Below, in pieces: positions 1 to 47,182 of a DNA stretch of 47,182 bases (positions within the stretch are counted from its first letter, which is position 1; the number at the start of each line of letters is the position of its first letter). Below the pieces are notes generated by a model. The model did not search any database, was not told the DNA's origin, and saw only the letters and a program-made list of their open reading frames with translations. This DNA comes from Sulfurovum sp. (GTDB lineage Bacteria > Campylobacterota > Campylobacteria > Campylobacterales > Sulfurovaceae), in the NCBI GenBank assembly GCA_027049035.1, contig JALTVI010000093.1, positions 1 to 47,182 of the forward strand. The letters run 5' to 3'. The position numbers and the translations under genes are program-made.

Positions 1-70
1 GGATGAATACCTTGAACACCATAGAACACCATCAAACCGTGATTTGGGAACAATGATTTTGGAGTAGAGA

Positions 71-87
71 GCGGACTTTCAGTCCGC
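71..87. repeat. Perfect palindromic element, copy 1
   Basis: Perfect hairpin GCGGACT-TTC-AGTCCGC with a 3-nt loop. It shares the core GGACTTTCAGTCC with the element at 98-118, 11 bp away. No transposase is seen nearby. It looks like a small mobile or REP-like palindrome rather than a terminator, because no T-run follows on either strand. Confidence 0.75.
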
Positions 88-97
88 AACAGAGAAC

Positions 98-118
98 CTA
101 TGGACTTTCAGTCCATAG
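98..118. repeat. Perfect palindromic element, copy 2, overlapping a gene end
   Basis: Stem CTATGGACT, loop TTC, stem AGTCCATAG: 9 bp perfect. Read on the minus strand it encodes the last residues (about LWTESP) and the TAG stop of the asparagine-synthetase-like gene, so that gene's extreme C-terminus is repeat-derived. Same core as the element at 71-87. Confidence 0.75.
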
Positions 119-1936
119 TGGTTTAGTTAGCCACATGTCGAGTAGAATAGCTCGTGATTTAAGATAGTGTTGGGAAGGGATGTCGGATTGGGAAAAAGAA
201 AAAGTATCTTTTATATAGGGAGATGATGAAATACTTGGTTTCCATGTTTCAATCCAACGATTTTCATCTTGTTGCGTAAGTGCATGATGAAGATGTCCCA
301 ATGGTGTTTTGGCTCTTTTTCGTAGTTGATCGGGTAACATATTTTTCATAGAAGCACGTAAAATATGTTTGTTGAATAGCCATGGTAATGTGGGCAAGGC
401 TAAAATAAATTCTATCATGCGGAGATCTAAAAAAGGATCCCTTGCTTCAGGTAGGGTGTAATCATTGTGCATTAGAAGGTCATCTGTGCCCCAGTCTGCA
501 TTTGTCAGAGATGCTTGCAGTGTGGCTTTCCGAGAATGCATAGATTGGTTTTCTCGTAAAGAGTGCCACATCTTTTCCCATTCCAGTTTCAAATGCATCT
601 TTTGTTCAAATTCCTTATTTATCCATACAGGATAAGGGTAGTTTGATACTGAGTGCTTTGCATTGTTGGAGATCCATGCTTTTAATTTTGTTCGTATGCC
701 TAGTCCTAGAGGAGGATGTTTACCATAAAGATATTGCAGTTTGAGCATATTGCGTATGCTGTTAAAAATATTTGACTCTTTCACTGCTAATAGTGTTGAT
801 GGGTATTCAATAAGTTCATCTGCCGCATCACCTACCAATACTACGCGGCTAAATGAATTGATTTTTTTTTGAGTATCTTCCCATAGTTTTGGCTGTGGGA
901 GCTCCATAGGATAAGTTGTTTTGATTGATGGGTCTAAAAAAGGGTAATGGTCACCATAAATATAATGTATAGGTATATCTAAGTGTTGTGCAGCTAAATC
1001 AGCAAAGTATCTTTCTTTGGATGGTATGATGCGATCATATACAACAGTGATGGCATTGATTTGCGTATCAGTTATCTTTTTTTGCCTTTGCAGTTGTTTC
1101 GTGATTGCAGCTATAGAAGTTGAGTCCATACCGCCACTCATCAATATTGCTACAGATGGCATTCTGATTCTATCCAAGATTGATGTATTTAAAATCTCTA
1201 AAAAATGTTCAGTATAGTTTTGCGGATCTTTATAGTGCAGTAACGGAATATTATCTGGGATATCCCAATATTGATTGATATACATGCGTCCATTTTGAAA
1301 GACAAGTTTGTGTGCAGGCAAGAGGGCAGAAATATCCTCAAACATTGTGATAGATTTATCCATCCATGTATATTTGCCAAACAGTAAAATTCCGCCAATA
1401 GCTCTTTCATTGAGCTTTTGCTGTATTTTTGGATGCTGTAAGAGTGTCCCCAATGTATTACAAAGTACAATATTCTCACTTTGTTGCGCATAATATAGTT
1501 TTCGCATTCCCAAACGATCTCTTGCACAAAAAAGTTTCTGTTGTTGTGTATCCCAAATGACAAATGCAAAATCACCTAAAAGATGGTCAAGGCAATCTTC
1601 ACCCCATTTGTTGTAGGCATGTAAAATCAATTCCGAATCCGGAGTTGTCTGAAGATTAATTTCCCTTTTCATGCCAAGCTTGTTGACAAGGTGCTCTCTG
1701 TCATCTATTCTGGCAGAGCAAGTGATCCAAACTTTGTTGTCTAATGTAGCAGGCTGATTTTCATATTTTGCTTCGAATGTTGTTTTGAAAAGAGCATGCC
1801 CCATGCCGATTTCTCCGTCTGTCCAGACTTTTTGTTGGTCAGGACCACGGAATTTTAGTGAATTGGTTAAGCGTTTAAGCAGTGATCTGTCAACAGGTTC
1901 TTTGTTTGTGTTATAAATAGCTATGAAACCACTCAA
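98..1936 (-). CDS. Asparagine synthetase-like ATP-dependent amide ligase (LasC/McjC-like)
   Basis: A 612-residue protein with the class II asparagine synthetase layout: an N-terminal glutaminase-like domain (about residues 1-190) and a C-terminal ATP-pyrophosphatase domain with the PP-loop SGGMDS at 267-272. The N-terminus is MSGFIAIYN, so the catalytic nucleophile Cys2 of true glutamine-hydrolysing AsnB is Ser. The glutaminase is therefore probably inactive and the enzyme would act as an adenylating amide ligase. Known families with this layout include lasso-peptide cyclases (McjC) and asparagine synthetase homologues of exopolysaccharide loci. Two 60-nt lines show mixed composition: 38 percent GC at 841-900 here against 68 percent in the amidase at 2101-2160. 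No lasso B2 peptidase is visible in the window; one could lie left of base 1. The C-terminal residues come from a palindromic repeat. Family call firm, role uncertain. Confidence 0.85.
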   Translation of the reverse strand: MSGFIAIYNTNKEPVDRSLLKRLTNSLKFRGPDQQKVWTDGEIGMGHALFKTTFEAKYENQPATLDNKVWITCSARIDDREHLVNKLGMKREINLQTTPDSELILHAYNKWGEDCLDHLLGDFAFVIWDTQQQKLFCARDRLGMRKLYYAQQSENIVLCNTLGTLLQHPKIQQKLNERAIGGILLFGKYTWMDKSITMFEDISALLPAHKLVFQNGRMYINQYWDIPDNIPLLHYKDPQNYTEHFLEILNTSILDRIRMPSVAILMSGGMDSTSIAAITKQLQRQKKITDTQINAITVVYDRIIPSKERYFADLAAQHLDIPIHYIYGDHYPFLDPSIKTTYPMELPQPKLWEDTQKKINSFSRVVLVGDAADELIEYPSTLLAVKESNIFNSIRNMLKLQYLYGKHPPLGLGIRTKLKAWISNNAKHSVSNYPYPVWINKEFEQKMHLKLEWEKMWHSLRENQSMHSRKATLQASLTNADWGTDDLLMHNDYTLPEARDPFLDLRMIEFILALPTLPWLFNKHILRASMKNMLPDQLRKRAKTPLGHLHHALTQQDENRWIETWKPSISSSPYIKDTFSFSQSDIPSQHYLKSRAILLDMWLTKPLWTESP

Positions 1937-2011
1937 TTGTTTTCTTCCTGATTTTTAAAATATTTTATATCATATCGAAAACAGCATACGACTTGAATAT
2001 GCAAAGTTTCC

Positions 2012-2025
2012 TTAACCCTTAACCC
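2012..2025. repeat. Heptamer repeat at the amidase 3' end
   Basis: Two copies of TTAACCC in tandem (GGGTTAA on the minus strand). The minus-strand TAA stop of the amidase is formed by this repeat. The same GAGGGTTAAG string ends pilT at 19305. It belongs to the 7-bp tandem tracts described elsewhere in this window. Confidence 0.6.
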
Positions 2026-2683
2026 TCTCATTTTCCATCAACAGCCGCCACACATAGCTTTTGACAATATCGCTGGGGTAGAGGTTGTGGGCTTTTTTGA
2101 AGGCTTTGACCGCGCGGCTGGTCTGCGGGCCGAAGATGCCGTCGGTGCGGATGAAGAGCATCTGCTGCAGGTAGGCGACGGCTTCACCGCGGCTGCCGAG
2201 TTGAAGTTGGGGCAGTGCTTCGGGAGTCTTTTGGGTAATGTTGGCAAGTGTGTCTGCATTACCGTTGAGTGAGCCGTAGGCATCGAGGTTGAGCAGGGTT
2301 TTGTAGTCGATGACAGGGCAGGCTTTGGCTGAAACTTCGCAGTGGCCGTGAAAGCTGATGTTGTCGTATGCGGCGTCGATGGTTTTGCAGAGTTTCAGCA
2401 GTGTCTCTTTCTGGGCGTCTGTGAACTTTTCTATCTTCAGTCCGTGCAGGCATATGGCGATGGTATGGCGGTTGTGGCCCTTTTGTGCCGCAGGTGTCTT
2501 TTCAAGCGGTCGTCCTTTTTCAAGGGTACCGTCCTTTCGGATGAAGTAGTGGTATCCCACATCTGAAAATCCCCGCGCCAGATGCCATTGTCGTATGGTT
2601 TCGATGTTGTCGTGTTCGGGTCTGTCCGAGGCGGAGCAGTGAATGAAGACATGATGCACTTTTCTTTTTGGTTTTTTGAACAT
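2012..2683 (-). CDS. N-acetylmuramoyl-L-alanine amidase with peptidoglycan-binding domain
   Basis: A 223-residue peptidoglycan hydrolase. Residues about 8-145 form an Amidase_2 (AmpD/T7 lysozyme type) domain. Probable zinc ligands are His15 in IHCSAS and the His and Cys of HGHCEVSAKACP, and YHYFI matches the family core. Residues about 160-215 form a PG_binding_1 domain (LGSRGEAVAYLQQ, DGIFGPQTSRAVKAF). It should cleave the amide between muramic acid and L-Ala. There is no signal peptide or lipobox, so it is either cytoplasmic (recycling) or an endolysin-like enzyme that needs a holin or lysis. One 60-nt line inside it is 68 percent GC, well above its neighbours, which suggests separate origin, perhaps prophage cargo, though no other phage gene is visible. 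The stop codon lies in a heptamer repeat. Confidence 0.9.
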   Translation of the reverse strand: MFKKPKRKVHHVFIHCSASDRPEHDNIETIRQWHLARGFSDVGYHYFIRKDGTLEKGRPLEKTPAAQKGHNRHTIAICLHGLKIEKFTDAQKETLLKLCKTIDAAYDNISFHGHCEVSAKACPVIDYKTLLNLDAYGSLNGNADTLANITQKTPEALPQLQLGSRGEAVAYLQQMLFIRTDGIFGPQTSRAVKAFKKAHNLYPSDIVKSYVWRLLMENERVKG

Positions 2684-3087
2684 AACAGCTCCAGGTATAT
2701 AGAAATATTGAAAAATATGATAAAAAAGATAGACTTAATGGATTATGAATTTGGCTTATTGATTGGAAAACTATTAAGCAAAAAAGTTGATTTATTTAAG
2801 GAATAGGAGAAAATACGCAGCCATTTTAACTGCTTTTGCCACACAAATGTCACATTTGTTTTCAGATTATGGTATAATGGAGAAAAATTCTTCTTTATGA
2901 AGTCATAGTTTGGTAATAAACCGTTAACACTTTAGTGTGTAGAATATAGAAAATATGCGACTGAAGAGATAGAGATAATGGCAATGTTTTTACAAATAGT
3001 GTAACAGTTTGGTCAAGTGTTTGGAGATCTCTCATGCTGCTTTGTATTCGGAGTATGTGTGAGAATAAAGAAAGAGGAGTAAGATAG
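2684..3087. other. 404-nt intergenic region
   Basis: AT-rich stretch between divergently transcribed genes. It holds the dyad and -10 box listed separately at 2843-2878 and a GAGGAG Shine-Dalgarno about 8 nt before the ATG at 3088. I see no ORF, tRNA or known RNA motif in the rest. Confidence 0.6.
2843..2878 (+). promoter_or_regulatory. Candidate promoter with overlapping 17-bp operator
   Basis: A perfect dyad ACAAATGT-C-ACATTTGT (2843-2859) lies 13 bp before a consensus -10 TATAAT (2873-2878), covering the position where the -35 box would be. No good -35 is seen, which suits an activator or repressor site. The first gene downstream is the P-domain protein at 3088, leaving an untranslated leader of about 200 nt. 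The regulator is unknown. Confidence 0.5.
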
Positions 3088-5223
3088 ATGGTACGTTATA
3101 TTTTATGGCTGCTTGTGCCGTTGCTTCTGGAGGCTGGAAGCATTTCGATTAAGGATTCTGTATCAACGTCCATAAATGACAATACTTGTTTTGACAGGAC
3201 ATTTGATATTCCCATCTCTTCGACAATTACCAATGTGAATATTGAAGTCAATATCGATCATACTTGGCGTGCTGACCTTGACATCAACCTGACTTCTCCA
3301 GCAGGGACGACAGTAGATTTAACCAGTGATAATGGAAATAGCAGTGATAATCTTTATGTCCTCTTCAAAGACAGTGCTGCAATCTCTATTGTAGATGATA
3401 ATCAGAATCATACGAGTGTAGTAGAACGTCAATCAGAACAACCACTTAGTGCCTTTAACGGAGAGAACTCTAATGGTATCTGGACTTTGACCGTTTGTGA
3501 TGATGCTGCTAGAGACACCGGTACCTATAACTATGGAATACTGACTATTTACAATGCTGACCCTGTTTCTCCCCCTGTTGTTACTGCTGTGCCAAATCAG
3601 ATCGCAATCATTGATCAATCTTTTTCTTTAGATTTGTCAAGCTATGTGTTGGAAACAGATGGAGATCCTATACTCAGTTACCGTTTGGATGGTACGCTTC
3701 CTGCAGGACTTACTTTTGATACTGCAACAGGTATTATATCTGGGATACCTACAGCAGTTGAGACACAAATAGTCACCATATATGCTACAGATAAAGATGG
3801 AGAATCCTTGGGAGAGGACTTTTCTATTAAGATATATCCCAAAGTACCCAGGGCAGACTACCATATGGACGAGTGCTTCTGGTTCAACAGCAGTGCCGTT
3901 GTTGGAGATGTCCGAGACAGTTCACCATTTGGAAATAACGCAACTTCTGAAGGTGCTGTGGCTGTAACTACCAATACTTTGAACCCTCCTTTATGTAATT
4001 ACGGTACTTTTGGTGCCCAACCCGATTTGATATCAGCAGAGGATACAACTGTGGGAAATACTTCTGGAGGCTTTACGGTATCTTTTTGGATACGTGCGAC
4101 ACAAGATTTTGGGAGCTATGCCTTGATCGCTACAAAGTCAAAAGCATATAATTGGGATGATGGATGGGGATTTGTAAACCCTAATAGTGCAACAGGTAAT
4201 ACATTGCGTTTTTATATCAATGCGTTTGGCGGAACGTATATCGATACAACGGTAGCACCTGCGGATGGATGGGTGCATATTGTAGGTACATACGATTTAA
4301 CCAATCTTCGTTTGTACAAGAATGGTGTAGAGGTAACAGGTAGTCCCGTTGCTGATACAACTGCTGTGAATAACAGTCTTGATCCTATCCGATTAGGGTA
4401 CGATGATCCGAATGATGCAGAATTTATTGGAGATATGGATGAATTCAAGTTTTGGAACTATGCTTTAACTGCTACAGAAGTACAAGATATTTACACCAAT
4501 GAATCAGCAGGTAACAATTATGACGGTACACCACGAACCTGTAATACTTGTAGTGCAACTGTGAATGCCGGTGTATGGGAACTTATTGGTATCCCCGCAG
4601 ATCTAAGAACCGGAACGTATACAGTTGCTGATCTGATAGGTGATGACATTACAACAACGTATGGAACAGACTGGATAGTTGCTGGCAGAGGATACAGTGA
4701 TGTCAACAACAGCAGTTGGTATAACCTCCTTGACCTGACCACGCCTTTGGAGTTTGGAAAAGGGTATTGGTTGAAAAGTCTTACAAACGCCACATGGGAC
4801 GTTAATGATATAGAAGCGGTTGACTATAACTCTACGAGTGCCGCCTGCCCAGCCGCAAGATGTGTCGAGATAGATATACGGTCTGTAGCCTTAGAGGATG
4901 GAGTCGATGACCTTCTTGGTACCGGTCCGTACAGATATAATTTAACAGGTGCTGTGGGCAAAAAACCTGTTAACTGGGCAGATTGCCGTATTCTGATAGA
5001 TGACGTGCCCTATACGCCAAGCGATGCTGAGGCCGCAGGGTATATAAAGAATCAGATATGGCAATACAACCCTTCCAGCAGCAGTGCAGATGGTAAAGGA
5101 TATACAACTTGCAATGATGTCACTCCAGGGGGGTGTCAACTCATACCATACAAAGGTTTCTGGATGGAATTGCATGGTCCTACAAAAGGGAAAGCAGTAA
5201 AACTGCTTATACCGGAGGAGTAG
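3088..5223 (+). CDS. Secreted P-domain / Ig-like / LamG surface protein
   Basis: A 711-residue protein with an N-terminal signal peptide (MVRYILWLLVPLLLEAGS). Domains by eye: a proprotein-convertase P domain at about 20-155 (HTWRADLDINLTSPAGT, NGIWTLTVCDDA), a putative Ig or cadherin-like domain at about 160-245 (LPAGLTFDTATGIISGIP), a concanavalin/LamG-type domain at about 255-475 (FTVSFWIRA, WVHIVGTYD, YKNGV), and a C-terminal region with WELIGIP, GKGYWLK and PYKGFWMEL motifs. No peptidase catalytic domain is present although P domains usually accompany subtilases. Function is probably carbohydrate or protein binding at the cell surface. The SD is GAGGAG. The stop directly abuts the next ATG (5224), so the next lipoprotein is translationally coupled. 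Lower GC than the housekeeping genes. Confidence 0.8.
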   Translation: MVRYILWLLVPLLLEAGSISIKDSVSTSINDNTCFDRTFDIPISSTITNVNIEVNIDHTWRADLDINLTSPAGTTVDLTSDNGNSSDNLYVLFKDSAAISIVDDNQNHTSVVERQSEQPLSAFNGENSNGIWTLTVCDDAARDTGTYNYGILTIYNADPVSPPVVTAVPNQIAIIDQSFSLDLSSYVLETDGDPILSYRLDGTLPAGLTFDTATGIISGIPTAVETQIVTIYATDKDGESLGEDFSIKIYPKVPRADYHMDECFWFNSSAVVGDVRDSSPFGNNATSEGAVAVTTNTLNPPLCNYGTFGAQPDLISAEDTTVGNTSGGFTVSFWIRATQDFGSYALIATKSKAYNWDDGWGFVNPNSATGNTLRFYINAFGGTYIDTTVAPADGWVHIVGTYDLTNLRLYKNGVEVTGSPVADTTAVNNSLDPIRLGYDDPNDAEFIGDMDEFKFWNYALTATEVQDIYTNESAGNNYDGTPRTCNTCSATVNAGVWELIGIPADLRTGTYTVADLIGDDITTTYGTDWIVAGRGYSDVNNSSWYNLLDLTTPLEFGKGYWLKSLTNATWDVNDIEAVDYNSTSAACPAARCVEIDIRSVALEDGVDDLLGTGPYRYNLTGAVGKKPVNWADCRILIDDVPYTPSDAEAAGYIKNQIWQYNPSSSSADGKGYTTCNDVTPGGCQLIPYKGFWMELHGPTKGKAVKLLIPEE

Positions 5224-5937
5224 ATGATGTTAAAACTAAAAAAGTGGTTTTATTTTGTGATGCTGTCGACCCTCTTTGTGGGGTGTGACATTCCGAATAA
5301 TATGGCAGATTCAAGTACGCTCAGTAATGCTGATACCACTGATAACAGTAATGGTAAGAATAGTTTATCTCTAAAAAGAAGTGCTGTGTCTGAAGAGAAG
5401 GCAGTCAACTGGTATATCCGTTTACAGGCAGAAGATACTGCAAAACATACTTTATCCTCAAGTGCGCAGTTAGGAGTACTCGATGAGGAGGATGCTACCG
5501 TAAAACATACATTGAGTGCTTTTCCTCCGATGGGCTCTGGTTACATTGATATCGTTTTCCGCAATCCTACAGGTGTCGATGCCGGAGATTACAAAACATA
5601 TTTTCAGCAGTTTGCAGAAAACAGTGAGTATAGATGGCGCTTTACCGTAAGAACCGATGATAGCAATGCCCAGATCGCATTGACATGGAGAGGTGTATAT
5701 GTGCTTACCCCCTATATTGATACAGAGGGTAGACAGCGATATAAAGAGACAAAATCCATGTCTAATCCGATTATCAAAAATATGCAACTAATCGATGTTG
5801 ATACCGGAAATGCCATAAATGTTTTATCCGGAAATCAGGCTAAAATCTATTACTTCAACATGAACGGTAAAACCGAAAAGACATTTGAATGGGTAGTTTT
5901 ACCTGATAGTATGCTTACTTCGTCTGGGAGTAAATAA
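5224..5937 (+). CDS. Predicted lipoprotein of unknown function
   Basis: A 237-residue protein with a lipoprotein signal peptide ending in LFVGC. ATG codons at 5224 and 5227 are both possible; GGAGGAG lies just upstream. The mature part starts with a Ser/Thr/Asn-rich linker, followed by two similar segments around AKHTLS and VKHTLS, and a beta-rich domain with RWRFTVRTDDSNAQIALTW. I do not recognise a family. It starts right after the P-domain gene and its TAA overlaps the next ATG by one base, so the three genes 3088-6149 form one coupled unit. It may anchor or fold the secreted partner. Confidence 0.75.
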   Translation: MMLKLKKWFYFVMLSTLFVGCDIPNNMADSSTLSNADTTDNSNGKNSLSLKRSAVSEEKAVNWYIRLQAEDTAKHTLSSSAQLGVLDEEDATVKHTLSAFPPMGSGYIDIVFRNPTGVDAGDYKTYFQQFAENSEYRWRFTVRTDDSNAQIALTWRGVYVLTPYIDTEGRQRYKETKSMSNPIIKNMQLIDVDTGNAINVLSGNQAKIYYFNMNGKTEKTFEWVVLPDSMLTSSGSK

Positions 5938-6149
5938 TGAAGAAAGCAGAAAATATAAATACGCATAAAAAGGTAGAATCGGAAAGTACTCTGCCTGTTG
6001 CAGAAAAGGATCAGAAACAATTTTCAAGACGCCGTTTTTTAAAAAAATCTGTATATTCTGCACCGGTTTTGATGGCATTGGGACAACTTGCCAAGCCCAC
6101 GGATGTGCAAGCAGCGTACTCTGTTCCTGAACCCCCTGTATGGGGTTAA
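5937..6149 (+). CDS. 70-residue Tat-signal mini-protein
   Basis: A 70-residue protein with a charged N-terminus, a perfect twin-arginine motif SRRRFLKKS (about residues 30-38), a short hydrophobic segment (APVLMALGQLA) and a likely AxA-type cleavage site at VQA. Cleavage there would leave a mature peptide of only 11 residues, AYSVPEPPVWG, rich in Pro and ending Trp-Gly. It overlaps the lipoprotein stop by one base and is followed 28 nt later by the HPr-kinase-like gene. Possibilities are an exported peptide, a tethered membrane peptide, or a precursor of a modified peptide. It does not fit the lasso precursor pattern well. Function unknown. Confidence 0.75.
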   Translation: MKKAENINTHKKVESESTLPVAEKDQKQFSRRRFLKKSVYSAPVLMALGQLAKPTDVQAAYSVPEPPVWG

Positions 6150-6177
6150 TGAAGTAGTCGTTTTCTAAAGGTCAACG

Positions 6178-7068
6178 GTGGTCGTTTTTCATAAAAACAT
6201 TATGTTTGCAAATGAAGCTAAGCTCAATACCAAAATACCGATTAATGATTCACTGGAAACAATTAAAATTGAAGAGAATTTAACATGCATTGAGAACCTT
6301 GAGCTTACAAAAAAAAGCAATTTGATATCTATGTCAGGACAAGAAGTCCACTATATAAGTGCAAGAGATTTTAATAGTGCAGATAGAGGTTTTTCATGGG
6401 GGGCTGAGATTGTAAATGTACTAACCCTTGCTTGGAATGCCAAAGAGAAGAAGATATACTATCGTAAAGGTAAGCAATATGCCCCGGAACGTTTAAGATT
6501 CTGGGTACTGCATACATTCCTCCCTCTTGTACTGGAACTGGAGAGGACGTATCGCATCCTCCACGTCGGCTCCGTGGAGGTGGAAGGGAAACCTATTCTC
6601 TTCTCCGCCTTTTCCTTTGGCGGAAAATCCACGCTGACCGATTATTTTTTGAAACAGGGGCATACTCTGCTCTCCGATGATTCACTTGGCATAGAGAAAC
6701 GTGAGGATGGCTACTATGCCATTCCCTCCTATCCGTTCCACAGGCCGTTTCGTCAGCTTGAAACGCTGGGCTACTACACCGAGAACTTTTCGACCACTTC
6801 CAAACCCGTTCATGCCGTTTACAGGCTGGAAAAGGCTGCGCCGGATGCAGATGTTTCCATTTCGGAACTGAAAGGCATAGAGAAGTTCAAAGCCTTTCAC
6901 TACAGCGCCTTTGTCGATTTTGACTTTATGAAGCAGGAGCGCTTTGTATTTTTTACCCAGATGGCCAAAGCGGTACCGGTCTACCAGGTGCAGATCCCGT
7001 GGGATAAAGCGAGACTGCCTGAAGTATATGAACAGATTGTAAAACACAGCCGATTTGAAGTGGAATAG
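6178..7068 (+). CDS. HPr kinase/phosphorylase-like P-loop protein
   Basis: A 296-residue protein. The P-loop region SAFSFGGKST is at 143-152 and an acidic Walker B-like LLSDDS at 164-169, after RILHVGSVEVEGKPILF, the arrangement of HprK-related kinases. In such families the kinase domain occurs without HPr and often beside PqqD-like and asparagine-synthetase-like genes; a Ser or sugar substrate is not established. The GTG at 6178 is favoured over the ATG at 6202 because AAAGGT precedes it. Base composition shifts within the gene: 19 and 16 G+C per 60 nt at 6181-6300 against 35 per 60 at 6541-6600. This suggests a recombination joint near residue 110-125. It has a PqqD-like partner at 7931. 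Confidence 0.75.
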   Translation: MVVFHKNIMFANEAKLNTKIPINDSLETIKIEENLTCIENLELTKKSNLISMSGQEVHYISARDFNSADRGFSWGAEIVNVLTLAWNAKEKKIYYRKGKQYAPERLRFWVLHTFLPLVLELERTYRILHVGSVEVEGKPILFSAFSFGGKSTLTDYFLKQGHTLLSDDSLGIEKREDGYYAIPSYPFHRPFRQLETLGYYTENFSTTSKPVHAVYRLEKAAPDADVSISELKGIEKFKAFHYSAFVDFDFMKQERFVFFTQMAKAVPVYQVQIPWDKARLPEVYEQIVKHSRFEVE

Positions 7069-7069
7069 G

Positions 7070-7088
7070 TAAAATCGATACGATTTTA
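7070..7088. repeat. Perfect 8-bp dyad with 3-nt loop
   Basis: TAAAATCG-ATA-CGATTTTA begins 1 nt after the stop of the HPr-kinase-like gene. No T-run follows, so it is not a typical intrinsic terminator. It matches the style (perfect arms, 3-nt loop, gene border) of several other dyads in this window. Confidence 0.55.
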
Positions 7089-7105
7089 GGGGCTGTCACG
7101 ACACG

Positions 7106-7151
7106 ATTTGACACTGTTCGTTTCAGGTTTCCTGTCAAATTATGCTATACT
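7106..7151 (+). promoter_or_regulatory. Candidate promoter with inverted repeat
   Basis: ATTTGACA (7106-7113) and TGTCAAAT (7133-7140) form a perfect 8-bp inverted repeat with 19-nt spacing, followed by a -10-like TATACT at 7146-7151. The spacing suits an operator for the gene at 7182. No regulator is identified and the -35 is weak. Confidence 0.35.
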
Positions 7152-7181
7152 CTGCCATATCACTTCCAAGGAATCTTCCCA

Positions 7182-7931
7182 ATGAAAACGCTTCTTTTCC
7201 CTATACTCACCATGTTGGCACTGCTGACGTCACTGTATGCCGACAAGGTCATTACCGACAAGACAAAACTTCAGGAGCTGAAAAAGGCCAATGCAGTATT
7301 TCAAAATCCTGTACTGACCATTAAGGGTGCCATTGAAAGACCCGATAGCTATGTATTGAAGCTGCAGGTACAGTCTGGGCAGGGAAGCCAGAAACTTATT
7401 GCATTTCTTATGAAAGGGAGCGGTGCGCTCTATATCGGTTCCGGATACGACAAAAACGGGCAGGAGATCGTTTTTCCTACGGATGCAAAGGCGGTTAAGG
7501 AGGCAGTGGCATTCAGTTACGGGCACGGTCCCAAAGAGATCTACCTCTTTACCGACCCTGAGTGTCCCTACTGTGGGCGTTTTTCCCGGCTTTCCAAGGG
7601 AAAACTGGACGACTATACCGTGCATGTTGTTCTTTTTCCGCTCTCCTTTCACAAAAAAGCGCCGGCAATGGTTGAGTGGATCATGCAGGGCAAGGATGAT
7701 GCTGAAAGAAAAGCGCGTTATGACAAAGTGATGCTTGAGGGTTCTACGGAGTATAAGAGGCTTATTAAAGCAGGGAATAAACCGTTTGTCTATTCTGCGG
7801 AAACGGAGAAACAGATGAAAGCATCGAAAAACGCGGCATCAGAGCTTAATTTTCGGGGTACGCCAGCCCTCTATGATGCCAATTTTCAGCCGCTTTCACA
7901 AAATCAGCTGCTGAAGGAGAAGAAAGAGTAA
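7182..7931 (+). CDS. Periplasmic DsbC/DsbG-like thioredoxin-fold protein
   Basis: A 249-residue protein with a Sec signal peptide (MKTLLFPILTMLALLTSLYA). The thioredoxin-fold part carries the redox motif CPYC at 128-131 in YLFTDPECPYC and the cis-Pro segment FRGTPALY near 225. The N-terminal 100 residues resemble the dimerisation half of DsbC/G-type isomerases, so disulfide isomerisation or reduction in the periplasm is likely. The SD is AAGGAA. The TAA overlaps the ATG of the PqqD-like gene by one base, so the two are translationally coupled. Whether it serves the upstream secreted proteins, which contain several Cys, is inference. Confidence 0.85.
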   Translation: MKTLLFPILTMLALLTSLYADKVITDKTKLQELKKANAVFQNPVLTIKGAIERPDSYVLKLQVQSGQGSQKLIAFLMKGSGALYIGSGYDKNGQEIVFPTDAKAVKEAVAFSYGHGPKEIYLFTDPECPYCGRFSRLSKGKLDDYTVHVVLFPLSFHKKAPAMVEWIMQGKDDAERKARYDKVMLEGSTEYKRLIKAGNKPFVYSAETEKQMKASKNAASELNFRGTPALYDANFQPLSQNQLLKEKKE

Positions 7932-8212
7932 TGGATCTTGCAAAAAGAGTAAAGTTTTCCAATACTGTCTTTGCTCAGGAGGTGGACGGTGAAATGGTAC
8001 TGCTGGATATGAACAGCGAAAACTATTTCGGGCTCGATGAAGTGGGAAGTTCCATCTGGCAGGCGATTGAAGCGGAGGATGGTGTGCTTGGGAAGGTTTT
8101 GGAAGTATTGCTCGAAGAGTATGATGTCGAGGAAGATGTATTGAAGCGGGATCTGCTGGATTTTGTGGACAAGTTGGTTGAGAGCGGGCTGGTACAGGTG
8201 GTTAATGCTTGA
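7931..8212 (+). CDS. PqqD-like peptide chaperone
   Basis: A 93-residue protein with the PqqD (winged-helix RRE) pattern: [19 protein letters not shown]-type strand-turn (here [19 protein letters not shown]), WQAIEAE, and a C-terminal helix [13 protein letters not shown]. PqqD-fold proteins bind leader peptides for modification enzymes in PQQ, lasso and other peptide pathways, and are also found with HprK-related kinases in systems of unknown function. It is coupled to the thioredoxin-fold gene upstream (1-nt overlap) and its TGA overlaps the rsmG ATG. An HPr-kinase-like gene lies 0.9 kb upstream and an asparagine-synthetase-like gene 6 kb upstream. A dedicated substrate is not proven; the 70-residue Tat protein is the best local candidate. 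Confidence 0.8.
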
Positions 8213-8802
8213 TGGATTTGAAAGCACATTTGGAAGAGGAAGGGATAGCCCTTTCCGGAGAGATCATCGGAAAACTGGAGCGGTTTGCTGCATTGCTGCA
8301 TGAGTGGAACGGGGTGCATAATCTCACTGGCGCAAAGAGCATCGAAGCGATCTATACCAATATTGTCGATTCACTCTATCCGTTGACATTTATTGCAAAG
8401 CCCAAAACGCTGCTCGATGTGGGTACCGGTGCAGGGTTTCCTGGACTGGTGCTGGCTATGGCATTGCCTGAGAGTGAAGTGGTGCTTGCCGAACCGCTGA
8501 AGAAGCGGGTGGCGTTTTTGAAGTATGCCTGTATCGATGTAGGTATACCCAATGTGAAGGTAGAAGCGAAGCGTGTCGAGCAGGTGGTGCATGCACCGTT
8601 TGGCCTGATCTCTTCCCGGGCGGTGACCAATACCGCACTGCTGCTGGAGCTGACCAAAAAGGTAAGTGATGCACATACACGATATCTTTTCTACAAAGGC
8701 TCCCGGGTCTTCGATGAGATTGGGGATGTGCAACATCAGTTAGATTATGATATAGTACAAAAACACCAACGAAACTATCTTTACATTAAGGGCCGTGCAT
8801 GA
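8212..8802 (+). CDS. rsmG: 16S rRNA (guanine527-N7)-methyltransferase RsmG
   Basis: A 196-residue SAM-dependent methyltransferase of the GidB/RsmG family. The SAM-binding motif is [16 protein letters not shown], with a following [11 protein letters not shown]. It methylates N7 of G527 in 16S rRNA; loss gives low-level streptomycin resistance in other bacteria. The ATG at 8212 overlaps the TGA of the PqqD-like gene (TGATG); a TTG one codon earlier at 8209 is less likely. The stop overlaps the next gene in ATGA. Length is slightly shorter than E. coli RsmG, normal for Campylobacterota. Confidence 0.93.
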
Positions 8803-9014
8803 TCTTGAAGCTGATCGTCTTTGCCGCAATCGGCATTTTCATCTACAAACTGATGGGTGGGAAACTGCCAACTGTTCCCAAAAAAAGCCGTACACCAGAG
8901 ACAAAACAGCCAGATGGCGATACTTTGGTGGAGTGCAGCAAATGCGGTACCTATGTCAGCATCAAGGAAGCGACGCTGATCAACGGCAAATACTATTGTG
9001 AAGAGTGTGTATAG
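8799..9014 (+). CDS. Small membrane protein with zinc ribbon (PP0621-like)
   Basis: A 71-residue protein: one N-terminal transmembrane helix ([18 protein letters not shown]), a charged Pro-rich linker, and a C-terminal zinc-ribbon-like pair CSKCGTYV and YYCEEC. This matches a widespread small family of unknown function often next to housekeeping genes. It overlaps rsmG by 4 nt (ATGA). Cytoplasmic zinc ribbon with membrane anchor is the likely topology. Confidence 0.8.
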
Positions 9015-9026
9015 AAGGAGAGAACG

Positions 9027-9407
9027 ATGATACTGATAGGACATCCATGGATAGCAAGCCCGGAATTTTGCAGGGTTTACTCCAAAGAGGACATTGAAAA
9101 GAGCAGACCTGACCAGGTTGTACTGCTTGAGCCGCTGGTTGACTCCCATACCCTTGCACAACACTGTCAGAAAAACCAGATCCCCTATGCAGTTGTGGTC
9201 AATTCGCTCGATGATGCCATTTATGCCAATGCACTGGGAGCCGGTTATATGATCTGTGAAGAGGATATGGCACTGATGATCCAGCCTGTAGCAGAGACAT
9301 ATCTCTTTGATACCAAAGTACTGGTGCTTATTCACAGCGAGAAGGAGATCGCAAAGATTGCACGCGGGGGCATCGACGGTGTCATCTTTGCAGGGGCGAT
9401 CTGCTAA
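9027..9407 (+). CDS. Conserved hypothetical protein
   Basis: A 126-residue soluble protein with alternating beta and alpha segments (VVLLEPL, YAVVVNSLDDAIYANALGA, VLVLIHSEKEIAKIARGGI, GVIFAGAIC). The layout resembles a small alpha/beta domain, such as a truncated TIM-barrel or Rossmann-type fold, but I recognise no catalytic motif. AAGGAGAG precedes the ATG. It sits 12 nt after the zinc-ribbon gene and 6 nt before the rhomboid gene, so it is in the same operon. Function unknown. Confidence 0.7.
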   Translation: MILIGHPWIASPEFCRVYSKEDIEKSRPDQVVLLEPLVDSHTLAQHCQKNQIPYAVVVNSLDDAIYANALGAGYMICEEDMALMIQPVAETYLFDTKVLVLIHSEKEIAKIARGGIDGVIFAGAIC

Positions 9408-9413
9408 ATTTTG

Positions 9414-10091
9414 ATGCAGGAGTTACGCCGCTTTCCGCTTACTTACGGGATTATTCTCCTCTGTACGGCGGTGTACCTCCTGAGTGCACTTGTCAGCGGG
9501 AATTTCATCGAGATCGATCTTCGGGCTCTGGTCGCGATGGGGGCACTTTACGGTCCCTTGACGGTGCTCCACGGAGAGTGGTGGCGGTTGTTGAGCGCGA
9601 TGTTCCTGCATGGCGGCATGACACATCTTCTGATGAATATGGTCTCACTCTATATCGTCGGCAGAGGTGTTGAGCTCTACTTCAGCAAAACTGCCTATTT
9701 GGCAATCTATCTCTTTTCGGGTATTATCGGCGGTCTTGTCTCTTCAGCCATCCATCCGCTCAGTGTCGGGATAGGTGCGTCTGGGGCGATTTTCGGTATC
9801 TTCGGGGCACTTGCGGGATTTTTCATTGTTCACCGTAAAGTGCTTGCCGAACACAGCCGCATGTTCATGAAGGATTTTGCCGTTATTTTGGGCCTGAACT
9901 TTCTGCTTGGCATGAGTGTCGCATCCATCGATATGAGTGCACACATTGCAGGTTTGGTAGTCGGTCTGGTTGGCGGCATACTCCTTTCAAAAAAGCCGGC
10001 ACACCTTGCTCTCTACAGCCTGTTGATGACGGTTGTCTCAGCGGTGATGGTCTATATGCTCCCTTCCTACTATGCTTCGATTGCTCTGTAG
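9414..10091 (+). CDS. Rhomboid family intramembrane serine protease
   Basis: A 225-residue membrane protein with about six transmembrane helices. The catalytic Ser123 is in GASGAIFG and the catalytic His177 in SAHIAGLVVG. The WR motif (EWWRLL) and HGGMTHLLMNM match rhomboid loop 1 and TM2. It would cleave transmembrane substrates in the inner membrane; none can be named. ATG 9414 is preferred over TTG 9411. Its last 20 nt overlap the next lipoprotein gene. Confidence 0.92.
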   Translation: MQELRRFPLTYGIILLCTAVYLLSALVSGNFIEIDLRALVAMGALYGPLTVLHGEWWRLLSAMFLHGGMTHLLMNMVSLYIVGRGVELYFSKTAYLAIYLFSGIIGGLVSSAIHPLSVGIGASGAIFGIFGALAGFFIVHRKVLAEHSRMFMKDFAVILGLNFLLGMSVASIDMSAHIAGLVVGLVGGILLSKKPAHLALYSLLMTVVSAVMVYMLPSYYASIAL

Positions 10092-10596
10092 TGCGCTTTT
10101 TGCACTGCTGCTGTTGATTGGCTGTTCACATACGCCACAGCCACAGGAAAAAACAGGTGTAGCACGTTTGACACAACTGCTGCTGGAAGTGAATGAAAAT
10201 GCTCCGAAAGAGGAGGCAAAAAAACTGGCTGAGGATATTGTGGCGGAGTCTGCCAGACTTGAAAAGGCGTTTGGGCGACAAAGCAACCCCTACTGGCACA
10301 ATTTTCTGGTCAATGTCGGCGTGAAGCAAAAAGGGCTCTGCTACCACTACAGTGACGGGCTCTACCGCCATTTTGCCGCGCAGCACTATCCGCACTACAA
10401 ATTTCATCTGCTCGGTGCACATATTGGGGAGTATTGGCGTGAGCACAATGCGCTTGGGGTAAGTGCGCCGGGACAATCGGTACTCGATGGTATTGTGGTC
10501 GATTCGTGGCGTCATGTGGGCAGCGTGTATGTGTCGAAGATTTCCGAAGACAGAGCGTACCAGTGGCGGCATAGGCCTGAGAGGGGATGTAAATGA
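10072..10596 (+). CDS. Lipoprotein with a possible Cys-His-Asp transglutaminase-like site
   Basis: A 174-residue protein with lipobox LLIGC (lipidated Cys18). The mature part has KGLCYHYSD with Cys90, REHNAL with His125 and VVDSW with Asp144. Order and spacing fit a papain/transglutaminase-like triad, so a peptidase or amide-modifying role at the outer membrane or periplasm is possible. This is a motif-level reading; no close family is recalled. The start overlaps the rhomboid stop by 20 nt, which implies coupling. Confidence 0.7.
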   Translation: MLRLLCSALFALLLLIGCSHTPQPQEKTGVARLTQLLLEVNENAPKEEAKKLAEDIVAESARLEKAFGRQSNPYWHNFLVNVGVKQKGLCYHYSDGLYRHFAAQHYPHYKFHLLGAHIGEYWREHNALGVSAPGQSVLDGIVVDSWRHVGSVYVSKISEDRAYQWRHRPERGCK

Positions 10597-10612
10597 CAAA
10601 GGAGAGGGAACG

Positions 10613-11059
10613 ATGAATGATGATGACCGCGCGATGATGATGCTGGAAAAGGGTATCTATGAAGCGCAGGAGATACTGGAGAGAGAACAGCGCTTTGCCC
10701 CCTTTGCTCTGATACGCTATGAAGATGGTGAGATAGAGCGGTTGGAAAATAGTATTGAAGACCCAAAAGATGCCTACAGGGCACTATATGAGGAAATCAA
10801 GTTTTGCATCGAGGCGAAACCGGCAGATATTGTCGTACTGCTGGCGGACACGACACTACCTTCCGAATTTGGAGAAGAGGGCATTGAGAGTGCGATCCGT
10901 GTTCATCTGGAAGAGCGCTCGCAGCAGCACAAAAAGATAGCGGGCAGATACATCTATGTTCCCTACCGGCTGCAGAGGCTGGCGGGAGAGGAAGCAGTAC
11001 ACGCAAAGCTCTTTGCGCCCAAGGCGGTTAGCTTCCCCTCGGAGTTTATAACCTCCTAA
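10613..11059 (+). CDS. Conserved hypothetical protein
   Basis: A 148-residue acidic soluble protein. The ATG at 10613 has GGAGAGGG 5 nt upstream; an upstream in-frame extension to 10463 would overlap the lipoprotein gene and lacks an SD. Visible features are a helix-rich N-terminus and an alternating strand core ADIVVLLADTTLP. Similar proteins of about 150 residues are conserved without function in proteobacteria. The stop overlaps the convergent pabB stop by 3 nt. Confidence 0.75.
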   Translation: MNDDDRAMMMLEKGIYEAQEILEREQRFAPFALIRYEDGEIERLENSIEDPKDAYRALYEEIKFCIEAKPADIVVLLADTTLPSEFGEEGIESAIRVHLEERSQQHKKIAGRYIYVPYRLQRLAGEEAVHAKLFAPKAVSFPSEFITS

Positions 11060-12078
11060 AGCGGCAGGTAGACCTTGTCGATGAGCTCTTCATATTCGCT
11101 TTTGGCATTGGAGTCGATGGTGATGCCGCCGCCGCTTTTGTAGTAGAGCTTTCCCTCTCTCTGTTCGATAAAGCGTATCATTACCCCCGATTTTACTGTC
11201 GTGCCGTCAAATACGCCGAAAACACCTGTATAGAAATCCCGTTCGTAATTTTCGACACGCTCTATGATGGAGACGGTGCTGCGTTTTGGTGTGCCGGTAA
11301 TGGAGCCTGCGGGGGTCAGTTTGTCGAAGATGTCACCCAACTGTGAGGCCCAGTTTTTGGGAAGTTTGGCAGTGATTTTGGAGCTTACCTGCAGCAGCTC
11401 CTTACTGCCTGCCTTGATACGGTCGATATAGCGGAACTGTTCTACAGTGACTTCGTTGCCGACAATGCCAAGGTCGTTGCGCATCAGATCGACAATCATC
11501 ACATGCTCTGCCATCTCTTTGGGGTTGGCAAGGATGCGCTCTTTTGCATTTGGCAGGTTTGCATCTATTGTCCCTTTCATCGGGTAGGTGGCGATGGTGT
11601 CGTTTTCGATTTCGACGAAGCGTTCGGGAGAAAAACAGATGAATAGATCTTTGAAACAGAGTTTGAATTTGGCCCTTGCGTAACAGAAGATCTCTTTGAG
11701 CGTAAGGTCGGTTTCGATAGGGGTTTCGAAAGTAAGGTTGAGCAGGTAGGTGTTGCCCGAGCGTATCTGCTCTATGATCATATCGAAAGCTTTTTTGTAC
11801 TGCAAAAAGGGGACGGGCTGCGCGCTGAAGCGGTAGGGCTTGTGGCGTTTGGTAACCGGGTAGTTGCGCCAGGTTTCGAGCTTATAGAGGATATCTTCAT
11901 CGAGACTCTCGAGGGGCTGGACGAAGAGTCTTGTTTTGTCGTAGGAGAGGATGAAGAGAAAGGGAGTGCCACTTTCGCCCAGGCGGTTCATCAGGGCAAA
12001 GCCCTCTGTGGGAGAAAGCCAGAGGCTTTCAGGGGGTAGCGGGTAGCGGGTAGCGGGTAGAGCGTTTTTTTTCGCCAC
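11056..12078 (-). CDS. pabB: Aminodeoxychorismate synthase component I (PabB)
   Basis: Chorismate-binding enzyme of about 340 residues for p-aminobenzoate (folate) synthesis. Family motifs include YPMKGTI, VDLMRNDLG, LTPAGSITGTPK and YTGVFGVF, and the C-terminal SGGGITIDS. Chorismate is aminated using ammonia from a PabA-type partner not in the window. The start is uncertain: the longest reading begins at GTG 12078 and its residues about 6-15 are encoded by a 7-bp tandem tract (GGGTAGC). The Met in ALMNRLGES, about 30 codons in, is an alternative and looks closer to where family members begin. Probably follows pyrB in one minus-strand transcript. Confidence 0.88.
   Translation of the reverse strand: MAKKNALPATRYPLPPESLWLSPTEGFALMNRLGESGTPFLFILSYDKTRLFVQPLESLDEDILYKLETWRNYPVTKRHKPYRFSAQPVPFLQYKKAFDMIIEQIRSGNTYLLNLTFETPIETDLTLKEIFCYARAKFKLCFKDLFICFSPERFVEIENDTIATYPMKGTIDANLPNAKERILANPKEMAEHVMIVDLMRNDLGIVGNEVTVEQFRYIDRIKAGSKELLQVSSKITAKLPKNWASQLGDIFDKLTPAGSITGTPKRSTVSIIERVENYERDFYTGVFGVFDGTTVKSGVMIRFIEQREGKLYYKSGGGITIDSNAKSEYEELIDKVYLPL
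12034..12061. repeat. Heptamer tract in the pabB 5' region
   Basis: Three copies of GGGTAGC and one GGGTAGA on the plus strand. On the minus strand it lies at the extreme 5' end of the longest pabB reading, encoding Pro/Tyr/Arg-rich residues. It may be intergenic if the real start is downstream. Confidence 0.8.
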
Positions 12079-12093
12079 CAGTTGCTCTCTTTT

Positions 12094-12975
12094 TTAGCTG
12101 TCGAGCAGGAGGAGTTTGAGAATGGCCATACGCATGAAGACACCGTTTCTGACCTGTTCGAGGACCTTGCATCGGGGGTCTTCAAGCACTTCGTCGCTGA
12201 TGTCGATGTTGCGCATGACGGGACCCGGATGCAGTACCAGGATGTTGCGGCTGCCAAGACGCTCTTTGGTGATGCAGTAGTGTTCGGCATAGGCTTCGTA
12301 GTCATCGAAGATCGGTTTCTTGTGGCGTTCAAGCTGTGCACGCAGGCTCATGATGACATCGACCTTGTCCAGTACGGTTTCGAGATTCTCGTATTGGGGC
12401 AGATCGCTGTTCTGTGGCAAAAAGGGTTTGGGAGCAACGAGGAGTACTTTCATCCCCATGCGTGAGAGCAGCCTGATACCCGAACTTGCAACACGGGAGT
12501 TGACAATATCGCCGACAATTGCAATGGTCTTTCCCTCGATGTCGCCGTCAAAGTGCTCTTTGATGGTAAAGAGATCCAGCAGTGCTTGTGTAGGGTGGGC
12601 ATAGTTTCCTGCTCCCGCGTTGATGACGGTTGTCATCTGCATATTGGCAAGCTGTCCGGGTGCTTCGTTCTCTTCGTGTCGGATGATGACCCCGTCTGGA
12701 CCCATCGCGCAGAGGTTGGCGAAGGTATCTTCCAGGCTCTCCCCCTTTTTGGTCGAGGAGCGCGAGGGGTCCAGGTGTACCACCGACGCTCCCAGCCGCT
12801 TGGCGGCAACTTCAAAGGAGCTGCGTGTACGGGTAGAGGGTTCGAAAAAGAGGGTGATGAGCAGTTTGTCCTTGAGCAGTTGTGGCGGACGCTGTGCCTT
12901 GAAGTCGGCAGCATCGGAAAGCAGGTTCTCTATCTGTGTGTCGGAGAGGTTGTTGGTGTCGATGAGGTGTTGCAT
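12094..12975 (-). CDS. pyrB: Aspartate carbamoyltransferase catalytic subunit
   Basis: A 293-residue enzyme of pyrimidine synthesis that joins carbamoyl phosphate and aspartate. Carbamoyl-phosphate motif FFEPSTRTRSSFE, then HPTQALLDL and the C-terminal HPGPVMRN. The start at 12975 (MQHLID) has GGAAGG 7 nt upstream; an in-frame ATG five codons earlier is less likely. A TATAAT on the minus strand at 13008-13013 suggests its promoter, within a dyad. pabB follows after about 15 nt. Confidence 0.95.
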   Translation of the reverse strand: MQHLIDTNNLSDTQIENLLSDAADFKAQRPPQLLKDKLLITLFFEPSTRTRSSFEVAAKRLGASVVHLDPSRSSTKKGESLEDTFANLCAMGPDGVIIRHEENEAPGQLANMQMTTVINAGAGNYAHPTQALLDLFTIKEHFDGDIEGKTIAIVGDIVNSRVASSGIRLLSRMGMKVLLVAPKPFLPQNSDLPQYENLETVLDKVDVIMSLRAQLERHKKPIFDDYEAYAEHYCITKERLGSRNILVLHPGPVMRNIDISDEVLEDPRCKVLEQVRNGVFMRMAILKLLLLDS

Positions 12976-12995
12976 ACGGCATCCTTCCACTGGTG

Positions 12996-13013
12996 ATAAT
13001 CTGTGAGATTATA
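12996..13013 (-). promoter_or_regulatory. Probable pyrB promoter -10 within a dyad
   Basis: Minus-strand TATAAT at 13008-13013 lies about 33 nt from the pyrB start. It overlaps the perfect dyad ATAATCT-GTG-AGATTAT (12996-13012). The overlap could mark an operator or a leader hairpin. The -35 is not clear. Confidence 0.45.
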
Positions 13014-13039
13014 GCGAAGTAGTGGTAAAAGCGGCGTGT

Positions 13040-13681
13040 TTACACCAGCGTTTCGACAAATTTCTCCAGGCCATCCTGCAGACTCCACCATCCTGGGAAG
13101 ACCGTATCGTAGTAGGGCTGTGTAACTTGCTTGAACATCTCCTTCTCTTCATGGAGGTTGACACACCATTCAAAGCTGATATCGAAACTGCGCAGTGCCA
13201 GTATGGAGAGGAGTGTGTCGTTGATGCACCCAAGACGGCTTGGTGTTACCAGCAGCGCTTTGGCTTCGATCTCTTTGATAAGGTGAACCATCATGTATGT
13301 TTCTGTAATGGGTACCATCAGTCCACCGGCACCCTCGACAAGCAGAATGTCACACTTTTTTAACAGCATGTCGTGTTTGTCAACAATGTACTGCAGGTCG
13401 ATCTGCCGCTTCGTATCGGCACAGTAGGGGGCTGCGGGAAGTTCGAAAGTGTAGGCGGTGACATCGGCTGCTGTCAACGCTTCAAAGTCGGGGTTGACAC
13501 GTTGACACGCCTGCAGCAGTGCCGTCGCATCGGGGGCCTCTTGGGTCACGCCCGTCTCGATGGGTTTGTAGACTCCCGGACGCACTCCGCGCTTCGCGAT
13601 AGCTTGGATAAGCTGCAGTGTTGTGTAGGTTTTTCCGACATTGGTACCCGTGGCGGTGATGAAAAGGGATCGCACTTGCAT
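13040..13681 (-). CDS. bioD: Dethiobiotin synthetase
   Basis: A 213-residue P-loop enzyme: TATGTNVGKTYTT near the N-terminus is the BioD Walker A, KPIETG and EGAGGLMVPI are family signatures. It closes the ureido ring of dethiobiotin using CO2 and ATP in biotin synthesis. Single bio gene here, with other bio genes elsewhere. Divergent to clpS, and AGGAGA precedes its ATG. The promoter probably overlaps the clpS promoter, since the reverse of the TATAATATA at 13698-13706 also gives a -10-like box. Confidence 0.93.
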   Translation of the reverse strand: MQVRSLFITATGTNVGKTYTTLQLIQAIAKRGVRPGVYKPIETGVTQEAPDATALLQACQRVNPDFEALTAADVTAYTFELPAAPYCADTKRQIDLQYIVDKHDMLLKKCDILLVEGAGGLMVPITETYMMVHLIKEIEAKALLVTPSRLGCINDTLLSILALRSFDISFEWCVNLHEEKEMFKQVTQPYYDTVFPGWWSLQDGLEKFVETLV

Positions 13682-13703
13682 TTCTCCTGATTTTTTGTAT
13701 AAT
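13676..13703 (+). promoter_or_regulatory. Probable clpS-clpA promoter
   Basis: TTGCAT (13676-13681), 16-nt spacer, TATAAT (13698-13703). The -35 covers the first codons of the divergent bioD. Leader of about 30 nt before the clpS ATG, with GAAGGA upstream of the start. Confidence 0.55.
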
Positions 13704-13737
13704 ATAGACCATTAACAATGAAGGAATTTTAACATAA

Positions 13738-14037
13738 ATGCCAAAGTTTGAAGAGGAACTGGACCTGGAGATAGAACTTCAGGAACCGCAAATGTTCAAG
13801 GTGCTGCTGCACAATGACGACTATACGAGTATGGATTTTGTCGTGGAGGTGCTGATGGATATCTTTCACAAGACCCATCAGCAGGCCGAGCAGATCATGC
13901 TGCTCATTCATGAAAAAGGCAAGGCGGTCTGCGGGGTGTATACCTACGAGATCGCCCAGATGAAGGTGGAGCAGGTACGCCAGCTTGCAAAACGCAACGA
14001 GTTTCCCCTGCTTGCAACAATGGAAGAGGATGTATAA
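13738..14037 (+). CDS. clpS: ATP-dependent Clp protease adaptor ClpS
   Basis: A 99-residue adaptor that delivers N-degron proteins to ClpAP. The family core is FKVLLHNDDYTSMDFVVEVL, with the N-degron pocket residues Asn-Asp-Asp, then KGKAVCGVYTYEIA. The stop overlaps the ATG of clpA by one base. With aat downstream this is a bacterial N-end rule cluster. Confidence 0.95.
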   Translation: MPKFEEELDLEIELQEPQMFKVLLHNDDYTSMDFVVEVLMDIFHKTHQQAEQIMLLIHEKGKAVCGVYTYEIAQMKVEQVRQLAKRNEFPLLATMEEDV

Positions 14038-16223
14038 TGATCAGTGTAGCACTAAACGATGTATTTAAAGAGGCGGTCACCTACGCCAAGGAGAACCGTC
14101 ACGAATATTTGACCGTAGAGCATGTCTTTCTGGCCATTGTCCGCTCCCAAAAGGGGCAGGAGATCTTCGAGACGCTCGGTGCAGATACAAAACACCTTGA
14201 GGAGGGGATCGTTTCGCACATTCACAAGACGATCCCTGCACTCAAAGAGGCAGTTGAGCCCTTTGAGACCGTGGCGCTTTCGCGTGCCATCAACGATATG
14301 ATGACGCACATCCACTCTGCCGGACGCAGCGAAGCGAAAGTGGGCGATATGCTGGCAGCCATCTTCATGCAGGAGCACTCCTATGCTGTGTACCTGATGA
14401 AAAAAGAGGGGATTGCACGGGTAGACATTCTTGAAGTGATCTCCCATGCGCAGACAGAGACAGCGTCACCTGCGCAAAAGAGCGACAAAGAGGAGACGCT
14501 GCTTGAGCAGTTTACGATGGAGCTGGTTTCGCTTGCCAAAACAGGCAAGATCGACCCTGTCATCGGGCGTATTGACGAGATCGACCGTGTGATGCAGACA
14601 CTTTGCCGCCGAAAGAAAAACAACCCGCTGCTGGTGGGAGAGCCCGGTGTGGGCAAGACCGCCATTGCCGAAGGGCTGGCACTGAAGATCAGCGAAGGGG
14701 ATGTGCCTGACATTCTCAAAAATGCGAAAGTCTTTGCACTCGATATGGGTGCACTGATCGCCGGAACGAAGTATCGCGGTGATTTTGAAAAACGTCTCAA
14801 AGGGATTCTCAAGGAACTGAAGCAGGAGGAGGATGCAATCCTCTTCATTGACGAGATCCATACAATGGTTGGAGCCGGTGCGACAAGCGGGGGAAGCATG
14901 GATGCAAGCAACCTGCTCAAACCCGCACTTGCGCGCGGGGAGATCAAGTGTATTGGTGCGACGACCTATCAGGAATTCAGGAACTTCTTCGACAAGGATA
15001 AGGCGCTCAGCCGCCGTTTTGCCAAGATAGATGTGGAAGAACCGAGCATCGAGGATACCTTTACTATCCTCAAAGGGGTACAGCACAAGTACGAAAATTT
15101 CCACAAGATTGCGTTTACCGATGAAGCGCTCCAAAGTGCGATCGATCTTTCTGTGAAGTACCTGCATGACCGTTTCCTGCCGGACAAAGCAATGGACATT
15201 GTCGATGAGGTAGGCGCACACTTCATGCTGCGCGGCAGAGAGAATGTGACAGTCGAACCCAAAGATATTGAAGAGAGTGTCGCCAAAATGATGAAACTCC
15301 CCTCCACGGTGGTGGGAACGGACGATACAAAGAAGCTCAAGAATCTTGAAAAAGACCTCAAGCGCCATATCATCGGGCAGGATGAAGCTATCGGCGTGCT
15401 GGCAACGGCGATCAAACGCTCTTATGCCGGACTCAACGGCGAGAACAAGCCCATCGGCTCTTTCCTTTTTGTAGGCCCTACCGGGGTAGGGAAAACGGCA
15501 CTGGCGACACAGCTTGCCGAGACCATGCATGTACACTTTGAGCGCATCGATATGAGTGAGTACATGGAGGCGCATACCGTAAGCCGTCTGGTGGGTGCTC
15601 CTCCGGGATATGTCGGCTACGAGCAGGGAGGACTGCTGACAGAGATGATCAAGAAGCATCCGCATACGGTACTGCTGCTTGACGAGATCGAAAAGGCGCA
15701 TCCGGACATTATGAACATTCTGCTGCAGATTATGGACGGTGCGAAACTGACGGATAACAACGGTGTGGTAAGCGACTTCAAAAACGTCGTCCTCATCATG
15801 ACATCCAACCTGGGCACCAAAGAGCCCAACGTAATGGGCTTCAACAAAGACACTTCGATGAAGACTGACAAGGCGATCAACGCCTTCTTCGCACCGGAAT
15901 TCCGCAACCGTCTCAATGCCGTGGTGGAGTTTAACCCGCTTGGCATCGATGCGCTGATGGAGATTGTAGACCGTGAGATCGAAAAGCTCAACGCACTGCT
16001 TAAAAACAAAGAGATCACCGTCAAGGTGAACAAAAAGGCCAAACGCTATCTTGCACAGGAGGGCTATGACGAACGCTACGGCGCACGCCACATCGCCCGT
16101 GTGATCGATGAGAAGATCAAAGAGGCTCTGACAGACGAGATACTCTTCGGCAGCCTCAAAAAAGGCGGTGTGGTCAAAGTTGGCTTCAAAAACGAAAAAT
16201 TGACCTTTGATTTCGGAGCGTAA
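14037..16223 (+). CDS. clpA: ATP-dependent Clp protease ATP-binding subunit ClpA
   Basis: A 728-residue AAA+ unfoldase. It has an N-terminal ClpN domain (about 1-145), D1 with Walker A GEPGVGKT and D2 with GPTGVGKT, plus DEIH and DEIE boxes. The ClpP-binding loop (IGL/IGF type) is expected in D2; I did not pin it by eye. It unfolds substrates into ClpP, guided by ClpS. ClpP is not in the window. Coupled to clpS by a 1-nt overlap (TAATG). Confidence 0.95.
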   Translation: MISVALNDVFKEAVTYAKENRHEYLTVEHVFLAIVRSQKGQEIFETLGADTKHLEEGIVSHIHKTIPALKEAVEPFETVALSRAINDMMTHIHSAGRSEAKVGDMLAAIFMQEHSYAVYLMKKEGIARVDILEVISHAQTETASPAQKSDKEETLLEQFTMELVSLAKTGKIDPVIGRIDEIDRVMQTLCRRKKNNPLLVGEPGVGKTAIAEGLALKISEGDVPDILKNAKVFALDMGALIAGTKYRGDFEKRLKGILKELKQEEDAILFIDEIHTMVGAGATSGGSMDASNLLKPALARGEIKCIGATTYQEFRNFFDKDKALSRRFAKIDVEEPSIEDTFTILKGVQHKYENFHKIAFTDEALQSAIDLSVKYLHDRFLPDKAMDIVDEVGAHFMLRGRENVTVEPKDIEESVAKMMKLPSTVVGTDDTKKLKNLEKDLKRHIIGQDEAIGVLATAIKRSYAGLNGENKPIGSFLFVGPTGVGKTALATQLAETMHVHFERIDMSEYMEAHTVSRLVGAPPGYVGYEQGGLLTEMIKKHPHTVLLLDEIEKAHPDIMNILLQIMDGAKLTDNNGVVSDFKNVVLIMTSNLGTKEPNVMGFNKDTSMKTDKAINAFFAPEFRNRLNAVVEFNPLGIDALMEIVDREIEKLNALLKNKEITVKVNKKAKRYLAQEGYDERYGARHIARVIDEKIKEALTDEILFGSLKKGGVVKVGFKNEKLTFDFGA

Positions 16224-16237
16224 CATGGTTTACCCCG

Positions 16238-16260
16238 TAGGGTGTTGTGTCCCCACAACA
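16238..16260. repeat. REP-like hairpin, GTAGGG type
   Basis: GTAGGG at 16238 leads into TGTTGTG-TCCC-CACAACA (16243-16260). It has the GTAGGGTG start of the REP-like family at 24083, 27280, 40469, 40550 and 40621, with a diverged stem. Confidence 0.6.
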
Positions 16261-16264
16261 TCAA

Positions 16265-16375
16265 CATACCAAATGAACGGTATGGTACAGCAATTTAAAA
16301 GTGATATATTGTTTGCACAAAGAAAGTGTTGTCAGGGGACAATCCCCTACAATAAAAGCGTTGCGTTGCAACGCA
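16265..16375. repeat. Cluster of three dyads between clpA and aat
   Basis: CATACC/GGTATG (16265-16284); TTGT-c-AGGGGA with loop CAA and TCCCCT-ACAA (16329-16352); and TGCGTTG-CAACGCA with no loop (16362-16375). Together with the REP-like element and heptamer tract the whole 213-nt gap is repeats. None has a terminator T-run. Confidence 0.6.
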
Positions 16376-16383
16376 TACCAAAA

Positions 16384-16411
16384 TTCCTAATTCCTAATTC
16401 CTCACTCCTCA
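16384..16411. repeat. Heptamer tract upstream of aat
   Basis: TTCCTAA, TTCCTAA, TTCCTCA, CTCCTCA: four 7-bp units in series. It ends just before the hairpin that holds the aat Shine-Dalgarno. Confidence 0.8.
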
Positions 16412-16413
16412 CT

Positions 16414-16436
16414 TACAAACTCCAAAGGAGTTTGTA
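16414..16436 (+). promoter_or_regulatory. Hairpin sequestering the aat Shine-Dalgarno
   Basis: TACAAACTCC-AAA-GGAGTTTGTA is a perfect 10-bp stem with a 3-nt loop, directly adjoining the ATG at 16437. The SD AAAGGAG spans the loop and the 3' arm, so a folded leader would block initiation. This would allow translation control by temperature, an unwinding factor or coupling, but is also compatible with a repeat element that supplies the SD. Confidence 0.6.
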
Positions 16437-17171
16437 ATGGGCTCCATGTTCGACGAAGACCACTACCTCATAGCCCCCTTAAGCGACTACTCCTACAACT
16501 TTCCAAACCCACGCTTCGCATCCGATGAGGGGCTGCTGGCCTACGGAGGAGACCTCTCTGTCAACCGGCTGCTGACGGCGTACCGAAACGGTATTTTCCC
16601 CTGGTATGCCGAAGGAGACCCCATACTCTGGTGGTCACCCGACCCGCGGCTGCTGCTCTACCCCGGTGATTTCATCGTACGCAAATCGTTTCGCAGGGTG
16701 CTTCGCAACGCGGGATTCGAGGTCAAATTCGATACGCGTTTTGCCGATGTGATACGCCACTGTGCGACGGTACCCAGGGAGGGACAGAGAGGGTCGTGGA
16801 TTCTGCCCGAGATGCAGGAGGCGTACATACGGCTGCATGAAGAGGGATTCGCGCACAGTGTGGAGGTCTACAAAGAGGGGGAGCTTGTCGGCGGCCTTTA
16901 CGGACTGGCGATGGGAAAGGCATTTTTCGGTGAGTCGATGTTCTCTTTGGTTTCGAATGCGTCAAAGGTGGCCTTCAAAGCGCTTAGTGATGTTTTAGGA
17001 CAAAGAGGCTATGATTTTATCGACTGCCAGATGCGTACGGACCATATGGTGGGTCTGGGTGCACAGACAGTACCCAGAGAGCGCTTTTTGAACGAGCTTG
17101 AAGCGACGCTTCAGAAGCCCAGTGACCTGGGAAGCTGGCAGAATTTTGAATGGACATACAAGGAAGATTGA
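16437..17171 (+). CDS. aat: Leucyl/phenylalanyl-tRNA-protein transferase
   Basis: A 244-residue enzyme that adds Leu or Phe from aminoacyl-tRNA to N-terminal Lys or Arg, creating primary N-degrons. Motifs: GLLAYGGDLS, NGIFPWY, WWSPDPR, GELVGGLYGLAMGKAFFGESMFS, DCQM. It follows clpS-clpA, matching the substrate-recognition and degradation steps of the pathway. The TGA overlaps the tal ATG (TGATG). The SD is in a hairpin. Confidence 0.95.
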   Translation: MGSMFDEDHYLIAPLSDYSYNFPNPRFASDEGLLAYGGDLSVNRLLTAYRNGIFPWYAEGDPILWWSPDPRLLLYPGDFIVRKSFRRVLRNAGFEVKFDTRFADVIRHCATVPREGQRGSWILPEMQEAYIRLHEEGFAHSVEVYKEGELVGGLYGLAMGKAFFGESMFSLVSNASKVAFKALSDVLGQRGYDFIDCQMRTDHMVGLGAQTVPRERFLNELEATLQKPSDLGSWQNFEWTYKED

Positions 17172-18154
17172 TGGTAGATAGAGAAATCGGGTTTTCACTC
17201 TGGCTAGACTTTGTGGAGCGTGACTACCTTAAAAACGAATTTGGCAAACTGATAGAGAAGGGGATCATCAACGGTGCGACAAGCAATCCGGCGATCTTCG
17301 CTTCAGCGATCACCACTTCGCCGGCATACAGGGCGCAGCTGGAATCGTTGGAGGGCAAGAGCCCCAAAGAGAAGTACGAAGCGCTTGCGATCGAAGATAT
17401 CAAAACCGCTGCACAGGCGCTTAGACCGCTCTACGACGAAGACAACGACGGTTACATCTCCATCGAGGTGGACCCTTTCCTCTCCAACGATACCGAGGGG
17501 ACCATCGCAGAAGGTAAGCGCCTCTTTGAAGCAATCGGCGAGCCCAACGTGATGATCAAGGTACCTGCTACCAATGCCGGGTACGATGCGATGACGGCAC
17601 TGCTGGCTGAGGGAATCTCGGTCAATGCGACACTCATCTTCTCTCCTACCCAGGCACAGCGTTGTGTGAAAGCGATGGAGAAGGGGATGGAGCAGACCGA
17701 AGCGAAGGTTGACGGTGTCATCTCCGTCTTTGTCAGCCGCTTTGACAGAATGCTTGATGACGAATTGGCGCAAAGCGGCATCGAGACTGGGCTTACGGGT
17801 ATCTACAATGCGGCAAAGATCTACAACCTGATCGAGCGAAACGGTAACGAGCGTATCCGCACACTCTTTGCAAGTACCGGTGTCAAGGGAGAGGATCTGC
17901 CTCCTTACTACTATATGCGCGCCCTGCTGGCATCCCATTCTGTCAATACCGCGCCGCTTGCGACCATTGAGTCGTGGCTGGCGGTCAAACCGACACCGCC
18001 ACAGCTTCCAATGGATGACGCGGCAATCAACGGCTACTTCACAAAACTTGCCGACAGCGGCTTTGTAATGGATGAAGTTTATGCTACACTTCTTAAAGAG
18101 GGACTTGAAGCGTTTGAAAAGGCCTTTGGACAAATGCTTGAGAGTCTGAAGTAA
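17171..18154 (+). CDS. tal: Transaldolase
   Basis: A 327-residue TIM-barrel enzyme of the non-oxidative pentose phosphate pathway, moving a dihydroxyacetone unit between sugar phosphates. The Schiff-base Lys is in MIKVPATNAGYDAMTALL. It has the Campylobacterota form, longer at the N-terminus and with GATSNPAIFASAI. The start at 17171 overlaps the aat stop; an in-frame ATG at 17150 would be inside aat. Same transcript as aat is likely. Confidence 0.92.
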   Translation: MVDREIGFSLWLDFVERDYLKNEFGKLIEKGIINGATSNPAIFASAITTSPAYRAQLESLEGKSPKEKYEALAIEDIKTAAQALRPLYDEDNDGYISIEVDPFLSNDTEGTIAEGKRLFEAIGEPNVMIKVPATNAGYDAMTALLAEGISVNATLIFSPTQAQRCVKAMEKGMEQTEAKVDGVISVFVSRFDRMLDDELAQSGIETGLTGIYNAAKIYNLIERNGNERIRTLFASTGVKGEDLPPYYYMRALLASHSVNTAPLATIESWLAVKPTPPQLPMDDAAINGYFTKLADSGFVMDEVYATLLKEGLEAFEKAFGQMLESLK

Positions 18155-18173
18155 CACGAAGGAAGGAGCGGGA

Positions 18174-19313
18174 ATGGAAGAGAAACTCAAACTCTATCTG
18201 CGTACGATGATCTCCAATAAAGGAAGTGACCTCCATCTTAAGTCAGGGTCGAACGTGCGTGTGCGGATACATGGTGTGCTGAAACTGCTTGGAAAGGATG
18301 TTCTAAGCGCGGCACAAATGGAGGAGCTGGCCAGAGAGATCACTACGCCAGACCAGTTCGACAAGCTCAAAAAAGAGCGTAACCTCGACTTCTCCTATGC
18401 CATTGGTACAGAGCACAGATTCAGGGTGAACTTCTTCTATCAGATGGATGGGCTCAGTGCGGTCTTTCGTATCATTCCCGTTGAGATTCTCAGTATCGAA
18501 CAGCTCAAACTTCCGCCGGTGGTGAACGAGTTTGCCAGCATTCAGCGTGGGCTGGTACTGGTAACAGGAGTGACCGGTTCGGGTAAATCGACTACGCTTG
18601 CCGCGATTCTGGACAAGATAAACCGTGAGCAGAAAAAACATATTATTACTGTTGAAGATCCGATTGAATTCGTTCACAAGGATAGAGGCTGCCTGATTAA
18701 CCAGCGAAGTATCGGGCAGGATGCCCACTCCTTCTCCGATGCGTTGCGTGCTGCACTGCGTGAAGACCCTGACATCATTCTGGTCGGAGAGATGAGGGAC
18801 CTTGAGACGATCGATATCGCGATGCACGCAGCCAACACCGGACACCTGGTATTTTCTACGCTGCACACCCTCGATGCCAAAGAGACGATCGACCGTATTG
18901 TCGGTATGTTTCCCAACGATGAGCAGAACCGTATCCGGATGTCTCTGGCTTCTGTGCTGGAAGGTGTGCTCTCGCAGCGTCTGATCCCGACAGTAAAGGG
19001 CGGCCGTGCCGCGGCGATCGAGATTTTGAAAAAGACGGCGCGTATCGAACAGCTGATCGCAGAGAATCGTGACAGTGAGATACCCGATGCGCTCTTTGAA
19101 GGAAAAGAGATCTACGGTACGCAGACCTTCGACCAGGCACTGCTTGATTTGCTTAAAAAAGGGGAGATCGACGGCAAGACAGCGCTTGAATATGCGACCA
19201 ACCCGGCCGATATGAAACTGAAGATGCAGGGGGTCGGAAAGGGTGCCATTGTCGACGAGGATGCCATGAACAAAGAGATGGACGTCTTCGAGTTCAAGGA
19301 TGAGGAGGGTTAA
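18174..19313 (+). CDS. pilT: Type IV pilus retraction ATPase PilT-like
   Basis: A 379-residue secretion ATPase with N-terminal GSDLHLKSGS, Walker A GVTGSGKSTT, Asp box EDPIEF, Walker B ILVGEMRD and His box STLHT. PilT hydrolyses ATP to depolymerise pili, giving twitching motility and DNA uptake. No other pil genes are nearby. GGAAGGAG precedes the ATG. The stop codon is inside the first copy of a 41-nt direct repeat. Confidence 0.93.
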   Translation: MEEKLKLYLRTMISNKGSDLHLKSGSNVRVRIHGVLKLLGKDVLSAAQMEELAREITTPDQFDKLKKERNLDFSYAIGTEHRFRVNFFYQMDGLSAVFRIIPVEILSIEQLKLPPVVNEFASIQRGLVLVTGVTGSGKSTTLAAILDKINREQKKHIITVEDPIEFVHKDRGCLINQRSIGQDAHSFSDALRAALREDPDIILVGEMRDLETIDIAMHAANTGHLVFSTLHTLDAKETIDRIVGMFPNDEQNRIRMSLASVLEGVLSQRLIPTVKGGRAAAIEILKKTARIEQLIAENRDSEIPDALFEGKEIYGTQTFDQALLDLLKKGEIDGKTALEYATNPADMKLKMQGVGKGAIVDEDAMNKEMDVFEFKDEEG

Positions 19314-19345
19314 GCAAATCTGAACTGCTTCAGGTTTGTACCGAC
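19305..19345. repeat. 41-nt direct repeat, copy 1 (end of pilT)
   Basis: Begins in the last codons of pilT (GAGGGTTAAG) and ends ACCGAC. It is the same as 19385-19425 except for one base. It contains the dyad AAATCTGAA-CTGC-TTCAGGTTT (one mismatch in this copy). Confidence 0.85.
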
Positions 19346-19384
19346 GAAACCGGAGCGGTGGAGCGAAGTGACCCGCGAAGGCAA

Positions 19385-19425
19385 GAGGGTTAAGCAAATC
19401 TGAACTGCTTCAGATTTGTACCGAC
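19385..19425. repeat. 41-nt direct repeat, copy 2
   Basis: Second copy, 80 nt after the first, with the dyad AAATCTGAA-CTGC-TTCAGATTT perfect here. The 39 nt between copies hold GGAGCGGTGGAGCGAAGTG. No coding role is apparent; the duplicate suggests tandem duplication of the pilT 3' end. Confidence 0.85.
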
Positions 19426-19454
19426 CTTTTCAACTCCTCTTAAAATTATTTCGA

Positions 19455-19460
19455 TATAAT
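19455..19460 (+). promoter_or_regulatory. Probable rplY promoter -10
   Basis: Consensus TATAAT in CGATATAATCCG, 31 nt before the rplY start. The -35 region is poor, as is common in Campylobacterota promoters. Confidence 0.45.
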
Positions 19461-19490
19461 CCGCTTCTATTTTAAATGAAGGACATACAG

Positions 19491-20027
19491 ATGTTAGAAG
19501 GTATCGTTAGAGAGAGTATCGGAAAGACTACTGCAAAGAAGCTTAGAAGAGATGGTTATCTAACTGCAAACCTTTACGCCAAGGGTGTAGAGAACATTCA
19601 GGCTGCGTTCAAGCGCGGTGAGTTTGTAAGAGCAGTCAGAGCCAAAGAGAACCTTGCGTTTCCCGTAAAGGTAGGAGACAAGGAACTCAACGTTGTCATC
19701 CAGGAGTATCAACTGCATCCGGTTCACGGTGAAGTGGTACACGTAGACCTCAGAATTGCCGTTCCTGGACAGGTAACGGACTATCTTGTTCCTGTCGTGA
19801 CACACGGTACACCGGTTGGTCTCAAGAACAAAGGTGTTCTTGTCATGTCCAAAAGAAGAGTCAAGGTAAGAGGCACGATCGAGAATATGCCTGCGAAGTT
19901 CGACCTCAATGTCGAGCCGCTCAACAGAGACGACTCTATCCTCATCAGAGACATCGAAGTACCTGAAGGGTGCAGAATGATGGACAGACCTGATGTCGCT
20001 GTTTGTGGTGTGATCAAGTCCAAGTAA
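19491..20027 (+). CDS. rplY: 50S ribosomal protein L25 (Ctc form)
   Basis: A 178-residue 5S rRNA-binding protein with an N-terminal L25 domain (LRRDGYLTANLYAKGVEN) and a C-terminal TL5/Ctc domain (VPVVTHGTPVGLKNKGVL). The start at 19491 follows AAGGA by 7-8 nt; an ATG five codons earlier lacks an SD. It begins the block rplY-pth-lptF/G-lysA-pheA-hisC, which I recall as conserved in C. jejuni. Confidence 0.95.
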   Translation: MLEGIVRESIGKTTAKKLRRDGYLTANLYAKGVENIQAAFKRGEFVRAVRAKENLAFPVKVGDKELNVVIQEYQLHPVHGEVVHVDLRIAVPGQVTDYLVPVVTHGTPVGLKNKGVLVMSKRRVKVRGTIENMPAKFDLNVEPLNRDDSILIRDIEVPEGCRMMDRPDVAVCGVIKSK

Positions 20028-20040
20028 TGAAAGTGCTGTC

Positions 20041-20613
20041 GTGACACTTTTTGTCGGTCTGGGTAATCCGGGATCGCAATACGAAAACACACGACACAAT
20101 ATCGGCTTCAAAGTTGTCGACGCTCTTGTCGGACACTTTGCTGCCCGCGATATCTCCAAAAATACATTCCACGGTCAGCTCTACCGCACCGCATCTACCC
20201 TTTTTCTCAAACCGACAACCTATATGAACCTCTCGGGCAAAAGTGTACTTCCCGTAAAGCAGTTTTTCAAAATCGAGCTTGAAGATATCATTGTCATTCA
20301 TGATGATATCGATCTGCCTTTTGGGGCGGTGCGTTTTAAAAGAGGCGGCGGCCACGGCGGCCACAACGGACTCAAATCCATCGATGCAATGGTGGGCAGG
20401 GAGTATCTGCGTGTCCGCATCGGGGTAGGAAAACCCGAACGCAAGTCGCAGGTAGCAGACTATGTACTGCATGATTTCAGCGAAGTGGAGATGGCATGCA
20501 TCCCGCAGCTTATTACACATGTCAAAGAGGCATGCCTTGCGCTGCAAAAGCATGACCTAAATGAAGTGAAGTCACACTATTCGCTTAAATCTATAGAGGC
20601 ACTCTGTCCATGA
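20041..20613 (+). CDS. pth: Peptidyl-tRNA hydrolase
   Basis: A 190-residue enzyme that recycles peptidyl-tRNA released from stalled ribosomes. Motifs: FVGLGNPGSQYENTRHNIGF with the catalytic His of RHN, KPTTYMNLSG, HDDIDLPFG and GGGHGGHNGLKS. The start is GTG, without a clear SD. A 5-codon ORF (20027-20044, MKVLS) starts on the rplY stop and ends on the GTG start (TCGTGA), so re-initiation is a possible mechanism. It overlaps the permease gene by 4 nt. Confidence 0.94.
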   Translation: MTLFVGLGNPGSQYENTRHNIGFKVVDALVGHFAARDISKNTFHGQLYRTASTLFLKPTTYMNLSGKSVLPVKQFFKIELEDIIVIHDDIDLPFGAVRFKRGGGHGGHNGLKSIDAMVGREYLRVRIGVGKPERKSQVADYVLHDFSEVEMACIPQLITHVKEACLALQKHDLNEVKSHYSLKSIEALCP

Positions 20614-21689
20614 CACTGCAGCCTCCGCTCTACTTCCGCTATCTGGCATGGCACTACACCAGGAATCTGCTTGCCATCCTCTTTGGCCTCTCTTTCGCAT
20701 TTGCCGCTATCGACTACTTTCAGCATATTCCGCAGTTGGATGTCTCCGGAAGCCACAAAGTTCTCTATATCTACTACATGTGGCAGGAGGCACTGGGGCT
20801 GCTCTATCCGCTGGCGATTGTGTTGGCACTCATTATGACCAAGTTGATGCTTGTCAAACAGAATACGATGACGATTCTCCATGCATTCGGTTTCAGTAAA
20901 CGGCGGCTGATTCTTCCCTTTCTGATCATTGCAACCCTTACCTATGCGGTGTTTGTGGGGCTCCATGCGACCTCTTTCTCCTATGCCAAGGACAAGGCAG
21001 CGATGCTGCTTGAAAAGCAGTTGGGTGCCTACAATGTCAACGACCTCTTTTTCAAGTACAACGATACGTTCGTTTATATGAAAAAGCTTGACCCTGTACA
21101 CAAAAAGCTTGAAGATGTCACCATCTTCAAAGTTAAGGATAACAGGGTGCTCTATACCCTTCATGCCCCCTATGCCCTTTTTGACGGCAAAGAGTGGGAA
21201 GCGAAGCAGGCGACGATAAAGCGGCATGTCTACGAAAATGGAAGACTGATGCGCTACCAGATAGAAAAAAAAGGGAGTATCAAGACGCTTGATGGTTACA
21301 AACCGAAGATCATCGAGTCACTCTATGAAGGAAAATCACTCAATATAGTCGATGCATACAACACCTGGAGGCTGCTGGAGAAGCAGCACCTCAACTCCGA
21401 CAAGATTCGGGCGGCACTCTATGAGAAGACGGTGATGCCGCTCTTTGCAATCGCCTTGGTGATCATGCTTTTCTTCAAACTTCCTTTTCATGCCCGTATG
21501 ATGCGCTTTGGACTGGTGATTGCCGCGGCACTCGGAGTGACGTTCATCTCCTGGGGAATTCTGTTCGGGCTCTATCAGATGGGGGCCAATGGTGTGATTT
21601 CGCCTGAAGCAGCAGCTGTTGTACCCATTCTTCTGCTGTGGCTCTATGCGCTCTATGTTTTTGTAACAGATGAGCGCAAGATCGTCTGA
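20610..21689 (+). CDS. LptF/LptG family lipopolysaccharide export permease
   Basis: A 359-residue YjgP/YjgQ-type permease: about three N-terminal membrane helices, a periplasmic beta-rich middle (about 115-260), and three C-terminal helices. Such proteins pair with LptB ATPase and move LPS out of the inner membrane to LptA. LptF and LptG cannot be told apart by eye. lptE, the outer-membrane partner, is at 38669. Its start overlaps the pth stop. Conserved position between pth and lysA. Confidence 0.85.
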   Translation: MTLQPPLYFRYLAWHYTRNLLAILFGLSFAFAAIDYFQHIPQLDVSGSHKVLYIYYMWQEALGLLYPLAIVLALIMTKLMLVKQNTMTILHAFGFSKRRLILPFLIIATLTYAVFVGLHATSFSYAKDKAAMLLEKQLGAYNVNDLFFKYNDTFVYMKKLDPVHKKLEDVTIFKVKDNRVLYTLHAPYALFDGKEWEAKQATIKRHVYENGRLMRYQIEKKGSIKTLDGYKPKIIESLYEGKSLNIVDAYNTWRLLEKQHLNSDKIRAALYEKTVMPLFAIALVIMLFFKLPFHARMMRFGLVIAAALGVTFISWGILFGLYQMGANGVISPEAAAVVPILLLWLYALYVFVTDERKIV

Positions 21690-21768
21690 AGCCTGCCTCG
21701 AAGACTCCCTAACTCCCCTCTTAGCGATTTTTGGATAAAATCACTCCAAATCACAGAGAGGATCCTCT

Positions 21769-22977
21769 ATGTCCATAGATTACAAAGCACTGGTTGAAAA
21801 GTACGATACACCGCTGTATATGTACGATTTTGACTATATCGAGAACCGCTACAAGACGCTCAAAGAGGCGTTTGCCGGCAAAAAGTCACTCATCAACTAT
21901 GCAGTCAAAGCCAATTCCAACCTTTCGGTCATTCAGCATCTTGCAAAGCTTGGAGCAGGAGCGGACTGTGTGAGTATCGGTGAAGTACGCCGTGCACTCG
22001 ATGCAGGAGTGGAGAAGTACAAGATTATCTTTTCGGGTGTGGGAAAGCGTGACGACGAGATAGAAGAGGCACTTGAACGTGACATTCTGATGCTCAACCT
22101 TGAGAGTGAAGCGGAGATGAAACGTGTCGAGATGGTTGCAAAAAAGCTGGGGAAAGAGGCACGCATCTCCATCCGTGTCAACCCCAACATAGACCCTCAG
22201 ACACACCCTTACATCTCTACGGGGCTGCACGAGAACAAGTTCGGTGTCGAGATCGATATGGCAAAGCGTATGTACATCTACGCCAACAAGTCTGAACATC
22301 TCAATCCTGTAGGGATCCATTTCCATATCGGTTCGCAGCTGACCAATCTCGACCCGATAAAAGAGTCGGCAATGATCGTCGCCGATCTGGTACGTTCGCT
22401 CAAAGCGATCAAGATCGATATCAAGTTCTTCGATGTGGGCGGCGGTATCGGAGTGGTCTATGACGATGAGACGACCATTTCCGAGACGGCATATACTGAA
22501 GTGATCGCTGAGGCGGTCAAGGGGCTTGATGTGACCATCGCCTGTGAACCGGGGCGCTATATGGTTGCCAATGCGGGGGCCTTCTTTACTCGTGTGCTCT
22601 ATGAGAAGAACAATGACGGAAAGCGTTTTGTCATTGTAGACGGTGGAATGAACGACCTTATCAGACCGAGTCTCTACAATGCTTATCACAGCATAGAGGC
22701 GCCGGGTGTGGAAGGTGAGACGATGCCTGCCGATGTCGTGGGGCCTGTGTGTGAGAGCGGTGACTTCTTCGGCAAGAATGTGCCGCTGCCCCCGCTGCAG
22801 CATAATGATATTCTGGTGGTACACTCCGCAGGTGCCTACGGCTTTACGATGGCAAGCAACTACAACACACGCCCGAAGCCTGCCGAGGTGGCGCTTCAGG
22901 GCGGTAAAGACCGTCTGATCAGACGCCGGGAAACCTACGAGGACCAGGTGAGACTGGAGAAAGAGTACCTGCTCTAA
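21769..22977 (+). CDS. lysA: Diaminopimelate decarboxylase
   Basis: A 402-residue PLP-dependent fold-III decarboxylase forming lysine from meso-diaminopimelate. NYAVKANSN carries the PLP Lys, and HFHIGSQL, GGGIGVVY and CEPGRYMVANAG are family motifs. The SD AGAGGA lies in the palindrome AGAGGATCCTCT that directly precedes the ATG. It begins an amino-acid run with pheA and hisC. Confidence 0.95.
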   Translation: MSIDYKALVEKYDTPLYMYDFDYIENRYKTLKEAFAGKKSLINYAVKANSNLSVIQHLAKLGAGADCVSIGEVRRALDAGVEKYKIIFSGVGKRDDEIEEALERDILMLNLESEAEMKRVEMVAKKLGKEARISIRVNPNIDPQTHPYISTGLHENKFGVEIDMAKRMYIYANKSEHLNPVGIHFHIGSQLTNLDPIKESAMIVADLVRSLKAIKIDIKFFDVGGGIGVVYDDETTISETAYTEVIAEAVKGLDVTIACEPGRYMVANAGAFFTRVLYEKNNDGKRFVIVDGGMNDLIRPSLYNAYHSIEAPGVEGETMPADVVGPVCESGDFFGKNVPLPPLQHNDILVVHSAGAYGFTMASNYNTRPKPAEVALQGGKDRLIRRRETYEDQVRLEKEYLL

Positions 22978-22994
22978 GCAACAAAGGAGAGGTG

Positions 22995-24053
22995 ATGACA
23001 CTGGATCAACTGCGCGAAAAGATAGACCATATCGACGATACACTGCTGAAGCTCTACAACGAGCGGATGGAGCTTGTCCACCAGGTGGGGGAGCTCAAAA
23101 ATACGACCGGTGCACCCATTTACCGTCCTGAGCGTGAGCAGGCGATTTTGCAGCGCCTCAAGGCGCAGAATGACGGCAAACTGACCGATGAAGCGATTGA
23201 TGCGCTCTTTCTGGAGCTTTTCGCCGTAGCACGCAACCTTGAGCGTCCCGAAGCGGTTGCCTACCTGGGTCCGGAGGCAAGTTTTACTCACCAGGCAGCC
23301 GAGAGCAAGTTCGGTGCGATGAGCGCCTACTTCCCGGTGGCGACCATCAAAGGCGTCTTCCGCGAAGTGAGCAACGGCAAGGCGAAGTTCGGTGTCGTGC
23401 CCATCGAGAACAGCTCCAACGGTATTGTCAGCGATACGATCAACTGCCTCAACGACTATGACCTCAAGATCATTGCCGAAGTGGTGGTGGACATCCATCA
23501 CGTGCTTGCCACACAGGCGGAAAAGATAGAGAATATCAAACGCATCTACTCCAAAGATATCGCCTTTGGGCAGTGCCAGAATTTCCTGAACGATTTCGGG
23601 CTGGACGATGTGGAGCAGATCCCGGTGGAGTCAACGGCAAAAGCAGCGAAGCTTGCTGCCGAAGATCCCGAGAGTGCGGCAATCTGTTCGGTCGTTGCAG
23701 CGAAAATCTACAATCTGCCCGTACTCTTCGAGAATATCGAAGATGACCAGAACAACCGTACACGCTTCTTTGTCATCAGTGATTTCGAGAATGCGCCAAG
23801 CGGCAACGACAAAACGTCGCTGCTTGTAAGACTGCCCAACAAGCCGGGCTCTCTGGTAGAATTCCTGAACGATTTTGAGAAGGCAAAGATCAACCTGACC
23901 AAGATCAAATCGCATATCGTCGAAGGTGTCTCTATCTTCTTCATCGAATTCAACGGGCACAAGGATGACCCGGAGATCAAGGCAATTTTGGAGAAGCACA
24001 AAGATTCGGTCAAGGTGCTGGGATCGTATGTCAAAGAGACCGATGATATTTGA
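22995..24053 (+). CDS. pheA: Chorismate mutase / prephenate dehydratase
   Basis: A 352-residue P-protein of phenylalanine synthesis: chorismate mutase at about 1-85 (LREKIDHIDDTLLKLYNERM), prephenate dehydratase at about 90-270 (VAYLGPEASFTH, VVPIENSSNG), and a C-terminal ACT domain (LLVRLPNKPGSLVEFLNDF) for Phe feedback. SD AAAGGAG; start ATG 22995 preferred over GTG 22992. A heptamer tract begins right after its TGA. Confidence 0.95.
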   Translation: MTLDQLREKIDHIDDTLLKLYNERMELVHQVGELKNTTGAPIYRPEREQAILQRLKAQNDGKLTDEAIDALFLELFAVARNLERPEAVAYLGPEASFTHQAAESKFGAMSAYFPVATIKGVFREVSNGKAKFGVVPIENSSNGIVSDTINCLNDYDLKIIAEVVVDIHHVLATQAEKIENIKRIYSKDIAFGQCQNFLNDFGLDDVEQIPVESTAKAAKLAAEDPESAAICSVVAAKIYNLPVLFENIEDDQNNRTRFFVISDFENAPSGNDKTSLLVRLPNKPGSLVEFLNDFEKAKINLTKIKSHIVEGVSIFFIEFNGHKDDPEIKAILEKHKDSVKVLGSYVKETDDI

Positions 24054-24088
24054 ATAGTGAGCAGGTAGCAGAGAGAAGAGAGTAGGGT
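24054..24088. repeat. Heptamer tract after pheA
   Basis: Five 7-bp units: ATAGTGA, GCAGGTA, GCAGAGA, GAAGAGA, GTAGGGT. It starts with the first base after the pheA stop and runs into a REP-like hairpin. It resembles the tract after leuS (ATAGTGA, GGAGGTA). Confidence 0.7.
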
Positions 24089-24103
24089 GCGTAACCACGT
24101 ACC
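24083..24103. repeat. REP-like hairpin, GTAGGGTGCG type
   Basis: GGTGCGT-AACC-ACGTACC with one mismatch, preceded by TAG. Same family as the elements at 27280, 40550 and 40621. Confidence 0.75.
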
Positions 24104-24131
24104 AATAAAACGACCCAAAGTTGGAGAACGT

Positions 24132-25226
24132 ATGAGATTTAACAAAGTATTGGAAGATATCAAGACCTATGAAGCGGGAAAGCCCATTGAACTGGTCGTA
24201 CGGGAGTTCGGTGTGAAACCGGAAGAGGTGGTGAAGCTCGCTTCCAACGAAAACCCCATCGGCACCTCTCCGAAAGTAGCCGAAGTGATTCGTCAAAATG
24301 CCGAAAAAGCGCATCTCTATCCCGATGACAGTATGTTCGAACTCAAAGCGGCACTGGCGGCGAAGTTCGATGTACGAGAGGAGAATATCATCATCGGAGC
24401 GGGAAGCGACCAGGTACTCGAGTTCATTTCGCGTGCACTGCTCAATGAGAGCGAATCGGTGTTGATGTCGGCGATGACATTTGCAATGTACGAAATCTAC
24501 GCCAGACAGATGGGGGCGAAGATCGTGCGAACGCCAAGTTACGAACACAAGGCTGACGAATTCATCTCCGCTTACAAAGCGCACAAGCCAAAGATTGTCT
24601 ATATCTGTACGCCAAACAACCCGACCGGCGATGCGACAGCCAAAGAGGAGGTGCTGCGTATCATCGAAGCGGTCGAGAGCGATACACTGGTCGTGGTGGA
24701 TGGTGCCTATATGGAGTATGCCGCTGCCAAAGATCCAAAGTATGCCATTGTTCCAAATGATCTGATGGGGTATGAGAATGTCATCTATCTTGGTACCTTC
24801 TCCAAAGCCTACGGCCTTGGCGGCATGCGTGTGGGGTACGGCATCGCGCAGGGCAGCCTGATCAAAGAGCTCTACAAGATGCGTCCGCCCTTTAACATTA
24901 CGACACTTTCGCTTGCCGCAGCCATCGAGGCGGCAGGGGACAATGCGTTTGTGGAGACCTCTATCGCACTGCACCAGGAGCAGATCGTACGTTACGAGGC
25001 ATTTGCACAGACGCACGGGTTTGACTATATCGACAGCTATACAAACTTCATTACCTATCTTTTCCCCGATGCTATGGATTCGACGAAAATCTCTGATGCA
25101 CTGCTCAGACGCGGGGTGATCATCCGTAACCTTGCCTCCTATGGGATGAATGCGGTACGTATCACGGTAGGGACAGCACGGCAGAACGACATCTTCTTCA
25201 AACACTTTGCGGAGGTGATCGGATGA
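24132..25226 (+). CDS. hisC: Histidinol-phosphate aminotransferase
   Basis: A 364-residue PLP enzyme of histidine synthesis. [25 protein letters not shown] and the PLP Lys in [16 protein letters not shown] mark the family. The start at 24132 follows GGAG; an in-frame ATG at 24087 lies in the REP-like element. In C. jejuni hisC is followed by fliF; here a 70-residue ORF overlaps its stop by 4 nt. Confidence 0.94.
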
Positions 25227-25435
25227 GACGCATTCAGGTAGCCAAAGCCGGTACATACAAAAGCAAGCCTCTGAAGCTTGAGAAATTTGTGGACAGAGAG
25301 TGGGGCTGCCAGAGTGTGGAGAAGATTACAAAAAAAGAGATCAGAGCGATCGCAAAGCGACTGGAACTTCCTTTTGATGAAGACAATGTCCGGTTCGCCA
25401 AAGCGGTGATAAACGCCTATTTGACAAAGCAGTAG
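25223..25435 (+). CDS. 70-residue hypothetical protein
   Basis: A basic 70-residue protein ([34 protein letters not shown]). No domain recognised. It starts in the ATGA overlap with hisC and ends 4 nt before dxs, so it is cotranscribed and translationally coupled. It occupies the place where fliFGH lie in related flagellated genomes, but shows no likeness to them. Confidence 0.65.
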
Positions 25436-25439
25436 AGAG

Positions 25440-27260
25440 ATGATGGATATCAAACACTATACAACCGAAGAGCTTGAAGCGGTAGCTGAACAGATTAGAG
25501 AGCGCATTCTTGCAACGGTGAGCAGGAACGGAGGACATCTGAGTTCGACACTGGGAGCGACAGATTTGATTGTCGCAATGCACAAGGTGTTTGATGTGAC
25601 CAAAGATCCGTTTATCTTCGATGTTTCGCACCAGGCATATGCACACAAACTGTTGACGGACCGATGGGACACTTTCGATACACTCAGGACCTTTGGCGGC
25701 ATCAGCGGCTATACAAAACCCAGTGAATCGCCCTACGACTACTATGTTGCAGGGCACAGTTCGACCTCTATCTCTCTGGCAGTCGGGGCAGCAAAGGCGA
25801 TCGCACTGAAAAAAGAGGATCGTATTCCCGTTGCCTTCATCGGGGACGGCAGCATGAGTGCGGGTATGGTCTATGAAGCGCTCAACGAGCTTGGGGACAG
25901 AAAGTACCCGGTAGTGATCATCCTCAACGACAACGAGATGAGTATCGCCAAGCCCATAGGTGCGATCTCAAAACTGCTTTCACAGACGATGGCAGGCTCC
26001 TTTTACCAGAAGTTCAAAGGAAAAGTGGAGAAGATGCTGGAGCATTTTCCCGAAGGTGCCACCTATATGGCAAAGCGCTTTGAGGAGGGTTTCAAGCTCA
26101 TTACGCCGGGAGTACTCTTTGAAGAGATGGGTATCGAGTATATCGGTCCGGTAGACGGGCACGATATCGCTGCACTCATCGAGACGATGGAGGTGGCAAA
26201 GAACCTTGGCAAACCGGTCATCATTCATGCCCAGACAACGAAAGGTAAGGGCTACGAAATCGCTGAAGGGACCAAAGAGCACTGGCACGGGGTAGGGGCC
26301 TTTGATACCAAAACGGGAGAGCCTTTCAAAAAGAGCAGTGCCAAGTCGGCAACACAGATCTTTTCCGAAACACTGGTAAAAATGGCCGATGAGGATGAGA
26401 AAATCGTCGGAGTGACAGCTGCTATGCCAAGCGGTACGGGATTGAGTGCGGTGATGGAAAAGTACCCCGATCGTTTCTGGGATGTCGCCATTGCGGAACA
26501 GCATGCCGTCGCTTCAATGGGACCGTTGGCGAAAGAGGGCTTCAAGCCTTTCTGTGCACTATACTCAACATTTCTCCAGCGCGGGTATGATCAGGTGATC
26601 CACGATATCTGCCTGATGAACCTTGGAGTAGCGTTCGCCATCGACCGTGCGGGGATTGTCGGAGAGGATGGGGAGACGCATCAGGGGGCATTCGACGTCT
26701 CCTACCTTAGAGCCATTCCAAATATGACCCTTTTGGCACCCTTCAATGAAACGGGAATGCAAAAGGCGATGGCCTTTGCCAGAGACTTTGATACGCCCTG
26801 TGCTTTCCGCTATCCGCGCGGTGCATTCCTTGCCGAAGATTTCGATGTGCCCGACTTCGAACTCGGCAAGGCGCACCTGCTGCAGGAGGGAGAGGGTGAT
26901 GTGCTTTTCATCGGCTACGGAAACGGTGTGGGCAGGGCACTGCAGACAGTAGCGTTGATGGAAACAAAGCCTGCTGTGCTCGATCTGCGTTTTGTCAAGC
27001 CGCTCGATGAGATGATGCTGAAGGAACTCTCCAAGCGCTACCGCCACTGGTTTGTCTTTTCAGATTCGGCAAAAAGAGGCGGTGTCGCCTCTGCCATTGG
27101 CGAGTATCTGGATGAAACAGCTATTCAGGAAGTGGTGTTAACCTCTTTTGAGTATGATGATGCATTCATTACCCACGGCAATACGAAATTGGTCGAAGAG
27201 AGCCTGGGGCTGATGCCGGAACAGCTGGCAGAGAGAGTAAAATTAGAAATTAGAAATTAG
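25440..27260 (+). CDS. dxs: 1-deoxy-D-xylulose-5-phosphate synthase
   Basis: A 606-residue thiamine-diphosphate enzyme, first step of the MEP isoprenoid pathway (pyruvate plus glyceraldehyde 3-phosphate). ThDP motif is GDGSMSAGMVYEALNELG with the downstream NDNEMSI; the transketolase-like C-terminal part has EQHAVASMG and DRAGIVGEDG. The last codons (KLEIRN then TAG) are made of AATTAGA heptamer repeats. SD is GAGAG, weak. Confidence 0.95.
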   Translation: MMDIKHYTTEELEAVAEQIRERILATVSRNGGHLSSTLGATDLIVAMHKVFDVTKDPFIFDVSHQAYAHKLLTDRWDTFDTLRTFGGISGYTKPSESPYDYYVAGHSSTSISLAVGAAKAIALKKEDRIPVAFIGDGSMSAGMVYEALNELGDRKYPVVIILNDNEMSIAKPIGAISKLLSQTMAGSFYQKFKGKVEKMLEHFPEGATYMAKRFEEGFKLITPGVLFEEMGIEYIGPVDGHDIAALIETMEVAKNLGKPVIIHAQTTKGKGYEIAEGTKEHWHGVGAFDTKTGEPFKKSSAKSATQIFSETLVKMADEDEKIVGVTAAMPSGTGLSAVMEKYPDRFWDVAIAEQHAVASMGPLAKEGFKPFCALYSTFLQRGYDQVIHDICLMNLGVAFAIDRAGIVGEDGETHQGAFDVSYLRAIPNMTLLAPFNETGMQKAMAFARDFDTPCAFRYPRGAFLAEDFDVPDFELGKAHLLQEGEGDVLFIGYGNGVGRALQTVALMETKPAVLDLRFVKPLDEMMLKELSKRYRHWFVFSDSAKRGGVASAIGEYLDETAIQEVVLTSFEYDDAFITHGNTKLVEESLGLMPEQLAERVKLEIRN

Positions 27261-27275
27261 AAATTAGAAATTTGG
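27241..27275. repeat. Heptamer tract across the dxs stop
   Basis: AATTAGA four times and AATTTGG once. The dxs TAG at 27258-27260 lies in the third unit, so the tract supplies the last six codons and the stop. Confidence 0.9.
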
Positions 27276-27279
27276 AGTG

Positions 27280-27300
27280 TAGGGTGCGTCACCACGCACC
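27280..27300. repeat. REP-like hairpin, GTAGGGTGCG type
   Basis: TAGGGTGCG leads into a perfect stem GGTGCGT-CACC-ACGCACC (27283-27300). It is directly joined to the heptamer tract after dxs. Confidence 0.85.
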
Positions 27301-27301
27301 G

Positions 27302-27462
27302 ATACTGGGTTTGAATAAATCTCCTGTCGGTGGTTTATTTAAGTTCAGTGACAGTGGACGAATATTAAAAACCTCTTATTGAAGTGTTCTGAGCCGCAGG
27401 CGAAGCTTTAGTGAGATGAATTGAAGATTGGCTTTGCTGATCTTCAAGAAGAAGGAGTATGG
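27302..27462 (+). other. metK leader with two hairpins
   Basis: Non-coding 161 nt. TTGAATAAA (27311-27319) pairs with TTTATTTAA (27333-27341). TTGAAGAT (27421-27428) pairs with ATCTTCAA (27440-27447), only 7 nt before the SD AAGGAG. I cannot match it to SAM-I, II, IV or Chlorobi SAM aptamers by eye, but methionine or SAM control is an idea given the downstream gene. Confidence 0.45.
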
Positions 27463-28620
27463 ATGAACGAATACATTTTTACCAGTGAATCAGTAACCGA
27501 AGGGCATCCCGACAAGATGGCAGACCAGATTTCCGATGCGATACTGGACTACATCATCAAAGAGGATCCCAATGCCAGAGTGGCATGCGAAACGTTACTG
27601 AGTAACGGTTTTTGTGTTATTGCAGGAGAACTGAAGACAACGGCATATGCACCGATGCAGGAGATTGCAAGAGAGGTGGTACGCGATATAGGCTATACCG
27701 ATGCGGCGTACGGATTCGATTACCGCAGTGCGGGAGTACTTAACGGTATCGGGGAGCAGTCTCCGGATATCAATCAGGGGGTAGATCAGGCATGCGGTGA
27801 GATTGGTGCGGGTGACCAGGGATTGATGTTCGGATACGCGTGTAAAGAGACGCCTGAACTAATGCCTCTTCCCATTACGCTAGCACACCGCCTGACCTCC
27901 AAACTGGCCGAGGTGAGAAAGAATGGTACGGTACCGTTCCTGCGCCCTGATGGCAAGGCGCAGGTGTCGGTTAAATATGTAGATGGCAAGCCGGTATCGG
28001 TAGATACGGTGGTTGTCTCCACGCAGCACCATGACAATGTCTCTCTGGAGCAGGTGCAAAAAGCGGTACGCGAAGAGGTGATCAATCCGGTACTGGAAGC
28101 CTACGGTATGCTCCATGATGAGATCACCTACCACATCAACCCCACCGGCCGTTTCGTCATTGGTGGGCCACAGGGTGATGCTGGACTTACCGGGAGGAAG
28201 ATCATCGTAGATACCTATGGCGGCTCCTGTCCGCACGGCGGCGGTGCCTTTTCAGGGAAGGATCCGACCAAAGTCGACCGCTCTGCAGCCTATGCGGCAC
28301 GCCATGTCGCCAAAAACCTGGTGGCTGCCGGTGTTTGTGAAAAGGCGACACTGCAGATTGCCTATGCCATCGGTGTGGCCGAACCGGTCTCTATCCATGT
28401 CGATACCCACGGTACAGCCAGTATTGCAGAGGAGAAGATCGTAGAATGTGTCCGTGAACTCTTCGATCTGACCCCCAAAGGGATCATGGATTCACTGGAT
28501 CTCTTGCGTCCTATTTACCGTAAAACAGCGGCCTACGGCCACTTTGGACGTGAAGAAGAGAGCTTCAGCTGGGAAAAACTGGACAGGGTCGATGCAATAC
28601 GCGACTTTTTGTCCATCTGA
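27463..28620 (+). CDS. metK: S-adenosylmethionine synthetase
   Basis: A 385-residue enzyme making SAM from methionine and ATP. Motifs: [33 protein letters not shown] and the [19 protein letters not shown] signature with PRVD-like loop. The start at 27463 follows AAGGAG. It is preceded by a structured leader. Confidence 0.95.
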
Positions 28621-28647
28621 TTAAAGAATAATTTAAATAACTTTTGA

Positions 28648-28653
28648 TATAGT
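28648..28653 (+). promoter_or_regulatory. Possible ferredoxin promoter -10
   Basis: TATAGT in TTTTGATATAGTTTGAG, 30 nt before the ATG at 28683. A -35 is not evident. GGAG SD at 28671-28674. Confidence 0.35.
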
Positions 28654-28682
28654 TTGAGCATCTTAACAAAGGAGAAAAACAA

Positions 28683-28958
28683 ATGGCAGTAATTATTACA
28701 GATACTTGTATCAACTGTGCAGCTTGTATCGACGAGTGTCCGGTAGAAGCGATCGTTGACGAGGATGATAACCCAACAGGTGAGGAGATCTACTACGTAT
28801 ACCCTGACAAGTGTGTCGAGTGTGTAGACTATCACGAAGTACCAGCATGTGCTGAAGCGTGTCCTACAGAGGGATGTATTCAGTGGGATGACTGTGTCGA
28901 GGGTATGCCTTGTTCACCAAACAGAGGCGCCAAAGGCGAGCCTGTCATCGAAGACTAA
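28683..28958 (+). CDS. 2[4Fe-4S] ferredoxin
   Basis: A 91-residue ferredoxin. The first cluster motif is CINCAACIDECP and the second is CVECVDYHEVPACAEACP, with an insert between the second and third Cys as in Alvin-type ferredoxins, and extra Cys near the C-terminus (CIQWDDC, CSPN). It is an electron carrier, for example for pyruvate oxidation or reductive TCA enzymes. It has its own strong terminator. The place next to ndk is conserved in Campylobacterota. Confidence 0.93.
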   Translation: MAVIITDTCINCAACIDECPVEAIVDEDDNPTGEEIYYVYPDKCVECVDYHEVPACAEACPTEGCIQWDDCVEGMPCSPNRGAKGEPVIED

Positions 28959-28972
28959 TCCTCTTTTATTTT

Positions 28973-29007
28973 GTGTGGGCCGGATTTCCCGGCCCACACT
29001 TTCTTCT
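28973..29007 (+). terminator. Rho-independent terminator after ferredoxin
   Basis: Perfect 11-bp stem GTGTGGGCCGG / CCGGCCCACAC with loop ATTTC, followed by TTTCTTCT. It lies 15 nt after the stop. Confidence 0.9.
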
Positions 29008-29102
29008 ACTTCCTCCTTTTTTTAATGCATATTTAATATCCGTTTGGGTACAATTCCGGCCGAATACTTCCCTATGAAGTAAATTATCCCTTTAGGAACA
29101 GA

Positions 29103-29519
29103 ATGATGGAACAGACACTATCGATTATCAAACCCGATGCAGTTGCAAAAAATGTCGTAGGACAGATCCTTGCACGTTTTGAAGAGGCAGGCCTCAGAAT
29201 TGCTGCAACAAAGAAGATCAGACTCTCCAGAGTCGATGCAGAGGCATTCTATGCCGTTCATAAAGACCGCCCTTTCTTTAAAGATCTTGTTGACTTCATG
29301 ATCTCAGGACCGGTTGTGGTCTCTGTGCTTGAGGGTGAGAACGCAATGGCGAAGAACAGAGAGCTGATGGGTGCAACCAACCCGAAAGAGGCGGCACCTG
29401 GTACCATCAGAGCTGACTTTGCAGACAGCATCGACGCCAATGCGGTACACGGAAGTGATTCTCTGGAAAATGCAGCGATCGAGATCGCATTCTTCTTCCC
29501 TCAAAGAGAAATCTACTAA
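29103..29519 (+). CDS. ndk: Nucleoside diphosphate kinase
   Basis: A 138-residue enzyme balancing NTP pools. [11 protein letters not shown] at the start and the catalytic His in [15 protein letters not shown] at 29103 or 29106; AGGAAC SD. A TACAAT -10-like box at 29049-29054 gives a leader after the ferredoxin terminator. Begins the run ndk-yceD-rpmF-plsX. Confidence 0.95.
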
Positions 29520-29531
29520 TCAAGATTTTTT

Positions 29532-29906
29532 GTGAAAATCTTTTTTGAAAAGGTGGGTTCCACACCAAGACCCGTTGAACTGGAAGTTCAGGGGGTCTCT
29601 TTAAAGGGAACACTGGAAAAGAGTGGTTATCATCACGCGCTTCTTGATGCGGTTGTAACAGGGGAACTTCCTCTGGTATGTGACCGTTGCGGCACATCCT
29701 ACAGCCGGCAGATCGATATGCCTCTGAAGCTGACACTCAGTGACAGGGTATCAGAAGATAAAGATGATTTGGATATAATCGAGTTTTTGGACGGCGTTAT
29801 CGATGTAGCGTACATCCTCCAGAGCGAGATCAATGCTATTGAAGGGGCTTTCCACTACTGTGACGATTGTGACGGAAGTGATGAAGCGCTGGAGATAGAG
29901 TATTAA
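29532..29906 (+). CDS. YceD/DUF177 family protein
   Basis: A 124-residue protein upstream of rpmF, the usual YceD place. CDRCGTSYSRQIDMPLKL is the DUF177 core, and HYCDDCDG at the end holds a second CxxC. The family is linked with rRNA/ribosome assembly but the function is not well known. The GTG start at 29532 has no strong SD; in some bacteria rpmF is cotranscribed with this gene. Confidence 0.85.
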   Translation: MKIFFEKVGSTPRPVELEVQGVSLKGTLEKSGYHHALLDAVVTGELPLVCDRCGTSYSRQIDMPLKLTLSDRVSEDKDDLDIIEFLDGVIDVAYILQSEINAIEGAFHYCDDCDGSDEALEIEY

Positions 29907-29927
29907 ATTAGTAACAAAGGATAGATT

Positions 29928-30089
29928 ATGGCAGTACCTAAGAGACGTGTAAGTAAAACAAGAGCGGCAAAGAGAAGAACACACTACAAGCTGACACTTC
30001 CAATGCCTGTAAAAGATGCAGACGGAACATGGAGAATGCCTCACCACATGAACATGACTACAGGTGAGTACAAAACGAACAAAGCGTAA
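29928..30089 (+). CDS. rpmF: 50S ribosomal protein L32
   Basis: A 53-residue protein starting [20 protein letters not shown], the bL32 signature. It lacks the usual zinc-binding Cys pairs, so it is the C-minus form. ACAAAGGAT upstream gives the SD. Between yceD and plsX, the common arrangement. Confidence 0.95.
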
Positions 30090-30094
30090 TTGCA

Positions 30095-31084
30095 ATGGTT
30101 AAAGTTGCAATTGATGCAATGGGCGGGGACTTCGGTCCCGAACCCGTCATTGAAGGTGTCGTGCAGGCGCTTGAAGAGAAACAGTTTCTGCCTATTCTTG
30201 TAGGTGACAGAGAAGAGATCCTCTCCCTCCTCCCCCAATACTACACCAACAAAGTCAAAATTGTCGACGCTTCCGATGTAATTGATATGGCAGACCAGGC
30301 GACCAATGCGCTCAAGCGTAAAGAGTCCTCCATCTACAAAGCGGTAGAACTGGTACGTAACAAAGAGGCCGATGCAGTCGTCTCCGCCGGTCACAGCGGT
30401 GCGACGATGACACTGGCGACACTGCGAATAGGACGCCTGCCGCATATTAGCAAACCGGCACTGGCAACCTTCATGCCAACGGTAAAGGGAAGCCGATCAC
30501 TGGTGCTTGATGTAGGTGCAGTGACTGACTGTACACCGCAGAACCTCTTTGAGTTTGGCTATATGGGTGAAGCGTATGTACAGAGTGTCATGGGCAGAAG
30601 CCATCCAAAAGTGGGACTGCTCAGCAACGGTGAAGAGGACAGCAAGGGAAATGCCTTGACCAAAGAGGCATTTAAACTGCTCGACGGACTTGACGGTTTT
30701 GTGGGCAATGTCGAAGGCGGTGATATCTTCAGCGGCGAGATCGATGTAATTGTCACTGACGGATTTACGGGAAATATTCTGCTTAAAACAGCCGAGGGGG
30801 TACAGTCAGCGATCTTCACACTGATGAAGCAGTATATCCGAAAATCGCTTCCGGCAAAGATCGGTGCACTGATGATGAAAAAGAAGGTCTTCACCTCGAT
30901 GAAAAAAGAGGTGGACCCGGCAGAGTACGGTGGTGCCCCTCTGCTTGGTATTAACGGATGTGCCATCATCTCGCACGGCTCCTCAAATGCCAAAGCGATT
31001 AAAAATGCCATCTTCCAGGCACTCCGCTATACCGAATCGAACGTCAACGAGCGTATTGAAGCACTCTTGAGCGAGAAAGCGTAA
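30095..31084 (+). CDS. plsX: Phosphate acyltransferase PlsX
   Basis: A 329-residue enzyme making acyl-phosphate from acyl-ACP for phospholipid synthesis with Pls[19 protein letters not shown] at the N-terminus; SAGHSGATM and [11 protein letters not shown] also match. It starts 5 nt after rpmF, so is coupled. Confidence 0.95.
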
Positions 31085-31132
31085 GCGCTCTCTCCTCACC
31101 TCAATTCCTCCGCTATTCTTAGAATATTATGG

Positions 31133-31178
31133 TAAAATAAGTAACGATTTTATCGGGCCGGCATCGCTGTATGCGGCC
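31133..31178 (+). promoter_or_regulatory. fabH promoter -10 and leader hairpin
   Basis: TAAAAT (31133-31138) in TATGGTAAAATAAG is a probable -10. The leader then holds GGCC-g-GCAT / ATGC-GGCC (31156-31178) with loop CGCTGT and one bulged G. GAAGGA follows, before the ATG at 31195. It could be a control hairpin or processing signal. Confidence 0.45.
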
Positions 31179-31194
31179 TGTTTGAAGGACCATA

Positions 31195-32211
31195 ATGTCA
31201 GCTACACAACCAGTCTACGCCTCGTTCAGATCGATCGGTGCCTATGTCCCCGAAAAGATTCTCAGCAATGAAATGCTGGAGAAGATGGTAGATACGAGCG
31301 ATGAGTGGATCACCAAGCGTACGGGTATCAAGGAGCGGCATATCGCCGCTAACGATGAGTACACCAGCGATATGGGTGCCAAGGCGGCGAAGCTTGCCAT
31401 AGAGCGTGCAGGACTAATGCCGGATGCGATCGATCTTGTCATCTGTGCCACGGTAACACCGGACTATTTCAACATGCCTTCAACTGCCTGCATTATCTCT
31501 GAGAAACTGGGTATCAGAAATGTTCAGGCATTCGACTTTGCCGCAGCCTGCAGCGGTTTTGTCTACGGACTCTCCGTTGCAAAGGCGTTCATAGAATCAG
31601 ATATGAAGAAGAATGTATTGGTGATCGGGGCGGAGAAGTTCTCTTCCATTGTGGACTACACAGACAGAAGCACCTGTATTCTCTTTGGTGACGGTGCAGG
31701 AGCGGCTGTTATTTCGGCAACCGATAAAAAAGAGGAGGCATTCATCGATGTGCACGCAAGTGCGGACGGTGCCTACGCAGACTTTCTGGTCACGCCCGCA
31801 CCCGGAACGGTGAACCCTGTTAGTCAGAAGGTACTTGACGAGGGGTTGCAGTATGTGCAGATGAAGGGGAACGAGACCTTCAAACTAGCCGTCAAAACAC
31901 TGACAAAAGATGTCAAGGAGATCCTTGAAAAGAACGGTATCGCTTCTGAGGAGATACCGCACTTCGTACCCCATCAGGCCAACTACCGCATTATCAAGGC
32001 GGTGGGTGATGCGCTGAAGATGCGTGAAGACCAGGTAGTGTTGACAGTGCACAAGTACGGTAACACCTCCGCAGCTTCCATTCCGATGGCGATCAATGAT
32101 ATTTGGGAATCGGGGCGTCTGAAAAAAGGGGAGTTGATGCTGCTGGATACTTTTGGCGGCGGACTGACCTGGGCTTCGGCGTTGCTGCCGTTTAGCGGGG
32201 AGAGCGTTTAG
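31195..32211 (+). CDS. fabH: Beta-ketoacyl-ACP synthase III
   Basis: A 338-residue condensing enzyme that starts fatty acid synthesis from acetyl-CoA and malonyl-ACP. The triad Cys is in [11 protein letters not shown], His in VPHQANYRI, Asn in KYGNTSAAS. The C-terminus GESV and the TAG stop fall in a heptamer tract (AGCGTTT). plsX and fabH order is conserved. Confidence 0.95.
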
Positions 32212-32233
32212 CGTTTAGTGCTGAGCGTTTAGC
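32203..32233. repeat. Heptamer tract across the fabH stop
   Basis: AGCGTTT, AGCGTTT, AGTGCTG, AGCGTTT and partial AGC. The fabH TAG at 32209-32211 lies across units 1 and 2. The tract ends before the YmdB-like gene. Confidence 0.85.
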
Positions 32234-32242
32234 AAAAACTTT

Positions 32243-33055
32243 ATGCGCATTGGGTTTGTAGGGGATATCGTCGGCAAGCCGGGCCGCTTGATGCTCAAGA
32301 AGCACCTCAAAAGGCTACGGCAGGAGCATTTTCTGGACCTTGTCATCGCCAACTATGAAAACGCTTCGCACGGCTTTGGCCTGACGCGAAAAAATGCCGA
32401 TGAGCTTTTGGGCTATGGTATCGATGTGATGACTGGCGGCAATCACAGCTTCGATAAAAAAGAGATCTTCGAACTCTTCGAGACCTATCCGATTGTTCGT
32501 CCTATGAACTATCCCGAGGCATCTCCTGGAAAAGGGATTATACGTGTAAATGCAGGTGGACACGATGTCACCGTACTGAACCTGATGGGTCACTACACGA
32601 TGCCGATGGTGGACAATCCTTTTACGACCATTACCCCTGTAGTAGCCTCCCTGAGAGCGGAAGGTATAAAACATATCGTCATAGATATGCATGCGGAAGC
32701 GAGCTCTGAGAAGAATGTACTGCTGCATATGCTAAAAGAGGATGTCTCCGCGATTTTCGGCACCCATACCCATGTGGGTACCGATGATCTGCAGGTAGTA
32801 GCGGGGTGTGCCTATGTCACCGATGTTGGGCTTACCGGATGCTGTGACGGTGTCATAGGTATGGATAAAGAGGTGCCTCTGCGCCGTTTTCTTACCGGCA
32901 TCGGCGGACATCACGATATTCCTGACAGATGCAGAGCGATTTTACAGATGGTTGTATTTGAACTGAATGATGAAGGGTACTGTATCGGCGCAGAGAAGAT
33001 CAAGATTTACGACGATGCCCCTAAAGTCGTTACCCCTGCCTGGATAGTAAAGTAA
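32243..33055 (+). CDS. YmdB-type metallophosphoesterase (TIGR00282)
   Basis: A 270-residue calcineurin-like phosphoesterase. RIGFVGDIVGKPGR, NYENASHG, TGGNHSFD, DMHAEASSEK and FGTHTHVGTDD supply the metal ligands. B. subtilis YmdB degrades 2',3'-cyclic nucleotides and influences biofilm and motility decisions; whether it does the same here is unknown. No SD is clear before ATG 32243, which follows the heptamer tract by 9 nt. Confidence 0.88.
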   Translation: MRIGFVGDIVGKPGRLMLKKHLKRLRQEHFLDLVIANYENASHGFGLTRKNADELLGYGIDVMTGGNHSFDKKEIFELFETYPIVRPMNYPEASPGKGIIRVNAGGHDVTVLNLMGHYTMPMVDNPFTTITPVVASLRAEGIKHIVIDMHAEASSEKNVLLHMLKEDVSAIFGTHTHVGTDDLQVVAGCAYVTDVGLTGCCDGVIGMDKEVPLRRFLTGIGGHHDIPDRCRAILQMVVFELNDEGYCIGAEKIKIYDDAPKVVTPAWIVK

Positions 33056-33076
33056 CTACTTCCGTCTCCGTTTTAC

Positions 33077-35047
33077 CTATACATTCCGCTTGATACGTAC
33101 TTTCTTGGGATTAAGTAGATCCAGTGCAGTTTTGACCATCGGCTCTTCAAGCAGAGTGGAGGGGTCCTTCTCCTTTGCCGCTTCTGTATCGCCGGCATCC
33201 GGAGCGATACATGAGCTCTTCATCTCCAGCTCCTCTATCATCGAACCGCTGTTGGCATCGTTGTGAACAGCACCGGACTGCTCCGGGCTCCCTTTCGGCT
33301 GCTCGATACTCCCTACTCCATGCTCACTACTCCCCGTTGGTTGCTCACTGCTCGTTGTTAGTTGCTCGTTACTGGGTTTTGTTTTTTTTTTGGCGATGTT
33401 GGCTATCTTCGTCTCAAAGCCAAAGAGCTCTTTGACGAACATGTTGATGACACCCCAGTGTTTGATGAGCATCTTTCGGTCATCCTCTTCGGCAGTGGAC
33501 TCCCAGGTGAGGGTGTTGTCGGTAAAACTCACAAAGGTGATGTTGCGTTCGAAGCAGCTGCCAAGGTCGTAGTCTCGGTCGTAGATTTTCGAGATGAGCG
33601 TTTTGAAACGTTTTTCATAGATTGTTTCCTGCGCCTGAGGTTCAGCCTCTTCTGCCGTCTCCTCTTCCTTTTGAATCGGTGGCACTTCACTCTCCACGGG
33701 CACTGCCGCTTCAGGCTCTGCCGGGGCAGTTTCCAAAACGGGTTCAGGTATCACATTCTCTTCAGGGGTAATAGCGTCAGTACGCTTTTCTGCACTCTTC
33801 TCACTACTCCCCGCTCCTTGCTCCCTGCTCCCTTCCAGGTTCTCGGTTCCCTGCGCACTACTCACTGGTTTCGCCATTTCCGGAATGGTTGCAACGATCT
33901 CCTCTTCGGTAATTGTGATCACCTCTTTGGGGGCAGAGAGATCCGGGGCGGTTGTAGTGACAACGATCTCGCTTACCTCAACCCCTTTGAGCTCCTGTTC
34001 AAGCCCTTTGATCATTGTATCGATATCTTTGATCTGCAGCGCTTCCATCATCTTGAAGAGTGCCAGAGAGAGAACGAATTCGCCATCGCTTCCCAATGAA
34101 AGCAGGCTTTTCGATTCGGCGATGATACGGAAGAAGCGTTCAATGATCATCGGTGTCAGCTTCCCGCCGTTTTCAAGCAGCAGGCTCTTGAGGTAGAGCG
34201 TAAGCTCATCGAGGATCATCTCTGCTTCATAGTCGGAAGCGAGTTTGAGAAACTCCAGTACAGCACTGGTATTTTTTTGCAAAATATTCTCAAGCAGGTT
34301 CTCCAGAAGGCTTGGCTCGATGATACCGAGCATTCCTGTCACCGTACCCACATCGACATGTCCCTGTGAGTAGACGATGGCCTGGTCAAGCAGGGTCAGC
34401 GAGTCTCTGAGGCTGCCCGCACCAGTTCTGGCTATGATCTCTACAGCCTCTTTGTCAAAACCGATCCCCTCGAGGTTCAGTATGTGTTCGAGGTGTTTCT
34501 GCACCAGCTGCTGCGGGATCTTCTTGAAGCGGAAGTGCTGTGTTCTGGAGAGGATGGTTGCCGGCAGTTTGAGTGGATCAGTTGTCGCCAGAATGAACTT
34601 TACGAAATCGGGCGGCTCTTCGAGGGTCTTGAGCAGGGCGTTGAAAGCCTGGTTTGTCAGCATATGGACTTCGTCGATGATGAAGATCTTGAAGCGAGCC
34701 GAGCTTGGTTTGTATTTGGTGTGTTCGATGAGGTCTTTGATATCGTCGATCCCGCGGTTGCTTGCCGCATCCATCTCGATGATATCCATATGACGGTTCT
34801 CCGCTGCCATGACACAGTGGGTACACTCGCCGCAGGGGTGGGAACTTGTCCCTTTTTCGCACAGAAGTGCCTTGGCGAAAATACGTGCTGTGGAGGTCTT
34901 TCCGCTGCCTCTCAGGCCGGAGAAGAGGTAGGCGTGGGAGAGACGTCCGTTATCAAGTGCCAGCGAGAGCGTCTGCGAGACGGACTCCTGTCCGATCAGG
35001 TCGCTGAAGGTGGCAGGACGGTACTTTCTGGCAAGTGCTAACGACAC
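33077..35047 (-). CDS. dnaX: DNA polymerase III subunit gamma/tau
   Basis: A clamp loader ATPase. The likely start is GTG at 35047 (VSLALARKYRP), preceded by AAAGGAGAG; ATG codons upstream to 35083 are weaker. About 656 residues. GLRGSGKTSTARIFAKAL is Walker A, followed by the zinc-binding Cys cluster (CGECTHC) and DEVHML. The middle and end are Pro/Glu/Ser-rich linkers that hold two 7-bp tandem tracts, each read as heptapeptides (SSEQPTG, SSEHGVG, SIEQPKG). A run of ten A encodes KKK at about residue 553 and could give slippage. The C-terminus ends EEPMVKTALDLLNPKK, conserved in Campylobacterota. Overlaps no neighbour. Confidence 0.94.
   Translation of the reverse strand: MSLALARKYRPATFSDLIGQESVSQTLSLALDNGRLSHAYLFSGLRGSGKTSTARIFAKALLCEKGTSSHPCGECTHCVMAAENRHMDIIEMDAASNRGIDDIKDLIEHTKYKPSSARFKIFIIDEVHMLTNQAFNALLKTLEEPPDFVKFILATTDPLKLPATILSRTQHFRFKKIPQQLVQKHLEHILNLEGIGFDKEAVEIIARTGAGSLRDSLTLLDQAIVYSQGHVDVGTVTGMLGIIEPSLLENLLENILQKNTSAVLEFLKLASDYEAEMILDELTLYLKSLLLENGGKLTPMIIERFFRIIAESKSLLSLGSDGEFVLSLALFKMMEALQIKDIDTMIKGLEQELKGVEVSEIVVTTTAPDLSAPKEVITITEEEIVATIPEMAKPVSSAQGTENLEGSREQGAGSSEKSAEKRTDAITPEENVIPEPVLETAPAEPEAAVPVESEVPPIQKEEETAEEAEPQAQETIYEKRFKTLISKIYDRDYDLGSCFERNITFVSFTDNTLTWESTAEEDDRKMLIKHWGVINMFVKELFGFETKIANIAKKKTKPSNEQLTTSSEQPTGSSEHGVGSIEQPKGSPEQSGAVHNDANSGSMIEELEMKSSCIAPDAGDTEAAKEKDPSTLLEEPMVKTALDLLNPKKVRIKRNV
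33279..33376. repeat. Heptamer tract within dnaX, long
   Basis: Fourteen 7-bp units on the plus strand, such as TGCTCGA, TACTCCC, TACTCCA, TGCTCAC. In the dnaX frame these give about five heptapeptides ending SEQPTG, SEHGVG and so on. No frame disruption. Confidence 0.85.
33382..33391 (-). other. A10 homopolymer in dnaX, possible slippery site
   Basis: Ten A in a row on the coding strand (GCC AAA AAA AAA ACA). Losing one A gives stop after 11 further codons or fewer (TAA in the heptamer tract), and gaining one gives TAG-type or TAA stop within about 8 codons. Slippage would make a form lacking the last 100 residues. Confidence 0.5.
33790..33868. repeat. Heptamer tract within dnaX, second
   Basis: Degenerate 7-bp units (TGCACTC, TTCTCAC, TACTCCC, CGCTCCT, TGCTCCC, TGCTCCC and others). 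In the dnaX frame they give SSAQGTE, NLEGSRE, QGAGSSE-like heptapeptides. Confidence 0.7.
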
Positions 35048-35134
35048 ATTCTCTCCTTTTTTTGATGGTGTCATTGTAGTCAAATTTTACTTTCGGTTGG
35101 TATAATCGAATAAGAAAAATTTATGGAGAAAACG

Positions 35135-36016
35135 ATGCGTCTGGATAACGAGGAAGAGAGCCGAAATGTAGAGGACAGGCGTGCAAGCAGCGGTGGCAGC
35201 GGGCGTATGGATATGCGGACGATGATGATGCTCTGGCCGCTTGTCCGTCCGCTGCTGCGTTCCAAATTCGGACTGCTCCTCATCGGAGCGCTTGCAGCAG
35301 CGTACCTGATGGGGTATAACCCGTTAAAAGTGATAGGGGTTGGCGGTTCCTCTTCTGCACCGGTGAACAAGGAAGTGGATGCACAGCGTGCGGTCTTCAT
35401 CAAAAAGGTGCTGAGAAGTACGGAAAAGGTGTGGGGCGAACTGCTGCCAAAATACAGATTGCACTACAGGGAGCCGGTACTGGTGCTCTATCGCGGTTAC
35501 ACAAAGAGCGGCTGCGGCGGTGCACAGTCGCAGATGGGTCCTTTTTACTGCCCGGTGGACAAAAAGGTCTACCTTGACCTTGGCTTTTTCGACGAGCTTG
35601 CCAAACGCCACAACGCTCCCGGAGACTTCGCACAGGCCTATGTGCTGGCACATGAGATAGGACACCATGTGCAGGATATTACCGGGACACTTGCCAAGGT
35701 GCAAAAACTCAAACAAAAATGGGGCGGCAAAGGTCCCAAAGCCAATGCCCTGCAGGTAAAAGTGGAGCTGCAGGCGGACTGCTATGCCGGCGTCTGGGGA
35801 TACTATGCGCAAAAGGAGTTTCATATGCTCGAACCCGGAGACCTCGAAGAGGCACTCAATGCCGCCAGTGCGATTGGAGATGATACGCTCCAAAAAGAAG
35901 CCACCGGACGTGTCGTACCCGATGCCTTTACCCACGGCAGTTCCGCACAGCGGGTAAAGTGGTTCAGGCGGGGATTTGAAAGCGGTGACATGCGCCAGTG
36001 CAACACTTTCCGGTAG
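35135..36016 (+). CDS. Neutral zinc metallopeptidase (YpfJ-like)
   Basis: A 293-residue membrane-anchored metallopeptidase. RLDNEEESRNVEDRRASSG is the family N-terminus, a TM helix is at about 48-68 (LLLIGALAAAYLMG), and the zinc site is VLAHEIGHHVQ with a downstream Glu in ELQADCYAG. GCGGAQSQMGPFYCP is also typical. The start at 35135 follows GGAGAAAACG; ATG at 35123 is less likely. Substrates are not known. Confidence 0.9.
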   Translation: MRLDNEEESRNVEDRRASSGGSGRMDMRTMMMLWPLVRPLLRSKFGLLLIGALAAAYLMGYNPLKVIGVGGSSSAPVNKEVDAQRAVFIKKVLRSTEKVWGELLPKYRLHYREPVLVLYRGYTKSGCGGAQSQMGPFYCPVDKKVYLDLGFFDELAKRHNAPGDFAQAYVLAHEIGHHVQDITGTLAKVQKLKQKWGGKGPKANALQVKVELQADCYAGVWGYYAQKEFHMLEPGDLEEALNAASAIGDDTLQKEATGRVVPDAFTHGSSAQRVKWFRRGFESGDMRQCNTFR

Positions 36017-36108
36017 CCAGAGTGCGGCCTCTGCCGCTACAGAAGCGTATAACCCCATATGCGCTATAATCTCCCACTTAAATCAAACCCCTTTCAAGAG
36101 AGACAGAA

Positions 36109-38550
36109 ATGAGCTATACCCCAAGCGAAATCGAAGCGAAATGGCAAAAACAGTGGGAGGAGGAGCAGGCGTTCGAGCCCAGCGACTCCCATACACAGCC
36201 CAAAAAGTATATTTTGAGTATGTTCCCGTTCCCAAGCGGCCGTCTGCATATGGGACATGTGCGCAACTACGCCATCGGTGACGCGCTGGCGCGCTACTAC
36301 AGAAAACAGCAGTTCAACGTACTGCATCCCATCGGCTGGGATGCGTTCGGAATGCCTGCAGAAAATGCCGCCATCAAACATGGCAGACACCCCAAAGAGT
36401 GGACCTACAGCAATATCGACTATATGCGAAATGAACTCAATACGCTGGGGCTTTCGTTCTCCAAAACGCGGGAGTTCGCCACCTGCGATCCGCTCTACAC
36501 CAAACACGAGCAGAAGTTCATCATCGAGATGTTTGAAAAGGGGCTGCTCTACCGTGAGAGCACGACGGTCAACTGGTGTGAGAGCTGCCATACGGTACTA
36601 GCCAACGAGCAGGTCGAAGAGGGGTGCTGCTGGCGCTGTGACAATCCTGTAGAGCTTAAAGAGATGCCGGGCTACTACCTTGACATTATCCGCTATGCCG
36701 ACGAACTGCTTGAGGACCTTGCGCAACTTGAGGGCAAGTGGCCCTCACAGGTTATTACGATGCAGCGCAACTGGATAGGAAAGTCGCAGGGGCTGGCGTT
36801 TGCATTTGAACTGACTGAGGAGAGCAAAGCGAAACTTGGCGGCAAGTTCGAGCGTTACGAAGTCTTTACGACGCGCCCTGATACCATCTACGGTGTCACC
36901 TATTCAGCCCTCGCACCCGAACACCCCATTACCAAACACCTTGTTGACCACGGCCTGCTTGAAACCGAGGTGGCAGAGAAGATCAAGACTATCGCCAATA
37001 TGAGCGAAGTGGATCGTGCCAAGCGGGAGAAAGAGGGGTATCCGCTGGGTATCTCCGTGATTCATCCGCTTACAGGCGAGGAGATCCCTGTCTGGACAGC
37101 CAACTTCGTACTGGCAAGCTACGGCGGGGGTGCGGTCATGGCGGTGCCGGCACATGATGAGCGTGACTTTGAGTTCGCTACCAAGTACGGTCTGCCCATC
37201 AAACGTGTCATCGAGGGGGGAGAGGAACTGCCTTACACCGGCAGCGGTACCCTTGTCGAGAGCGGCCGCTTCAGTTGTGTAGAGAGTGACGAAGCGAAAA
37301 TCGCCATTATCAACTATATGGAAGAGGAGGGCAAAGGCAAAGGGACGACCAACTATAAACTGCGCAACTGGGGCGTCAGCCGCCAGCGCTACTGGGGTGC
37401 GCCCATTCCGTTTGTCCACTGCCCAAGCTGCGGCTTGGTACCGGAGAAGTTCGAGAATCTGCCCATTGCACTTCCTGACGATGTGGAGATCACCGGTGAA
37501 GGCAACCCGCTGGAGAACCATCCGACATGGAAGCACTGCCACTGTCCCAAGTGTGGCGGCGAAGCGGTTCGTGAGACCGATACGCTCGATACTTTCGTGC
37601 AGTCGAGCTGGTACCAGTTCCGCTACGCGACCAACCCCAAAAAGTGGGAAGAGGTGGGCATTGACAAGGAGGATGCAGATTACTGGCTGGGAGTGGACCA
37701 GTACATCGGCGGGATAGAACACGCGATCTTGCACCTGCTCTATGCACGCTTCTTCACCAAAGTGCTGCGCGATCTTGGCTATCACGATGTCGACGAGCCT
37801 TTCGAGCGGCTGCTGACGCAGGGGATGGTACTCAAAGACGGTGCGAAGATGAGCAAATCGAAGGGCAACACTGTCGATCCTGATGCGCTGGTTGCCAAAT
37901 ACGGTGCCGATACGGCACGTCTGTTCATTCTCTTTGCCGCGCCGCCGCAAAAAGAGCTGGAGTGGAACGACTCTGCCGTGGACGGTGCATTCCGTTTCAT
38001 CAAGAAGCTTTACGACAGAAAGTCGAAAGTGACCGGGAACACGCTTCCTGACATCGACCACGGTATACTGAACAAGGAGAGCAAGCTTGCCCGTGTCAAA
38101 GTCTACGAAGCACTGCAGAAGTCTACAGAAGTATACGAGAAGAGTTTTGCCTTCAATACACTCATCGCCGCCTGTATGGAGGCACTCAACGCGCTTGACA
38201 AACAGGATGACGGTGATGTCTGGACAGAGGGGATGTATATTATGCTCAACCTTCTTGAGCCTATCATCCCCCATGTGGCGACAGAGCTTAGCGAAACCCT
38301 CTTTGCAAGAGCAAACTTTGGCGGCAGGATCGAAGTCAAAGAGGAGGTCTTCGTACAGGAGAGCATTCTCTATGTCGTGATGATCGGCGGCAAGAAGCGT
38401 ACCGAGATAGAGGTCGACCCTGCAGCAAGCCAGGAGGAGATTTTGGCACTGGCAAAAGAGGCAGGCGAGAAGTGGCTGCAGGGGATGCAGGTTGTCAAAG
38501 AGATCGTGGTGCCCAACAAGCTGGTGAACCTTGCGGTCAAACCAAGTTAG
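36109..38550 (+). CDS. leuS: Leucyl-tRNA synthetase
   Basis: An 813-residue class I aminoacyl-tRNA synthetase. HIGH appears as HMGH in [16 protein letters not shown], and [10 protein letters not shown] binds ATP. An editing (CP1) domain is inserted between ([23 protein letters not shown]). CESCHTV and CRCDNP are a zinc site. Standard length. A heptamer tract starts after its TAG. Confidence 0.96.
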
Positions 38551-38553
38551 TAA

Positions 38554-38567
38554 ATAGTGAGGAGGTA
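38554..38567. repeat. Short heptamer tract after leuS
   Basis: ATAGTGA, GGAGGTA and partial GGAG, beginning 3 nt after the leuS stop. Nearly the same as the start of the tract after pheA. Confidence 0.55.
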
Positions 38568-38626
38568 GGAGTCCCCCAGGGGAGCTTCTCTTGCTTCGCA
38601 ATTCACCTTCTGATGAGAGAATGTAT

Positions 38627-38650
38627 GCAAAACAGGGTTTTGCTTTTATT
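38627..38650 (+). terminator. Terminator-like hairpin before lptE
   Basis: GCAAAAC-AGG-GTTTTGC, a perfect 7-bp stem, followed by TTTTATT. Low GC in the stem makes strength uncertain. It is related to the dyad at 38688, which reads GTTTTGC-GAA-GCAAAAC (the same arms reversed). Confidence 0.5.
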
Positions 38651-38668
38651 GAATAGGGGAAAAACAGT

Positions 38669-39235
38669 ATGAAAACAACAAATAAAAGTTTTGCGAAGCA
38701 AAACAAACCAAAACTCTTCACTCTTCACTCTTCACTCTTCACTTTACTATCAGCAATGCTGATAGTAACCGCTTGCGGTTACAAACCCTCCGCGCACGCG
38801 GTCAAGCAGCTCTTTGGCAATTCGGTCTATGTCGAAGTGAACGTCGACCGGGCAGAGCCGGAGAATGCACCCTACGTCAAGGATGAGATGAACCGCATTG
38901 TCTATACCCGTTTTAAGGGGCATGTCACTACCAAAGAAGCAGCCGATACGCAGATCTACATTACTTACGCAGGCAGCAGTTTCACACCATTAAGCTATAC
39001 CAACGGATATGTCACACGTTACAGAACCAATGTGCGTGCACGTTTCCATATGATCACCCCCAAAGGGAAGCTTGACAAAATGATTTCGACTGTCTATGAA
39101 GCCGATATCGATGAGAGTTCACTTACCTCTTCGGCGCTGCGTATCGAAGCGATTAAAAAAGGGCTCGAGAAGGCACTTGACGAGTTTATGGCGTATGCGA
39201 GCGCAAAAGGGATGCTTGTCTCTGATGGGAAGTGA
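38669..39235 (+). CDS. lptE: LPS-assembly lipoprotein LptE
   Basis: A 188-residue lipoprotein of the LptDE outer-membrane LPS translocon. Lipobox is IVTAC, then GYKPSAHA; ALRIEAIKKGLEKALDEF at the end is typical. Start ATG 38669 with AGGGGA. Its first 45 codons are unusual: a dyad, four copies of CTCTTCA giving LFTLHSSLFTLL of the signal peptide, and three more perfect dyads. It overlaps folC by 11 nt. The family is diverged, so the name rests on lipobox, size and context. Confidence 0.75.
   Translation: MKTTNKSFAKQNKPKLFTLHSSLFTLLSAMLIVTACGYKPSAHAVKQLFGNSVYVEVNVDRAEPENAPYVKDEMNRIVYTRFKGHVTTKEAADTQIYITYAGSSFTPLSYTNGYVTRYRTNVRARFHMITPKGKLDKMISTVYEADIDESSLTSSALRIEAIKKGLEKALDEFMAYASAKGMLVSDGK
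38688..38704. repeat. Perfect dyad in lptE
   Basis: GTTTTGC-GAA-GCAAAAC, 7-bp arms, 3-nt loop, coding for SFAKQN in the n-region. Confidence 0.7.
38714..38741. repeat. Heptamer tract in the lptE signal peptide
   Basis: Four perfect copies of CTCTTCA. In frame it encodes LFTLHSSLFTL, the start of the hydrophobic region. Confidence 0.9.
38746..38801. repeat. Three perfect dyads in the lptE 5' region
   Basis: ACTATCAGC-AAT-GCTGATAGT (38746-38766), GTAACCGC-TT-GCGGTTAC (38765-38782) and CCGCG-CA-CGCGG (38790-38801). They encode TLLSAMLIVTACGYKPSAHAV, so cover the lipobox. Confidence 0.8.
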
Positions 39236-40472
39236 AGCAGCAGTTGTGCCGTTGGCATCCTTTCTGGAGCGAAAGCCGCTCTACTACAAAGAGATAGACC
39301 ATGAACGTGTACATTGGGCATATGCCTTGCTCAAACTGCATATTAGCCACCCCAAAACCGTGCATATTGTTGGCACTAACGGCAAGGGGAGTACGGGGAG
39401 GATGATGGCTTACCTTGCCTGGCGGCAAGGGATGGAAGATGGAGGATGGAAGATGGAGGATGAGAAACGTCCATTTTCAGTTGGACACTACTCCTCTCCG
39501 CATATTCTGAAGTTCAATGAGCGTATCTGGCTGGATGGGGAAGATGCTTCCGATGAGGTACTGGAGGCAGCGCACCGAAAGCTTTTCCCTCTTTTGGGAG
39601 AAGCGATGGCCGAGGCACTCTCCTATTTTGAATATACGACACTCCTGGCATTGGTGGTATTCGAGAAGTGCGATCTTGTGGTGCTTGAAGCCGGGCTTGG
39701 CGGAGAGTTCGATGCGACGAATGTCTGTGACAAGGCACTGAGTGTCTTTACCCCTATTGGCATCGACCATCAGGCCTTTCTGGGAGAGAGCATCGGGGAG
39801 ATTGCTGCAACGAAGCTGCGCAGTATGGGACCCAAAGCGCTGCTGGCAGCACAGCCGTATGGTGAGGTGGTGGAGGTTGCCAAGCGGATTGCCGAAGAGA
39901 AAAAAGCGGAGCTTTTTAGCGTTCAGCACCCCAAGGGCATTTCTCCCTTCGGTCGGGCACGTTCAGTGTTCTGCGTTCAGGAGATGCTACAGTTGGAGGA
40001 AATAGCCGAGGCGAAAGGGTGGCCTGGTTACCTTGTAGAGAATGCGATGGTGGCATTGCAAGCTTTGGATATTTTGGAGATCCCATACACTATAGATGAC
40101 TTAAAAATGCTGGAGCTCTTTGGGCGTTTTTACCCGTTGCGTGAGAATATCCGTATTGATGTGGGACACAATCCGCTGGCGGCCGTGGCGATCGTCAAAT
40201 CGATGGCACCCGAGACGGTACTGATTTACAATTCGCTTGATGACAAGGATTACGAAGCGGTGCTGCGCATACTCAAACCGAAAATCAAACGGGTTGAGAT
40301 TATCCCCATAGAATCGCAGCGTGCTACGACGATCGAAGCAATTGAGGCAGCATTGGAAAGTGTAGGGCTTGCGTATAGTATGTTTGAAGGACATATCGAT
40401 CCGAAAGAGCATTATCTTGTGTTTGGATCGTTCTATACGGTTGAGGCGTTTTTGAAACAATACAATCTGTAG
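39225..40472 (+). CDS. folC: Dihydrofolate / folylpolyglutamate synthase
   Basis: A 415-residue Mur-ligase-like enzyme adding Glu to dihydropteroate or folates. P-loop GTNGKGST, then SSPHILKFNERI and GLGGEFDATN. The ATG at 39225 overlaps lptE by 11 nt. Between the P-loop helix and SVGHYSSPH an insert, GMEDGGWKMEDEKRP, is encoded by a 7-bp tandem tract. The TAG stop is in a REP-like GTAGGG. Confidence 0.92.
   Translation: MGSEAAVVPLASFLERKPLYYKEIDHERVHWAYALLKLHISHPKTVHIVGTNGKGSTGRMMAYLAWRQGMEDGGWKMEDEKRPFSVGHYSSPHILKFNERIWLDGEDASDEVLEAAHRKLFPLLGEAMAEALSYFEYTTLLALVVFEKCDLVVLEAGLGGEFDATNVCDKALSVFTPIGIDHQAFLGESIGEIAATKLRSMGPKALLAAQPYGEVVEVAKRIAEEKKAELFSVQHPKGISPFGRARSVFCVQEMLQLEEIAEAKGWPGYLVENAMVALQALDILEIPYTIDDLKMLELFGRFYPLRENIRIDVGHNPLAAVAIVKSMAPETVLIYNSLDDKDYEAVLRILKPKIKRVEIIPIESQRATTIEAIEAALESVGLAYSMFEGHIDPKEHYLVFGSFYTVEAFLKQYNL
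39430..39464. repeat. Heptamer tract within folC
   Basis: GGATGGA, AGATGGA, GGATGGA, AGATGGA, GGATGAG: five units, in frame with folC. Confidence 0.9.
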
Positions 40473-40493
40473 GGTGTTGTCCCCGATAACACC
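40469..40493. repeat. REP-like hairpin at the folC stop
   Basis: GTAGG then GGTGTT, loop of 9, AACACC. The folC TAG (40470-40472) is in its GTAGGG. Confidence 0.75.
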
Positions 40494-40549
40494 GATCTTT
40501 TCCTCCATTTTCAAAAAATGCAGTATAATTACAAAATTTTTTACCTACC

Positions 40550-40571
40550 GTAGGGTGCGAAATCTCGCACC
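40550..40571. repeat. REP-like hairpin upstream of mfd, forward
   Basis: GTAGGGTGCG start, perfect stem GGTGCGA-AATC-TCGCACC. It faces the element at 40621, which is inverted, 49 nt away. Confidence 0.85.
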
Positions 40572-40620
40572 ATTTACGCATAATCCGATAGTGAATGCTG
40601 TTTCTTTACAACGGTTTGAA

Positions 40621-40643
40621 GGTGCGTGGTTACGCACCCTACG
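40621..40643. repeat. REP-like hairpin upstream of mfd, inverted
   Basis: GGTGCGT-GGTT-ACGCACC then CTACG: reverse orientation of the family. With 40550 it makes a BIME-like inverted pair 34 nt before the mfd start. Confidence 0.85.
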
Positions 40644-40676
40644 ATGACAGGCATAAGCTAAAGATCAGGAAAGCCA

Positions 40677-43600
40677 ATGATAACCCAAAGCAACATTTAC
40701 GAGTATCTTGAAGCAGGTGCCCAAAATCCTCTGCTTATCTGCGCCGATGACAAAGAGGCGAAGCAGGCAGCCGATGTGGCAAACCTACTGGGGTATGAGA
40801 CGTTCGTACTGCCGGATATCCGTGTCAGTGTCGGGGAGGATATGCGCCCCTACACCGAGGAACTGCAGCTCTTTTTTGCGCAGCTGTTTGGTTTTTACCG
40901 TGCGGGAGAGAAGCGGCTTCTGGTCGCTCCTTTGCATACGGTGCTGCTGCCTTTTCCTAAGCCTGAGCTCTATGATGAGCTGAACATCGAGTTTGGCGAA
41001 ACTCTGCCGCTTGCCGAACTGAAAGAGAAACTCTACCGCTGGGGATACCACTTCACCGACATTGCCGCGCAGCGTGGGGAGGTCTCCTTTAGGGGTGACA
41101 TTATCGATATCTTCCCGGTTAAAAGTGACAAACCCTACCGTATTTCACTCTTCGATGAAGAGGTGGAGTCGATCCACCACTACGACGAGACGACACAGAA
41201 GCGTGAGGGTGAGGAGCTTGAGGGCTTTAGCGTTACGCCGGCCTTTCTTGCACTGAGTGCTGAAGAGTACGAAGCGCTCAAAAACCGGTGTGAGCGAAGC
41301 GGTTACGATACGTTTGTCAAAGATATCGATTCGCTGGGGCTGTGGCATCTTGAGGGGCTGGCACAAAGTGCGTTCGATGTGGCCAAAGGGGTGCTTTGCC
41401 GCAACCTTGACGAGGAGTTGCAGGAGATCTATGAACTTGATACCCCGTTAGTGGAGCGAAAGGCGTTCCTGCTGCCGACTGTTCCCGAAGCTTCGCGTTA
41501 CCGTGATCTTGAAGTGGCAGACCCCAATAAATTGCTTGAAGCGCACAAAGAGAAACAGATTACCGTGCTTGCACGCAACGAGAGTATCGTTCGCGGATCG
41601 CAGCTGCACAGCTTCGAGAATATCACCTTTGTCTATCAGGACGGTATCGTCAACCTGATGGGAGATGACAAGCTTATTCTTTCACTTAACAAACCGATTA
41701 AACGCAAAAAGGTCAAAAAAGCTTCTATCATCCTGGACGAGCTCAAGCCCGGCGACTATGTGGTGCATGAAAACCACGGTGTGGGTATCTTTAAAGGTAT
41801 CGAGAAGCGCGAAGTACTGGGGGCAACTTCGGAGTTTGTCACCATCATGTATCAAAACGAAGATACGCTGCTCATCCCCGTCAGCAACCTGGAGGTGATC
41901 GACCGCTATGTGGCGGAGGGCGGTGCGTTGCCAGTACTCGACAGAATGGGCAAAGCGAGCTTCAAAAAGCTCAAAGGCAAAGTCAAAGAGAAGCTCTTTG
42001 CCATCGCGTCGCAGATCATCAACCTCTCTGCGCAGCGGCACTTGAAAAAAGGAATTGTCTTATGGAGCAGGGAGCAGGGAGAAGGGAGCAGTGAGGAGAG
42101 AGAACTTGCTGCAAAGATCGCGGCAGAACACCAGCTCTTTATGGCCAAGGCCGGTTTCGTGCATACCGAGGATCAGGAGCGGGCCATTTACGAGATGCTT
42201 GCCGATATGCAAAGCGGTCGTATGATGGACAGGCTGCTGAGTGCCGATGTGGGCTTTGGCAAGACCGAAGTGGCGATGAACGGGATGTTCGTTGCGGTCA
42301 AGAACGGATACCAGGCGATGATGATCGCCCCCACGACACTGTTGACATCGCAGCACTACAAGAGCCTCAAAGAGCGCTTTTACGAGTGGGACATCAAGGT
42401 TGCCAAACTCGACCGCTTTACCGGCACGAAAGAGAAGAACGCTATTCTAAAAGGGCTTGAAGAGGGGAGCATTGATGTGGTGGTAGGTACCCACGCACTC
42501 CTCAAGGCGAAGTTCAAGAATCTTGCACTGGTGGTCATTGACGAAGAGCACAAGTTCGGCGTCAAGCAGAAAGAGGCGCTCAAAGAGATGAGCATCGATA
42601 CGCATCTGTTGAGTATGTCGGCTACACCTATACCGCGATCTCTCAATATGGCGCTCTCTCAGGTCAAGAGCTTCTCCGAGATTCTCACACCGCCGGTGGA
42701 GCGGCAGGGGGTGCGTACCTTCGTGAAGAGTTACGATGAGAAGGTGATCAAAGAGGCGATCTTAAGGGAGCTTCGCCGAGGCGGGCAGATCTTTTATGTC
42801 TTCAACTCCATTGCGGGTATAGAGGAGAAGAAAAAGCAGCTGCTTGAGATTTTGCCCAAACTGCGCATTGCGGTACTGCACTCGAAGATCTCCGCAAAGG
42901 AGACCGAAGATGAGATGATGAAGTTCGAAGACGGCGAGTACGATGTGCTACTCTCCACCTCCATTGTCGAATCGGGCATCCATATGCCGCATGCCAACAC
43001 GATGATCGTCGATGGCGCCGACAGCTTCGGCATCGCCGATCTGCACCAGCTGCGCGGACGTGTGGGGCGTGGTGGCAAAGAAGGGTACTGCTACTTTATG
43101 GTCACCGACAAAGAGAGATTGACTGACAATGCAAGACGAAGACTGCTCGCACTCGAGTCGCACTCTGACCTTGGCAGCGGTGCGGTACTTGCCTTTCACG
43201 ACCTCGAGATCCGCGGCGGGGGGAACATCATCGGGGAGGCGCAGAGCGGACACATCAAGCAGATCGGTTATAGTCTTTACCTGCGAATGCTTGAAGATGC
43301 CATCAGGGAGCTGAGCGGTCAGAGCAAAGAGGTGACACGGCAGGTCGATATGAAGCTTGCCGTACAGGCATATTTGAGTGAAGAGCTTATCGAAGAGGAC
43401 AGGCTGCGGCTTGAACTCTACCGTCGTCTGGCACAGTGTGAGAGTGTGGGAGAGGTGTATGAGATCGAAAGTGAAATTGCCGACCGCTTCGGCAAACCGG
43501 ACACCGTCACTCGACAGTTCATCGATGTGATGGTCATGAAAGTGCTTGCACGTGAGCAGGGTATTGTCAAGGTCTCCTCCTATGGTGAGAACGTCTTTAT

Positions 43601-43706
43601 CGAGTTTGCTGAGGAGAACAAAGAGCGTGTGGTGCTGAAAGCTGCTTCCAAAGATGACGATGATATCATTGCTGCAGCGATGGGATATCTCAAAGGGAAG
43701 CGATGA
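40677..43706 (+). CDS. mfd: Transcription-repair coupling factor Mfd
   Basis: A 1009-residue translocase that removes stalled RNA polymerase and recruits UvrA. UvrB-like N-part, RID with DYVVHENHGVGIFKGIE, Walker A SADVGFGKTEVAM, DEEH box, MSATPIPRSLNMAL, and HQLRGRVGRGGKEGYCYF. Insert at about 463-477, SREQGEGSSEERE, comes from a heptamer tract. AGGAAAG precedes the ATG. The TGA overlaps the next gene (ATGA). Confidence 0.95.
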   Translation: MITQSNIYEYLEAGAQNPLLICADDKEAKQAADVANLLGYETFVLPDIRVSVGEDMRPYTEELQLFFAQLFGFYRAGEKRLLVAPLHTVLLPFPKPELYDELNIEFGETLPLAELKEKLYRWGYHFTDIAAQRGEVSFRGDIIDIFPVKSDKPYRISLFDEEVESIHHYDETTQKREGEELEGFSVTPAFLALSAEEYEALKNRCERSGYDTFVKDIDSLGLWHLEGLAQSAFDVAKGVLCRNLDEELQEIYELDTPLVERKAFLLPTVPEASRYRDLEVADPNKLLEAHKEKQITVLARNESIVRGSQLHSFENITFVYQDGIVNLMGDDKLILSLNKPIKRKKVKKASIILDELKPGDYVVHENHGVGIFKGIEKREVLGATSEFVTIMYQNEDTLLIPVSNLEVIDRYVAEGGALPVLDRMGKASFKKLKGKVKEKLFAIASQIINLSAQRHLKKGIVLWSREQGEGSSEERELAAKIAAEHQLFMAKAGFVHTEDQERAIYEMLADMQSGRMMDRLLSADVGFGKTEVAMNGMFVAVKNGYQAMMIAPTTLLTSQHYKSLKERFYEWDIKVAKLDRFTGTKEKNAILKGLEEGSIDVVVGTHALLKAKFKNLALVVIDEEHKFGVKQKEALKEMSIDTHLLSMSATPIPRSLNMALSQVKSFSEILTPPVERQGVRTFVKSYDEKVIKEAILRELRRGGQIFYVFNSIAGIEEKKKQLLEILPKLRIAVLHSKISAKETEDEMMKFEDGEYDVLLSTSIVESGIHMPHANTMIVDGADSFGIADLHQLRGRVGRGGKEGYCYFMVTDKERLTDNARRRLLALESHSDLGSGAVLAFHDLEIRGGGNIIGEAQSGHIKQIGYSLYLRMLEDAIRELSGQSKEVTRQVDMKLAVQAYLSEELIEEDRLRLELYRRLAQCESVGEVYEIESEIADRFGKPDTVTRQFIDVMVMKVLAREQGIVKVSSYGENVFIEFAEENKERVVLKAASKDDDDIIAAAMGYLKGKR
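42062..42103. repeat. Heptamer tract within mfd
   Basis: ATGGAGC, AGGGAGC, AGGGAGA, AGGGAGC, AGTGAGG, AGAGAGA: six units in frame. Confidence 0.85.
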
Positions 43707-44446
43707 TCGACTTTAAGACACTTTATGAAAAGACCAAAGGCTGTTCCCTGTTGTTGGTGGAAGACTACGAGCCTTTGCGAGCCGATATGGCTGAAGTGCT
43801 GGAGGATTTTTTTGCTACCGTAACAGTCGCCTCCAACGGAGTGGAAGCGATAGGCCTGTACGACAAGCACTACAAAGAAGCACAGCGATACTACGATGTA
43901 GTGATTACCGATATACAGATGCCCATGATGGACGGTATCGACCTTGCCGAAGAGATCCGAAAACGCAATCCGAAGCAGCAGCTCATCGTACTCTCAGCCT
44001 ATACTGACAGTGAATATCTGATACGGCTGATCAACATCGGTATTGCACAGTTTATCAACAAGCCTGTAGAACAGGATGAATTGGTGGAAGCGCTTTTTGT
44101 AGTTTGCAACAACAGAGCAGGGAGTGAAACGGATAGAGAAGAAGAGACTATTGTTAGATTGGGTGAAGAGGTAGTCTGGCATAAAAAAAGCAATATTCTT
44201 CGAAAAGAGGGCTACCCTGTCCCCCTTACCCGGCACGAGAGTGTGTTGATGCAGCTTTTCGTTGAGCGTGCCAATCAGGTATGTACGGCCGATACGATTA
44301 TGCAGCACTTTTACCTTCAGGGTGTAGAGTTGAGTGAACGAAGCATTCGAAACCTTGTTTCAAAATTGCGAAAAAAACTGCCAGCCAGGGCGATTAAAAG
44401 TATCTACGGCATGGGATACAGGCTTGTGCCGCTTCAGGCGTCCTGA
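43703..44446 (+). CDS. OmpR-type response regulator
   Basis: A 247-residue regulator. Receiver domain about 14-130 with LLLVEDYEP and phosphoacceptor Asp70 in VVITDIQMPMMDG, Lys in NKPVEQ; C-terminal winged helix about 165-245 (LTRHESVLMQLF, IRNLVSKLRKKL, IKSIYGMGYRL). It overlaps mfd by 4 nt, and its stop overlaps the convergent histidine kinase stop by 13 nt. The kinase is its probable partner. Target genes are not known; the adhesin operon is 1.2 kb away. Confidence 0.92.
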   Translation: MIDFKTLYEKTKGCSLLLVEDYEPLRADMAEVLEDFFATVTVASNGVEAIGLYDKHYKEAQRYYDVVITDIQMPMMDGIDLAEEIRKRNPKQQLIVLSAYTDSEYLIRLINIGIAQFINKPVEQDELVEALFVVCNNRAGSETDREEETIVRLGEEVVWHKKSNILRKEGYPVPLTRHESVLMQLFVERANQVCTADTIMQHFYLQGVELSERSIRNLVSKLRKKLPARAIKSIYGMGYRLVPLQAS

Positions 44447-45468
44447 CCGGGATTGAAAAGCAGTTCGAAACAGACGCCGTTATGCCTGTTGTATGCTTTG
44501 AGTGTACCGCTGTGGTGATTCTCCATAATCAGCTGTGACATATAGAGTCCCAGTCCTGTTCCCAGTTTCCCTTTTGTACTGAAGTAGGGTTCAAAGATCT
44601 TTGGCAGAATCTCTTCGGGTACACCTCCGCCATTGTCGCAGATGAGGATGACATACTGCTTCCCTCGTGCAAAGGTTACGATGTGTATCTGCCGTTCATG
44701 CAACTTTTTTTCCGTAAAGTTATCTTCACTGTTTTTGAAAATATTGAGAATGACCTGGGTCACTTCGTTGTCGTACATCTGCAATTGCGGATCTGCTTTG
44801 TACTCTTTGATGACTTTGATACCGTTTTTGCTGAGAGATTGCCCAATAATCTCCAGTGCATTCTCAATGGGGATGCTGAGGTTGGTAACTGTTTTTTCTT
44901 TGTTGGGGTTGAAAAAGTTTCTGAAGTCGTCGGTGGTATGGGAGAGTGTATTGACATACTCGATAACGCTGTTGAGTTTCCGGTCGAGATAGGAGAGGAA
45001 TATCTTTTGCTCGGTCGGAGAGTTGAGATTGAATCTTCCGCTTTCGAGCTTTATTCTGATTCCCATAATGGTGGTGGTGATGGCTCCCAGTGGCTGCCGC
45101 CACTGGTGTGAGATCATACTGAGCATCTCTCCCATGGCTGCCATGCGCTGCCGCTGCAGCAGCAGTTCATCTTTTTGCCGTATCTCGTCGAGTTGGCGTT
45201 GCACCTGCTCTTTGAGTTGACGGTTGTACTGACGTATCAGAATATAGCCGATAGCAATTACGGCACCAAGAAGAAGAAAAAGTAGAAACAACTGCCATGC
45301 TCTGTTGTGGTTATCGAAAAAACGGTCATGTTCAGTTGCTTTTGAATGTTCTGCTTTTTCAGACTTGCCCCCGATATGCGAGAGAGAGGTCTGGCTATTG
45401 GGTATGGCGGCATACAACAGTGCTGCCAACAATACCCATATAACAAGCGTTTTTTTTAAAAAATCCAT
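44434..45468 (-). CDS. Sensor histidine kinase
   Basis: A 344-residue kinase. Two TM helices (about 5-22 and 58-78) bound a short periplasmic loop of about 35 residues. A coiled-coil is at about 80-110. H-box MISHQWRQPLGAI with His121; N-box QVILNIFKNSEDN; G-boxes CDNGGGVPEE and GTGLGLYMSQLIMENH. The small loop suggests no large ligand domain. Its 3' end meets the regulator on the opposite strand. Confidence 0.93.
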   Translation of the reverse strand: MDFLKKTLVIWVLLAALLYAAIPNSQTSLSHIGGKSEKAEHSKATEHDRFFDNHNRAWQLFLLFLLLGAVIAIGYILIRQYNRQLKEQVQRQLDEIRQKDELLLQRQRMAAMGEMLSMISHQWRQPLGAITTTIMGIRIKLESGRFNLNSPTEQKIFLSYLDRKLNSVIEYVNTLSHTTDDFRNFFNPNKEKTVTNLSIPIENALEIIGQSLSKNGIKVIKEYKADPQLQMYDNEVTQVILNIFKNSEDNFTEKKLHERQIHIVTFARGKQYVILICDNGGGVPEEILPKIFEPYFSTKGKLGTGLGLYMSQLIMENHHSGTLKAYNRHNGVCFELLFNPGQDA

Positions 45469-45528
45469 AAAATTTCAACTTTTGGTGACATTTGGATGAC
45501 ATTTATACACTAAAATACTACTCATGGA

Positions 45529-45558
45529 GTATTGTGTCTATTATCTAGTATACAATAC
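45529..45558 (+). promoter_or_regulatory. Promoter and inverted repeat before the riboswitch
   Basis: -10-like TATACAAT at 45549-45556 puts a start site near 45563, just before the aptamer P1. GTATTGT (45529-45535) and ACAATAC (45552-45558) form a 7-bp inverted repeat overlapping the -10. It may be an operator. The -35 is weak. Confidence 0.45.
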
Positions 45559-45564
45559 CTTTTT

Positions 45565-45640
45565 TGAATATAAGGCCAAACCATTCGCGAGGATGGGACG
45601 GAAAGCCACGGATCTCACGCAGACCGCCGGGTTGCATTCA
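45565..45640 (+). promoter_or_regulatory. Cyclic di-GMP-I (GEMM-I) riboswitch aptamer
   Basis: P1: TGAATATAA (45565-45573) pairs with TTGCATTCA (45632-45640), 8 of 9 pairs. The conserved core GGCCAAACC, a P2 stem CCATTC-GCGA-GGATGG with GNRA loop, then GGGACGGAAAGCCACGG, and P3 (GG-a-UCU / AGACC) with CGCCGGGTTG at the end. This matches the GEMM-I consensus, including the GNRA loop, CAAAGCC-like box (GAAAGCC) and CCGGGTT. Only 33 nt separate it from the ATG at 45674 and no terminator T-run is seen, so it probably acts on translation. It was outside the genes called by length. Confidence 0.88.
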
Positions 45641-45673
45641 GTTAACCAACTTAATGTTTACCAAGGAGCACGA

Positions 45674-46189
45674 ATGAGACCCCTGAAGCATACCCTTGTC
45701 CTATGCTTGGTCAGTTTGAGTATCACTACCCTTTTTGCCAAAGTAGAGCGGTGGGATACTTTTGCCAAAGAGAAAGCCCAAGAGCAGCAAGTATCAACAC
45801 GAACAGCACAGATTGTTATTGTAAGACCGGAAAACGTTTCTGGAAAAGCGATCAACATCTACATTGACGGGGAGTATGTCTCCTCTCTGCTCCCCGGTGC
45901 CTATACCGAAGAGCTTGTCTGTTCGGGCCGCCACCGTGTCAACCTTGCCTACACCAATATCGCCACACGCTACAAAGAGAAGCGTACCGGCGGAGACCTG
46001 ATCGATTTCAAATCGGGTGAAAAAAATGTGTATGCTATTACAAAAGAGAATGGGAAACTGCGCTTCAAACACTATCCGAAACAAGATATTCCAAGCCTTT
46101 TAACGCACTATACGAAGCGCCAGGCCCACACGATTTCACGCCTAAGTAAACGAAAATGCACACAACCTTCTAAAAGTACGAGGAAATAA
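45674..46189 (+). CDS. Small secreted protein upstream of adhesin (OmpA-associated-type N-domain)
   Basis: A 171-residue protein starting after the riboswitch, with AAGGAG 5 nt upstream. Signal peptide MRPLKHTLVLCLVSLSITTLFAK. The central part (VIVRPENVSGKAINIYIDGEYVSS plus GAYTEELVCSGRHRVNLAY) resembles the periplasmic domain of OmpA-like proteins that accompany large T1SS adhesins. No peptidoglycan-binding OmpA domain follows. The C-terminus has a Lys/Arg/Ser-rich end with one Cys. Two nt separate its stop from the adhesin ATG. A longer in-frame reading from 45524 would run through the aptamer and is rejected. Function unsure. Confidence 0.75.
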   Translation: MRPLKHTLVLCLVSLSITTLFAKVERWDTFAKEKAQEQQVSTRTAQIVIVRPENVSGKAINIYIDGEYVSSLLPGAYTEELVCSGRHRVNLAYTNIATRYKEKRTGGDLIDFKSGEKNVYAITKENGKLRFKHYPKQDIPSLLTHYTKRQAHTISRLSKRKCTQPSKSTRK

Positions 46190-46191
46190 GA

Positions 46192-47182
46192 ATGTTAAGA
46201 GAAGTCATTGTCCAAGTCAACGATACCACCAAAACCCTTGCCAGCTACAAGGTAAAACCAGGGCATAAGGCACCTGTACACATTGAAGCACACTCCAATG
46301 TCAACTACAACCTGATCGAAAAAGCGACAGGATATGCGCCTGAGAACATCGCAACCAAGCGTGTCGGAAACGATCTTTACATCGCATTCGAAGGAAGTGA
46401 TGTCAATGCGCCCGACGTCATCATCGATGACTACTATGACCATCTTGCCGAACTGGTCATCGGTAAAGCTGAAAATGGTATGTACTACAACTACGTTCCT
46501 GAAAGTGCAGCCGATGCTGATGCCATCAGTGCTCTCAATGTCGGAGACGCTGCCGGTCAGGCACTTGGGGGAGAAGGCTTCATCACGCCATTCTGGATCT
46601 TTGGTGAAGAGCTTGGATTCTCTGCCATGGAAGCACTCGCAGGCGCAGCCGGTCTCGGTGCCATTGCTGCAGCTGCAGGTGGCGGCGGAGGAGGTGGAGG
46701 AAGCGACACGTCAACACCGCCGCCTTCTGCTCCGCCTCCGCCGACAGCACCGGGCGCACCGACAGTGGAGATCACCGAAGATGGCAACAATGACGGCTAT
46801 ATCAATGCATCAGAGCTCAGCGGCGCTATCGATGTGCGTGTCGGTCTGCCGGCAGATGCGGTAGCCGGAGATACGGTCAGTGTGACAGACGGTACGAATA
46901 CCAACACCATTACACTGACAGCTGCAGACATTACAGCAGGCAGTGTGAACACCACATTCCCGGCCCCTGCAGAGGGCGCGACGATCACTGTCACGGCAAC
47001 TGTGACAGACCAGGCGGGCAACACTTCTCCAAGTGCGAGTGAGAGTGCGGTGCTTGATACGACCACATCGGCAACAGTGGATATCAAAGATGATACCGAC
47101 CATGATGATATGATCAGTACCATCGATGACCAGACCGCCACAAAACTCAGCGGAACGATTGAGGCCGGCGGAACGATCACCA
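46192..47182 (+). CDS. BapA-like repetitive T1SS adhesin, N-terminal part (runs off the window)
   Basis: An open reading frame of 330 codons to the window end with no stop. Residues about 1-100 look like the BapA prefix domain (KPGHKAPVHIEAHSNVNYNL, NDLYIAFEGSD). A hydrophobic Gly/Ala-rich stretch follows (GAAGLGAIAAAAGGGGGGGG), then a Pro-rich hinge, then Ig-like repeats (GAIDVRVGLPADAVAGDTVSV, TATVTDQAGNTSPSAS). These proteins are exported by type I systems, held in the outer membrane, and bind cells to surfaces. No signal peptide, as expected. Start ATG 46192 with AGGAAATAAG. Riboswitch control is likely polycistronic. Confidence 0.85.
   Translation, partial: MLREVIVQVNDTTKTLASYKVKPGHKAPVHIEAHSNVNYNLIEKATGYAPENIATKRVGNDLYIAFEGSDVNAPDVIIDDYYDHLAELVIGKAENGMYYNYVPESAADADAISALNVGDAAGQALGGEGFITPFWIFGEELGFSAMEALAGAAGLGAIAAAAGGGGGGGGSDTSTPPPSAPPPPTAPGAPTVEITEDGNNDGYINASELSGAIDVRVGLPADAVAGDTVSVTDGTNTNTITLTAADITAGSVNTTFPAPAEGATITVTATVTDQAGNTSPSASESAVLDTTTSATVDIKDDTDHDDMISTIDDQTATKLSGTIEAGGTIT

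Follow-up and report, generated by a model that had tools for sequence, protein, structure and literature searches.

The window, the whole stretch of DNA analyzed here, spans bases 1-47,182 of a contig (C72) that is 120,576 bases long and comes from a sulfur-oxidizing Campylobacterota bacterium of the Sulfurovum type. Near its downstream end, a riboswitch aptamer precedes a gene for a small secreted protein and the N-terminal part of a gene for a large T1SS adhesin (Table 1). The adhesin gene starts two bases past the stop codon of the small-protein gene, at 46192, and its repeats match Big_13, Big_9, cadherin-like and Ca_tandemer models. Two scaffold gaps of 100 N each (47183-47282 and 48521-48620) break this gene, and the window ends exactly at the first of them; a frameshifted adhesin was ruled out, because the change of frame falls at a 100-N scaffold gap. 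The adhesin had been described as "BapA-like" in an earlier note made from the letters of the window. However, its N-terminus (46192-46740) matches no Pfam or NCBIfam model at E values up to 10, and the BapA N-domain has been dropped. The export genes for TolC, an ABC transporter and HlyD lie beyond the window; the transporter scores 645 bits against TIGR03375, below the cut-off of 693 for that model. Since the gap of ~92 nt between the adhesin and TolC genes contains a TATAAT, the export genes may have a promoter of their own, outside riboswitch control. A search for plasmid or viral relatives of the adhesin locus yielded none.

Two other observations concern the surroundings. A histidine kinase gene (44434-45468, reverse strand) points away from the promoter region of the riboswitch and adjoins a gene for an OmpR-type response regulator (43703-44446, forward strand); the two might add to the control of the adhesin locus. 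Contig C44 of the same genome, where the search found no riboswitch, encodes another LssB transporter (L337, 65596-67710) that has a higher score.

Table 1. Features of the riboswitch leader and the adhesin locus (positions count from the first base of the window).
Feature	Position	Strand	Basis or remark
Candidate -10 element, TACAAT	45551-45556	+	Sequence; start would fall near 45562-45565, at the foot of P1
c-di-GMP-I (GEMM-I) riboswitch aptamer, complete	45566-45640	+	RF03167, RF01051, model R1
P1	45564-45569 (5' strand) with 45636-45641 (3' strand)	+	5 Watson-Crick pairs and 1 G-U; sequence, folding
G20	45575	+	Contacts one guanine of c-di-GMP in known structure; G in 172 of 173 aptamers
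C21-G46 and C22-G45 pairs	45576-45577 / 45600-45601	+	Within the P2 region, 45576-45601
P2 with GCGA tetraloop	45581-45586 / 45591-45596; loop 45587-45590	+	Model match, alignment
A47	45602	+	Stacks between the ligand guanines in the known class; A in 173 of 173 aptamers
A48	45603	+	A in 173 of 173 aptamers
P3 with bulged G83 (45626) and tetraloop receptor region	45604-45633	+	Model match, alignment
C92	45635	+	Pairs with the second ligand guanine in the known class; C in 169 of 173 aptamers
Candidate expression platform hairpin, GCAUU-C-AGUU[AACC]AACU-U-AAUGU	45634-45657	+	-4.2 kcal/mol
Shine-Dalgarno sequence, AAGGAG	45663-45668	+	5 nt before ATG 45674
Small secreted protein, 171 aa, signal peptide	45674-46189	+	ORF; faint DUF2846 match below cut-off
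Large Ig/cadherin-repeat T1SS adhesin, N-terminal part	46192-47182	+	Continues to contig position 53656
TolC	53748-55028	+	Outside the window, after the adhesin
ABC/LssB	55025-57136	+	Outside the window, after the adhesin
HlyD	57133-58302	+	Outside the window, after the adhesin

When the whole window is searched with cmscan against Rfam 15, one match exceeds its gathering cut-off: 45566-45640 on the forward strand, with 60.3 bits (E = 7e-12) to RF03167, for which the cut-off is 59. The same segment scores 54.1 bits against RF01051 (cut-off 35) and 79.1 bits against R1, a family model built from 30 aptamers of related genomes. The earlier note had placed a c-di-GMP-I riboswitch at 45565-45640 and had proposed an RF01051 score above gathering as a check; both Rfam scores bear out this assignment. 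The GEMM-I segments that it named are found where it put them, GGCCAAACC at 45574-45582, GGGACGGAAAGCC at 45595-45607 and GCCGGGTTG at 45626-45634, as is the GNRA tetraloop on P2 (GCGA, 45587-45590). The interhelical C44-G83 contact is also there (C45599 and G45626), and both of its columns are invariant in the alignment. The description of P1 as a helix of 9 bp with one mismatch has to be corrected, to five Watson-Crick pairs plus one G-U; this P1 is weak and AU-rich.

Covariation in homologous leaders, which had been named as a further check, is found over the pairs of P2 and P3. In a plain MAFFT alignment of 30 sequences, 11 of the 20 pairs have two-sided compensated changes. In an alignment of 83 sequences, which was fitted to the model in a way that favors the score, 97.9% of the cells are paired and 16 of the 20 pairs have two-sided changes; the structure tested consists of P2 and P3, with P1 outside it. 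The covariation score of this alignment is 0.488, which none of 500 shuffles reaches, versus 0.241 in shuffles, and when the partners are slid the score is at most 0.12. The margin is thus large despite the fitting of the alignment to the model.

The aptamer ends 33 nt before the start codon and lies, as had been noted, upstream of the Shine-Dalgarno sequence of a small secreted protein, with AAGGAG at 45663-45668, ATG at 45674 and a signal peptide. The -10 box that had been proposed upstream of the aptamer fares less well, in that no acceptable σ70 -35 partner was found for the TACAAT at 45551-45556; it is still plausible because TATAAT-like hexamers are enriched about twofold at 25-39 nt upstream of G20 among 169 homologous leaders.

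An intrinsic terminator was considered as the platform of the window leader and rejected, since none was detected there; among 171 leaders, terminator-like hairpins occur in 28 by a loose scan made without a shuffled control. Because a terminator is absent, the translational level is the most likely one for an ON switch. The candidate platform hairpin (Table 1) takes up both C92 and the 3' strand of P1 and, by folding, is mutually exclusive with P1. The segment after C92 in the window leader is no more stable than its shuffles (z = -0.1). Taken together, however, 163 leaders show more stable folding than shuffled sequence in the 45 nt that follow C92 (mean z -1.18 +/- 0.12), and the mean z of a control segment is -0.25 +/- 0.09. 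In the folding model, predicted pairing of the AUG drops on binding from 0.65 to 0.08-0.37 for leaders of 120-140 nt, a change in the ON direction; there is no drop for a leader of 159 nt, and the Shine-Dalgarno sequence is not predicted to be freer in the bound model. Sequestration of the start codon by the 5' strand of P3 occurs in the minimum-energy fold, yet its effect varies with leader length, and it was not adopted. In the mechanism that we propose, binding of c-di-GMP to the aptamer would result in formation of P1 and P3, and the bound aptamer would block the rival hairpin downstream, in which C92 and the 3' strand of P1 are otherwise engaged. The start region would then be freed, and adhesin expression would go up at high c-di-GMP (an ON switch). 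We favor ON control of the adhesin, exerted on translation, as the more probable direction.

The window aptamer, while a real GEMM-I element as first claimed, is not a special one, as it is one of 8 class-I aptamers in the genome, 2 of which fall below the RF03167 cut-off. The seven further copies (L001-L005, L007 and L008) are present on contigs C85 and C15, six of them on one 278-kb contig, and the genes that follow encode NlpC/P60-LysM, OMP, TpsB with an FHA-type TPS adhesin, PAS and rhodanese proteins, an unknown secreted protein, and an Ig/cadherin-repeat surface protein with pseudopilins. L008 (1493-1584), which precedes the secreted rhodanese-domain protein, is degenerate, with 42 bits to RF03167 and a P3 rebuilt as a plain hairpin, and is possibly decayed or altered. 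At least one aptamer is present in 34 of 36 other sampled genomes of the genus, up to a maximum of 21 in one genome of ~2.1 Mb; a wider count for the phylum gives RF01051 matches in 43 of 397 genomes, which represent 13 of 68 genera. The copies in the genus are mostly upstream of genes for surface or secreted proteins, PAS or chemosensory proteins. By a crude test, the first downstream gene encodes a hydrophobic N-terminus in 115 of 154 leaders, and the recurrent downstream families are PAS, PilJ-type sensor, NIT, OMP beta-barrel, LysM-NlpC/P60, DUF4382, DUF11, CAP and Ig-like. Several genomes of the genus also contain tandem aptamers, ~90-220 nt apart within single leaders (L022, L025, L041, L100, L101, L106, L108, L120, L135 and L138).

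Relatives of the small protein are present in only two other genomes of the genus, G025 and G036. In G025 the riboswitch is directly upstream of the orthologous small protein; in G036, no recognizable riboswitch was found in the leader of the ortholog of small protein and adhesin. In a further genome, G034, the riboswitch is followed by genes for an OmpA-domain protein, a homologous adhesin and the export proteins. Thus the leader recurs in related genomes, where the earlier note had suggested looking for it. In two genomes of a sister genus, g23 (L334 and L335), a riboswitch also precedes a cluster that encodes TolC, a small protein and a large protein of another kind (>1,200 residues), which we take for a T1SS adhesin. 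By eye, this g23 protein has a LapA-like N-terminus, and its locus is without LapG. Consequently, T1SS adhesin loci of more than one kind begin with the riboswitch in this family.

The residues that contact the ligand can be compared across 173 aptamers collected from the phylum with the model built on 30 aptamers. In Vc2 the ligand-contact residues are G20, A47 and C92 (PMC4744006), to which A48 has been added (PMC3764141). Since G20, A47 and C92 are kept in the window aptamer and in 172, 173 and 169 of the 173 aptamers, respectively, c-di-GMP is the expected ligand, and the contact residues are all consistent with it. The best-scoring Rfam label in the clan is nevertheless RF03167, the "GGC" variant, whose model detects all 8 copies of the genome. 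If the window aptamer belonged to this c-di-GMP-I-GGC class, its ligand might be other than c-di-GMP or, in an alternative form of the same explanation, c-di-GMP might be read in a different way. However, the RF03167 consensus has a G at the A47 position, from which we infer the "GGC" in the name, whereas the window copy has A45602 and every phylum copy an A. The higher score of RF03167 seems to stem from its short P3 rather than from the ligand residues; an altered ligand specificity read from the label was rejected, since A47 is kept in 173 of 173, and we give a ligand other than c-di-GMP very little weight. An A at position 20 is the defining feature of the 3',3'-cGAMP (GEMM-Ib) riboswitch; the window aptamer has G45575 at this position. 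Another deviation, a C-G pair at 21-46 instead of the usual G-C, is found in 171 of the 173 phylum aptamers. Among the matches listed, this swap turns up within the exact motif in many other phyla or classes, including Desulfobacterota and Gammaproteobacteria, so it was rejected as a lineage-specific novelty and counts as an ordinary variant. Just two aptamers, L207 and L209, combine the usual G21-C46 with a long P3, and they belong to order-level relatives outside the family; both are upstream of related proteins without a signal peptide and were perhaps acquired separately.

Other explanations accept the aptamer as such and differ on what it does. The ligand-bound aptamer could lower adhesin expression, as the class-I switches of C. 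difficile are mostly OFF (PMC6200980) and the free-energy model leaves the direction unsettled; adhesion genes, however, are expected to rise with c-di-GMP, the class-I adhesin switches Vc1-gbpA (PMC4744006) and Bc2-cap (PMC4933901) are ON, and no terminator is seen in the window leader, so that an OFF switch is unlikely. It is also conceivable, but distinctly improbable, that the aptamer is real and uncoupled, a relic without effect on the adhesin. Its P1 is AU-rich and weak, the platform is unconvincing in the window leader alone, the G036 ortholog manages without a riboswitch, and L008 in the same genome has visibly degenerated to 42 bits. Yet the contact residues and helices of the window copy are all intact, and G025 and G034 retain the element at equivalent positions. 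Finally, a 221-codon ORF (45524-46189) opens at ATG 45524, crosses the aptamer and continues in frame into the small protein, and were it the true gene, the similarity would lie in coding sequence. Against this, the covariation is that of an RNA structure and extends over leaders whose genes are unrelated; ATG 45674, moreover, has the AAGGAG and starts a signal peptide, the upstream part is an unlikely N-terminus, and we find the longer gene scarcely credible. We consider it highly probable that a class-I c-di-GMP riboswitch heads the mRNA for the small secreted protein and the large T1SS adhesin, where it would probably act as an ON switch, most likely on translation.

LapA-type adhesins respond to c-di-GMP via LapD and LapG (PMC3032545, PMC6890996). 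The T1SS genes of such a system are present here (large repeat adhesin, TolC, LssB-type ABC and HlyD), and the genome encodes 19 GGDEF domains, so c-di-GMP signaling is likely present. In surveys that include some incomplete drafts, LapG (PF06035) was undetected in 48 genomes of the family (40 of the genus and 8 more), and the N-domain of LapD (PF16448) was undetected in 25 genomes of the genus. Elsewhere in the order, several genera do have PF06035 matches, and riboswitches occur in some of these genera too; PF16448 is present in four other genera. A missing profile match still leaves room for an unrelated protease. With LapD and LapG undetected, the riboswitch would be the only recognizable direct c-di-GMP input to the adhesin locus. 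We tentatively suggest, as a possibility somewhat short of even, that in the Sulfurovum family the control of LapA-type adhesins has shifted from LapD/LapG cleavage to the RNA level, with GEMM-I riboswitches at the start of several T1SS adhesin loci as part of an adhesion and sensing regulon of up to ~20 switches per genome.

Campylobacter jejuni and its relatives have been described as almost devoid of metabolite riboswitches (PMC3847290), and C. difficile, with 16 c-di-GMP riboswitches, has been called exceptional (PMC6200980). A free-living Campylobacterota lineage with up to 21 class-I switches in a genome of ~2 Mb is in a C. difficile-like range. In the open-access literature searched, we found no report of c-di-GMP riboswitches in Sulfurovum or Epsilonproteobacteria, nor, in keeping with the earlier note, any description of this arrangement for Campylobacterota adhesins. 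The regulon would also link dozens of unknown surface proteins to c-di-GMP as targets, and at the T1SS adhesin loci the lack of detectable LapD/LapG would allow a clean test of whether mRNA-level sensing alone can set adhesin display.

Compared with known aptamers, the window copy has the fold of the Vc2-type (RF01051), with P1-P2-P3, the GNRA loop, G20/A47/A48/C92 and the C44-G83 contact, and departs from it in the C-G rather than G-C pair at 21-46 and in a short P3. RF03167 gives the highest clan score and has a similarly short P3, but differs from the window aptamer in having G instead of A at position 47. In the LapA/LapD/LapG systems (PMC3032545, PMC6890996), c-di-GMP likewise promotes display of a large T1SS adhesin and the TolC/ABC/HlyD export genes are alike; there, however, the signal acts on protein cleavage, through LapG and LapD, which are undetected in the Sulfurovum family. 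Control of adhesin mRNAs by c-di-GMP riboswitches is itself established. Vc1 of V. cholerae gbpA (PMC4744006) is also a class-I aptamer in the leader of a secreted colonization factor and has the same contact residues, although GbpA is a chitin-binding secreted protein rather than a giant T1SS adhesin and the Vc1 leader is 225 nt. Bc2 of B. thuringiensis cap (PMC4933901) is another class-I switch before a surface adhesin, and is ON, but it acts by a terminator/antiterminator and Cap is a Gram-positive wall protein. In C. difficile, class-II c-di-GMP switches are associated with adhesins (PMC6200980). Vibrio, Bacillus and Clostridioides thus all have adhesin mRNAs with c-di-GMP riboswitches, and what is unusual here is the setting, a T1SS adhesin of the Campylobacterota.
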